This document shows, one piece after another, positions 1 to 47,517 of a stretch of DNA of 47,517 nt. Source of the stretch: Flavobacteriaceae bacterium (GTDB taxonomy: Bacteria > Bacteroidota > Bacteroidia > Flavobacteriales > Flavobacteriaceae). The stretch spans positions 1 to 47,517 of the forward strand of contig JANQHL010000105.1 in NCBI GenBank assembly GCA_028277085.1, read 5' to 3'. The notes below the pieces were generated by a model, which did not search any database, was not told the DNA's origin, and worked only from the letters and a program-made list of their open reading frames with translations. Position numbers and translations under genes: made by a program. How positions within the stretch are numbered: position 1 is the stretch's first letter; every line of letters begins with the position of its first letter.

Positions 1-1007
1 TTGTTGTTCTGAATTTCTACGTTGTAATGCCGTTCTAGTTTTCTGAGTATATGGTCAAATGGCATGTTTCGAAACACTAATCGTCCCTCTATCCAAGCAG
101 TGTAGGTGCCCGTGACCACTTCCTTAGTGGTGATTTCCCTGTTTGTTCGCTGAAAACGGCCCTTTACCCCAGGAGCCAACACTATAGGCTCAGAAGTTTC
201 CGTTGTTTCGGAAAGAGCCACCGAACCCTTGACCAACACTACATCGGTAGTGGTATCTTCCGGATAATGGGAAACATTGAATTCCGTTCCTAACACGGCC
301 ACATCAAGGGCAGAAGCATTCACAACAAATTGGTGCGCCGCATCATGGGCTACGTCAAAATAGGCCTCGCCCTCCAAAAAAACCTCTCTATCTTTTCCTT
401 GGATAAATTGTACAGGGTATTTCAGGGATGTTCCTGCATTCAAGAATACGATGGTACCATCTGAAAGATGGACTTCAAACCTTTTCCCATAGGGAACTGC
501 CAACGTATTGTACACCAACTCAGTTGCCGTTTCGCTACCTTCATACACCAACTCGTTTCCGTTTTGCTGTCCCACAATCGTTCCGTCGGCATTCACCACC
601 TGGGTGTTGCCATCGGTAGTAATTACTTCTAGAACCCCATTGTCTAATTCCAGAGTAATAACCTCATCTTTTGGAACCAATAATTCTTCCCGTGAGCGCT
701 CAAAATATCCTTGTTGGTAAAAAAAAGTCAGGGCAATTAAGCCAACAAAGACCGCAGCAATAGCCGAGATAGAAATCAATCGTTTTTGTTTTCGGTTAGG
801 CTGGACTATGTTGGTATAGATTCTGTCCGCTACCTTTTCGTCCAAATCGGGATAGTCCCTTAACAACTCGGCAACTGATTCAACTGTGGGAAAATCAGGT
901 AGCTCTTCGGATTCCCTAAAATAGTTGACCAAGGCCTGAATTTCTTCCTTACTGCATTTCCTTCGGATATATTTTTCAAACAGTTCTTTCATCTCGAAAT
1001 CATCCAT
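1..1007 (-). CDS. FecR family anti-sigma factor (C-terminus cut by window edge)
   Basis: Minus-strand reading from ATG at 1005-1007: MDDFEMKELFEKYIRRKCSKEEIQALVNYFRES...RLISISAIAAVFVGLIALTFFYQ...(TM)...LSDGTIVFLNAGTSLKYPVQF...REVFLEGEAYFDVAHDAAHQFVVNASALDVAVLGTEFNV...; FecR domain hallmarks; sits beside a FecI-type sigma gene. Confidence 0.93.
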   Translation of the reverse strand, partial: MDDFEMKELFEKYIRRKCSKEEIQALVNYFRESEELPDFPTVESVAELLRDYPDLDEKVADRIYTNIVQPNRKQKRLISISAIAAVFVGLIALTFFYQQGYFERSREELLVPKDEVITLELDNGVLEVITTDGNTQVVNADGTIVGQQNGNELVYEGSETATELVYNTLAVPYGKRFEVHLSDGTIVFLNAGTSLKYPVQFIQGKDREVFLEGEAYFDVAHDAAHQFVVNASALDVAVLGTEFNVSHYPEDTTTDVVLVKGSVALSETTETSEPIVLAPGVKGRFQRTNREITTKEVVTGTYTAWIEGRLVFRNMPFDHILRKLERHYNVEIQNN

Positions 1008-1209
1008 AATGGTATTGGTGTTTATACAGTATACCCTTGAACAAGCCTTGACTACTACTCAGCGGTAACATTTTTTATCAAAAGCGTATTTGTAAGCTAA
1101 CCCCCTACGATAGTATTGGGGGTTATTATATTGACATTCAACATGATGGGACTATACCAAACCTTTAAAGAAAATCTCAAAATTTTAGTAGAAAAGAAGA
1201 ATTATGGAG

Positions 1210-1806
1210 CTACACCCATTCCGAAGAAAGTAAGAACAAGGTCAACGTGATATCGCGATTGTCTATCAAAAAGTTACGCAGGGTTTCCAACGCCTTGCTC
1301 ATTTGATTACGGACAGTATGCGGTGAGATGTCCAGCTCACGCCCAATGTCTTCATAGCTCAAGCCCTCATTCCGTGACATTTCGAATATCAGGCGTCGTT
1401 TCGGTGGCAGTTGGTTCAGTGCCTCTTCTTTAAGGGCTTCCAGTTCTGCCTCTCGCATAAGCCGTTCTGTGGGATTGGCAAACTTTTGGCTACGGTAAAA
1501 AATCTCCTCACGTAATTTGAGGTTGTTGGCCGCCTTTTTCAGGAACTTAATGTTCTGGTTTCGGGTGATGGTAAACAGGTAGGAACGAAAAGAAAGATTG
1601 GGATCAAGAGTCGCACGTTTAGTCCAAATCTTCATAAATACATCCTGTACAATTTCCTCAGCATAGGTTTCCCGACACACCATGGAGAGACTGAACTTAT
1701 AAAGCTCATTCCGGTACGCATCAAACAAGGTGCGGAACGCTTTTTCATTGCCGGCAATGAGCTCCTTGACAAGTAATCGGTCGCTATGTTCCTCCCGTTC
1801 AGCCAT
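1210..1806 (-). CDS. RNA polymerase sigma-70 factor, ECF (FecI-like, Bacteroidetes family)
   Basis: 198 aa; region 2 (LFDAYRNELYKFSLSMVC...AEEIVQDVFMKIWTKR) and region 4 (LPPKRRLIFEMSRNEGLSYEDIGRELDISPHTVRNQMSKAL). Confidence 0.95.
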   Translation of the reverse strand: MAEREEHSDRLLVKELIAGNEKAFRTLFDAYRNELYKFSLSMVCRETYAEEIVQDVFMKIWTKRATLDPNLSFRSYLFTITRNQNIKFLKKAANNLKLREEIFYRSQKFANPTERLMREAELEALKEEALNQLPPKRRLIFEMSRNEGLSYEDIGRELDISPHTVRNQMSKALETLRNFLIDNRDITLTLFLLSSEWV

Positions 1807-2320
1807 TGAGTTGTCTAATCAGCCAAAGCAGTACGGAAGGCTTCGTTCAGGTTCATCGGTTTGGGGGACTTTTCTGCACTAAATCGCTTTAAATTAATCC
1901 GATTTTAATATAGAACTAACCCTAAGTTAACGCAATTAAATTCAAACCTCCAAATAGCGTTTTCGAAAAAACTAGTCCTTTTTTTCGTAAAAAAAGTCGG
2001 GTTCCCTTGTCATCATTGAGGCCTTTCCAGAAAAGGTAAATGTACAGTATACACTAAAAAAGTATGGAAGCGTAAGAATCCTCTTTATGGTCCTTAACAG
2101 TTTTTTCCTTGGTGTCCTTGCTTCATCCCCAAGTTGACTTTTTAAAATCTCCTAGTAATTTTGAGTATGAGTGGTTGTATGTATTTGCTACTTAATGTTT
2201 AGCCGACTGATTCAATACAACTTTATTAAAAAGCGTTACTGGATGATTACGCTATTTCACGTCAAAACCGTAAGTCAGATCCTTTTTAAGGCATTTTAGC
2301 AATATGACATTGCAAACAGA

Positions 2321-2357
2321 AAAAGGCTTCAGAATTTGAAATTCTCTTAAGCCTTTT
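2321..2357. terminator. Hairpin, terminator-like (AAAAGGCTT...AAGCCTTTT)
   Basis: Inverted repeat aaaaggcttcagaatttgaaattctcttaagcctttt, with a second inner stem agaatttgaaattct, followed by T-rich sequence. Confidence 0.55.
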
Positions 2358-2365
2358 GTTTGTAC

Positions 2366-2522
2366 GGCTCTCCCTCACTTCGACAACACTTCGACAGACT
2401 CAGTACCGGTCTCTTAAGGTAAACTCGCTCGATATAAACCTGTCTTTCGACAGGCAGGCTTCTCGCAACAACAGGGTAAAAACACATTCTAGTGCAGCGC
2501 TTTTTGCGTTTCGCTCCCCTGC
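2366..2522. repeat. Dispersed intergenic repeat, copy R1 (degenerate)
   Basis: ctcacttcgacaac...ggtaaactcgctcgatataaacctgtctttcgacaggcaggcttctcgcaacaacagggtaaaaa; blocks shared with copies at about 3.6, 7.1 and 10.9 kb. Confidence 0.8.
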
Positions 2523-2710
2523 CGGTTTAGTTATGGCAATATTACGTTTTCTTAAATTCTTTTGGTAAAGCGACTAGCTATCGTTTTTTTCTTTACCTTA
2601 TTTATGAAATTTCTCCCCCTCAATATTTTTTGCATGCCCCGAATCCTTCCGACGTATTAAATCGGACGCAAGAATAGTATTGAAGTTAGTCAATCTTTAA
2701 ATCGAAAAAT

Positions 2711-3511
2711 ATGAGTCAATTCAGTCATACTACCGCACGAATAGGGGTTTGGAATTTAGCGGGCTATCACCCGATATTGGATGAAAAATTTGAAAATCAA
2801 ATTGATGGTCTTGCCATTTTAGATGCAGAAATTGTTACGCTTGTTGAGGTAAAGCCAATTACCTACATCGATAGACTTATCGAAGGGTTAGAACAAAAGG
2901 GATGTGTTTACGAAAAAAGGATTTTACCGCAGCCCGGTGATTTAAATATCGGTGTATTATTTAAAACAGGAATTGAAGCGGGGGACCCACAATTCATTCC
3001 GGGTTCTGATGGCGATTACGATGGTGGCCGAAAAGCGTTTTCAATTGATATGCAGGTAGGTGAGTTTGACTTTCATTTAATTGCAGTTCACCTAAAATCA
3101 GGCCGAGACAAACCAGAACAGGAATTGCGAGATTCCCAGTGTAAAGTAATTGGAGAATACATTACGCATTATCGCAATCAACCCGGTCAAAAGCGAAAGC
3201 CAATTTTATTGATGGGGGATTTCAATATGATTCCAGGTCAGGATGTAAGCAACTTCCATCATTTAGGAGGGGACGATGTTATGGACTTTCTATCCTCATG
3301 GGATTTACAAGCCAGGTTTTCTCATATTTTGCCCCAGGGAAGGGCAAATCTGCTGGACGGTTTTGCGATTACCAGAACCTATACAAGGGAATACATAAGA
3401 GGGAGTTTACGACTATTTCCGATGCATTGGACCTTGGAAATGGGAAGGGCAAAATTCAGGGATACGGTTTCTGATCATTTACCCTTCGTCGCTTCTTTTA
3501 GAATAGATTGA
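2711..3511 (+). CDS. Endonuclease/exonuclease/phosphatase (EEP) family protein
   Basis: 266 aa; IGVWNLAGYH...VTLVEVK...HLIAVHLKSGRD...ILLMGDFNM...VSDHLPFVASF motifs of the EEP fold. Confidence 0.88.
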   Translation: MSQFSHTTARIGVWNLAGYHPILDEKFENQIDGLAILDAEIVTLVEVKPITYIDRLIEGLEQKGCVYEKRILPQPGDLNIGVLFKTGIEAGDPQFIPGSDGDYDGGRKAFSIDMQVGEFDFHLIAVHLKSGRDKPEQELRDSQCKVIGEYITHYRNQPGQKRKPILLMGDFNMIPGQDVSNFHHLGGDDVMDFLSSWDLQARFSHILPQGRANLLDGFAITRTYTREYIRGSLRLFPMHWTLEMGRAKFRDTVSDHLPFVASFRID

Positions 3512-3552
3512 AAATTTTAAAAATATCAAGCTTTTAGCCGCTATCAAAAGTG

Positions 3553-3665
3553 CCACACTTTGGTGTAGTTCAGTGCATCGCTCCGGATAAACCTGTCTGC
3601 ATACCAAAGGCATGTAAACCAACATGCAGGCTTCTTGCAACAACAGGGTAAAAAGCATCGCTATA
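3553..3665. repeat. Dispersed intergenic repeat, copy R2 (degenerate)
   Basis: gtgtagttcagtgcatcgctccggataaacctgtctgcataccaaaggcatgtaaaccaacatgcaggcttcttgcaacaacagggtaaaaa; shares gataaacctgtctgcataccaaaggcatgtaaacc with R4 and cttcttgcaacaacagggtaaaaa with R1. Confidence 0.8.
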
Positions 3666-4160
3666 AGTAACCGAACTGCATGCCTTTAGAAACTCATTGT
3701 AATGAATTCCAATGTAATGCTTAAAGGGAAGAACTATATTCTGTCAAGAAATTACCAACTAGTTGGAATAAGGAGCCTAAAACAACCAAAATCACTCCGG
3801 TTTCCATCCTAGAGTTCTTATCCCTAGTCGTTTTGTGATTAAAGATCCAGGGGAGGATAGATTTTGACGAAAAAATTAAAAGCCCAGTGGGGCTAATTTT
3901 TCAAATTGTTATGAAATTATTAGGTTGTCATTTTGGAAGACTTTTTTAGAGTCATTACGCGCGCGTAACAGAAACCAACGAACTTTTTGAAATTGTTTTT
4001 CTTAAAGAGAAAGGGAATGCCAAAGCGTCTCCTGATTCAAATACTTTATTATCTGGTTAATCTTCTTCATGACCGATATGAATTTACCTTAACATCAAAC
4101 ATAAATCCTAACTTGTTGATGGTATCTTGAACAAGAACGGTAGTTCTCAATAGGGGATAA

Positions 4161-5081
4161 ATGAAAAAAAGAATCGTAGTACTCACAGGAATCCTCTTTA
4201 CATTGATTTCAGGCTGTCAACCGGGCAACAATAAACTTCTTGGACTATTGGGAAGGCCTCACATATCCCCGGATGGAACCAAAATTGTTTTTGTTCATGC
4301 AGATAACCCCGATACTGGCGTTTGGGAAATTTATTCAGCGGGTATAGATGGAAGTGATTTAAGGCAACTCACAAATTTTCCCGAAGCAAGGATAAAAAAA
4401 GGGCCTGTGTGGTCCCCAGATAGCAAAAAAATTGCCTTTCATGCGGACATCGATACAGGAGCACAAATTTTTGCAATGGCCCCCGATGGTCAAGACCTGG
4501 AGCAGCTGACCAACTTACCAGGCTATAATGTTGAACCTCATTGGTCGATTGATGGAGCAAAGATCATCTTTAATCAATCTGTGCCTTCGAAGGGAACCGT
4601 AAAGATGCTAATGATGGATTCGGACGGCTCCAATGTCAAAACACTCCCCAATCCAGACGGAAAAAACTGGTATCCAAGAATGATTCTTGATGGACAGATC
4701 TTATTTACCTCGGATGTTCACCATAAGGACTTTTATGACATATTTCTTATGAACACTGATAGTACCAACGTAAGACAACTTACTTCTGTGTTGGCCATCA
4801 ATTGGTTTCCGGAATGTTCCCCGGATGGAAAGAGGATGGTCTTTACAAGCAATCGGGATGATCCTGAACTGAGCGATTCAGGCAATTATAACATTTATAT
4901 GATGGATATGAATGGAACCAACATCAAAAGACTCACAGATCTTCCAGGCCAGGAACTACATCCTAAGTGGCATCCTTCAGGGCAGAAACTCATATTTGAA
5001 AGACACAACGATGGGCCACTTGGTATTTATCTGTTTGATATTGTATCCGGAGAAATGGATAAAATTAGTTTTACAAAATAA
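4161..5081 (+). CDS. TolB-like/PD40 beta-propeller lipoprotein
   Basis: Lipobox LISGC; repeated PD40 motifs (ISPDGTKIVF, WSPDSKKIAF, WSIDGAKIIF, CSPDGKRMVF, WHPSGQKLIF). Confidence 0.85.
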   Translation: MKKRIVVLTGILFTLISGCQPGNNKLLGLLGRPHISPDGTKIVFVHADNPDTGVWEIYSAGIDGSDLRQLTNFPEARIKKGPVWSPDSKKIAFHADIDTGAQIFAMAPDGQDLEQLTNLPGYNVEPHWSIDGAKIIFNQSVPSKGTVKMLMMDSDGSNVKTLPNPDGKNWYPRMILDGQILFTSDVHHKDFYDIFLMNTDSTNVRQLTSVLAINWFPECSPDGKRMVFTSNRDDPELSDSGNYNIYMMDMNGTNIKRLTDLPGQELHPKWHPSGQKLIFERHNDGPLGIYLFDIVSGEMDKISFTK

Positions 5082-5122
5082 AACAGGGTTCGCAACCGGA
5101 CGTTTAAAAACAACTGACCAAT

Positions 5123-6514
5123 ATGAAAGGATTCACGATTTTAGCCTTTGCCATTCTAGCCAATATCTCCTTTGCTTCTGATTTAAAGATTGCTAAACCC
5201 ATTTTATACATTGATAACGATTCGGCCTATGCAGTATTTAACCTGGAGTGGAAAAATGCCTGGAAAAACCAACAGAACAACGATGCGATATGGTTGTTTT
5301 GTAAGCTTAAACCCAAAAACGGACCCTCCAGGCACATTAAGGTTATGCCTTCGGGGCATCAACTGGTGAGTACATTTTCCGGACAAGATTCCAGTCCCCA
5401 AATTATGCCTTCCACTGATGGTGTAGGCCTGTTTGTTTCGCCACAAAATAACTTCAAAGGAAACATCAATGTAACATTAAAAATTCATCTTGACCGCAAG
5501 GATTTTAAAGGAGCGAATACCAAGAACTCATCATTTGATGTTTTCGGTATTGAAATGGTCAGGATTCCTTCGGGCAGTTTTTTTATAGGTAGCACGAATA
5601 ACTCAGCAAGGAAATACGGAGCCTTTTACGATCCAAAAGGCAATGCCCCAATCAAGATAGTCTCAGAAAATCAGGTTTTTGAGATTTCAAATAGTGGGGA
5701 TATCTATTACGATGTCATTGAGGGATATGAAGGTGACCAAATTGGCCGAATTCCTTCGGATTACCCTAAGGGGTATAAATCGTTCTTTATTATGAAATAT
5801 GAATTGACCGAGAAAAGTTATGTTGATTTTTTGAATAATCTAACTCCAAATCAAGCCCAGGAACTAATAATACATGAAGAAGATAACTATAGTGGAAAAA
5901 TCTCATTAAATAGTAATAAATATGTGTCTGATCAACCGAATAGGCCTTGCTCATTTGTTGGATGGGATGATGCCATGGCATTTGCAGACTGGGCGGGTTT
6001 GCGCCCAATGACCGAATTCGAGTATACTAAAGCCGCTAGAGGAGGACTATTGCCAAAGGGAGTTGACTATCCCTGGGGTTTAGAGGGCAAACAGTATGTT
6101 CAAAGAATTCCTGACGAAAACGGTAATCTAATCATGCGAAACGGTTGGGATGAGTCCAAGTTATCGGATGAGAACAAGGTATATTTTGGAGCATCTAATT
6201 ATGGGGTGATGGACTTATCAGGTAGTTTGTGGGAAAGGGTTATCTCAATAGGTCACAAAATGGGAAGAAGTTTTAGGGGAACACATGGAGATGGATTCCT
6301 TACCGAAAAAGGTAGAGCGACCAACAGCGATTGGCCGAATGGGGATGAGAATTCTGGAGGTATCGGTTTTCGGGGAGGAGGTTTTTATGGCTATAATCGA
6401 GAGTATCATGAATTCAATCCTTTTAGCCCCGTACCATTCAGACCCTATGGGAGTTGGCATGGGGCGGTTAGAAGTGTCGCTTACGGAACCCGATTTGTTA
6501 GAACAAACAACTAA
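5123..6514 (+). CDS. SUMF1/formylglycine-generating-enzyme-like domain protein
   Basis: Signal peptide MKGFTILAFAILANISFAS; MVRIPSGSFFIGS...YEVTEKSY-like...PCSFVGWDDAMAFADWAGLRPMTEFEYTKAARGG...GSLWERV...FRGGGFYG...GTRFVR. Confidence 0.85.
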   Translation: MKGFTILAFAILANISFASDLKIAKPILYIDNDSAYAVFNLEWKNAWKNQQNNDAIWLFCKLKPKNGPSRHIKVMPSGHQLVSTFSGQDSSPQIMPSTDGVGLFVSPQNNFKGNINVTLKIHLDRKDFKGANTKNSSFDVFGIEMVRIPSGSFFIGSTNNSARKYGAFYDPKGNAPIKIVSENQVFEISNSGDIYYDVIEGYEGDQIGRIPSDYPKGYKSFFIMKYELTEKSYVDFLNNLTPNQAQELIIHEEDNYSGKISLNSNKYVSDQPNRPCSFVGWDDAMAFADWAGLRPMTEFEYTKAARGGLLPKGVDYPWGLEGKQYVQRIPDENGNLIMRNGWDESKLSDENKVYFGASNYGVMDLSGSLWERVISIGHKMGRSFRGTHGDGFLTEKGRATNSDWPNGDENSGGIGFRGGGFYGYNREYHEFNPFSPVPFRPYGSWHGAVRSVAYGTRFVRTNN

Positions 6515-6515
6515 A

Positions 6516-7010
6516 ATGCTTAATCGTAAACTTATGGAAACAAGAAACAAATTTTGGGGCCTTGCAACAGCCATCATTTTAATCACTACTTGCGGAACCT
6601 TTAGTTCCATTGCCCAAAGCAACGATACCTTAAAAATTAGACAAGTAATAGACAAGTACATAGTTGGATGGCGTGATGGCAATAAGGAGTTACTTCGAGA
6701 GGCCTTTGACCAAAATGCAGGTGTGGTCTTATGGATAGATAAAAAAGAAGACCCCGAGCGTCTGAAGTTTATGAGTTTGTATGATTTGGTCCAAAGGGTA
6801 AAGGTTCAAAAAGAATACGGTATAGGTTACTCGATTACAAGTCTGCAAATTGTGGATTCTAAACTGGCCATTGCGTTCGTTAATGTTCCACTAGGTGATA
6901 ATCACTACATCGATTGTCTAGAGTTGCAAAAAATTAACGGTAGGTGGAAGATTGTGCTTAAATCATATGTATTTTTTGCAAAATCCAGTACAAAGGACTT
7001 ACCAAATTAA
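6516..7010 (+). CDS. Putative secreted NTF2/lumazine-binding-like protein
   Basis: From internal ATG 6516 (or 6534): METRNKFWGLATAIILITTCGTFSSIAQSNDTLKIRQVIDKYIVGWRDGNKELLREAFDQNA...; the longer ORF upstream overlaps the SUMF1-like gene and is unlikely. Confidence 0.65.
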   Translation: MLNRKLMETRNKFWGLATAIILITTCGTFSSIAQSNDTLKIRQVIDKYIVGWRDGNKELLREAFDQNAGVVLWIDKKEDPERLKFMSLYDLVQRVKVQKEYGIGYSITSLQIVDSKLAIAFVNVPLGDNHYIDCLELQKINGRWKIVLKSYVFFAKSSTKDLPN

Positions 7011-7089
7011 ACCTAATTTAAGATGGATAAGCAAGAGCAAGAAAATTAAAAATCGCAGTAAATACAATACTTACTGAGGTTTATCTGCT

Positions 7090-7256
7090 CCCCCTCACTT
7101 CGACAAGCTCAGTGTAACAGCCAGTGCAGCGGCTGGGCTTCACTCCCTTCGACGATGCTCAGGGTAAACTCGCTCAGGATAAACCTCTCGCCCAGCCCTT
7201 TTCACGAAAAAAGACATCCACTATCGTGGATGGCTTTGGTCTCACTTCGCTCCCCA
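7090..7256. repeat. Dispersed intergenic repeat, copy R3
   Basis: ccctcacttcgacaagctcagtg...ggctgggct...cccttcgacgatgctcagggtaaactcgctcaggataaacctctcgcccagccc...cacgaaaaaagacatccactatcgtggatggctttggtctcacttcgctcccc; the last 53 bp differ from 10981-11033 at one position. Confidence 0.9.
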
Positions 7257-7275
7257 CGAAATACTATTTTCGATC

Positions 7276-7380
7276 CAATTTTATGAAGATGCCCGTAAAC
7301 TCTATGATTTAACGGAATCACTTATTTACTGTAATCCAGACCTAAACAGGCAATACAACAGATTACATCCCTCTATGTAA
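7276..7380 (+). pseudogene. Orphan 3' coding fragment immediately after repeat R3
   Basis: Open frame to TAA: QFYEDARKLYDLTESLIYCNPDLNRQYNRLHPSM*; protein-like composition, no start, begins where the repeat ends. Confidence 0.4.
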
Positions 7381-7528
7381 TTAAATCATTTTCTTAACCC
7401 TTAAGAATTTACCTGACTTCTCCATTACCCTTTAATGGTTATATTTATTGAATGCCCCTTGCGGGCATCCGAGTTGCTATTGGACTGATAAGGTATTAAA
7501 TCCTACATTAAATAGTCGACCTAACCAT

Positions 7529-9250
7529 ATGAAAGAAACCACAGACTTTTCCCGATTAGAGGAAATGCAGGAGGAACAATTAGCTATTCCCAAGCATAAA
7601 CTACACCACTGGAGCCACTTTGCAGGGCTTTATGCTGCCGAGCACGTGGCTGCCACAGAATTTGTAATCGGAGCAACCTTTGTCGCTTTAGGTGCCAAGA
7701 CCATGGATATTATAATTGGTCTTCTCATCGGAAATATTTTAGCAGTGCTAAGCTGGACATTGATTACCTCGCCAATCGCCGTTGATACTCGCTTGAGTCT
7801 TTACACCTATCTTAAAAAGATTGCGGGCAAGAAAATGTCTTACCTATATGATTGGGCAAATGTGCTGATTTTTACAGTTATTTCGGGTGCCATGGTAACC
7901 GTTTCGGCCACAGCAGTTCGGTTTGCTTTCGAGATTCCGGCACAATTAGACTGGTATCCTACAAATGTTTGGTTTGTACTGATTGTTGTGATGGTTGGTC
8001 TATTCGCCGTATTTGTTGCCATGTTTGGCTTCAATGCTGTTTCTGAATTTTCCGGGATCTGTGCCCCCTGGCTGTTTACCATGTTTGCAAGTGGGGCAAT
8101 GGTATTATTACCTGCCTTGTCCTTGTCGGTAATTGGCAAAACGGTACCAGAAAACTGGTTAGAACTGATTAACATTGGAAATCAATCGATATGGACTGGG
8201 GTCAATAGCAATGGTGAACCGGGTATCGGATTGTTGGAAGTCATTGGTTTCGCATGGGCGGCAAATACTATTACTCATTTTGGATTGATCGATATGGCAT
8301 TGCTACGATTCGCCAAAAAGAAAATCTATGGTCTGGCGACAAGTTCGGGTATGATGTTTGGGCATTATATTGCCTGGATTGCTGCTGGCATCATGGGCGC
8401 AGGTGCTGCCGTTATTTTAGGAAAAACAATTGTTGAACTCGACCCAGGGGACGTAGCCTACTACGCATTGGGTTGGTCGGGATTTGTAATTGTGATAGTA
8501 GCTGGCTGGACCACAGCAATTACCAATTTATATCGGGCAGGATTGGCTGCACAAGCTATCTTTTACAATCATTCAAGAAAGAAGACTACCCTGTTGGTGG
8601 GTCTGGTAATGGTTGTAATCGCTTGTTTTCCTTTTGTGTTTTCGCAAATTTTACCTCTACTTACCTATGCGGGTCTAATTGTCGTTCCCGTCGGTTCCAT
8701 TGTATTCGCAGAGCACCAAATTTTTCCAAGAATCGGGTATACGAGGTATTGGTCTAAATTCCAGAATTTCGAGCATAGCCTACCTGCCGTTGCTTCCTGG
8801 GGCCTGGGCCTTGTATTTGGATTTGGCCTGAATTATCTAGATGTGATGTCCTTTTATTATTTATTTATCCCCACCTGGGTTTTTACCATCATCCTCTATA
8901 CATTCCTGGCCGGGCGATATGGTGCAAAAAAGTCGTATCCTGATGCAGAAGCTAAAGAATTACAATTCAACCAGCTGGTCGAAAAATACCAAGAGAAATT
9001 GGCCGAAAAACAGCCTGTTGCTACCAAAGATCATTCCCTGTTTTCTAAAATTTTAAAGATGATTGCGGTTGTTGCTTTGGGAATAACCTTGGTACTAGCA
9101 GGAATAGTATTATTGGGGAGCGACCGTGAAAGTGATTACGTTGCCAATCGGGAAACCTTTTACTTCTATGGCTTTATTTGTACGGTTGTTTATTTTGTTA
9201 CTGCCTATTGGGCTATGAAAAGAGGCAAAGCCAGCCATTCTACAAACTAA
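7529..9250 (+). CDS. NCS1-like permease (nucleobase:cation symporter/cytosine permease family)
   Basis: About 12 hydrophobic segments; SHFAGLYAAEHVAATEFVIGATFVALGAKTMDIIIGLLIGNILAVLSWTLI typical of the NCS1 N-terminus; start chosen at the ATG in ccatatgaaagaaacc. Confidence 0.75.
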   Translation: MKETTDFSRLEEMQEEQLAIPKHKLHHWSHFAGLYAAEHVAATEFVIGATFVALGAKTMDIIIGLLIGNILAVLSWTLITSPIAVDTRLSLYTYLKKIAGKKMSYLYDWANVLIFTVISGAMVTVSATAVRFAFEIPAQLDWYPTNVWFVLIVVMVGLFAVFVAMFGFNAVSEFSGICAPWLFTMFASGAMVLLPALSLSVIGKTVPENWLELINIGNQSIWTGVNSNGEPGIGLLEVIGFAWAANTITHFGLIDMALLRFAKKKIYGLATSSGMMFGHYIAWIAAGIMGAGAAVILGKTIVELDPGDVAYYALGWSGFVIVIVAGWTTAITNLYRAGLAAQAIFYNHSRKKTTLLVGLVMVVIACFPFVFSQILPLLTYAGLIVVPVGSIVFAEHQIFPRIGYTRYWSKFQNFEHSLPAVASWGLGLVFGFGLNYLDVMSFYYLFIPTWVFTIILYTFLAGRYGAKKSYPDAEAKELQFNQLVEKYQEKLAEKQPVATKDHSLFSKILKMIAVVALGITLVLAGIVLLGSDRESDYVANRETFYFYGFICTVVYFVTAYWAMKRGKASHSTN

Positions 9251-9262
9251 CAACTCATCGAA

Positions 9263-10735
9263 ATGGAATTGACTCAAAGTAATCTATCAGCAATTGCCAA
9301 AAAAATACCCTGCCCATCCTACGATAGGGTATCTCTGAAAACAGGCATAGTCCACATAGGTGTAGGCGGGTTTCACCGATCGCATCAGGCTTATTTCATG
9401 CATCGGCTACTGGAGAAATACCATCAGCTGGAATGGGGCATCTGTGGTGTTGGCCTGCGAGAAGGCGACAGGACGATAAGCCAGATATTCAAAGAACAGG
9501 ATTGCCTTTATACACTGGTGACCCAGTACCCTGATGGATCAGAAAAAAATGAGGTGATAGGTTCCATTCATGAATTTCTACTGGCAGCGGATGCACCTGA
9601 TTTAGTAATTGATAAAATGGCTCATCCCGACATTAAAATTGTTTCGCTTACCATTACGGAAGGAGGTTATAACTTCAATACCAGTACCGGAGCATTTAAT
9701 TTTGATAGTGCTGACATACAGCATGAATTAGCCTATCCCCATGAGCCTAAAACAGTCTATGGGTACCTAACGGCAGCATTGAGAAAACGCAAATCGAATG
9801 GGCTGCCTCCTTTTACGATTTTGTCATGCGATAACATCCAGCACAATGGCCATATCGCTCGGGAAATGGTGCTGTCTTTTGCAATAAAACAGAATGCGGA
9901 GTTGGCGGAATGGATTGCTAAAGAGGTTTCGTTTCCCAACACCATGGTAGACAGAATTACCCCAGTAACAACACCTGAAGTTATCGAGTACCTGAAAACC
10001 AACTATGACTTGAAGGATCAATGGCCGGTTGTCTGTGAACCCTTTATTCAATGGGTGGTAGAAGATGACTTCTGTAACGGGCGACCACCACTTGAAAAGG
10101 TTGGGGTACAGATTGTGACCGACGTAACCCCATACGAAACAATGAAAATTCGCCTGTTGAATGCAGGACATTCGGTTTTGGGAATCCCTGGTGCCATACA
10201 CGGATATCCGACCATAAACGCCTGCATGATGGATCAAGTTATGGCCACCTTCATGCGAAAATTTATGGATGTGGAAGTTACCTCTGTTTTGGGCGCTATA
10301 GAAGGCATTGATATTGAAAAATATAAAGACAAGCTGGAAGAGCGTTTTGCCAACCCAAATATCAAGGACAGTGTAAGTCGTATTTGTTCTGAAAGTTCCG
10401 CTAAGCTGCCGAAGTTTTTAATTCCAACTATATCGGAAAATTTGGCATCCGGAGGAAGTATCAAATACGCCACCTTCATTTTGGCAGCCTGGTGTTTTTA
10501 CAGTGATAAAGGAATCAATGAAAAGGGTGAAACTTTAGAGATTATTGATGCGCAAAAAGAGGAACTAACCCGTACCGCTAAAAACACAGCAAATAACCGG
10601 GCGGCTTTCCTTAACCAACCTGAAATCTTTGGAGAACTTTCAAATAATGAACGATTTGTGAAAGCATATACTTCTGCGGTCCAAAATATTTACAAAGAGG
10701 GGGACATCAGAAAGTTGATGAGTAACATATTGTGA
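9263..10735 (+). CDS. Mannitol dehydrogenase family protein (polyol dehydrogenase)
   Basis: 490 aa; GIVHIGVGGFHRSHQAYFMHRLL...WGICGVGLREGD...SLTITEGGYNF...LSCDNIQHNG...MVDRITPVTTPE...KIRLLNAGHSVLGIPGAIHGY. Confidence 0.92.
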   Translation: MELTQSNLSAIAKKIPCPSYDRVSLKTGIVHIGVGGFHRSHQAYFMHRLLEKYHQLEWGICGVGLREGDRTISQIFKEQDCLYTLVTQYPDGSEKNEVIGSIHEFLLAADAPDLVIDKMAHPDIKIVSLTITEGGYNFNTSTGAFNFDSADIQHELAYPHEPKTVYGYLTAALRKRKSNGLPPFTILSCDNIQHNGHIAREMVLSFAIKQNAELAEWIAKEVSFPNTMVDRITPVTTPEVIEYLKTNYDLKDQWPVVCEPFIQWVVEDDFCNGRPPLEKVGVQIVTDVTPYETMKIRLLNAGHSVLGIPGAIHGYPTINACMMDQVMATFMRKFMDVEVTSVLGAIEGIDIEKYKDKLEERFANPNIKDSVSRICSESSAKLPKFLIPTISENLASGGSIKYATFILAAWCFYSDKGINEKGETLEIIDAQKEELTRTAKNTANNRAAFLNQPEIFGELSNNERFVKAYTSAVQNIYKEGDIRKLMSNIL

Positions 10736-10758
10736 CCTTAAATATCAATTCTTTGACA

Positions 10759-10788
10759 GAAGGCTCGGATTTGAAATCCGGGCCTTCC
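10759..10788. terminator. Hairpin, terminator-like
   Basis: gaaggctcggatttgaaatccgggccttc, directly downstream of the polyol dehydrogenase stop. Confidence 0.6.
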
Positions 10789-10801
10789 GTTCGATGATAA
10801 G

Positions 10802-11101
<300 letters not shown>

Positions 11102-11119
11102 ATATTTTTTAAACTTTTC

Positions 11120-11196
11120 CCTCTTGTCTCGAGATGCTCTATCCCCGTCCGACCGGTGAACCCGTTCATCCGGGCGGGCAACTGAGCTAAGGAGGA
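11120..11196 (-). pseudogene. Degenerate 5' portion of tRNA-Asn with palindromic insertion in the D-loop (remnant 2)
   Basis: Minus strand TCCTCCTTAGCTCAGTT[GCCCGCCCGGATGAACGGGTTCACCGGTCGGACGGGGAT]AGAGCATC TCGAGACAAGAGGG; bracketed sequence replaces the GGTT of the intact tRNA. Confidence 0.85.
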
Positions 11197-11229
11197 ATAA
11201 ATATTCTATTCTTTATCTAATTTTTAGAA

Positions 11230-11311
11230 CTTTTTCCTTAAATACGCTTTCTGCCGGATGCAACTTAAGCTCAGTGCTGAGCCCTGCCTGCCGGCAGGCA
11301 GGTAAGGAGGA
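11230..11311 (-). pseudogene. Degenerate 5' portion of tRNA-Asn with perfect palindrome insertion (remnant 1)
   Basis: Minus strand TCCTCCTTA[CCTGCCTGCCGGCAGGCAGG]GCTCAGcactgagcttaaGTTGCATC...; the 20-bp insert is a perfect palindrome placed exactly between TTA and GCTCAG of the tRNA. Confidence 0.75.
11283..11302. repeat. Perfect 20-bp palindromic element P1
   Basis: CCTGCCTGCC|GGCAGGCAGG; related sequence inside DUF6090 ORFs (CCTGCCTGACGGCAAGGCAGG) and repeats R1/R4. Confidence 0.85.
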
Positions 11312-11323
11312 ATAACATAATTT

Positions 11324-11360
11324 GGCGGGCTTGCCCGCCGTAGCCTTTGCGAAGGCGGGT
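11324..11360. repeat. Palindromic element in tRNA leader
   Basis: GGCGGGCTTGCCCGCCgtagCCTTtgcgAAGGcgggt: stem GGCGGGC/GCCCGCC plus a second small stem. Confidence 0.75.
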
Positions 11361-11361
11361 G

Positions 11362-11392
11362 CAAATATAGCCGATTCTTTAATAGACTACAA
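11362..11392 (-). promoter_or_regulatory. Bacteroidetes-type promoter for the tRNA-Asn array
   Basis: Minus strand TTG-20 nt-TATATTTG (TTGTAGTCTATTAAAGAATCGGCTATATTTG), matching the -33 TTG / -7 TAnnTTTG consensus. Confidence 0.8.
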
Positions 11393-11408
11393 GCAAAAAA
11401 ATCAATTT

Positions 11409-12764
11409 CTATTTAAAAACCGCCTTGTAAATATCATTACCATTGGCAAACAGCAATAAGGCGATGAGTAAGAAGAAGCCCACCATTTGAGCGTACTCCA
11501 AAAACTTATCGCTGGGCTTTCTTCCGGACACCATTTCGTATAACAAAAAGGCCACATGTCCGCCATCCAGGGCTGGAATGGGTAGGATGTTCATAAACGC
11601 CAGAATAATGGAAATCAAAGCTGTGGTTGACCAAAAGGCTGCCCAGTTCCAGGTATCCGGAAAGATCTTTCGGATCGCATCGAAACCACCAACGCCTTTA
11701 TAGGCTCCCGTAGAAGGGTTAAAAATTAAGGCCAATTGTTCGGCATACCCGGTTAAGGTCTCAACACCTCGGTTAATTCCAGCAGGTATGGCCTCTAAAA
11801 ATGAATATTGGATCTCTTCTATTTCAAAATACCCTTTGGCTTGCAGTTCTTCCAGCGTTAAGCCTTTCAGCCCAACCCCCAGTTTTGCCTCATCATCGAC
11901 CTTAGCCGTTACGGTGCGTTCAAAACCGTCTTCTCCTTTAACCAACATCGCAACCTCTTGCCCCTTAAAGTCCTCCAATAACGGAGCAACCTGATCAAAG
12001 TAATTTGCCGGTCGACCATTAATGGCTTGTACTTCATCGCCTTCTCTCAGATCCACCCCGGTATTATGTGAGCCTTTTGAAACTTCGCTAATAATGAAGG
12101 GTTGTCGCATACTCAAAAAACGGATCTTATCCTCATCCTCTAACAGTGTTGAGATAAAATCTGAGGGCAGCTCATTTTCGATAATCTGCCCATCCCGCTC
12201 AACGGTAATGCTATTGGCGGTGAACAGCTCTCCATAAACACTTTGAAACGACTTCAACTTTTCGCCGTCTATGGCTAAAATTTTATCACCGGTTTGGATA
12301 CCAACTTTATCGCCTATGTTTTTCTCAACTACCCATACCCCATCCTTTAGGCTGTCCATCCGGATATACTCATCCCCATATTGATAAGCCATTCCGATAT
12401 AAATAATTACCGCCAAAATAAAGTTGACCGTAACTCCGCCTAACATGATAATGAGTCGTTGCCAGGCCGGTTTGCTACGAAACTCCCAGGGTTTGGGTTC
12501 CTCCTTCATTTGCTCCGTATCCATGCTTTCGTCAATCATCCCGGCAATTTTGACATATCCCCCCAAAGGCAACCACCCTATTCCATATACTGTCTCCCCT
12601 ATTTTCTTTTTGAACAAGGAAAACTTTATGTCGAAGAAAAGGTAGAACTTCTCCACCCGGGTCTTAAATAATTTTGCAGGAATAAAATGTCCAAGCTCGT
12701 GCAGTACGATCAAAAAGGACAGACTCATAAAGAACTGAATAACTTGTATGGCAATGGGGCTCAT
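11409..12764 (-). CDS. rseP: RIP site-2 metalloprotease RseP (M50)
   Basis: 451 aa; LIVLHELGHFIPAK zinc motif, PDZ segments, NILPIPALDGGH C-terminal motif. Confidence 0.95.
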   Translation of the reverse strand: MSPIAIQVIQFFMSLSFLIVLHELGHFIPAKLFKTRVEKFYLFFDIKFSLFKKKIGETVYGIGWLPLGGYVKIAGMIDESMDTEQMKEEPKPWEFRSKPAWQRLIIMLGGVTVNFILAVIIYIGMAYQYGDEYIRMDSLKDGVWVVEKNIGDKVGIQTGDKILAIDGEKLKSFQSVYGELFTANSITVERDGQIIENELPSDFISTLLEDEDKIRFLSMRQPFIISEVSKGSHNTGVDLREGDEVQAINGRPANYFDQVAPLLEDFKGQEVAMLVKGEDGFERTVTAKVDDEAKLGVGLKGLTLEELQAKGYFEIEEIQYSFLEAIPAGINRGVETLTGYAEQLALIFNPSTGAYKGVGGFDAIRKIFPDTWNWAAFWSTTALISIILAFMNILPIPALDGGHVAFLLYEMVSGRKPSDKFLEYAQMVGFFLLIALLLFANGNDIYKAVFK

Positions 12765-12919
12765 TCTTGTTTCTAGCGTTTAAACCGCACAAAAGTACAT
12801 TTTTGCCAAAGCTTTTAAAAACATCCTAGGAATCCCTACTCTTTTTTAAGAAAGTTTTAGGGGCAATCTTCGTCTCGTTTCTTGCAAAAATGAGGGGTTA
12901 GGCCGTAATTTTGCAGGCC

Positions 12920-13594
12920 ATGCGCAAGTTTTTTGCCAAATACCGTTTTTTTGCTGTCGTTTTCTCGCTGATCTCCCTTGTGATCATTTATTTCATCTAT
13001 GATGCGCTGCAGCCGAACAAACGTTTACCAGTCTATCAACCTTCTATGGTAAACCCGGAATTGGTGGACAGCACACTCCACTACAAAAAGAAGTACCATA
13101 CCATCGCTAATTTTGAACTGATCAATCAAAACGGCGATACTATCACAGAACAGGATTATGAAGGAAAGATCTACGTGGCCGATTTTTTCTTTACCACCTG
13201 CCCCACTATTTGCCCCATAATGACCAAAAATATGGCCACTATACAAGGGAATATCCTGGAAGATGACAATGTTCTATTACTGTCCCATTCCGTTACCCCG
13301 CAAATCGACTCCGTACCGCAACTTAAAAAATATGCTATCGAAAAAGGAGTGGTGGACGCCAAATGGAATTTGGTTACCGGCGATAAAAAACAAATCTACG
13401 AGCTTGCCCGAAAGTCCTATTTAGCGGTAAAGACGGATGGGGATGGAGGACCCTTCGATATGATCCATACTGAAAACTTTATCCTAGTAGACAAGGAAAA
13501 ACGCATTCGCGGATTTTATGACGGCACCAATCCGGAAGACATTGAAAAATTACTTTTGGACCTTACTATCTTAAAGAATTCTTACGGGGAATAA
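12920..13594 (+). CDS. SCO1/SenC family protein
   Basis: MRKFFAKYRFFAVVFSLISL...YVADFFFTTCPTICPIMTKNM...LLSHSVTPQIDSV...DMIHTENFILVDKEKRIRGFYDGT; CxxxC copper motif. ORF track starts at an upstream TTG. Confidence 0.93.
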   Translation: MRKFFAKYRFFAVVFSLISLVIIYFIYDALQPNKRLPVYQPSMVNPELVDSTLHYKKKYHTIANFELINQNGDTITEQDYEGKIYVADFFFTTCPTICPIMTKNMATIQGNILEDDNVLLLSHSVTPQIDSVPQLKKYAIEKGVVDAKWNLVTGDKKQIYELARKSYLAVKTDGDGGPFDMIHTENFILVDKEKRIRGFYDGTNPEDIEKLLLDLTILKNSYGE

Positions 13595-13652
13595 CATTTC
13601 TTTTTTTTACCTTACTTTTGCTGTTAATTAAAATCAGTCTAAATAAACACGA

Positions 13653-13895
13653 TTGACAAGCATAGCATCGCTTAAACAAGGTCAGCAGGGAATTATCCAG
13701 GAATTTGAAGACGATATCATGCCCATTAAGCTAATGGAGCTAGGATGCTTGCCTGGAAACGCCGTACAACTGGTGCAGGTAGCCCCATTGGGTGATCCGT
13801 TATATATCAATGTCAACGGCTCCCATATTGCGATACGGCGGTCGATAGCCAATCGTATTCCCTTAGCGCTTCTTGACGATACCCCAATCCCATGA
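13653..13895 (+). CDS. feoA: FeoA family protein
   Basis: 80 aa, SH3-like FeoA (LMELGCLPGNAVQLVQVAPLGDPLYINVNGSHIAIRR); TTG start; overlaps feoB start. Confidence 0.9.
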   Translation: MTSIASLKQGQQGIIQEFEDDIMPIKLMELGCLPGNAVQLVQVAPLGDPLYINVNGSHIAIRRSIANRIPLALLDDTPIP

Positions 13896-16129
13896 GTAAA
13901 AACATCAATGTTGCCCTCATTGGGAATCCCAATACCGGAAAAACCTCCGTTTTCAATCAACTTACCGGGCTGAAACAAAAAGTTGGAAACTACCCGGGTA
14001 TTACCGTTGAAAAAAAAGAAGGTGTTTGCAAGCTCCCACGAGGGGTAAAAGCACATATTTTGGACCTTCCGGGCACTTATAGCCTAAATACCACCTCCCT
14101 GGATGAAAGCGTGGTCGTTGAATTATTGTTGAACAAAAACAATAAAAATTATCCGGATGTTGCTGTAGTAATCAGCGATGTGGAAAACCTGAAACGTAAC
14201 CTCCTGCTTTTCACCCAGATCAAAGACCTAAAGATCCCCACCATTCTCGTGATCAACATGGCCGATATGATGCCGAAAAAGGGGATTTCGTTAAATGTCT
14301 CCTTGCTTGAAAAAAAGTTGGACACCAAGATTGCCCTGGTGAGCACCCGTAAAGGCACAGGGATTGAACAGATAAAGGAGTTGATCTTAAACTATAAAAC
14401 GTTATCTACACAACCTAATTTAAACGCCTCAACGATTGCCCCCAACTACTTTGAGCGACTACAACGGGCATTCCCAAATGAAGAGCTCTACAAGCTTTGG
14501 CTGGTGATTACCCAGGATGTGAACTTCATGCCTATTGAGAAGAAGCGTATTGAGGATGCCACCTCCTTTTCCACAAAATCCAAAACCGAGTTAAAAAAAC
14601 TGCAGCATAAGGAAACGGTATTGCGGTACCAATTCATCAACAAGGTGTTAAAGGAAACCTACCTGGTTGATTTCAAGGCTGCCAAAGGGGTTCGGGCCAC
14701 TTTAGATAAAATATTAACGCATCGGATATTTGGTTACCTTATTTTTTTCCTGATCCTATTACTCATTTTTCAAGCCATTTTTGACTGGAGCACCTACCCA
14801 ATGGATTTTATAGATGCACAGTTTGCAGCCATGAGTGAATGGATCAAAGCGACCCTCCCTGAAGGCATACTAACAAACCTGCTAGCAGAGGGAATACTGG
14901 CGGGAATAGGAGGGATAGTCATCTTTATTCCCCAAATCGCTTTTTTGTTTCTCTTTATTGCGTTGTTGGAAGAGTCCGGCTATATGAGTAGAGTGGTATT
15001 CTTAATGGATAAAGTGATGCGCCCTTTTGGGCTAAGTGGAAAAAGTGTGGTTCCCCTAATTTCCGGAACCGCCTGTGCTATTCCCGCGGTTATGGCTACC
15101 CGGACTATCGAAAACTGGAAAGAGCGATTGATTACTATTTTAGTAGTTCCGTTTACTACCTGTTCTGCCCGACTCCCGGTGTATTTGATTCTCATCTCCC
15201 TGGTGATCCCCAAGGGACGCTTTCTAGGCCTAAGCTACCAGGCCCTCACCTTAATGGTGCTGTATATTCTTGGTTTTGTCACCGCCATTTTGGCCGCTAA
15301 GGTGCTGAATGCTATCCTAAAGGTAAAAAGCCGATCGTTTTTCATGATTGAGATGCCTACCTATCGTCTTCCCCTCTTAAAAAATGTAGGATATACGGTT
15401 ATTGAAAAGACTAAAAGCTTTGTTTTTGGCGCGGGTAAGATCATTTTAGCCATCTCTATAGTATTGTGGTTCCTGGGATCAAATGGTCTTTCGAAGGATT
15501 TTACCAATGCGGAACAAATCGTTACCGAACGTATTCAAAAGAACGGACTAAACGATTATAGTAAAAACTATATCAAAAAGAATCTTGCTATTTACGCCGC
15601 TACACTCAAAACCGGTCTCCCAACCGATCGGGGGACGCTCACCCCACAAGCTGCGCAAGATTCATTGCAGTTGTTAACCCGCATCCTCAGCGAAAGCGCC
15701 AAAAACCAGGAGATCGCAAGTCATCGGCTGGAACATTCCTATATTGGATACGCCGGCAAAGCCATTGAACCTCTTGTAAAACCGCTGGGATATGATTGGA
15801 AAATTGGCATTGCGGTATTAACCTCATTTGCCGCCCGCGAAGTATTTGTTGGGACCCTGGCTACCATTTACAGTGTTGGGAGTGACCAGGAAGAAACGAT
15901 AAAAAACCGTATGGCTGCTGAACTTGCTCCAGGAGGGAAACAACCTCTGTTCAACCTGGCCTCAGGGATTTCCTTAATGTTATTTTATGCCTTTGCTATG
16001 CAATGTATGAGTACTTTGGCTATCGTAAAACGGGAAACGAATTCCTGGAAATGGCCGTTACTACAATTGGCATTTATGTCGGTATTTGCGTATCTTGTAG
16101 CTTTGGCAGCCTACCAAATACTCCATTAG
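13892..16129 (+). CDS. feoB: Ferrous iron transport protein B
   Basis: GNPNTGKTSVFNQLTG (G1), DLPGTYSL (G3), NMADM (G4-like), Gate-type TM domain with TTCSARLPVY and FAAREVFVGTLATIY. Confidence 0.97.
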   Translation: MSKNINVALIGNPNTGKTSVFNQLTGLKQKVGNYPGITVEKKEGVCKLPRGVKAHILDLPGTYSLNTTSLDESVVVELLLNKNNKNYPDVAVVISDVENLKRNLLLFTQIKDLKIPTILVINMADMMPKKGISLNVSLLEKKLDTKIALVSTRKGTGIEQIKELILNYKTLSTQPNLNASTIAPNYFERLQRAFPNEELYKLWLVITQDVNFMPIEKKRIEDATSFSTKSKTELKKLQHKETVLRYQFINKVLKETYLVDFKAAKGVRATLDKILTHRIFGYLIFFLILLLIFQAIFDWSTYPMDFIDAQFAAMSEWIKATLPEGILTNLLAEGILAGIGGIVIFIPQIAFLFLFIALLEESGYMSRVVFLMDKVMRPFGLSGKSVVPLISGTACAIPAVMATRTIENWKERLITILVVPFTTCSARLPVYLILISLVIPKGRFLGLSYQALTLMVLYILGFVTAILAAKVLNAILKVKSRSFFMIEMPTYRLPLLKNVGYTVIEKTKSFVFGAGKIILAISIVLWFLGSNGLSKDFTNAEQIVTERIQKNGLNDYSKNYIKKNLAIYAATLKTGLPTDRGTLTPQAAQDSLQLLTRILSESAKNQEIASHRLEHSYIGYAGKAIEPLVKPLGYDWKIGIAVLTSFAAREVFVGTLATIYSVGSDQEETIKNRMAAELAPGGKQPLFNLASGISLMLFYAFAMQCMSTLAIVKRETNSWKWPLLQLAFMSVFAYLVALAAYQILH

Positions 16130-16131
16130 TT

Positions 16132-16275
16132 ATGGTACAACAGATCCTTGCCTATTTGATCCTTTTTGCAGCGCTGACCTATTTGGCACATCGTTTTGTA
16201 TATCCCATTCCCTTGTTTACCGCAAAGCGAAAAGGGAAAAAGGACTGTGGAAGTTCCGACTGCGGATGCGCATAG
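16132..16275 (+). CDS. FeoB-associated Cys-rich small membrane protein
   Basis: MVQQILAYLILFAALTYLAHRFVYPIPLFTAKRKGKKDCGSSDCGCA directly after feoB; same frame as ORF 16003..16275 but starting at ATG 16132. Confidence 0.85.
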   Translation: MVQQILAYLILFAALTYLAHRFVYPIPLFTAKRKGKKDCGSSDCGCA

Positions 16276-16341
16276 ACCACAGTTAAAATTCGTAGTTACC
16301 CCAAGTGATACTTCCCTTGTTTTAAAAATCCCCGAGCCTTC

Positions 16342-16374
16342 TGTAACCTTTTGTATTTTTCTGACTATATAGTA
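16342..16374 (+). promoter_or_regulatory. Putative ECF-sigma autoregulatory promoter
   Basis: TGTAACCTTTTGTATTTTTCTGACTATATAGTA just upstream of the ECF sigma gene; GTAAC...TGACTA resembles bipartite ECF promoters. Confidence 0.4.
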
Positions 16375-16393
16375 CGAACAACAAACTCAATCA

Positions 16394-16921
16394 ATGCTTT
16401 TAACCGAACAGACCGATGAGGTTTTGATGGCCCTGGTGTCTAAAGGGGATTTAGAGGTTTTAAAGGTGCTCTTTGACAGGCATCATTTACACGTGTTCAA
16501 TTTTTTGTACAAAATGTGTGGCGATAAACAATTAAGTGAGGACCTGACGCAAGATGTTTTTTACAAGGTGATAAAATATAGATCTACATACAATAACGGG
16601 AAGTTTATTTCATGGTTGTTTACGATAGCGAGAAACGGCTTAAAGACCCATTTTTCAAGAAATCATAATTATCATGATCCCTTAGAAGGTCTTACGGAAC
16701 AACCATCGGAAAACGCTGTTGGTCAAGAAGAATATTCGCAACTACATCGCGCGTTGAGCCTGTTGGAAACTTCAGACCGGGAGGTACTGGTGCTGCACAA
16801 GCTCCAGGAAATTCGTTATCCGGAATTGGCAGAAATTCTTGGAAGCACTCCTGGCGCAATAAAAACTAAGGTGAGCAGGGCCTTGAAAAAACTAAAGGAA
16901 ATCTATTACCAAAAGCTATGA
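16394..16921 (+). CDS. RNA polymerase ECF sigma factor
   Basis: LFDRHHLHVFNFLYKMCGDKQLSEDLTQDVFYKVIKYRSTY...VLVLHKLQEIRYPELAEILGSTPGAIKTKVSRALKKLK. Confidence 0.94.
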   Translation: MLLTEQTDEVLMALVSKGDLEVLKVLFDRHHLHVFNFLYKMCGDKQLSEDLTQDVFYKVIKYRSTYNNGKFISWLFTIARNGLKTHFSRNHNYHDPLEGLTEQPSENAVGQEEYSQLHRALSLLETSDREVLVLHKLQEIRYPELAEILGSTPGAIKTKVSRALKKLKEIYYQKL

Positions 16922-17721
16922 ATGACAAGGAAAAACATATTATCAGTTTACTACCGGAATATCTGGAAGGAGCACTGGATGCTGCTAAAGCTGAGCAAGT
17001 GAAAAAGTATCTTGCTAATTCCGAAGTTGTGAGTAAAGAGCATAAGGCGTATGAAGCACTTTTGGAAGCTTTTAAAAAAGAGGAACAGCTACTTCCTTCG
17101 AAGGAATTTAAAGGAAAGTTTCTTGCCATGCTGGAAAACGAGAAAAAACAGCAGACTGGTACTATTCCAATCGCGATAAAACAAGTAAAACGTCGGCCAA
17201 ACGTATTCTCAGGAGCCTTACGAATTGCTGCCGGCCTTGCCTTGTTGATTGGCGCTTTTGCTATTGGACATTTTACCGCAAACCAAAGATTTTCACAGGA
17301 GTTAACGGTGGTGGAGAATGAGGCACAAAAAGCGAAACACATAGCGGTCATCTCCTTATTGGAAAATCAATCGGCCAGCAAGCGGATACAAGGGGTCCAG
17401 TACATCGAGGAGTTCTCTACACCAGATACCACGATTATCGATGCCCTGGTAGATCGACTATTAGAAGATGAACACACCAATGTACGCCTATCTGCCATGG
17501 AGGCACTAAGCCGCTTTAGGAATTCCGAAAGGGTAAAAAGGGCCTTTATCCAGGCGTTGAAAACGGAGAAAGATCCGAGTATTCAAATAGCGATTATCCA
17601 AAACCTTGTGCAAATGCAAGAGAAAAAAGCAATAGGTCCTATGCAGGACTTGCTAGAACAAGAAGGAACCCAACCCTTTATTAAGGAAGAAATAACCAAT
17701 GCACTACCCAAAATAATATAA
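16918..17721 (+). CDS. Anti-sigma factor with C-terminal HEAT repeats
   Basis: Overlaps the sigma gene by 4 bp; N-terminal zf-HC2-like helices, TM (GALRIAAGLALLIGAFAIGHF), then HEAT-like repeats (ALVDRLLEDEHTNVRLSAMEALSRF..., AFIQALKTEKDPSIQIAIIQNLVQM...). Confidence 0.8.
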   Translation: MNDKEKHIISLLPEYLEGALDAAKAEQVKKYLANSEVVSKEHKAYEALLEAFKKEEQLLPSKEFKGKFLAMLENEKKQQTGTIPIAIKQVKRRPNVFSGALRIAAGLALLIGAFAIGHFTANQRFSQELTVVENEAQKAKHIAVISLLENQSASKRIQGVQYIEEFSTPDTTIIDALVDRLLEDEHTNVRLSAMEALSRFRNSERVKRAFIQALKTEKDPSIQIAIIQNLVQMQEKKAIGPMQDLLEQEGTQPFIKEEITNALPKII

Positions 17722-17726
17722 TAACT

Positions 17727-17748
17727 AGTGCTGAGCGCAGTCGAAGCA
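17727..17748. repeat. Solo short copy of the GCTGAGC-AGTCGAAG intergenic motif
   Basis: gtgctgagcgcagtcgaagca, the reverse-complement core of the CTTCGACnnnGCTCAG blocks in R1, R3 and R4. Confidence 0.6.
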
Positions 17749-17764
17749 TCAAAAAACGAAAATC

Positions 17765-18517
17765 ATGAAAAAAGTAACAAGTATGTTAATTGCCGGATTC
17801 GCTTTTGTGGCGGTCCAAGCCCAAACAGATTATACCAAATCCTTAAATGGAATTGCCTGGGTGAAAATTGAATCCAAAGCCGAGATTATTTTAAAAACCC
17901 ACAGCAGCGATCAATTACTGATCAAAAGTGAAGCAAGGGAAGAACGCCCTGAAAGAGCAAAAGGCCTGAAATTAGTAAGCGGGGGAGGAACAGATAATAC
18001 AGATGTAGGCTTCTCTGTCGTAAAGGATGGTAGTAACCTAATAGTCAAAAACCTTAGGAAGTCTGATAAAGCTGAAATTTATCTCCCCGCCTCCCAAAAC
18101 GTAGCTGTAAAAACTACATGGCATGGCGATGTAATGATCGAAGGATTTTCCGGAGAAATTGAAGCGGATGCCCAACTCAACGGAGGCATTGAAATAATCA
18201 ATGTTGCCGGCCCGGTTACCGCGAACGCTTTGAATGGTGATGTGGAAGTGGTATTTACCTCCGTAAAACAAACCTCACCAACTTCCATATACACAACAAA
18301 CGGCGCTGTAGATGTTACGATGCCAGCCAACACCCAGGCCAACTTGTCTTTGGGGACCACAAATGGAGAGGTCTATACGAACTTTGACCTGAAAAGGCCT
18401 CAAAAAAATGGCTTAACCTCAATTTCCAGTAAAAACATAAAGGGCGAAATAAACAATGGCGGCGTAAGTATAAAGTTGAAGTCTACCAACGGTAATATTT
18501 ACCTGAGAAAGGAGTAA
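17765..18517 (+). CDS. DUF4097 family beta-strand repeat secreted protein
   Basis: Signal peptide; repetitive beta-helix pattern (VKTTWHGDVMIEGFSGEIEADAQLNGGIEIINVAGPVTANALNGDVEV...). Confidence 0.8.
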   Translation: MKKVTSMLIAGFAFVAVQAQTDYTKSLNGIAWVKIESKAEIILKTHSSDQLLIKSEAREERPERAKGLKLVSGGGTDNTDVGFSVVKDGSNLIVKNLRKSDKAEIYLPASQNVAVKTTWHGDVMIEGFSGEIEADAQLNGGIEIINVAGPVTANALNGDVEVVFTSVKQTSPTSIYTTNGAVDVTMPANTQANLSLGTTNGEVYTNFDLKRPQKNGLTSISSKNIKGEINNGGVSIKLKSTNGNIYLRKE

Positions 18518-18576
18518 TCTGAGGTAATTATAGGGATGAACAGAAGCCAAGTACAAAAATCAAAAAACGAACGGTC

Positions 18577-19272
18577 ATGAAAAAAATAATTCTTACGATG
18601 CTAGCGCTAGGAGGGTTCTTCCTGGTAAACGGACAAAAAGTGATTGAGAAGAACATTACGCATAAAGGGCGATATGTGGTCCTGGAAGTTCCCTTTGCCT
18701 CCAAGATCAATGTAAAAACCTGGGAAAAGGATGAGGTCTATTTTAAAGCAAATATTGAAACAGAATACACAGAACATTTAGACTTATATCAATTAGATGT
18801 AACCGAAAGCAATACCACCATTACGATTGCTTCGGATACCAAGGAGATTTTTGAGGCATTTAAGGAAGTCCGAAAAAAAAGCGGAAGAAACTACTGTTGC
18901 TCGGAATACACCTTTGACTATACCTTGTTTGTTCCAAAAAACGCTGAATTCAAAGTGAGCAGTATTAACGGAGATATGACCTCGGAAGTCATTGAAGGGG
19001 ATTTTGAAGCCGATCTGATCAACGGAAATATAGAAATAGCAAGCTATTCCGGAAACCTGGAACTAAGCACCATTAACGGAGCAATTGATCTAAAAGTAGG
19101 TAATGCTAAGTTTACCGCTGAAACTGTAAATGGTGATATCTATGCCGACGAAGGACTTCAGATCACTTCAGATGATCGTCACGTGGGGCAAAAGGTAAGA
19201 AGCAAAATAGCCAACGCTACTTCCCAACTAAAGTTGAATACCGTTAATGGCAACATGTATCTACGGTTGTAA
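18577..19272 (+). CDS. DUF4097-like secreted protein
   Basis: Signal peptide; FKVSSINGDMTSEVIEGDFEADLINGNIEIASYSGNLELSTINGAIDLKVGNAKFTAETVNGDIY. Confidence 0.8.
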   Translation: MKKIILTMLALGGFFLVNGQKVIEKNITHKGRYVVLEVPFASKINVKTWEKDEVYFKANIETEYTEHLDLYQLDVTESNTTITIASDTKEIFEAFKEVRKKSGRNYCCSEYTFDYTLFVPKNAEFKVSSINGDMTSEVIEGDFEADLINGNIEIASYSGNLELSTINGAIDLKVGNAKFTAETVNGDIYADEGLQITSDDRHVGQKVRSKIANATSQLKLNTVNGNMYLRL

Positions 19273-19292
19273 AGCCTATTGGCAGCCAAAAG

Positions 19293-19327
19293 AACAAAAA
19301 AGGTGTCCGAACGGATGCCTTTTTTGT
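19293..19327. terminator. Bidirectional terminator between convergent genes
   Basis: AAAAAAGGTGTCCG-AA-CGGATGCCTTTTTT (stem with one mismatch). Confidence 0.85.
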
Positions 19328-19357
19328 TGCACTTACTCCATAATTCCGTAATGGTAC

Positions 19358-19765
19358 TTAAAGGGAGATCTGAAGCGACAGGTCCTTTTCAAGCAAAAAA
19401 GCGCATTCCTTAAACTTTGGTGGGCCAAACATTTTCATTTTACTTAGGGAAAACGCTACTTTTTCTTTGGGAATGCCTAACCAGTTAGTATCGAGCTCGT
19501 CATTCCCGTTCTTATCATAAAATAGTGCTACCGCATATTCCCCTTCCGGGAGGTCTTGTAATACGAGATTGGTAGTGCCCTTTTTAGCGCGTACCGATTT
19601 GGAGGCAAAGACCTTGTCAAATTTTAAAAAGGACTGTGCATCATTGTACAACGCTACACTTATTTTTCCTTCCGATGCCGGAACATTCAGTACTTCCAGG
19701 CGGATTTCTTTTTGTGCCAAACCACTGGTAAAAGAAAACAGCAATAATAAGAGGAGTAATCGCAT
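19358..19765 (-). CDS. DUF2141 family secreted protein
   Basis: Signal peptide; EGKISVALYNDAQSFL...GEYAVALFYDKNGNDELDTNWLGIPKEKVAFS. Confidence 0.87.
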   Translation of the reverse strand: MRLLLLLLLFSFTSGLAQKEIRLEVLNVPASEGKISVALYNDAQSFLKFDKVFASKSVRAKKGTTNLVLQDLPEGEYAVALFYDKNGNDELDTNWLGIPKEKVAFSLSKMKMFGPPKFKECAFLLEKDLSLQISL

Positions 19766-19788
19766 GGAATAAAATTAAGCTGCAAAAA

Positions 19789-20211
19789 TCAATCTCCTGT
19801 TTCGATTTTCAAAGCTATGGCCTCAAAGAGTTCCATAGTTTTCAGGCTATCGGTTAAATTGAAGTACAACACCAGCGAATCATGGTGTACCATTTCTACC
19901 TTTTGTTGCCGTAAGTCGTCCACAAAAACATACACCTTTGTCCCGGTTATAGAATCCAGAAACACCCCCTTCTCCTTGGCCAACCAGGAAAACCCGTTTT
20001 TACGCTCCAGTTCGGGAATTTTAGGAACAAGATGTATACGCTGGATTTGTGACAATGGAATTTTTTGCCGGTAAATCCCGGATACCACTTTAAAGCTCCC
20101 TTCCTCCAGGCTAACCCAATTTTTATAGTGCAAACCAAATGCAAGCAGACAGCATATTAGGGTTACAACTATAAGCAAGTTCCAAAACCAGGGTCTATTC
20201 CTTTTTTTCAT
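19789..20211 (-). CDS. Membrane-anchored PH-like domain protein, hypothetical
   Basis: N-terminal TM (FWNLLIVVTLICCLLAFGLHY) then SFKVVSGIYRQKIPLSQIQRIHLV resembling bacterial PH-type domains. Confidence 0.6.
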   Translation of the reverse strand: MKKRNRPWFWNLLIVVTLICCLLAFGLHYKNWVSLEEGSFKVVSGIYRQKIPLSQIQRIHLVPKIPELERKNGFSWLAKEKGVFLDSITGTKVYVFVDDLRQQKVEMVHHDSLVLYFNLTDSLKTMELFEAIALKIETGD

Positions 20212-22243
20212 CTATGTTAGCTGTTCGGTATTTATCAAACCAAGCTACCGTATGAGCAATTTTAGTGATGAGGTTGCTGGGTCTATTGGCAATCCCATGA
20301 CTTGCGCCCGGAATTTCGACCAAAACGGTTTCCTTTTTGCGCAGTTTTAACGCATGGTACAGTTGCTTCGCTTCGCTCGGAGGAGTGCGTAAATCGTTCA
20401 TCCCAACCATCACCATCGTTGGGGTTTCTATATTGCCAACGAGGGAAATCGGTGAAAATTTCCAGTAGTGTTCAACATTTTCCCAGGGCTGCCCCTCATA
20501 GCGGCTATTGGCATAGCCAAAATAATTGTCCGCCACCAGGGTTTTGCTGATCCAATTCATCACAGGTTTTGCCACCACCGCAGCTTCAAAACGATTGTTT
20601 TTCCCAATCATCCACGCAGTCATGATTCCTCCTGCGCTTCCGCCGGTTACAAATAACTGGTCTTCATGGGCAATTCCCATTTGTATGCAATGGTCCACAC
20701 CATCCATCACATCATTGTAGTCTTCCCCTGGATAGTTCCGATACAACAAGTTGCCAAATTCCTCACCATAACTGGTACTTCCCCTGGCATTGGGGTAAAA
20801 AATGATATATCCTTCGGAGGCATATAACTGCATCTCTATCGAAAATCGATCTCCATAGTTGAGGATGGGCCCACCATGATTTTCTACCATAAACGGATAG
20901 TTTTTAGTTGCATCGTAGTTAGGGGGATACACCACCCAGCCCTGAATTTTTCGCCCGTCAACACTAGAAGTATACCAAACCTCTTCCACGTTCCCCAGGG
21001 TTCTATACTCCAACAGCCCTGCATTCAGGTCAGTCACTTTCAGGGGGGTCTTTGCTTTTGGTTTCAGGATAGCCAGTTCAGCAGGATATTCCGGCCGGGA
21101 ATGGGTATACGCCAGGGTACCATTTTTGGCGACACTATACGAGCCGCTTCCGTAAGGTCGCCCTAAAGTAGTTCCCCCGCGATTATCCGCCAGCTTGCTT
21201 ACTTTGCCAGAGGTGGTAATGTAGCCTACTTTACCGTTCCCCTTATCATCGTAATTAAAATACAGTCCTGTTCCTTTTGCGTCCCAACGAATATTTGAAA
21301 TGCTCCTATCCAAATCATCAGATATACTCTTTGAGCCCGTACCATCGGAATTCATTAGATGGAGTTTTCGTACCTGGTAGGCTTGCCTTTTATCGGAATA
21401 GCCCAGGTATGCAATCTGCTTTCCGTCCGGGGAAACTTGTGGATTATAATCCGGCCCATCCCTATCGGTCAGGGCAGTAATTGCACCACTTTCAACATCC
21501 ACTGCATAAATCTCGCTATTGCGAAAACGATATTCCCAGTCTTCCACACGATTGGCCGAAAAATAGATCGTTCCCCCGTCTGGTGACCAGGAAAGCGTTC
21601 CACGATGCTGCCAATCTCCGGAAGTAACCTGTCGTGCCGCTCCGCCATCAGCCGGCATCACAAAAATGTGGTTGAACCCCGGTTTGATATAGCCGCGGCC
21701 ATCCGCTTCATGATACACCCGATCCGTTATTCGTGGTGTATCTGCCCATTTTGCTCCCTTTGGTTTTTTGGGCATCTCGGCAATAACAGGGGCTTTTGCA
21801 GCTACGTTCATCGAAAACGCAATTTGCCTTCCATCCGGGGACCAGGTTAAGGAACTCGGACTAAAAGGCAATTGGGTGAGCTTCGCAATTTTTCCCGAGC
21901 TAACCCAATACACATACACCTCAGTACCTTCATCAGTACTGCTGGAGAAGGCGATCCTATCGCCACTGGGCGACCATCTGGGGCTGCTTTCGGAGACTTC
22001 CCTTGTGGTCAATTTTTGATGTTGACTCCCATCCGCTTTAACCAACCAAAGATTCCCGCTACTTCTATCCTTCATGATATCAAACCGCATCCGGCGATAC
22101 ACTACCCAATCCCCATTGGGCGAAATCTGAGGATCCAAAACATATTGCAAATCAAAAACATCCAGATATGAAAAATTGGGTTTTTGTGCTGTTGAGAACA
22201 GACCTAAAAAAAGAAGAGACAGGAAACATAGAAAAAATCGCAT
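20195..22243 (-). CDS. S9 family prolyl oligopeptidase-like serine peptidase
   Basis: 682 aa; beta-propeller repeats (ISPNGDWVVYRR, WSPSGDRIAF...), catalytic GGSAGG, C-terminal PGASHG histidine. Confidence 0.93.
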   Translation of the reverse strand: MRFFLCFLSLLFLGLFSTAQKPNFSYLDVFDLQYVLDPQISPNGDWVVYRRMRFDIMKDRSSGNLWLVKADGSQHQKLTTREVSESSPRWSPSGDRIAFSSSTDEGTEVYVYWVSSGKIAKLTQLPFSPSSLTWSPDGRQIAFSMNVAAKAPVIAEMPKKPKGAKWADTPRITDRVYHEADGRGYIKPGFNHIFVMPADGGAARQVTSGDWQHRGTLSWSPDGGTIYFSANRVEDWEYRFRNSEIYAVDVESGAITALTDRDGPDYNPQVSPDGKQIAYLGYSDKRQAYQVRKLHLMNSDGTGSKSISDDLDRSISNIRWDAKGTGLYFNYDDKGNGKVGYITTSGKVSKLADNRGGTTLGRPYGSGSYSVAKNGTLAYTHSRPEYPAELAILKPKAKTPLKVTDLNAGLLEYRTLGNVEEVWYTSSVDGRKIQGWVVYPPNYDATKNYPFMVENHGGPILNYGDRFSIEMQLYASEGYIIFYPNARGSTSYGEEFGNLLYRNYPGEDYNDVMDGVDHCIQMGIAHEDQLFVTGGSAGGIMTAWMIGKNNRFEAAVVAKPVMNWISKTLVADNYFGYANSRYEGQPWENVEHYWKFSPISLVGNIETPTMVMVGMNDLRTPPSEAKQLYHALKLRKKETVLVEIPGASHGIANRPSNLITKIAHTVAWFDKYRTANIDEKKE

Positions 22244-22376
22244 GATGGTTTGTATTGAAGATTTTAAAGGTAACGGTTACCAAGGATTTTAACAACTGGA
22301 CGCTTCCTACGGAACAAACGGTTAACTTGCTATATTTAAAGGGAAATCACTAAAACTCTTCAAAAACCGCTGTCAT

Positions 22377-24050
22377 ATGAAAAAGTTAGGCTTTTTACTG
22401 CTTTTTGCCCTACTAGTTTTTTCGAATTGTAAAACGGATGAGAAGAATAGTGCTAGGGAAAATAGCAAAGCTATCGCCACCTCAAATGAATATAATGATC
22501 TGGTACAACTTTTCAACGAATGGCGCTCGTTTGAGCATCCGCCTACTTTGGATGGAGCTCCGGATTATACCAAAGCTACCTTTAGCAAAAGATGGTCCGA
22601 ATTCCAGGACTTGCAACAGCGACTAGAGGCAATAGATACGACTTCCTGGCCCGTCCCCAACCAGGTAGATTGGATGATTGTTTGGGCAGAAATGAACGGC
22701 TATGATTTCAATCATAGGGTACTAAAACCCTGGGAGCGCGATCCCGCATTCTATAAATCGGTTTGGACTTACAAGAGTGATGTGCCTGCACATGAAGGCC
22801 CAACCCATCATGCCACCACAGAACTGTGGACCTATGAATTTCCACTTACGCAAGAGGAATCGGATCGATTGATCCAGGATATCAAAGTAATTCCGTCTTT
22901 AAATAAACAGGCACAACTTAACCTTGCGGGAAATGCCAAAGATCTTTGGATAGCAGGAATACGCGATATTAAAAATCAAAGCACTGTGTTAAAAACAATA
23001 TTGTACCAACAAGGAGTACGCCAGAACGACTCTTTGGTTGCTGCTATTATGAAAGCAGTTGCATCCACCGATGCTTTGGCCGTCTGGTTGGAAGACCAAG
23101 CCGAAAGCAAAACAGGGCCATCCGGGATTGGTAAAGAAAACTATACCTGGTACATGAAAAATGTGCATTTAGTGCCGCTAACCTGGGAAGATGAAGTGAT
23201 GCTATTAAAACGGGAATTGGCCAGGGCATGGGCCTCCTTAAAATTGGAAGAACATCGCAATCGGGACCTTCCTGAACTCGTTGCAGCCGGCTCTCCGGAG
23301 GCCTATGATAGTATGGCCGATGCAGCGGCAAGAAGTCTGATAGATTTTCTGGACCAGCAAGACATCGTTACTGTAAAACCCTATTTTGAACCCGCATTAC
23401 GATAGCACTTGGGCAGTTATATCCCTGAAGAAAAGCGCAATTTCTTTTGGATCGCGACCCATTACGATCCACGACCCCTCTATTCCCACTTTTACCATTG
23501 GTTTGAGTTGGCCCGTATGGAATATGAGCCCCACCCCAGTCCTATTCGCAGGGGGCCTTTGCTCTACAACATTTTTGATTCCCGCAATGAAGGTACGGCT
23601 ACGGCAGTGGAAGAAATGTTTATGGATGCGGGTTTATATGACGATACCCCCAGATCACGGGAAATTGTCTATATCATGATTGCACAACGAGCCGCCAGAG
23701 GATTGGGGTCCCTGTATGCCCATGCGAACGAGATGACCATGGAAGAGGCGGGGGGAATCCATTCGGAATATACCCCGAGAGGATGGATGAAAACCGAAAA
23801 AGAGCTCCTCATTTTTGAGCAGCACTTGTATTTGCGACAGCCCGGTTATGGCACCAGCTATATCACCGGGAAGTACCTTATGGAAAACGCTATGGCCGAC
23901 TATGCGCGGATCCAGGAGTCCAGAAAGCTTCCTTTCAAAACCAAGGATTTTTTTGACACTTTGAATCGTATCGGCAATATTCCAATGGTATTGGGACATT
24001 GGGAAATGACCGGGGAAAAGCAACAGTTACAAACCATTTTGAAGGATTAA
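22377..24050 (+). pseudogene. DUF885-like secreted protein interrupted by an in-frame TAG
   Basis: 22377-23405 and 23409-24050 share one frame: ...[34 protein letters not shown]...; single amber codon at 23403-23405, no frameshift. Confidence 0.8.
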
Positions 24051-24111
24051 CCAGTATGCCCATTTCCACTCTGGAGAGGGGAAAAGACACAAGCTTTAAA
24101 ACTCGAAAGGA

Positions 24112-25215
24112 ATGGGCGATATCTCCATAGTACAGTTGATTACCATATGTGCTGTTAGCAATGGATTTGTGTTTAGCCTGTTGTTACTGCAAAAAAGGGA
24201 GAATCGATTTGCCAATCGTTTTCTATCACTCATGATTGTTTGTTTGTGCCTCTCATTCACTCCCTACATGATAGATCCATCCGTGTGGCATACGCAGCGA
24301 TGGCTGGCATGGTTACCATTTTCGTTATCCTATTGGATCGGTCCTTCATTCTATTTCTATATTCGAACCATTACTTCCCCTTCCCGAGGTTTTAAAAGCA
24401 CTGCTATTTGGCATTTTTCACCCATTGTTCTTAATTATATTCACAGCGGTTACCACGGCATTGTGGGGAACCGCAATCCTTGGCCTTGGTTTCACCATAT
24501 CGCAGAGATTTTTGAGTCGGTTGCCATTATTTCGATTCTTATTTATATGGCTGTTTGTTTTCAAATTATTAGGGGCTATCAAAGGAAATTACATGATAAC
24601 CTTTCAAATACCGAAAAGCTGGATCTGCAGTGGGCTAAACAAATGATCTTTGTTATTGTGATCGCGTTTATTATCATTCTGATTTTTCTTTTTGTTAGTA
24701 CCGGAATTAGTGGAATGTATTTGTTTGACCAATGGAATGAATATCGATTCACAGTGCTCTTAATCTACGCCTGTGTACTCTATTGGCTCAGTATTTACGG
24801 GTATCAACAAGCGCAGACATTTAAGATTGTGGTTCCTTCCAAAAATGCTAACCCACTCCCGGAAAAAGAGTCGGAAAAAGTGGTGGCAAGATTATGCGCA
24901 ATAATGGATGAAAAAAAAATCTATAGGAACCCAGAGCTCAATCTGAACAGTTTAAGCAGGGCCACGAACATTTCTGAAAGAACGCTGTCAGAGAGCATAA
25001 ATAATGTACTTCACAAAAATTTTTACCAATTCGTAAATGAGTATCGCGTCAAAGAAATTCAGGAAAAACTGAAAGATCACAAAAATTCGAACTTGAAAAT
25101 TCTCAGTATGGCTTTGGATTCCGGGTTCAATTCAAAAGCCACTTTTAATAGAATTTTTAAGGAGTACACCGGACTTACCCCCAAGCAATTCAAAGCTCAA
25201 AACACTGTTAAATAA
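24112..25215 (+). CDS. AraC-family regulator with N-terminal multi-TM domain
   Basis: About 7 hydrophobic segments then ELNLNSLSRATNISERTLSESINNVLHKNFYQFVNEYRVKEIQ...LSMALDSGFNSKATFNRIFKEYTGLTPKQFK. Confidence 0.92.
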   Translation: MGDISIVQLITICAVSNGFVFSLLLLQKRENRFANRFLSLMIVCLCLSFTPYMIDPSVWHTQRWLAWLPFSLSYWIGPSFYFYIRTITSPSRGFKSTAIWHFSPIVLNYIHSGYHGIVGNRNPWPWFHHIAEIFESVAIISILIYMAVCFQIIRGYQRKLHDNLSNTEKLDLQWAKQMIFVIVIAFIIILIFLFVSTGISGMYLFDQWNEYRFTVLLIYACVLYWLSIYGYQQAQTFKIVVPSKNANPLPEKESEKVVARLCAIMDEKKIYRNPELNLNSLSRATNISERTLSESINNVLHKNFYQFVNEYRVKEIQEKLKDHKNSNLKILSMALDSGFNSKATFNRIFKEYTGLTPKQFKAQNTVK

Positions 25216-25222
25216 CGTCTTC

Positions 25223-25263
25223 TGAGACCTCATTTCTAGCATTGAGACCTCTTTTAGCAGCAT
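25223..25263. repeat. Tandem direct repeat, 20-bp period (possible AraC operator)
   Basis: TGAGACCTCATTTCTAGCAT / TGAGACCTCTTTTAGCAGCAT between the AraC-type gene and the downstream secreted protein gene. Confidence 0.6.
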
Positions 25264-25294
25264 CCTTTCTACTTTGATACAAAATCAAATACAG

Positions 25295-25813
25295 ATGCAA
25301 AAGTTACTGCTATTACTAATGCTTGTAGTATTATCATCGCATGCATTTTCCCAATCGATAAAAGATTTGGATTTCTTAATCGGTACCTGGAATGTAGAGG
25401 AGACGATTTACCCGGGTACAAAGAAAGCGTATCAGGAGAAAGGAACACGGACCTGCGAATACTATTTGAACGGAAGCTTTATCAAATGTGAATCCGAAAC
25501 GGTTGTACAGAAAAATGGAAAAAAGCGATACTACGCCTACCTGATCAACTATGATCAAAGCGAAAACTGTTTCCACGCAACAAATCTCGCAAATGATTTC
25601 CCATTGCAAGGTCAATTCAAATGGTACCTGGATAAAGAAAATGAGGAGATTATTGCCATTACCCCAAAGAATGTAATAGAAGATCGATTCTTTAGGGCAA
25701 CGATTTCCTTTGCCAACAAAAATAAATTGGTTTGGAACGGATGGGCAAGCGTATTTGTGGAGGACAAAGCATGGAAACACATTTTTACCGACATAGCTAC
25801 GAAGGTTAAGTAA
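25295..25813 (+). CDS. Secreted DUF1579-like protein
   Basis: Signal peptide MQKLLLLLMLVVLSSHAFS; DLDFLIGTWNVEETIYPGTKKAYQEKGTRTCEYYLNGSFIKCES. Confidence 0.65.
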   Translation: MQKLLLLLMLVVLSSHAFSQSIKDLDFLIGTWNVEETIYPGTKKAYQEKGTRTCEYYLNGSFIKCESETVVQKNGKKRYYAYLINYDQSENCFHATNLANDFPLQGQFKWYLDKENEEIIAITPKNVIEDRFFRATISFANKNKLVWNGWASVFVEDKAWKHIFTDIATKVK

Positions 25814-25814
25814 C

Positions 25815-26151
25815 GAAGCCAGCACTGATTCATTTTCTTTATCTCCTCCTATTGCTCTTTATAGGATGTCAAAAATCAAAAGAGGTAACAGTTGAACCTT
25901 CCTTTTCCAATTTTTAGATCATGGAGCATATGAGGTAGGTTTTAGGACACTATTTGTAACTGATCTGTCCGGAGAAGATGTTCCCTACTCCCCTTGGAGC
26001 TGCAAATTATACCCTATAGTGAAACTATCGAAAGGAAGAAACTTGCACTTGAGTATTATCAAAGGGCACTACAATTACTGCCACAGGATAGCACCTTAAC
26101 CCAAACACAGAAAAAGACCTTGGAAGAATACATTACCGAAGACCTACGATA
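25815..26151 (+). pseudogene. Decayed lipoprotein gene remnant
   Basis: Frame-shifted fragments: KPALIHFLYLLLLLFIGCQKSKEVTVEPSFSNF*, DHGAYEVGFRTLFVTDLSGEDVPYSP, and LELQIIPYSETIERKKLALEYYQRALQLLPQDSTLTQTQKKTLEEYITEDLR*. Confidence 0.6.
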
Positions 26152-26500
26152 ATGCTATTTTTCCTAGTGTATACTGTATCACGTTCAAATACTTCCATCC
26201 TATCCACAACGTCTGGAAATAGGTAATCCGTGTTATTGAAGAGATGAATTGTTGATAGTCATCTGTATTTTGATTTTACAGGTATAGCTTATGGCCAAGA
26301 TATTGAGGCAATTTTTCAAGGCATCTTCTTTTTGCGATCCTGCGAAGACTTCAACCATTGGCAAGGGCCTTAGCCATACCGGTAGGAGTCATCCGCTTTG
26401 TTAAGCAAACCTAATATTTTGTTAAACCCATTAAATACATAAAGTTTCTTCACTTCAGCAGCTATTTTTAAATCGACTAATTCACTTCAAATCAGCTCAA

Positions 26501-29500
26501 ATGAAAAAAATACTCCTAGGTATTTTCCTGTGCTATGTGTTTATCGCAATAGGACAGGAGAACGAAGGCGTGATGTCTTCATCAACCTTTTCCGAATTAA
26601 AGTTTAGAAACATTGGGCCTGCATTTACCTCAGGTCGTATCGCAGAAATTGCCATTGACCCTACCAATCAGAATATCATGTATGTGGCGGTGGGTTCAGG
26701 AAATGTTTGGAAAACCGTAAATGCCGGTACTACCTGGCAACCCATTTTTGACAAAGAGAAAAGCTACTCCATAGGCTGCATCACAATTGACCCCAACAAT
26801 CCACATACCATCTGGGTGGGAACTGGAGAAAATGTTGGTGGCCGCCATGTGGGTTTTGGCGATGGCATTTACCGAAGCACAGACGCGGGTAAAACCTGGA
26901 AAAACATGGGTCTACAAGGCACTCAGCATCTTTCCAAAATCATTGTACATCCTGAGAATTCTGACGTGATTTGGGTAGCTGCACAGGGTCCCCTTTGGAA
27001 TAAAGGCGGGGAACGCGGACTATACAAATCGCTGGACGGCGGAGAAACCTGGAAAAGAACCTTAGGCAATGACAAATGGACAGGGGTTACCGATGTGGTT
27101 ATTGACCCAAGAAACCCTAATATGCTTATTGCCGCTACCTGGGACCGTCATCGTACGGTTGCTGCCTATATGGGTGGAGGGCCTGGTTCCGGCTTACATC
27201 GCAGTACTGATGGCGGTGAAACCTGGGAAAAGCTGACGGAGGGCATTCCAAAATCGAATTTGGGTAAAATTGGCTTAGCGTTATCGCCTTTCAATCCGGA
27301 TGTGGTTTACGCCGCAATTGAATTGGACCGTACTACAGGGGGCCTTTTCCTATCAACAGACAGGGGCAGCTCCTGGACTAAGCAATCGGATATGATCTCA
27401 GGGGCTACGGGCCCACATTACTACCAGGAATTATATGCGGATCCCCATCACGAAGGCCGTATTTATTTGATGAACAACAATGTGCTCGTGTCTGATGACC
27501 ATGGCAAAACCTACTACCGGATGCGCCGTGAATATATGCATAGCGACATGCACGCAGTAGCCTTTAGAAAGAACGACCCTAACTATATTATCATGGGTTC
27601 GGATGGGGGAATTTATGAAACCTTCGACGGCACAAAAACCTGGCGCTTTGTGAGCAACCTACCCCTTACCCAGTATTATAAATTAGCCGTAGATGATGCC
27701 AAGCCTTTTTACAATATTTATGGAGGGACTCAGGACAATGGGTCTCATAAAGGGCCTTCAAGAACCAATCGCCGCGAAGGTATTTTAAACCGGGATTGGA
27801 CCAAAGTACTGGGAGCCGATGGGCATCAATCGGCCACTGAACCCGGCAATCCTGATATTACCTATGGCGAGTTCCAACAGGGCCGGCTTTTCCGAATTGA
27901 CCACAAGACCGGTGAAAGTGTTTTCATAGCCCCTCAACCCGGTCTGAATGAACCCTATGAACGCTTTAATTGGGATGCCCCGATTTTGGTAAGCCCACAT
28001 GACCCTAAACGACTTTATTTTGCCTCTTATCGGGTCTGGAGGTCAGACAACCGCGGGGACGATTGGAGGGCAGTCTCAGGAGATCTGACCAAAGGCTTGG
28101 AACGCATAAAGCAACCTATTATGGGTAGCCTGCAAAGCTGGGACAATGCCTGGGATGTAAAGGCGATGTCTAACTACAGCACCATTACTTCGCTGGCCGA
28201 ATCGCCCATTAAAGAAGGTCTTTTGTATGCGGGCACCGATGACGGGATCATTCAGGTATCCGAGGACGGTGGAGAGAATTGGAGAAAGGTCGCCTTTGAA
28301 GGTATCCGGGGACTGCCTAATACGGCATTTGTAAATGATGTTCGGGCCGACCTTTTTGATGCCAATACGGTATATGCGGCACTCGACAACCATAAATTTG
28401 GTGATTTTAAGCCGTATTTGATAAAAAGTACTGATGCCGGTAGGACCTGGCGCCTGATTAATGGGGATTTGCCCAATCGTTTATTGACCTGGCGTTTGGT
28501 CCAAGATCATATCAATAAGGATTTGATGTTCTTAGCAACAGAATTCGGAATTTATTTCACCATAAATGGGGGAACAAATTGGATTCAATTCAAAGGGGGT
28601 TTACCTACCCTATCGTTCAGGGATATTACTATTCAGCGAAGAGAAAACGATATTGTAGCCGCATCATTCGGTCGTGGATTTTTTGTGCTGGATGACTATA
28701 GCGCTTTGCGGTCCATTTCCCAATCGGATTTGGAGCAAAATGAAGCATTGCTCTTTAAAACCCGTAAGGCCGATTGGTACATTCCGGTGAGTGATATCAA
28801 TGGCAGCCATGGCGCACAGGAGTATCGCGCCAAAAATCCGGAGTTCGGAGCCACCTTTACCTATTATCTGCGCGATGAATACACTACTTTGGATAAAAAG
28901 CGAAAAGAAGGCGAAAAAAAGTTGACAAAAGCGGGTCAGGATATCCCGTTTCCGGGATGGGAGGCTATAGAACAAGAGCGAAGGCAAGAAGGCCCTAAGA
29001 TCATGCTGACCATTACGGACAGCGCAGGAAAGGTGGTAAAAACGCTGAATGCCAAGCCCAAAAAAGGAATGAACAGAACTTCATGGGACTTGTCCACAAA
29101 TTCTAAAAATGTAGTGCGACTCGATGCCAAAGCACGTGATAGCGATTTCTTTGGTCCTTCGGGTACTATCGTAACTCCGGGCACCTATTCCGTTAGTCTA
29201 TCAAAAGTTGTTGACGGGGTGACTACTCAATTAGTTGCTCCGCAAGAATTTGAGGTGGTTCGCATGCTTGAGCCTGCAGTTCAAGGGGCTTCTGCCGAAG
29301 AATTTGCAGCCTTTAAGGCCAAGTTTGACACTTTTCAGGAAAGTTTGTCCGCAACGAATATACTGTTGACCAAGGCTAAAAAGAGAGTAAAAGCGATGCG
29401 CAAAGCCTTTTTACTGGCCGACCAACAGCCCGTTGACCTTTCTAACGCACTATTTACCTTAGCCAGTGAACTGGAGGATCTGGATACCCAACTCAATGGG

Positions 29501-29737
29501 AACAAAAGCAAAAGCGAAGTTGGGGCAAACAATGCTCCAACTCCGGGTGATGCTCGTTTTATTGCAGGCAGGGCTTTGCGTACTACCTATGGCCCTACCG
29601 GCACGCATGAAAAGGCATTGGATCGCGCCACACAACAACTGGCGCCGCTGGAAAGCAAGGTGAAAGCTACCACAGCACGGCTAAGTGGTTTACTGCAGCG
29701 CCTGGAAGCTATTGGTGCTCCTATGATTGAAGAGTAG
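26501..29737 (+). CDS. BNR/sortilin-like beta-propeller secreted protein (WD40/YVTN/BNR-like)
   Basis: 1078 aa; signal peptide; repeated STDAGKTWKNM, SLDGGETWKRT, STDGGETWEKL, SEDGGENWRKV, STDAGRTWRLI Asp-box motifs. Confidence 0.9.
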   Translation: MKKILLGIFLCYVFIAIGQENEGVMSSSTFSELKFRNIGPAFTSGRIAEIAIDPTNQNIMYVAVGSGNVWKTVNAGTTWQPIFDKEKSYSIGCITIDPNNPHTIWVGTGENVGGRHVGFGDGIYRSTDAGKTWKNMGLQGTQHLSKIIVHPENSDVIWVAAQGPLWNKGGERGLYKSLDGGETWKRTLGNDKWTGVTDVVIDPRNPNMLIAATWDRHRTVAAYMGGGPGSGLHRSTDGGETWEKLTEGIPKSNLGKIGLALSPFNPDVVYAAIELDRTTGGLFLSTDRGSSWTKQSDMISGATGPHYYQELYADPHHEGRIYLMNNNVLVSDDHGKTYYRMRREYMHSDMHAVAFRKNDPNYIIMGSDGGIYETFDGTKTWRFVSNLPLTQYYKLAVDDAKPFYNIYGGTQDNGSHKGPSRTNRREGILNRDWTKVLGADGHQSATEPGNPDITYGEFQQGRLFRIDHKTGESVFIAPQPGLNEPYERFNWDAPILVSPHDPKRLYFASYRVWRSDNRGDDWRAVSGDLTKGLERIKQPIMGSLQSWDNAWDVKAMSNYSTITSLAESPIKEGLLYAGTDDGIIQVSEDGGENWRKVAFEGIRGLPNTAFVNDVRADLFDANTVYAALDNHKFGDFKPYLIKSTDAGRTWRLINGDLPNRLLTWRLVQDHINKDLMFLATEFGIYFTINGGTNWIQFKGGLPTLSFRDITIQRRENDIVAASFGRGFFVLDDYSALRSISQSDLEQNEALLFKTRKADWYIPVSDINGSHGAQEYRAKNPEFGATFTYYLRDEYTTLDKKRKEGEKKLTKAGQDIPFPGWEAIEQERRQEGPKIMLTITDSAGKVVKTLNAKPKKGMNRTSWDLSTNSKNVVRLDAKARDSDFFGPSGTIVTPGTYSVSLSKVVDGVTTQLVAPQEFEVVRMLEPAVQGASAEEFAAFKAKFDTFQESLSATNILLTKAKKRVKAMRKAFLLADQQPVDLSNALFTLASELEDLDTQLNGNKSKSEVGANNAPTPGDARFIAGRALRTTYGPTGTHEKALDRATQQLAPLESKVKATTARLSGLLQRLEAIGAPMIEE

Positions 29738-29760
29738 TCAATTGCAATAGTACATTTAAA

Positions 29761-29787
29761 AATCCCCGCAATGCCGGGGATTTTTTG
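29761..29787 (+). terminator. Rho-independent terminator
   Basis: AATCCCCGcaatgcCGGGGATTTTTTG after the BNR protein gene. Confidence 0.85.
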
Positions 29788-29847
29788 TTAACGCAATGGG
29801 TTCGAAAACAGTATATTTGGGAGATTCCCTTATGTACCATCCATACT

Positions 29848-30024
29848 ATGATCCAATTCTTCAGAAGAATCCGCCAAAAACTGCTATCTGAAAATACGTT
29901 TAAAAAGTATCTGCTTTATGCAGTCGGAGAGATTGTCTTCGAGATTATTATTTTAATACGTCTAAATTTAGGTTTGAAAATGATTTTTCTCCCCTCCCAG
30001 GAGGGGAGAAATGCTATTCCATGA
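29848..30024 (+). pseudogene. Truncated DUF6090 family paralogue A (N-terminal about 50 codons)
   Basis: MIQFFRRIRQKLLSENTFKKYLLYAVGEIVFEIIILIRLNLGLKMIFLPSQEGRNAIP*; similarity to paralogues degrades after GEIV; ends in a CTCCCCTCCCAGGAGGGGAG palindrome. Confidence 0.75.
29991..30011. repeat. CCCCTCC/GGAGGGG palindrome (solo)
   Basis: ctcccctcccaggaggggag, same family as the ends of the DUF559 cassette. Confidence 0.75.
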
Positions 30025-30821
30025 TCCAGCTGTTCCGAAAAATCCGCCAAAAACTGTTTATGGACCTGCCTGACGGCAAGGCAGGGAACCCGCCCGAACG
30101 TACCCGTTCAGTACGGGCGGGTAAATTCTCGAAGTACCTGTTCTATGCTCTAGGCGAGATTATTCTGGTTGTCATCGGCATTTTGATTGCGCTCCAGATA
30201 AACAACAACAATGAAAAGCGCAAGGAACGTGCCAAGGAACAGGCCTTTTTACGAGAGATCAACCTGGACTTTAAGTCCAATAAGGAACAGCTGGACTCCA
30301 TAGTTGCATTCAACAAAATTAGCTATCATGCGGCCTCACGGCTTCTGGCAATTATGAAAACATTCGACCCAAACGATCCAAAAATCACGGAAGCAAATGC
30401 TCACTTTGCAGATAGTATAGGCTATTATAACAAACTGACTTGGCGAAACAAATCCTTCAATCCAAAAAACGGAACAGTTGAGGCCCTTTTAAATTCTTCA
30501 TCCTTTGATCTGATCAGCAATGACACCCTTAGAAGAAACCTCATTTCCTGGAAGGATGTGCTCTCTGACTATTTGGAAGAAGAAGAATTCGGGGCTAATT
30601 TCTTATTTTACGAATATGGCCCCTGGGTACACCTAAATTTTGACCCGGATAGTGATAACGACCCGGATAATGTTAAAGCCTTATTTAGTAAAGCCCATAG
30701 AAATTTTATTTACAAAAGGGCTGGTGACCTTAACAACAACATTACTGCCGTAAGGGAAGAGGGTATTTTGACAATGATCAATGAAATCATCCGACTAACC
30801 GAACACGCATCCCATGATTAA
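30021..30821 (+). CDS. DUF6090 family protein B, carrying palindrome-encoded insert
   Basis: MIQLFRKIRQKLFM-DLPDGKAGNPPERTRSVRAG-KFSKYLFYALGEIILVVIGILIALQINNNNEKRKE...; TM helix typical of DUF6090. Confidence 0.85.
   Translation: MIQLFRKIRQKLFMDLPDGKAGNPPERTRSVRAGKFSKYLFYALGEIILVVIGILIALQINNNNEKRKERAKEQAFLREINLDFKSNKEQLDSIVAFNKISYHAASRLLAIMKTFDPNDPKITEANAHFADSIGYYNKLTWRNKSFNPKNGTVEALLNSSSFDLISNDTLRRNLISWKDVLSDYLEEEEFGANFLFYEYGPWVHLNFDPDSDNDPDNVKALFSKAHRNFIYKRAGDLNNNITAVREEGILTMINEIIRLTEHASHD
30063..30122. repeat. Palindromic element P1+P2 in frame inside DUF6090 B
   Basis: GACCTGCCTGACGGCAAGGCAGGGAACCCGCCCGAACGTACCCGTTCAGTACGGGCGGGT: two adjacent palindromes. Confidence 0.85.
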
Positions 30822-30855
30822 GTTCTTCCGTCGCATCCGTCAAAAACTCCTCTCG

Positions 30856-30915
30856 GACCTGTCTGCCGGCAAGGCAGGAAACCCGGCTGAAGGTACCAAT
30901 TCGGTACGGGCTGGC
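30856..30915. repeat. Palindromic element P1+P2 (variant) inside DUF6090 C
   Basis: GACCTGTCTGCCGGCAAGGCAGGAAACCCGGCTGAAGGTACCAATTCGGTACGGGCTGG. Confidence 0.8.
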
Positions 30916-31003
30916 CAGTTCTCCAGCTACCTATTTTGCACTTGTGGTGAGATTGTCCCCATGTTTTTTGATAGTATACCTGTAAATACGAGCACAAAAA
31001 CAT

Positions 31004-31037
31004 ATACCTTCCCCTCCAGGGAGGGGATTAAGGGGTG
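31004..31037. repeat. Left imperfect inverted repeat of DUF559 cassette
   Basis: ATACCTTCCCCTCCAGGGAGGGGATTAAGGGGTG; reverse complement CACCCCTTAATCCCCTCCCTGGAGGGGAAGGTAT resembles 31412-31443. Confidence 0.75.
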
Positions 31038-31046
31038 GATAAGACT

Positions 31047-31454
31047 ATGAGAAAAATAATTCCATATAATCCCGATTTAGTATCATTGGCAAAGAAGTTG
31101 AGGAAAAACATGACCCTTGGTGAAATCGCCCTTTGGCGGGAAATCAAAGGAAAAAAAATAGGCTTCCAGTTCAGCAGACAAATACCTATAGACCAGTTTA
31201 TTGTAGACTTTTACTGCAAGGACTTGAGATTGGCTATTGAGGTAGACGGCTCAATTCACTTTAAGGAAGGCCATCCGGAAAGGGATGAAAAGCGCCAACG
31301 CCCGCTGGAATCACTTGGTGTTAAAGTGATCCGGTTCAGTGACACCGATGTGAAAAATAATCTTAGCCAAGTTTTAGATGAAATACAAGATGAAATTGAA
31401 AAATTGAAACTCACCCCTAGCCCCTCCCCGGAGGGGAAAAATACTACTCCATGA
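31047..31454 (+). CDS. DUF559 (Vsr-like PD-(D/E)XK) endonuclease domain protein
   Basis: MRKIIPYNPDLVSLAKKLRKNMTLGEIALWREIKGKKIGFQFSRQIPIDQFIVDFYCKDLRLAIEVDGSIHFKEGHPERDEKRQRPLESLGVKVIRFSDTDV. Confidence 0.92.
   Translation: MRKIIPYNPDLVSLAKKLRKNMTLGEIALWREIKGKKIGFQFSRQIPIDQFIVDFYCKDLRLAIEVDGSIHFKEGHPERDEKRQRPLESLGVKVIRFSDTDVKNNLSQVLDEIQDEIEKLKLTPSPSPEGKNTTP
31412..31443. repeat. Right imperfect inverted repeat of DUF559 cassette
   Basis: CACCCCTAGCCCCTCCCCGGAGGGGAAAAATA. Confidence 0.75.
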
Positions 31455-32212
31455 TCCAATTCTTTCGCCATATTCGTCAAAAACTCCTCCGGGAGAATCG
31501 ATTTTCCAAGTATCTGCTGTATGCCATCGGCGAAATAATCCTGGTGGTTATCGGAATTCTTATTGCGCTTCAGGTGAACAACTGGAACAATCTTAAGGCG
31601 GAAAGACAAATTGAAAAGACGTATTTAGAAGCCTTACAATCTGAATTTGAGACCAACCTGCAACGATTAAATACTGCTATAGAACTCAATGAGCAATTGG
31701 TGACGCAACTTGACGAACTCCTCACTTTTTTTGAAAAAGAGAAGTTGGATACTACTTCTTCAAAGGCTATTGCTAACATCGTCGGAACTACATTGCGGTA
31801 CGAAGTATTCTATAACCCTTCTACCGGGGTACAAACGGATATCATAAGCTCAGGGAACTTAAAACAGCTTAAAAATCCATTGCTGCGACAAAAAATTGCT
31901 TCTTTTGGAAATGCTTTGGAAAGCGTTAAACGCCAGGAGAGCCGGGCGGTAGCTCGAAGAAATAACTTAGGGGAATACATGACCGAAAAAATAAGCATCC
32001 GGAATATATTCAAAGCGGTGGGGAATGAGGTTGCCGGAAGTTCTCAATTTGAAGGAGTAGCTGTAAAAAGGTTGTTTGATTACTTGCCAGTGGAAAACGA
32101 TTTGATTTTTTACCAGGCCATTTCTCAAACCACCAATGCAATCTACTACGCTCCGCTAAAAAAGGATATTAAGGAGATTCTAGAAATAATAGCTGCGGAA
32201 CTTCAACTTTAG
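31451..32212 (+). CDS. DUF6090 family protein D (no palindrome insert)
   Basis: MIQFFRHIRQKLLRENRFSKYLLYAIGEIILVVIGILIALQVNNWNNLKAERQ.... Confidence 0.9.
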   Translation: MIQFFRHIRQKLLRENRFSKYLLYAIGEIILVVIGILIALQVNNWNNLKAERQIEKTYLEALQSEFETNLQRLNTAIELNEQLVTQLDELLTFFEKEKLDTTSSKAIANIVGTTLRYEVFYNPSTGVQTDIISSGNLKQLKNPLLRQKIASFGNALESVKRQESRAVARRNNLGEYMTEKISIRNIFKAVGNEVAGSSQFEGVAVKRLFDYLPVENDLIFYQAISQTTNAIYYAPLKKDIKEILEIIAAELQL

Positions 32213-32215
32213 AGC

Positions 32216-33028
32216 ATGCTACGATTCTTCCGCCAACTTCGCCAAAATCTACTTTCAGATCTGTCTGCCGGCAAGACAGGAAACCCGCCCGAACGTACCC
32301 GTTCAGTAGGGCCGGGTAAATTCTCAAAATACCTACTCTACGCTATAGGTGAGATTGTACTTGTGGTCATTGGTATTCTAATTGCCTTACAGATCAATAA
32401 TTATAGTGAGTACCAAAAGGAGCGAAAGCAAGAAAAGATCCTACTTACTAACCTTTCTAATGACGTTGGATTGGACATCCTGCAAATAGAAAACAATTCC
32501 AGGCTATCCAGGGAAAGACTAAACCGACTGGACAGTTTGGTACAACTCCTAAAAACGCCTGACAATATGGATGTCACCAGTTTTGTAAGACAGTCCTATG
32601 AGTTTGTCTTTGACCAATATTTTAAAAGCAATAGTGGCATTTTTGACGAAGCCGTGTCATCGGGGAAAATGAGTTACGTTAAAAATGAGTCGCTCCGTCA
32701 ACGTATTTTTAATTATTACCGCAATGCTAAAGAAACCTATACCGATGGTACTACGCGACAGATTACAGATGAGTTCATCACCCCGCTCCTGGTGGAACAT
32801 GTATATCTGAATCAGGAAGGGCTTGCCATGTTGGGCATGAAAGCAGCTGATATTGCGATGCTGGATAAGCTGGATGTGCATCAACTCTCCAAAAACCGGG
32901 AGTATTGGAAAATGGTATTGTTAAAATTCGGAGGGAATCAGGAGCAGATAATTCGCTGGGATGGGATTAAACGTCGCGCACAGACATTAAAGGAAAACAT
33001 CGACAAGGAGTTGGAACAACTAAATTGA
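32216..33028 (+). CDS. DUF6090 family protein E, carrying palindrome-encoded insert
   Basis: MLRFFRQLRQNLLS-DLSAGKTGNPPERTRSVGPG-KFSKYLLYAIGEIVLVVIGILIALQINNYSEYQKERK.... Confidence 0.88.
   Translation: MLRFFRQLRQNLLSDLSAGKTGNPPERTRSVGPGKFSKYLLYAIGEIVLVVIGILIALQINNYSEYQKERKQEKILLTNLSNDVGLDILQIENNSRLSRERLNRLDSLVQLLKTPDNMDVTSFVRQSYEFVFDQYFKSNSGIFDEAVSSGKMSYVKNESLRQRIFNYYRNAKETYTDGTTRQITDEFITPLLVEHVYLNQEGLAMLGMKAADIAMLDKLDVHQLSKNREYWKMVLLKFGGNQEQIIRWDGIKRRAQTLKENIDKELEQLN
32258..32317. repeat. Palindromic element P1+P2 (decayed arm) inside DUF6090 E
   Basis: GATCTGTCTGCCGGCAAGACAGGAAACCCGCCCGAACGTACCCGTTCAGTAGGGCCGGGT. Confidence 0.82.
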
Positions 33029-33030
33029 TT

Positions 33031-33789
33031 ATGGAATTTACTGGTAAAAAAGTACTGATCACAGGAGCTTCCCGGGGTATCGGCAAGGCAACGGCCTTGG
33101 CTTTTGCTGAAAAAGGGGCCAAAGTAGGGCTGAACTTTAGAAGCAATGTTGAAGAAGCCGAAAAAACACTGGCGGAATTAACCGGAAAGGGGCACGAGCT
33201 CTTCCAAAACGACATCAGTAAGAAGGAAAACTGCGAAACCCTTATTAATGATTTTGTATCAGCATATGGTCAACTAGATGTCCTGGTGAATAATGCCGGG
33301 ATTTCTATTTTTCACGAAATAGATCAAGTCGACTTTGAGCACTGGACCCATGCCTGGGAAACCACTTTTCAGACCAATCTTTTTGCAACAGCTAATCTGT
33401 GTTATTGGGGTGCCAAGGCGATGATCGAAACCGGGGGTGGTCGTATCGTTAATGTTTCTTCCCGGGGCGCTTTTCGCGGTGAACCTACTAAACCTGCCTA
33501 CGGTGCCAGCAAAGCCGCCTTGAACGCCATGAGTCAGTCCCTGGCCAAAAAACTAGCGCCTCATAACATCTATATCGGAGTAGTGGCACCAGGCTTCACG
33601 GAAACCGAAATGGCTGCGGTAACCCTCACTCCTGTTGAGCGCGAAAACCTCTTAAGAGAATCACCGTTTCAACGTATGGCACAACCTAAAGAAGTAGCCC
33701 ATGCCATTTTATTTTTAGCTTCGGAAGGAGCAGAATACACCTCGGGGACCATTATTGATGTGAATGGGGCATCCTATCTAAGAAGCTAA
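33031..33789 (+). CDS. SDR family NAD(P)-dependent oxidoreductase
   Basis: MEFTGKKVLITGASRGIGKATA...NNAGISIF...YGASKAALNAMSQSLAKKLAP...TSGTIIDVNGASYLRS. Confidence 0.95.
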   Translation: MEFTGKKVLITGASRGIGKATALAFAEKGAKVGLNFRSNVEEAEKTLAELTGKGHELFQNDISKKENCETLINDFVSAYGQLDVLVNNAGISIFHEIDQVDFEHWTHAWETTFQTNLFATANLCYWGAKAMIETGGGRIVNVSSRGAFRGEPTKPAYGASKAALNAMSQSLAKKLAPHNIYIGVVAPGFTETEMAAVTLTPVERENLLRESPFQRMAQPKEVAHAILFLASEGAEYTSGTIIDVNGASYLRS

Positions 33790-33793
33790 ATAA

Positions 33794-34993
33794 ATGAAAA
33801 TGATATCGCGAATTGAATTTATTAAAACCTGTAGTCTCTTTGGAATATCCTTGCCCTTTCAAACCGTATTAAAGGCCTGTTCCTCGGGTTCAGAGGAGCC
33901 GATTATCGCAGGTGATTTTGAGGGCACCGTGTTGATCGTAGGAGCGGGAGCAGCAGGAATGGCTACTGCCTATTTATTGCAACAGTTGGGCGTGGAATAT
34001 CAAATTTTGGAAGCGGATTCCTCCTATGGGGGAAGGTTCCGCAGCACAAATGACTTTGCGGATTTTCCCATTCCTCTGGGTGCCGAGTGGCTTCATGTTT
34101 CAGAAGCTGAGCTCCCGGCTATTGTCAATGATAGCGCTGTGCAAGTCACTACAGTTACACAAGGGTATTCGGCTACGGACACCTATGGATTCTACCGTAA
34201 TGGGGTCCTCACCGTTGAGGAAGCTGGAGCTGGCATAAACAGCTATATAGACCAAAAGTTCATCGGATCTTCTTGGTTCGATTTTTTTGACCAATATATC
34301 GTACCCAGCATTCGCAATAAAATGCGGTTCAACACGCATATCGTTTCCATCGATTATTCGGGTGACAAGGTGATTGCTTCAGAGGATAACGGAAACCAAT
34401 ATGAAGCAGATAAATTAGTGCTTACAGTACCTTTAAAAATCTTGCAATTGGGTGAGATCCGTTTTGGTCCTTCTTTACCAAACAACAAACAACGGGCTAT
34501 TGCCAATGCCAACATTTGGGGTGGGATCAAAATTTTTCTAAAGTTTACTGAAAAATTCTATCCCACTTTTTTGGAATTTGATGATAGCGAGACCAACGAA
34601 GGGCAACGCACGTATTACGATGCCGCCTATGGACAAAATACTTCGGATAATGTGCTTGGTTTGTTTGCGGTAGGCAAACAAGCGGAACCCTATCAAAATT
34701 TAAGGGGTGATGCCCAGCGGGATTATGTCTTAAACGAATTGGATGTCATTTTCAATGGAAAAGCCTCTGAAACCTTTCAGGAGATTTTGGTGCAAAACTG
34801 GAATGAACAACCCTTTGCCAGAGCGGCTTACCTAGCCGATGTGGCCCCAAGCGCTACCTCAAGGATTATGGCAGAATCGGTGGATGATAAATTGTATTTC
34901 GCGGGTGATTCCTACACCCAGGAGGATGATTGGAGTGCGGTACACAATGCCGCGCGTTCGGCCAGAGATGCGGTTCGAGAATTGATTCGGTAA
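33794..34993 (+). CDS. FAD-dependent amine oxidase family protein
   Basis: TVLIVGAGAAGMATAYLLQQLGVEYQILEADSSYGGRFRS...KLYFAGDSYTQEDDWSAVHNAARSARDAVREL. Confidence 0.9.
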   Translation: MKMISRIEFIKTCSLFGISLPFQTVLKACSSGSEEPIIAGDFEGTVLIVGAGAAGMATAYLLQQLGVEYQILEADSSYGGRFRSTNDFADFPIPLGAEWLHVSEAELPAIVNDSAVQVTTVTQGYSATDTYGFYRNGVLTVEEAGAGINSYIDQKFIGSSWFDFFDQYIVPSIRNKMRFNTHIVSIDYSGDKVIASEDNGNQYEADKLVLTVPLKILQLGEIRFGPSLPNNKQRAIANANIWGGIKIFLKFTEKFYPTFLEFDDSETNEGQRTYYDAAYGQNTSDNVLGLFAVGKQAEPYQNLRGDAQRDYVLNELDVIFNGKASETFQEILVQNWNEQPFARAAYLADVAPSATSRIMAESVDDKLYFAGDSYTQEDDWSAVHNAARSARDAVRELIR

Positions 34994-35041
34994 TTGGTAT
35001 CCCGAATCGAGCTTCGTATCTTAGAAGCTGAATCCTAAGAT

Positions 35042-35785
35042 ATGACCACCCACCATAATGAAGACAATATTCACCGGAAATCCGGGCTTTTTAAACGTTT
35101 TGAAAAATACCTGGGAGAGTTTGTTTACGGGGGTATTGATGGTTGCGTAACCACCTTTGCGGTTGTAGCGGGTTCTGTTGGTGCGGGATTGGATAGTGCG
35201 GTAATCATTATTTTAGGATTTGCTAACCTGCTGGCCGATGGTTTTGCGATGTCCGTAGGGGCCTACTTATCTACCAGGTCTGAAATTGACAACTACAACA
35301 AACATAAACAGATTGAGTACTGGGAGATTGATAACCTCCCGGATGTGGAACGACAGGAGATCCGGGAGATTTATGCTGCTAAAGGCTTTAAAGGTCCGTT
35401 ATTGGAACAGGTGGTGGAAGTGATCACAAGTGACCGGGAAGTATGGGTGAACGATATGATGCGGGAAGAATTGGAAATGATGGTAGAGGATAAATCCCCT
35501 GTCTGGATAGGTGCGGTAACCTATACTTCGTTTATCCTAATAGGTCTGATCCCCCTGTTGGTTTATGTCATAGATTATCTTTCCCCGCAAGCCTACAATC
35601 TCTTTGCAGCGGCCTCTTTACTCACGGCTATTGGTTTTATCATCATTGGTTGGCTAAAAACCTATGTAAATCAGACTTCCGTATGGAAAGGTATCCTGGA
35701 AACCCTTGCCCTGGGATGTATTGCTGCTGTAGTGGCTTACTTTGTAGGCGACTTTTTAGAGCAGTTGATTGTGGGACAAACGTAG
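35042..35785 (+). CDS. VIT1/CCC1 transporter family protein
   Basis: [59 protein letters not shown]. Confidence 0.95.
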
Positions 35786-35792
35786 ATTTGGA

Positions 35793-36269
35793 ATGAAGAC
35801 CGCAACTGTTTCACAACTTAAAAAAGAATTACTACATCGAAATCCTGATGAATTAATAGCGTTATGCCTACGCCTTTCAAAATTCAAAAAGGAAAACAAA
35901 GAACTGCTGACCTATTTGTTATTTGAAGGGGATGATGAAGCAGGGTACATTGCCAGCGTAAAGGGAGAACTGGATGTATGGTTTTCCGAAATTAATACTA
36001 CCAGTTATTACTATATCAAAAAAAGTGTGCGGAAGATCCTCAGGAATCTCAAAAAATACATTCGGTATTCCGGTAACAAAGAAACCGAGGTGGAGCTACT
36101 CCTTTACTTTTGCAAACAACTAAAGTACTTTAGCCCTTCCATCAGAAGGAATATTACCTTGACCAATTTATATGAGCGTCAATTGTTATACCTCGAAAAG
36201 AAAATTGCGCTACTGCATGAGGATTTGCAATACGATTATGGAGTATTGCTGCAAAGCCTTCGCAAATGA
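35793..36269 (+). CDS. Conserved hypothetical protein
   Basis: MKTATVSQLKKELLHRNPDELIALCLRLSKFKKENKELLTYLLFEGDDEAGY...; follows the VIT gene and overlaps the AraC gene. Confidence 0.75.
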   Translation: MKTATVSQLKKELLHRNPDELIALCLRLSKFKKENKELLTYLLFEGDDEAGYIASVKGELDVWFSEINTTSYYYIKKSVRKILRNLKKYIRYSGNKETEVELLLYFCKQLKYFSPSIRRNITLTNLYERQLLYLEKKIALLHEDLQYDYGVLLQSLRK

Positions 36270-37189
36270 GTGATATTAACCACTATGCCACCTTGGATGC
36301 GTATTGCAAAGCAATACACATTGCAGCACCTAAATGGCCGGACTTTGATATACGAACTTTTGAGGAAAATATGAAAACGGTAAAGCACAAAATGCCGCCG
36401 TTCAAACATGAATTCTATGCGATTGCGTTAAAACTATCCGGTGGGGGGTTTGCCGAAACCGGAAATTTTTCCACGGAATCCTTATCCGCAACCGTTTTTT
36501 TCAATTCCCCCTACCAGATCATCCAATGGGACATCGCACCGGATTGGGATGGGTACTATATCATTTTTTCAGAGGAATTCTATCAACTCGGACAGCCAAA
36601 AAATCAAATCAGCACTGCTTTTCCTTTCCTTTTGGTAGATAATACTATCCCCATTGCCTTATCCAAAATGGAAGCCTTGCCCTTTATCAATACGTTCAAG
36701 GATCTTTTAACCGAACACCGAAAAGATGATGGGATGTCCAGGACGATCTGTCACCTGGGCACTCAAATGCTATTGCATAAAGTAGCGCGTCTTTTTAAGG
36801 AAAAGGTCTCAACACAAGAACTCACACGAACGCATCGCGACAACGACCTTGCCCTGGTAAGTCGTTTTAAAACCCTGGTAGAGACCAGCTTTTATCCAAA
36901 TCAGTATTTTGAATATGGAGAACCGCACAAAGTACAATTCTATGCAGACCAACTGCATTTACACCCGAATCACCTCAATGCGGTGGTAAAACGGATTACT
37001 TCGCAATCGGCCTCCGAGATCATCTACAAGCACATGGTGGCCTTGGCCAAATCCAAGTTGCGGCAGACCAACAAATCCATTAAAGAAATTGCTTTTGACC
37101 TTTACTATAACTACCCCAACCATTTTGCCAATTTCTTCAAAAAGCAAACCGGAAAAACACCTAATACCTTCCGTAAAAACGCTATCTAA
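36266..37189 (+). CDS. AraC family transcriptional regulator
   Basis: C-terminal HTH: EPHKVQFYADQLHLHPNHLNAVVKRITSQSASEIIYKHMVALAKSKLRQTNKSIKEIAFDLYYNYPNHFANFFKKQTGKTPNTFRK. Confidence 0.94.
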   Translation: MSDINHYATLDAYCKAIHIAAPKWPDFDIRTFEENMKTVKHKMPPFKHEFYAIALKLSGGGFAETGNFSTESLSATVFFNSPYQIIQWDIAPDWDGYYIIFSEEFYQLGQPKNQISTAFPFLLVDNTIPIALSKMEALPFINTFKDLLTEHRKDDGMSRTICHLGTQMLLHKVARLFKEKVSTQELTRTHRDNDLALVSRFKTLVETSFYPNQYFEYGEPHKVQFYADQLHLHPNHLNAVVKRITSQSASEIIYKHMVALAKSKLRQTNKSIKEIAFDLYYNYPNHFANFFKKQTGKTPNTFRKNAI

Positions 37190-37208
37190 GGAAATCTGAA
37201 TCCCAACA

Positions 37209-37250
37209 TTTGAATTCTGTAGTAGCTCCTTTGAATTCCGTACGTCCTAG
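37209..37250. repeat. Direct repeat with 21-bp period (possible AraC operator)
   Basis: TTTGAATTCTGTAGTAGCTCC / TTTGAATTCCGTACGTCCTAGG, immediately after the AraC gene and upstream of 37315. Confidence 0.65.
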
Positions 37251-37314
37251 GAATACCGCTACCATTAGTTTTACATCAGTACTAATTGATAACAAAAAAA
37301 TCATTTTAAACGCC

Positions 37315-39216
37315 ATGAAAAACATAATCGTAACAGTCACTATCGCCCTCTTCCTGATAGCCTGTATAAATGAAAAAACAACTAAAAACGAAACAGAAAT
37401 GACTACCGTAGCAACAACTACCGAAAGTGCAGAAAAGCAGATCAAGAGCGTTATCCACACGCTATTTCATAGTGTAGATCAACGGAATTGGGAGGCCGTC
37501 AGGCAAACGATGGCAGATTCCGTTTATACCGATTACACGGCCTTAGGTGGGGATTCCGGCTTTAAAACCCCGTCGGAAATACTTGAAGGATGGGAAGCCT
37601 TGCTTCCCGGATTTGAACGCACAATACATCAGGTGCATAACGAAGCCATTTGGGTAGCTGGCGATAGAGCAACAGCCACCATGGACGCCATAGCCACTCA
37701 TTTTTTGACGGATGATTTTTGGACGGTCTTCGTGGGGTATGATACTGAGTTTATAAGGGAAAACGGCGAATGGAAGTTAGCACGGATCGATTTGAGCCTG
37801 TATGACCAAACCGGAAATGGACAACTCCCGCTTACGGCCATGGAAAATGTAAAAAATGGAAACATCCCTCCACTGGTAGCAGCGGAAAACGTTGCTGCTA
37901 TTGAAGCCTTTTTCTCCGGTTTGGAGGAACGCGATCTTAATAAAGTATTGTCATCCCTGGATGATAGGGTTGTACAGGAAATGCCCTTTGCTCCTAGCAA
38001 TTTTCCAAAAACCCTAAACGGTATAACGGCTATGGAAACCCAATATTCCGGGGTAATGGAGTATACCCAAAAATACGAACGGGAATACTTTGGTACTTCC
38101 AATCCCAATGTCATCCTTGCCAAATTCGAGGGCACCATTACCACGGGAGAGGGAAAACCGTACAATAATTCCTACGTTGGGATTTACACCCTTAATGAAA
38201 GTGGAAAAATCGAAAAATTTGTAGAGCAGTTCAATCCGAATATCCTTTTAAACGGATGGCCCGGATTACAACCAGAGACGTATTCCGTTCATCAAGCTGG
38301 TGCCGCCACCAACAGCGGCGTTACCTTGGAAGAGGTAAGTTTCAACAGCAGTGGAGCCCTGTTAAAAGGACATTTGTTCCTCCCTCCGGAGTTTAATACA
38401 AACAGCACCTACCCTGCTGCTATAGTTACCGGTAGTTGGACCAGTGTTAAGGAACAAATGCCGGACGAATATGCCAGCGTTTTAGCCAAGGACGGCTTTA
38501 TTACACTAACTTTTGACTTTACCGGATTTGGGGAGAGCGAAGGCCAACCCCGACAGGTTGAGGACTATCAATTAAAAATACAGGACATCAAAGCTGCCGT
38601 TGATTTTTTGGTGGCTCATAAAAATGTCGATAGTGAAAAGCTTTCCGGATTAGGGGTTTGTGCCAGCTCTGGCTATATGGCCCATGCAACGGCTCAGGAT
38701 GATCGTATTAGGAATTTGATACTGGTCGCCCCATGGTTACACAACCCTGAAATCGCAAAAGCCATATATGATATGCGCCCCGGGGGAACAGAGGGCTTGC
38801 TTAAGGCCGCACGAGCTGCTAAAATACAATATGCCGAAACAGGGCAAATGGACTATGTATTGGCGGCCAGTGAATTGGACCCACTAAGTGCAATGTACGT
38901 TCCCAACAACATCTTTGATTACTATTTGAATCCTGCTAAAGCTGCAGGGTCATACTATGATAATCGCTTTGCTGTTAGCAGCTGGGAACCCTGGTTAACT
39001 TTTGACGGTATCTCTGTGGGAGCGGATATTTCACAACCTGTTTTCATCGTACATAGTGAAAGCGGTGCTGTCCCACAAGGCACAAAACAGTTCTACGAAT
39101 TATTGAAAGGGGAAAAAGACATTACATGGTTGAATCAATTCAATCAGCAGCAATTATATTTTGAAGCAGATGCCGTAACGGCTGCAATGGGAGCCGTGGT
39201 AAATTACTTAAAATAG
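37315..39216 (+). CDS. Lipoprotein fusing two SnoaL/NTF2-like domains and an alpha/beta hydrolase
   Basis: MKNIIVTVTIALFLIACINE lipobox; two NTF2-like segments (IKSVIHTLFHSVDQRNWEAVRQTMADSV..., VAAIEAFFSGLEERDLNKVLSSLDDRV...); hydrolase segment FITLTFDFTGFGESEGQPRQVEDY...GVCASSGYMAH. Confidence 0.85.
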   Translation: MKNIIVTVTIALFLIACINEKTTKNETEMTTVATTTESAEKQIKSVIHTLFHSVDQRNWEAVRQTMADSVYTDYTALGGDSGFKTPSEILEGWEALLPGFERTIHQVHNEAIWVAGDRATATMDAIATHFLTDDFWTVFVGYDTEFIRENGEWKLARIDLSLYDQTGNGQLPLTAMENVKNGNIPPLVAAENVAAIEAFFSGLEERDLNKVLSSLDDRVVQEMPFAPSNFPKTLNGITAMETQYSGVMEYTQKYEREYFGTSNPNVILAKFEGTITTGEGKPYNNSYVGIYTLNESGKIEKFVEQFNPNILLNGWPGLQPETYSVHQAGAATNSGVTLEEVSFNSSGALLKGHLFLPPEFNTNSTYPAAIVTGSWTSVKEQMPDEYASVLAKDGFITLTFDFTGFGESEGQPRQVEDYQLKIQDIKAAVDFLVAHKNVDSEKLSGLGVCASSGYMAHATAQDDRIRNLILVAPWLHNPEIAKAIYDMRPGGTEGLLKAARAAKIQYAETGQMDYVLAASELDPLSAMYVPNNIFDYYLNPAKAAGSYYDNRFAVSSWEPWLTFDGISVGADISQPVFIVHSESGAVPQGTKQFYELLKGEKDITWLNQFNQQQLYFEADAVTAAMGAVVNYLK

Positions 39217-39250
39217 TTTGGTAAATTGTAAAAGACAAAAAAGAAATACT

Positions 39251-40096
39251 ATGGAAAATAACAACGAAAATACCGTTTGGTTTATTACTGGAGCCTCTTC
39301 AGGCTTCGGCAGATCCCTGGCAGAACATGCCATAAGCAACGGCTACAACGTGGTGGCAACCGCACGAAGAAAAGAAAAACTGGAAGAATTGCGGTCCATG
39401 GCCCCCGGGCAAGTCCTGCCCATCCAAATGGACGTGACCCAGCGGGAAGAAGTAAAACAAGGTGTGGCCGAGGCTATAAAACAATGGGGTAGGATTGATG
39501 TGCTTATTAACAACGCAGGCTATGGCATTGTAGGTGCATTAGAAGAAACCCCGGAGGAAGAACTAAGAAAACAAATGGAAACAAATTTCTTTGGTGCAGT
39601 TGCTGTTACCCAGGAGGCTTTACCTCATATGCGAAAAGCCGAAGGTGGGGCCATCGTAAATATGAGCAGTATGGGCGGCAATATGTCTTTTGGAGGATTT
39701 GGCGCTTATTCTGCTTCAAAATTTGCCCTGGAAGGGGCTTCCGAAGCCCTGGCACAGGAAGTTGCTCCGTTTGGCATAAAAACTATGATCGTTGAGCCCG
39801 GGGCCTTCCGTACTGAATTTGCCGGAAATGCTTTAAAACACATGCCGAAAATTGATGCGTATGATGCTATCGTAGGCGGTACCCGTGATTTTGCGAAAAG
39901 TATGCATAATACTCAGGAAGGGGATCCAAAAAAAGCAGCAGAAGCTATTGAAAAAGCCTTGCTTTCGGAGCATACCCCGCTACGTTTACAACTAGGCAAA
40001 GATGCTGTAGATGCTGTTAAAGCACATGGAGAGCAGTTGCTGGCCGACCTGGAGACATGGCGGGAAGTTGCTGAAAATACCGGGTTTGAAAGCTAA
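39251..40096 (+). CDS. SDR family oxidoreductase
   Basis: TVWFITGASSGFGRSLAEHAISNGYNVVATARR...LINNAGYGIVGALEE...YSASKFALEGASEALAQEVAPFGIKTMIVEPGAFRT. Confidence 0.95.
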   Translation: MENNNENTVWFITGASSGFGRSLAEHAISNGYNVVATARRKEKLEELRSMAPGQVLPIQMDVTQREEVKQGVAEAIKQWGRIDVLINNAGYGIVGALEETPEEELRKQMETNFFGAVAVTQEALPHMRKAEGGAIVNMSSMGGNMSFGGFGAYSASKFALEGASEALAQEVAPFGIKTMIVEPGAFRTEFAGNALKHMPKIDAYDAIVGGTRDFAKSMHNTQEGDPKKAAEAIEKALLSEHTPLRLQLGKDAVDAVKAHGEQLLADLETWREVAENTGFES

Positions 40097-40118
40097 ATAG
40101 CAGTACTACTGGAACCAT

Positions 40119-40149
40119 AAATCCATCAATTATCCAAATTGATGGATTT
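40119..40149. terminator. Bidirectional terminator overlapping the MFS stop codon
   Basis: AAATCCATCAATTatccaAATTGATGGATTT between convergent genes, followed by T-rich sequence. Confidence 0.8.
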
Positions 40150-41301
40150 ATTTTTGTTCATTACCAAAAAGAGTAGCCCCAAAAACGCTAAAAACGAACA
40201 GCCTAGCATAGCCCCGGGTATGTTTTCGTAGATACTTTGATAGTACCATCCGGAAAACAAGGCCCCTAGCCCTATCCCCGCTTCCAGCGCAATAAACATT
40301 GTGGCCACACCCTTTCCTTTCTGCCCCTCAGGACTTAAATCAAATGTCCAGGCGCTTAAAGCGGGTGACAGAATCCCCATGGAAAACCCATAAATTCCCG
40401 CTGCTAACAGTAGTCCATTCGGAAATTGTAAAGCAGCCATTAGCACTAATGAGATCAATAACACCAATAACCCGACAATAGTTATTACTTTCCTTCCAAG
40501 GCGATCCGAAGCTTTCCCAGCGACAAAACGTATAGCCAGGGAAGTCACTGTAAAAACGATAAAAAAACTTCCTTTGTTGGCTATCCCCAGGTATTCACTC
40601 CAATCCGGAATTAAGGTTAGCATCATTCCAAACGCAGCATAGGTTAAAAAAGTAATTATCGCAGGGACCAAAACTTCCGGTGCGATGATGTCGCTTCTTG
40701 AAATTCGTAGTAAACGCCAACGAAACTGCTCTCTATGTGTTAATGTTTCTTTTAGTCGCAAAATAAAAATGAGGGACAATAAGGCCATGCACGAAGAGCT
40801 ATGGAACAAAACTGCAAAGGAAAAGTGCATCTTTATCCAACTTCCTAAGGCCGGCCCCAAAGCCAAACCGGTACTAAAAAAAAGGCCTTGGACACCGAAC
40901 GCCTCCCCCCACCGTTTAGCAGGAATGATATCAGAGACATAGGCTGCAATTGCGGTAGGACTAAATCCGGTAGAAAAACCATGGAAAAGTCGCAAAAAAA
41001 GAAATCCTGCTACAGAGCCTAAAATCGGATAAAATACCCCACAGATTACACAGACTAAAGCGCCAACCACCATAACAGGCTTTCTTCCAATTCTGTCGGT
41101 TAGCACCCCACTAAAAGGACGGGATAATCCAGCGGTAAGGGTAAACAAAGCTATGATCAGGCCTATATATTCTGCTCCTCCCAGACCGGATAAATAGGCC
41201 GGAAGTTCAGGGATGAGCATGTTATAACTTGCCGAAAAGAACAAGGAGCTTAAACATAATACTCCAAAACGAAGACTGTAAATGCTAGGTGTTTTTTGCA
41301 T
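40126..41301 (-). CDS. MFS transporter
   Basis: 391 aa, about 12 TM; GLSRPFSGVLTDRIGRKPVMVVGALVCVICGVFYP MFS motif A. Confidence 0.94.
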   Translation of the reverse strand: MQKTPSIYSLRFGVLCLSSLFFSASYNMLIPELPAYLSGLGGAEYIGLIIALFTLTAGLSRPFSGVLTDRIGRKPVMVVGALVCVICGVFYPILGSVAGFLFLRLFHGFSTGFSPTAIAAYVSDIIPAKRWGEAFGVQGLFFSTGLALGPALGSWIKMHFSFAVLFHSSSCMALLSLIFILRLKETLTHREQFRWRLLRISRSDIIAPEVLVPAIITFLTYAAFGMMLTLIPDWSEYLGIANKGSFFIVFTVTSLAIRFVAGKASDRLGRKVITIVGLLVLLISLVLMAALQFPNGLLLAAGIYGFSMGILSPALSAWTFDLSPEGQKGKGVATMFIALEAGIGLGALFSGWYYQSIYENIPGAMLGCSFLAFLGLLFLVMNKNKSINLDN

Positions 41302-41367
41302 CCCAAGTGGTATCTTGTTGCAGGTAAAAACCTCAGCAAAGAAATAGGCGATCCGTCAGTTAAAAAA

Positions 41368-41379
41368 GGACATTTGTCC
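41368..41379. promoter_or_regulatory. Perfect palindrome GGACATTTGTCC-type site in divergent MFS/Crp intergenic region
   Basis: GGACA-TT-TGTCC, 9 bp upstream of the Crp/Fnr gene start. Confidence 0.4.
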
Positions 41380-41387
41380 CAGGGGAA

Positions 41388-41948
41388 ATGATCAGGAGAA
41401 ACAAGGCATTTTTGGAATATATCAGCAAACTTCATGCGTTAGGGGAACACCCTACCATTGAAATGCAGCATGCCAGCGTTGGAGAAAAGATCATTAGGGA
41501 ACGGACCTCCGTCTTTGCGGTTTACGTAATGGAAGCTGGGATGGCCAAGTGTTACCTTACAGAGGATACCGGAAACGATTTTATACAGGAGTTCTTTGGG
41601 GAGGGTGAAGTGTTTGGGGAGATCGAAGCAATTACCAACGCCTTTAGTTTTTGTACGATAGAAGCCCTGACACCGATGTCCTACTTTAAAATTCCAAAGG
41701 AAACCTTTCTGGCTTTGCTGCAATCCGACAAGGTGTTCAATCGACAGGTGCTAAAGTTAATGGGCAACAAGATCCGATATACGGCGCTTAGACATTCCTA
41801 CCACCAATCCCACCCGTTAGAAGCCAATTTTAAAAAACTATTGCAGGAATTCCCTGATCTATTACAAAAGATCTCCAAGAAGGATATTGCCAACTATTTG
41901 GGCATTACGGTACGAAGCCTGAACAGAATGATCCAAGCTATGCCGTAA
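41388..41948 (+). CDS. Crp/Fnr family transcriptional regulator
   Basis: cNMP-like beta-barrel (FFGEGEVFGEIEAITNAFSFCTIEALTPMSYFKIPKETFLALL) and C-terminal HTH (KISKKDIANYLGITVRSLNRMI). Confidence 0.9.
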   Translation: MIRRNKAFLEYISKLHALGEHPTIEMQHASVGEKIIRERTSVFAVYVMEAGMAKCYLTEDTGNDFIQEFFGEGEVFGEIEAITNAFSFCTIEALTPMSYFKIPKETFLALLQSDKVFNRQVLKLMGNKIRYTALRHSYHQSHPLEANFKKLLQEFPDLLQKISKKDIANYLGITVRSLNRMIQAMP

Positions 41949-42354
41949 CCCTATCACACAATACAATATTGCAAACCACCTATTCAAAGATTCCAGCCCA
42001 TACAGGGTTGGCAGCCTAAGACCAAACGGATAGAATTAAGAATGGGATCCCTGAGTCACAACAGCCTTTCTTATAATTATACTGATACAACAAGCTTTTT
42101 AAGTTCTAATCCCAATTCACCAGGAGCTCTGGCCAATCACAATAAAAACCAGCAATTTGGTTATTAAGTCAACTTCTACATCTTGGTATTTTGCAGTAAG
42201 AAAAGGAGGAACCATCAGAGCGGAGCAATACGGAATAGGACAATGAAGGCTAAAACTGCTAAAAGTTAACTAAGAAAAGGTAGTTTTAATCCAGCTATAC
42301 TGTTAAGCAACATTGTTCTAAGGGAGAAACCTGGCGGTTTACATAAGGTATACT

Positions 42355-43452
42355 ATGATCAAAAATTTCATCTTATTTCTTGGACTATCAATTAGTTTAT
42401 TTGTGATCGTACTTTTACTCAGAAAGCCCAAAAAGAAAGTATCGGATTATTTGCTGATTGTATGGTTTTCGGCCTCCTTTTTTCATTTAGGCTTTTTTTT
42501 TCTAGGTTTCAACTACTTATTAGCCGACAATTACCTGTTAATTGCATTTGGCAATACACTACCCGCACTTCACATCTTTGTCAACTCCATTTACATTAAT
42601 GTACTTCGCTCAAAGTCAATTTTTCCCTTAGCTTATATTTATGGATTTGTCTTACTGGCATACGTTGGCGCCTACTATTATATGGGTAGTTCAGGAAGTA
42701 CTGTCCAAAATGGAATGTTGTTGAGTTATTCATCCAATGCTGCCAGGTGGACTTATTTTGTGCCACCTTCATTCTTATTGGTCTACCTTGTTACGGGAGC
42801 TTATATCCTAAGGGCAATCCGCATTTATCGCTTTAATTTTAAGGCGATTTATTCCAACAATATACATAGTAATATTACTTGGCTAGGTTATTGGTTTTGG
42901 TCGTACATGGTAGGGTCAATAATTATAGTCTCCATAATATTATCCACGGATTTTGGATTAGTTTCGGTTCATATGGCATACATTATTGTTTCGGCAGTAC
43001 TATCACTTCAAATATTCTTCCTAGGACAGCTTGGTGTGACCAATAACTTTACCTTTGATCAGGTGTCTGATAAACACGTAAAATATGCTGCTAGCGGACT
43101 AAAGGAAAACAGGAAAGAAATTTTAAAACAACAATTACTGGATTATCTTCAGTCTTCGAAGGCTTATCTAAACCCAAATCTATCTTTACAAGACCTGGCA
43201 CTTGGGATTAAACTACCCGCTTACCAAATCTCTCAGCTTATCAATGAGTCGTTACAAACCTCTTTTTACGATCTTATCAATACATATCGGGTGTCAGAAT
43301 TTAAAAACAGGATAAACAATCCGCAATATAAACATATGTCCATCCTTGGGATCGCCTTGGATTGTGGTTTTAACTCAAAATCCGGTTTTTACAAATCTTT
43401 CAAAAAACATACCGGGATGAGTCCTTCAGCGTTTAAGAAAATTTCGTTTTAA
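42355..43452 (+). CDS. AraC-family regulator with N-terminal multi-TM domain
   Basis: Several TM helices then LSLQDLALGIKLPAYQISQLINESLQTSFYDLINTYRVSEFKNR...GIALDCGFNSKSGFYKSFKKHTGMSPSAFKK. Confidence 0.92.
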   Translation: MIKNFILFLGLSISLFVIVLLLRKPKKKVSDYLLIVWFSASFFHLGFFFLGFNYLLADNYLLIAFGNTLPALHIFVNSIYINVLRSKSIFPLAYIYGFVLLAYVGAYYYMGSSGSTVQNGMLLSYSSNAARWTYFVPPSFLLVYLVTGAYILRAIRIYRFNFKAIYSNNIHSNITWLGYWFWSYMVGSIIIVSIILSTDFGLVSVHMAYIIVSAVLSLQIFFLGQLGVTNNFTFDQVSDKHVKYAASGLKENRKEILKQQLLDYLQSSKAYLNPNLSLQDLALGIKLPAYQISQLINESLQTSFYDLINTYRVSEFKNRINNPQYKHMSILGIALDCGFNSKSGFYKSFKKHTGMSPSAFKKISF

Positions 43453-43521
43453 GTCCACTCCTATCGGGAGACCTTCTTTGTATTGTCCCGGTATGTTTTT
43501 TTGTCTTCCTAAACTCAAAAG

Positions 43522-44310
43522 ATGAACAAAAGAATACTCCGTTTAATAGTAATCAGCTGTGGAGCCTGGTCAACACTTCAAGTGGGGCATGAATTAATTG
43601 GGCATGGATTAACCGTGCTTCTCATGGGGGGAAAGCCCCTGGCCGTTAATGCCATGTATTTTCATTATGATTTATCCTCCGTGAGTGATTTAGCTGACAG
43701 ATGGATCCGGGCCGGTGGTTCTATTTTCAATGTACTGTGGGCGCTTGGTTGTTTCCTGATGCTTATTAAAAAATGGTTTAAAACTGTTGAATTGAACTAT
43801 TTTTTATGGGTATCCAGCGTGATTAATCTTTTGCAATCGGGTTCCTATGTAGCATTTGGAAGGTTTATAGATGGTGGAATGGACTGGGCAATGATTATTG
43901 ATGGATTGGAACATCAGGTATACTGGGGGTATTTAGAATTAATAGTAGGCCTGTCTTTGTTACTCTGTGGTACATTAATAGCTGTAAAATTGGGTGGTTT
44001 ATTCATTGGCTCCGGTATTGTAAATACAAGTAAAAAACTATACTGGACACCATTGTTTTCAGCAACAACTATGTCTGTTATTTCTTCTTTGATTATGCCG
44101 ACTGAACAAAGATTTATGATGATTATGGGGGGAATTGGCAATGGCTTCACTTTTCTTTTGCCATTGTTTGTTTTGGGTTTTTTCAAAACAAAAGCCAAAA
44201 ATGAAAATGAAGTTTTTATCCCTTATACTTCTCCTGGGGTAATACTTTATGCATCACTAATTTCAATCTTCTACCTTTTTATAATGAGTCCTGGTATTAC
44301 ATTCAATTAA
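43522..44310 (+). CDS. Membrane protein with HExxH motif (possible M50-like)
   Basis: Multi-TM; LQVGHELIGHGLTVLLMGGKPLAVNAMYF...; HELIGH resembles M50B-type zinc site. Confidence 0.6.
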   Translation: MNKRILRLIVISCGAWSTLQVGHELIGHGLTVLLMGGKPLAVNAMYFHYDLSSVSDLADRWIRAGGSIFNVLWALGCFLMLIKKWFKTVELNYFLWVSSVINLLQSGSYVAFGRFIDGGMDWAMIIDGLEHQVYWGYLELIVGLSLLLCGTLIAVKLGGLFIGSGIVNTSKKLYWTPLFSATTMSVISSLIMPTEQRFMMIMGGIGNGFTFLLPLFVLGFFKTKAKNENEVFIPYTSPGVILYASLISIFYLFIMSPGITFN

Positions 44311-44633
44311 TTCCGCGAACCTTGAATTCAATACTTATTTTTACGCCCTTCTTTATTAGGCTTCATATCTTACATTGCTAAATAGTAAATGAAGCCTGTT
44401 AAAAGTCGATGTACTGTTCCTCTGCTTAATCAATCACAATAATCGATTTTATTCCCATTTACCCTTGCGTGGGTTGTGTTATTTTCGGGATTGTTCCAAT
44501 TTCATCTGCCTACTTTTTCACAAATCATCCTTTTCAGTAAACAAATACGTCTCATCCTGTTGAGGGCTTTAATGACTACGGTGTCATGAGACATCAAAAC
44601 CTCATGTACTGCTCAAGCAATTTTTTATAAATT

Positions 44634-44658
44634 ACTTATTGTATTTTATACACTAAGT
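44634..44658. promoter_or_regulatory. 25-bp near-perfect palindromic operator candidate
   Basis: ACTTATTGTAT-TTT-ATACACTAAGT; arms match 10/11 as inverted repeat. Confidence 0.7.
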
Positions 44659-44669
44659 AGTTATATTTG
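44639..44669 (+). promoter_or_regulatory. Bacteroidetes-type promoter of the Nudix-family regulator gene
   Basis: TTG-20 nt-TATATTTG, same spacing as the tRNA-Asn promoter. Confidence 0.75.
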
Positions 44670-44698
44670 TCAAACATACACCATAATTAGTATTGATT

Positions 44699-45445
44699 AT
44701 GCTAAAAACAGTTTCACAATTAAATACTTATATATCTGTAGATTGTGTGGTCTTTGGTTACGATGCTGAAAAACTAAATGTATTACTTGTAGAAAGAACA
44801 CTAAGTGAAGATAAACAGTTGCCGGATTTCCAACCGGACTGGACCCTGACGGGAAATCACGTGTACGAAGGGGAGACCATAAAAGAGGCGGCCACCAGGG
44901 TGGTTTTTAATCTCACAGGCATATCTGATATCTATTTGGAGCAGTTCAAAACCTTTGCAGATCCCGGACGGCTGCTAAAGCCAAAGGACCAAAAATGGCT
45001 TCGGAGTATCGGAAAGAATCCGGAGGAACGAGTGGTCTCCATTGGTTACTTCGCGTTATTGGCAACTCAGGATGTCTCTCTCAAATGGATGGGAAGAAGG
45101 GTGAAGTGGGCCCCCGTGAAGACAGTGGGCCAACTGGGTTTTGACCATAATGAAATATTAGAGCAAGCCATGGAAGCCCTGCGCAACAAAATGAAGCATG
45201 AGCCCATTGGTTTCGGGTTGTTACCGGAAAAATTTACGCTAACCCAATTGCAAACCGTATATGAACAGATCTTTGACACCCGGTTTGACAAGCGGAATTT
45301 CAGAAAGAAAGTAAACCGCATGAAATATGTGATCCCCCTAAATGAAAAACAAAAGGGGGTACCCCATAAACCCGCCCAGCTCTACATGTTCAGCAGGGAG
45401 GTATTTGAAAAAACGAAAAAAGAGCTGTTTGATTTTGTGATCTAA
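44699..45445 (+). CDS. Nudix-domain (NrtR-like) sugar-metabolism transcriptional regulator
   Basis: VDCVVFGYDAEKLNVLLVER...GNHVYEGETIKEAATRVVFNLTGI (degenerate Nudix box), then winged-helix-like FTLTQLQTVYEQIFDTRFDKRNFRKKV. Confidence 0.85.
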   Translation: MLKTVSQLNTYISVDCVVFGYDAEKLNVLLVERTLSEDKQLPDFQPDWTLTGNHVYEGETIKEAATRVVFNLTGISDIYLEQFKTFADPGRLLKPKDQKWLRSIGKNPEERVVSIGYFALLATQDVSLKWMGRRVKWAPVKTVGQLGFDHNEILEQAMEALRNKMKHEPIGFGLLPEKFTLTQLQTVYEQIFDTRFDKRNFRKKVNRMKYVIPLNEKQKGVPHKPAQLYMFSREVFEKTKKELFDFVI

Positions 45446-45461
45446 CCAACCCATCTAAACT

Positions 45462-47075
45462 ATGGAACCTTCAAAAAAACACAAACTGTCATTTCTCGAA
45501 AAAGCCGGTTATGCCCTTGGGGACGGAGCGGCCAACATCGCTTGGCGGGGGGTAGCTACCTTCCTGTTTATTTTTTATACCGATGTTTACGGATTAAGCC
45601 CGGCATCCGTTGGATTATTATTGCTGATCGCCAGGTCCAGCGATGGTATCAGCGATGTCCTAATGGGAATTGTAGGGGACAGAACAAACACCAAATACGG
45701 GAAATTCCGACCCTGGGTCCTGTGGACGGCCCTCCCCCTAGCCGCTACACTGTCCCTATTGTTTACCACTCCTGATCTGGGCCCTACCGGCAAAATTGTG
45801 TATGCCTATAGCACCTACATTATTTTCACCTTGCTGTATACCGCCAACAACGTTCCTTATGGCGCACTAATGGGCGTGATCACGGGTGATGACAAGGAAC
45901 GCACAGTCCTCGGCTCTTATCGTATGGTTGGTGCTTTTGCAGGGGGTATGCTGGTACAGGGCGCCTTGCTGTTCCTTGTGGCCTTTTATGGCAATGTTAA
46001 TCCAACCGTGACGGTCTCGCCGGTAAATGAGGATACCTACACTGTAGTGGTTAGTGCCCCCAGGGATGTGGCCAATGCCAATATTAAAACTGAAAATGGG
46101 CTAGCCACCTTTGCATGGGCAAATGGTGAAACGCAAGCCGAGGAAGCAACACATAGCATTAGCTTCTCTATGGAAGCAGAACAGGAATATGCTTTTCTCG
46201 TTAGCGGAGAACCCGGTATCACAACAACGGATATCTCCATTATAGATCAGAAGAAAGGATATAGCAATGCCATTTACCTAATGTCCGTATTTCTGGCCTT
46301 GTTCTTAATCCTGACCTTTATCAGTACCCGCGAAAGGGTAAAACCTCCAAAGGAGCAAAAGTCCAACTTAAAAAGGGACTTTTATGACCTGGTCCGTAAC
46401 AAGCCCTGGTTGGTACTCCTGTTTATCGGTCTGCTGTTTAATGTATATAATTCCATAAAACAAGGTATTACCGTTATTTACTTTACGCATTATTTACAAG
46501 ATCAATTGTTGTCCGCTTCTTACCTGGTGGCGCTTATGGTGGCCTCCATAATTGGGGCCATGGCTACGGGCTGGTTAGGACGAAAACTGGGCAAAAAAGA
46601 ATTATTCATTTATGCCTTACTTTTTTCCGGGGCCGTTAATACTTTGCTCCTCTTTTGCGGACCGGACAACGTTTTTTGGATATTCACCATAGGTACGGTC
46701 TCTGAATTTGCGGCCGCGGTCTTCCCCACGCTATTCTTTGCCATGCTTGGTGATGCCGCAGATTATTCTGAATTTAAAAATGGCCGACGGGCAACAGGTC
46801 TGGTATACTCTGCAGGTTCTTTTGCCACTAAGTTTGGCGGTGGTCTGGCCGGAGTGGTCATAGGTGCCATCCTGGCGGCATATCATTATGACGGGCTGGA
46901 TCAGGTAGCGATCCAGGGGGCTATTCCCGGAATTATTATGTTGATGAGTTGGGTGCCCGCTATCGTAGCCGGAATTGCCGCCATAGTCATGGTGCTCTAT
47001 CCGCTTAATCAAAGTAAAATGGATGAGATCACCATAGCACTGAACCAACGACGCCAAAAGGAGCTGGGTGTCTAA
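45462..47075 (+). CDS. GPH family glycoside/pentoside/hexuronide:cation symporter (MFS), with periplasmic insertion
   Basis: EKAGYALGDGAANIAWRGVATFLFIFYTDVYGLSPASVGLLLLIARSSDGISDVLMGIVGDRTNTKYGKFRPWVLW is diagnostic for the GPH family. Confidence 0.93.
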   Translation: MEPSKKHKLSFLEKAGYALGDGAANIAWRGVATFLFIFYTDVYGLSPASVGLLLLIARSSDGISDVLMGIVGDRTNTKYGKFRPWVLWTALPLAATLSLLFTTPDLGPTGKIVYAYSTYIIFTLLYTANNVPYGALMGVITGDDKERTVLGSYRMVGAFAGGMLVQGALLFLVAFYGNVNPTVTVSPVNEDTYTVVVSAPRDVANANIKTENGLATFAWANGETQAEEATHSISFSMEAEQEYAFLVSGEPGITTTDISIIDQKKGYSNAIYLMSVFLALFLILTFISTRERVKPPKEQKSNLKRDFYDLVRNKPWLVLLFIGLLFNVYNSIKQGITVIYFTHYLQDQLLSASYLVALMVASIIGAMATGWLGRKLGKKELFIYALLFSGAVNTLLLFCGPDNVFWIFTIGTVSEFAAAVFPTLFFAMLGDAADYSEFKNGRRATGLVYSAGSFATKFGGGLAGVVIGAILAAYHYDGLDQVAIQGAIPGIIMLMSWVPAIVAGIAAIVMVLYPLNQSKMDEITIALNQRRQKELGV

Positions 47076-47123
47076 TAACGTATTGAAACCCCCAAATAAA
47101 GTTTAAAACCTATAGCACACGAT

Positions 47124-47517
47124 ATGAAATTTGGATATTTTGACGACGATAACAGGGAATACGTAATCACCGATCCCGCAACCCCATGGCCCTGGATCAA
47201 TTACCTGGGGAATAAAGATTTTTTCTCGCTTATTTCAAATACCGCAGGCGGATATTCCTTTTACATGGATGCTAAATTCCGAAGGTTAACACGATACCGC
47301 TACAATAACGTCCCCATGGATTCGGGAGGCCGGTATTTCTATATCAAGGACGGGGATACTTTTTGGTCACCGGGCTGGAAACCCTGTAAGACAGCGCTTG
47401 ACGCCTATGAATGCAGACATGGGATGAACTATACGCGAATTCGGGGTGAAAAAGACGGTATTTCGGCGGAGGCCTTGTTTTTTGTTCCCCTTTACACCCA
47501 TGCGGAAGTCCAGAAGT
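47124..47517 (+). CDS. GH94 family glycoside phosphorylase (cellobiose/chitobiose phosphorylase-like), 3' truncated by window
   Basis: [87 protein letters not shown]. Confidence 0.93.

Follow-up and report, generated by a model that had tools for sequence, protein, structure and literature searches.

Three of the five DUF6090 paralogues clustered in one array of a Flavobacteriaceae contig carry two short palindromes within their coding sequence, and the unit that has been gained or lost there is the DNA rather than the peptide. We consider it very probable that these palindromes, P1 and P2, represent two families of tiny non-autonomous elements that are tolerated as protein, in the manner of the Rickettsia palindromic elements (RPEs). 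So far, protein-coding palindromes have been known mainly from Rickettsia and from scattered REPs. Here, a single gene family has orthologues at each stage, from the empty site through either module alone to the two together, in exact codon multiples, so the gain, loss and tolerance of selfish in-protein DNA become directly testable in culturable relatives. Moreover, essential genes in several phyla contain the exact 21-mer of P1, with a marked bias in reading frame. P1 may thus be a widespread supplier of new protein linkers, and a cause of artefacts in annotation and alignment, above all in Patescibacteria.

The window is the whole 47,517-nucleotide stretch of contig JANQHL010000105.1 (assembly GCA_028277085.1). 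Its array comprises the following genes and modules:

29848 to 30024, plus strand: paralogue A, a DUF6090 N-terminal stub without insert (LLSEN-TFKKYLLYA)
30021 to 30821, plus strand: paralogue B, a full DUF6090 protein of 266 aa with the P1+P2 insert
30065 to 30085, plus strand: P1 in B, 21 nt, CCTGCCTGACGGCAAGGCAGG, read as D-LPDGKAG
30089 to 30121, plus strand: P2 in B, 33 nt, CCCGCCCGAACGTACCCGTTCAGTACGGGCGGG, read as N-PPERTRSVRAG
30814 to 31050, plus strand: paralogue C, a truncated DUF6090 stub of 78 aa with P1+P2
30858 to 30878, plus strand: P1 in C, CCTGTCTGCCGGCAAGGCAGG, with a one-sided change giving a G-U pair
30882 to 30914, plus strand: P2 in C, diverged and with weaker pairing, yet 33 nt and in frame
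31451 to 32212, plus strand: paralogue D, DUF6090 with an empty site (LLREN-RFSKY)
32216 to 33028, plus strand: paralogue E, DUF6090 with P1+P2
32260 to 32280, plus strand: P1 in E, TCTGTCTGCCGGCAAGACAGG, changed on both sides with the stem kept
32284 to 32316, plus strand: P2 in E, with a weakened outer stem, 33 nt and in frame

An earlier note on this DNA had placed an insert in B, C and E, and the alignment bears this out: these three gain 54 nt in frame (net 18 codons) at that place, whereas A and D read straight through as LLSEN-TFKKY and LLREN-RFSKY. The five paralogues it counted are all present, although two of them, A (about 58 aa) and C (about 78 aa), are truncated stubs rather than full genes. 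B, D and E score 33.7, 42.7 and 63.1 bits against the PF19578 (DUF6090) profile, all above the curated cut-off of 23.5, and after the transmembrane (TM) helix the paralogues are only about 20% identical to each other. The insert is predicted to form a disordered linker between the N-terminal helix and the TM helix; in the AlphaFold model, disorder is predicted at residues 15-34, with pLDDT below 50 at residues 22-31.

The 54 nt divide exactly into P1 (7 codons) and P2 (11 codons). Three matches to P1 and three to the left arm of P2 were counted, against shuffle means of 0.00 and 0.01, so the chance expectation is about zero. The intact insert of B folds with z = -4.8. Pairing had been described as lost in C and E with the frame kept; the frame is indeed kept, but the P1 hairpin still folds in both (in E through a two-sided change, CCTGTCT/AGACAGG vs CCTGCCT/AGGCAGG), and only P2 has weakened pairing.

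The separability of the modules and their exact lengths emerge from the syntenic DUF6090 arrays of two congeners, G005 and G008. Orthologues, 77-93% identical after the TM helix, show four states (empty, P1 only, P2 only and P1+P2), and every gap between them is exactly 21, 33 or 54 nt. Filled and empty orthologous sites differ by the element alone, with no target-site duplication. For B, the G005 orthologue has P1 only and that of G008 has P1+P2; for E, the G005 orthologue is empty; the D site is empty in G005 too, and stubs bearing P1+P2 are present in both congeners. The mix of filled and empty copies that had been remarked upon is therefore real between orthologues, and insertion, loss or gene conversion has been ongoing since the species split.

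These comparisons also bear on the idea that the insert is a conserved DUF6090 protein segment whose palindrome is a by-product of codon choice. The B, C and E peptides are alike and lie in intact genes, as such a segment would require. Yet the empty site is established from about 75 homologues without the insert, and nearly all of the roughly 80 N-termini collected (including about 36 paralogues of a single genome, G002) are without the peptide, as are orthologues at the same positions, including those of E and F; the E orthologue in G005 is empty at 93% identity. The Pfam DUF6090 domain starts downstream of the insert, and the same DNA is also found in intergenic stretches, tRNA remnants and genes for unrelated proteins. 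Depending on its strand, P1 even supplies one and the same linker with two different peptides, LPAGKAG or PALPAGR. The empty orthologues rule out a conserved protein motif, which we regard as extremely improbable, and with the copies outside DUF6090 genes they uphold the proposal that the DNA, not the peptide, is the unit.

A second reading concerns history within the array. P1 and P2 occupy the same pair of positions in B, C and E as in the G008 copies, all with one rare P2 loop, and in E a C-like P1 is joined to a B-like P2. Precise deletion is common for hairpins as a matter of general knowledge. All this would fit one old insertion of P1 and P2, with later variation due to duplication, gene conversion and precise deletion and with the elements now immobile here; a single insertion plus gene conversion could account for most copies within the array. 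On the other hand, the P1-only and P2-only states demand further exact events, P1 has entered DUF6090 genes of other genera independently, at different sites and in the opposite orientation, and the genome-wide and cross-phylum copies are left unexplained. For the array itself, we find a single old insertion quite possible, if somewhat short of probable.

In the DUF6090 genes of other genera, P1 always spans 7 codons. It is found on the other strand in LLSENK|PALPAGR|FSKY (locus L238), TGK|PALPAGR|Y (L244 and L245) and GK|PALPAGR|Y (L023), at a different site in FR|NLPAGKAG|IRQ (L069), and at the same site in a Cyclobacteriaceae MAG (L181). P2 stands alone in a DUF6090 gene of Croceitalea (L244). 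P1 and P2 had been described as two adjacent palindromes forming one element; they are adjacent here, but are two independent modules. The single 60-nt P1+P2 unit is confined to DUF6090 genes of this genus, which excludes the composite as a genome-wide element, and elsewhere the modules are mostly apart.

Beyond DUF6090, both palindromes were recovered by DNA search, as the earlier note had anticipated. The exact P1 21-mer is found in Bacteroidota, Patescibacteria, Omnitrophota and other phyla, many of the copies being from metagenome assemblies. Sixty of 116 P1 copies lie within open reading frames (ORFs), including the essential genes for MurB, GyrA, TsaD and DnaK. All six frames of the consensus P1 are free of stop codons, and two cysteine-free frames hold 43 of the 60 ORF copies (p about 1e-9; by chi-square over the frames, p = 8e-11). 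Relative to random positions at the same loci, P1 is somewhat under-represented in ORFs (57% vs 78%). When aligned with a solved MurB, that of a Patescibacterium is longer by exactly 7 residues, which coincide with the P1 peptide; in PDB alignments of GyrA, TsaD and DnaK the peptide falls in variable regions, with no clean 7-residue gap. Of the bases flanking P1, only that at -1 is constrained, being a purine in 117 of 125 exact copies. In Arenibacter the family is almost wholly intergenic, with forms of 19, 20, 21 and 22 nt. The 21-nt forms show no coding preference (2/24 vs 3/37) in three P1-rich genomes (Arenibacter, a Chitinophagaceae MAG and a Bacteroidetes MAG), so it is the frame bias and, with it, the DUF6090 series that support in-frame selection, rather than a length test. 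P1 was present in 7 of 2.9 million viral contigs and the P2 pattern in none, and we reject phage carriage. A literature search for the P1 21-mer and its peptides, with subscription journals mostly outside its coverage, returned nothing relevant in print.

In the reading that we prefer, P1 and P2 would each enter existing sequence cleanly, without target-site duplication and, for P1, nearly always after a purine. A copy landing in a flexible part of a protein would simply be translated and tolerated, because in-gene copies are a multiple of three bases (21 or 33) with no stop codon in the frame that is read, and the consensus P1 is open in all frames. In DUF6090 the entry point would be the linker from the N-terminal helix to the TM helix. 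Variants would then have been exchanged between paralogues, with gene conversion of their near-identical 5' ends as the most likely route, and precisely gained or lost since the species split. Mobility was probably provided in trans by an enzyme, the candidates being HUH (Y1) transposases, which are weakly indicated, and small GIY-YIG nucleases beside tRNA remnants.

Non-coding relatives of the palindromes had been reported, and two tRNA-Asn remnants in the window contain them:

11144 to 11178, minus strand: P2-like palindrome in the D-loop region of the second tRNA-Asn remnant
11283 to 11302, no strand: P1 in its 20-nt form, CCTGCCTGCCGGCAGGCAGG, within a tRNA-Asn 5' remnant

Where the D-loop meets the D-stem (TA|GAGY), displaced 5' remnants of tRNAs are split by P2 and in some cases by P1; a GIY-YIG gene repeatedly lies no more than tens of bases away, with an intact tRNA adjoining. 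The palindromes could thus travel with tRNA-targeting small GIY-YIG cassettes, a hairpin being left or captured at the nuclease break. Many P2 and most P1 copies, however, have no such gene nearby, the P1 association comes down to a few loci, and the DUF6090 sites are unlike a tRNA D-arm; we think this route unlikely.

The hairpins might instead be functional RNAs or terminators lying in genes by chance. They are stable, and one third of the nearly all intergenic Arenibacter copies have a T-run. Beside exact P1 copies, though, T-runs are at background (27/151 vs 16% at random positions), the sole Rfam match is tRNA, and an intragenic terminator would shorten the message of intact genes. We reject it as a general explanation and consider it very unlikely.

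A third palindrome, P3, accompanies another nuclease-like gene, which is missing from the G005 array:

29991 to 30006, no strand: P3 palindrome CCCCTCCnnGGAGGGG, between A and B
31011 to 31026, no strand: P3 palindrome at the end of stub C, read as FPSREG
31047 to 31454, plus strand: DUF559 endonuclease-like gene with a P3 palindrome on either side
31421 to 31436, no strand: P3 palindrome at the end of the DUF559 gene, read as SPSPEG

A bolder and rather doubtful proposal is that a single six-frame-open 21-nt family is a translated parasite of housekeeping proteins in Bacteroidota, Patescibacteria, Omnitrophota and further phyla. It would pass between distant bacteria along with P2-like palindromes and small nuclease cassettes, of the GIY-YIG kind at tRNA D-arms and of the DUF559 kind flanked by P3, and the nucleases would be its mobility system.

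Several described systems share features with P1 and P2. RPEs, associated with the work of Ogata, Claverie and colleagues, are palindromic repeats described as measuring about 150 bp in Rickettsia (PMC10969869), found in frame in unrelated protein genes, where they are tolerated as protein, and in non-coding DNA (PMC10969869, PMC3733652); RPE-4 and RPE-6 are CGTC-tagged (PMC3733652). P1 and P2 likewise occur in frame in unrelated protein genes and in non-coding DNA, a likeness drawn by description. They differ in being 21 and 33 nt long and untagged, in belonging to other phyla and in having orthologous series of all four states. The comparison with RPEs in a Flavobacteriaceae-like genome was thus apt as to tolerance, but P1 spans several phyla. 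Bacterial MITEs are short, non-autonomous, inverted-repeat elements, some of which create in-frame fusions (PMC10969869), and measure 70-300 bp (PMC3733652). P1 and P2 are also short, non-autonomous, inverted-repeat and in frame; unlike the longer MITEs with terminal repeats, they leave clean gaps of 21 or 33 nt and no target-site duplication.

Intragenic REPs of the GTAG and CGTC families are, like P1 and P2, small palindromes within ORFs, and are known from several species (BMC Genomics 2013, PMC3733652); the CGTC repeats, including those of G. forsetii, have no tie to transposase genes (PMC3733652). A GTAG tetranucleotide at one end was not found in the flanks of the 125 exact P1 copies, nor was a CGTC (TGTC/CCTC) tag with a CCA-like tail in P1 flanks, and P2 flanks have no such tag. 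P1 and P2 therefore fit neither tagged class. Could they still be REPs whose movement depends on REP-associated tyrosine (HUH/Y1) transposases? Hairpin recognition and duplication-free insertion, as in REP/RAYT and IS200/IS605 HUH systems (PMC6006769), fit the pattern, as do size, small loop and asymmetry. Y1_Tnp genes occur in 17 of the 19 P1-rich genomes searched, and three P1-Y1_Tnp pairs lie within 1 kb (0.53 expected, p = 0.016). Against this stand the absent tags, the inconsistent association (P1 is missing from the surroundings of most of 37 Y1_Tnp loci, some of those from CPR bearing other palindromes) and the lack of any Y1_Tnp at E <= 0.001 in genome G000, which is 93% complete. The association is weak, Y1_Tnp is a weak candidate for the mobiliser, and we hold this origin to be improbable. 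One of the close pairs involves the P1-carrying DUF6090 gene of G047.

The insert of the DUF6090 (PF19578) array is present in three of its genes and missing from two:

DUF6090 (PF19578) array in the window
29848-30024, DUF6090 stub A, without insert
30021-30821, DUF6090 paralogue B, with the 54-nt insert
30814-31050, DUF6090 stub C, with the 54-nt insert
between stub C and paralogue D, a DUF559 gene
31451-32212, DUF6090 paralogue D, without insert
32216-33028, DUF6090 paralogue E, with the 54-nt insert

The insert lies in frame at an identical place in B, C and E, and its 54 nt amount to 18 codons, as the earlier note had counted. That note spoke of five paralogues, of which A and C are in fact stubs (truncated DUF6090 5′ ends that persist as short ORFs, with stub C conserved across three species). 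Two palindromes with 3 bases between them make up the insert, namely P1 (21 nt, consensus CCTGCCTGCCGGCAAGGCAGG) and P2 (33 nt; CCCGCCCGAACGTACCCGTTCAGTACGGGCGGG in B), and matches to both exceed chance expectation. The intact B insert folds much better than its shuffles (z = -4.8). Pairing had been described as lost in C and E, but P1 pairing persists in both: in E, both arms of P1 have changed (CCTGTCT/AGACAGG), and C represents the one-sided intermediate.

Approximately 80 DUF6090 N-termini were gathered, chiefly from this genus (eleven genomes), and nearly all read RQKLLSEN-KFSKYLLYAIGEI, insert-free, including the ~36 paralogues of genome G002. About 25 of the latter form a 25-kb head-to-tail array (C1:706400-731248; loci L108, L109), and none genome-wide carries P1 or P2. 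The array of the window's genome (G000) recurs in two congeners, G005 and G008, again next to the same large gene and SDR gene. Orthology across the three genomes is unambiguous: beyond the TM helix, orthologues share 86-91% (B), 92% (D), 93% (E) and 77% (F, a further paralogue in the congeners) identity, compared with ~20% for paralogues.

Insert states of orthologous DUF6090 genes
B: P1 and P2 in G000 and G008; P1 only in G005
E: P1 and P2 in G000; empty in G005
F: P2 only in G008; empty in G005
D: empty in G000 and G005
stub C: P1 and P2 in G000, G005 and G008

Insert states differ among close orthologues, and in the DNA alignment of orthologous arrays the gaps are exactly 54, 33 and 21 nt, with no target-site duplication. 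P1 and P2 are therefore separate units, occurring as clean insertions, and gain, loss or transfer continued after the species split. Paralogues with a common insert are only ~20% identical in their C-terminal parts, and the E insert combines a C-like P1 with a B-like P2, which points to paralogues having swapped their 5′ ends. Gene conversion may have been the route of this exchange and of the local spread of P1 and P2, which would themselves have been moved in trans.

Intragenic copies keep the frame and sit in flexible protein parts. In the AlphaFold model of B, the insert (residues 15-34) is unstructured, with pLDDT below 50 at 22-31; it is preceded by a helix (2-14) and followed by the long TM helix at residues 35-114. 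Codon differences in the insert are 87 amino-acid-changing versus 51 silent, against near equality in the flanks (61 versus 56 and 36 versus 33); since these pairwise comparisons are not independent, the excess no more than hints at weaker constraint.

DUF6090 genes of other genera have also received P1, often on the opposite strand in the same linker, where it reads PALPAGR:

P1 in DUF6090 genes of other genera
Halomarinibacterium sedimenti, other strand, LLSENK-PALPAGR-FSKY
Croceitalea dokdonensis, other strand, TGK-PALPAGR-YFKY
another Flavobacteriaceae genome (L245), other strand, PALPAGR
genome G047 (L023), other strand, PALPAGR
genome G119 (L069), different site, FR-NLPAGKAG-IRQ
a Cyclobacteriaceae genome (L181), same site as in the window

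Each insertion adds 7 codons, and the filled genes adjoin insert-free paralogues. Croceitalea also has one paralogue with P2 only (33 nt). Of 18 coding P1 copies in the Bacteroidota sample, 4 fall in DUF6090, a family that by our rough estimate accounts for about one-thousandth of a genome of this kind; on this estimate its linker is a P1 hot spot.

In the GTDB collection, at least 114 stretches contain the exact P1 21-mer; uniform chance expectation over 257 Gb is ~0.1 by arithmetic. Carriers among the matches listed are Bacteroidota, many Patescibacteria, Omnitrophota, Scalindua, Ignavibacteria, Nitrospirae and others; the reversed pattern gave no match in the genome searches. P1 is free of stops in every frame, and 60 of 116 unique copies among the matches listed lie in well-supported ORFs. 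The proteins are recognizable as MurB, GyrA, TsaD, TsaE, RecF, UvrC, DnaK and a tRNA synthetase; some names come from PDB matches and others from general knowledge of the sequences. Alignment with solved MurB opens a gap of exactly 7 residues at the P1 peptide. LPAGKAG is read in 30 copies, PALPAGR in 13 and the four cysteine-containing frames together in 17 (chi-square p = 8e-11; two cysteine-free frames versus one-third expectation, p = 1.5e-9). This unequal use, in a sample of exact copies among the matches listed and many from metagenome assemblies, fits purifying selection on which insertions survive. A purine precedes P1 in 117 of 125 copies. The Arenibacter P1 family comprises 19-22 nt forms, almost entirely intergenic, and Omnitrophica genome G213 has short tandem P1 series spaced at 28 nt and 64 nt (C27:1273-1349, C72:7725-7873).

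Outside DUF6090, P2-family copies lie in intergenic DNA and displaced 5′ tRNA remnants, in the latter mostly between the D-loop and 3′ D-stem (TA/GAGY). A small GIY-YIG gene often follows within a few tens of bases, with an intact tRNA beyond. P1-type palindromes replace P2 in a few remnants (L442, L460), and two tRNA-Asn remnants in the window (11144-11302) carry one type each. D-arm-interrupted remnants were seen there and at L004, L005, L008, L035, L045, L047, L048, L442, L447 and L460, many followed by the GIY-YIG gene and intact tRNA; these look like tRNA-targeting nuclease cassettes. Every P2 copy in DUF6090 is 33 nt long, whereas in G000 and G005 most of those in tRNA remnants or intergenic DNA have 32 nt. 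This is the pattern to be expected if insertions into genes persist only at lengths divisible by three, though numbers are small and genome G023 has intergenic 33-nt copies.

The association of Y1 transposases with the palindromes is weak, and a genome search of G000 found none; candidate GIY-YIG cassettes may be the more local lead for P2 mobility. Two Y1_Tnp loci of P1-rich Patescibacteria (L413, L423) are flanked by other palindromes, TCCGACCCCTGGGGTCGGA and, twice, CCTTCAGGGAGAGTCCCTGAAGG, possibly those genes' own REPs. Among the viral contigs searched, few carry P1 and none matched the P2 pattern; L465 (632-673) and L467 (2003-2044) each hold P1 as one immediate head-to-head pair.

The closest known systems are Rickettsia palindromic elements (RPEs) and intragenic REPs (reviewed in PMC3733652, PMC10969869), which behave in the same way. 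However, RPEs as described differ in size, and P1 and P2 lack the tetranucleotide tag of GTAG and CGTC REPs.

A third palindrome, P3 (CCCCTCCnnGGAGGGG), provides codons near the ends of stubs A and C, and two copies flank the DUF559 (VSR-like) gene in the region 31011-31454. At the corresponding position, the G005 array (C41, L111) lacks the DUF559 gene and has a single P3; the gene plus one P3 therefore behaves as a presence/absence cassette.
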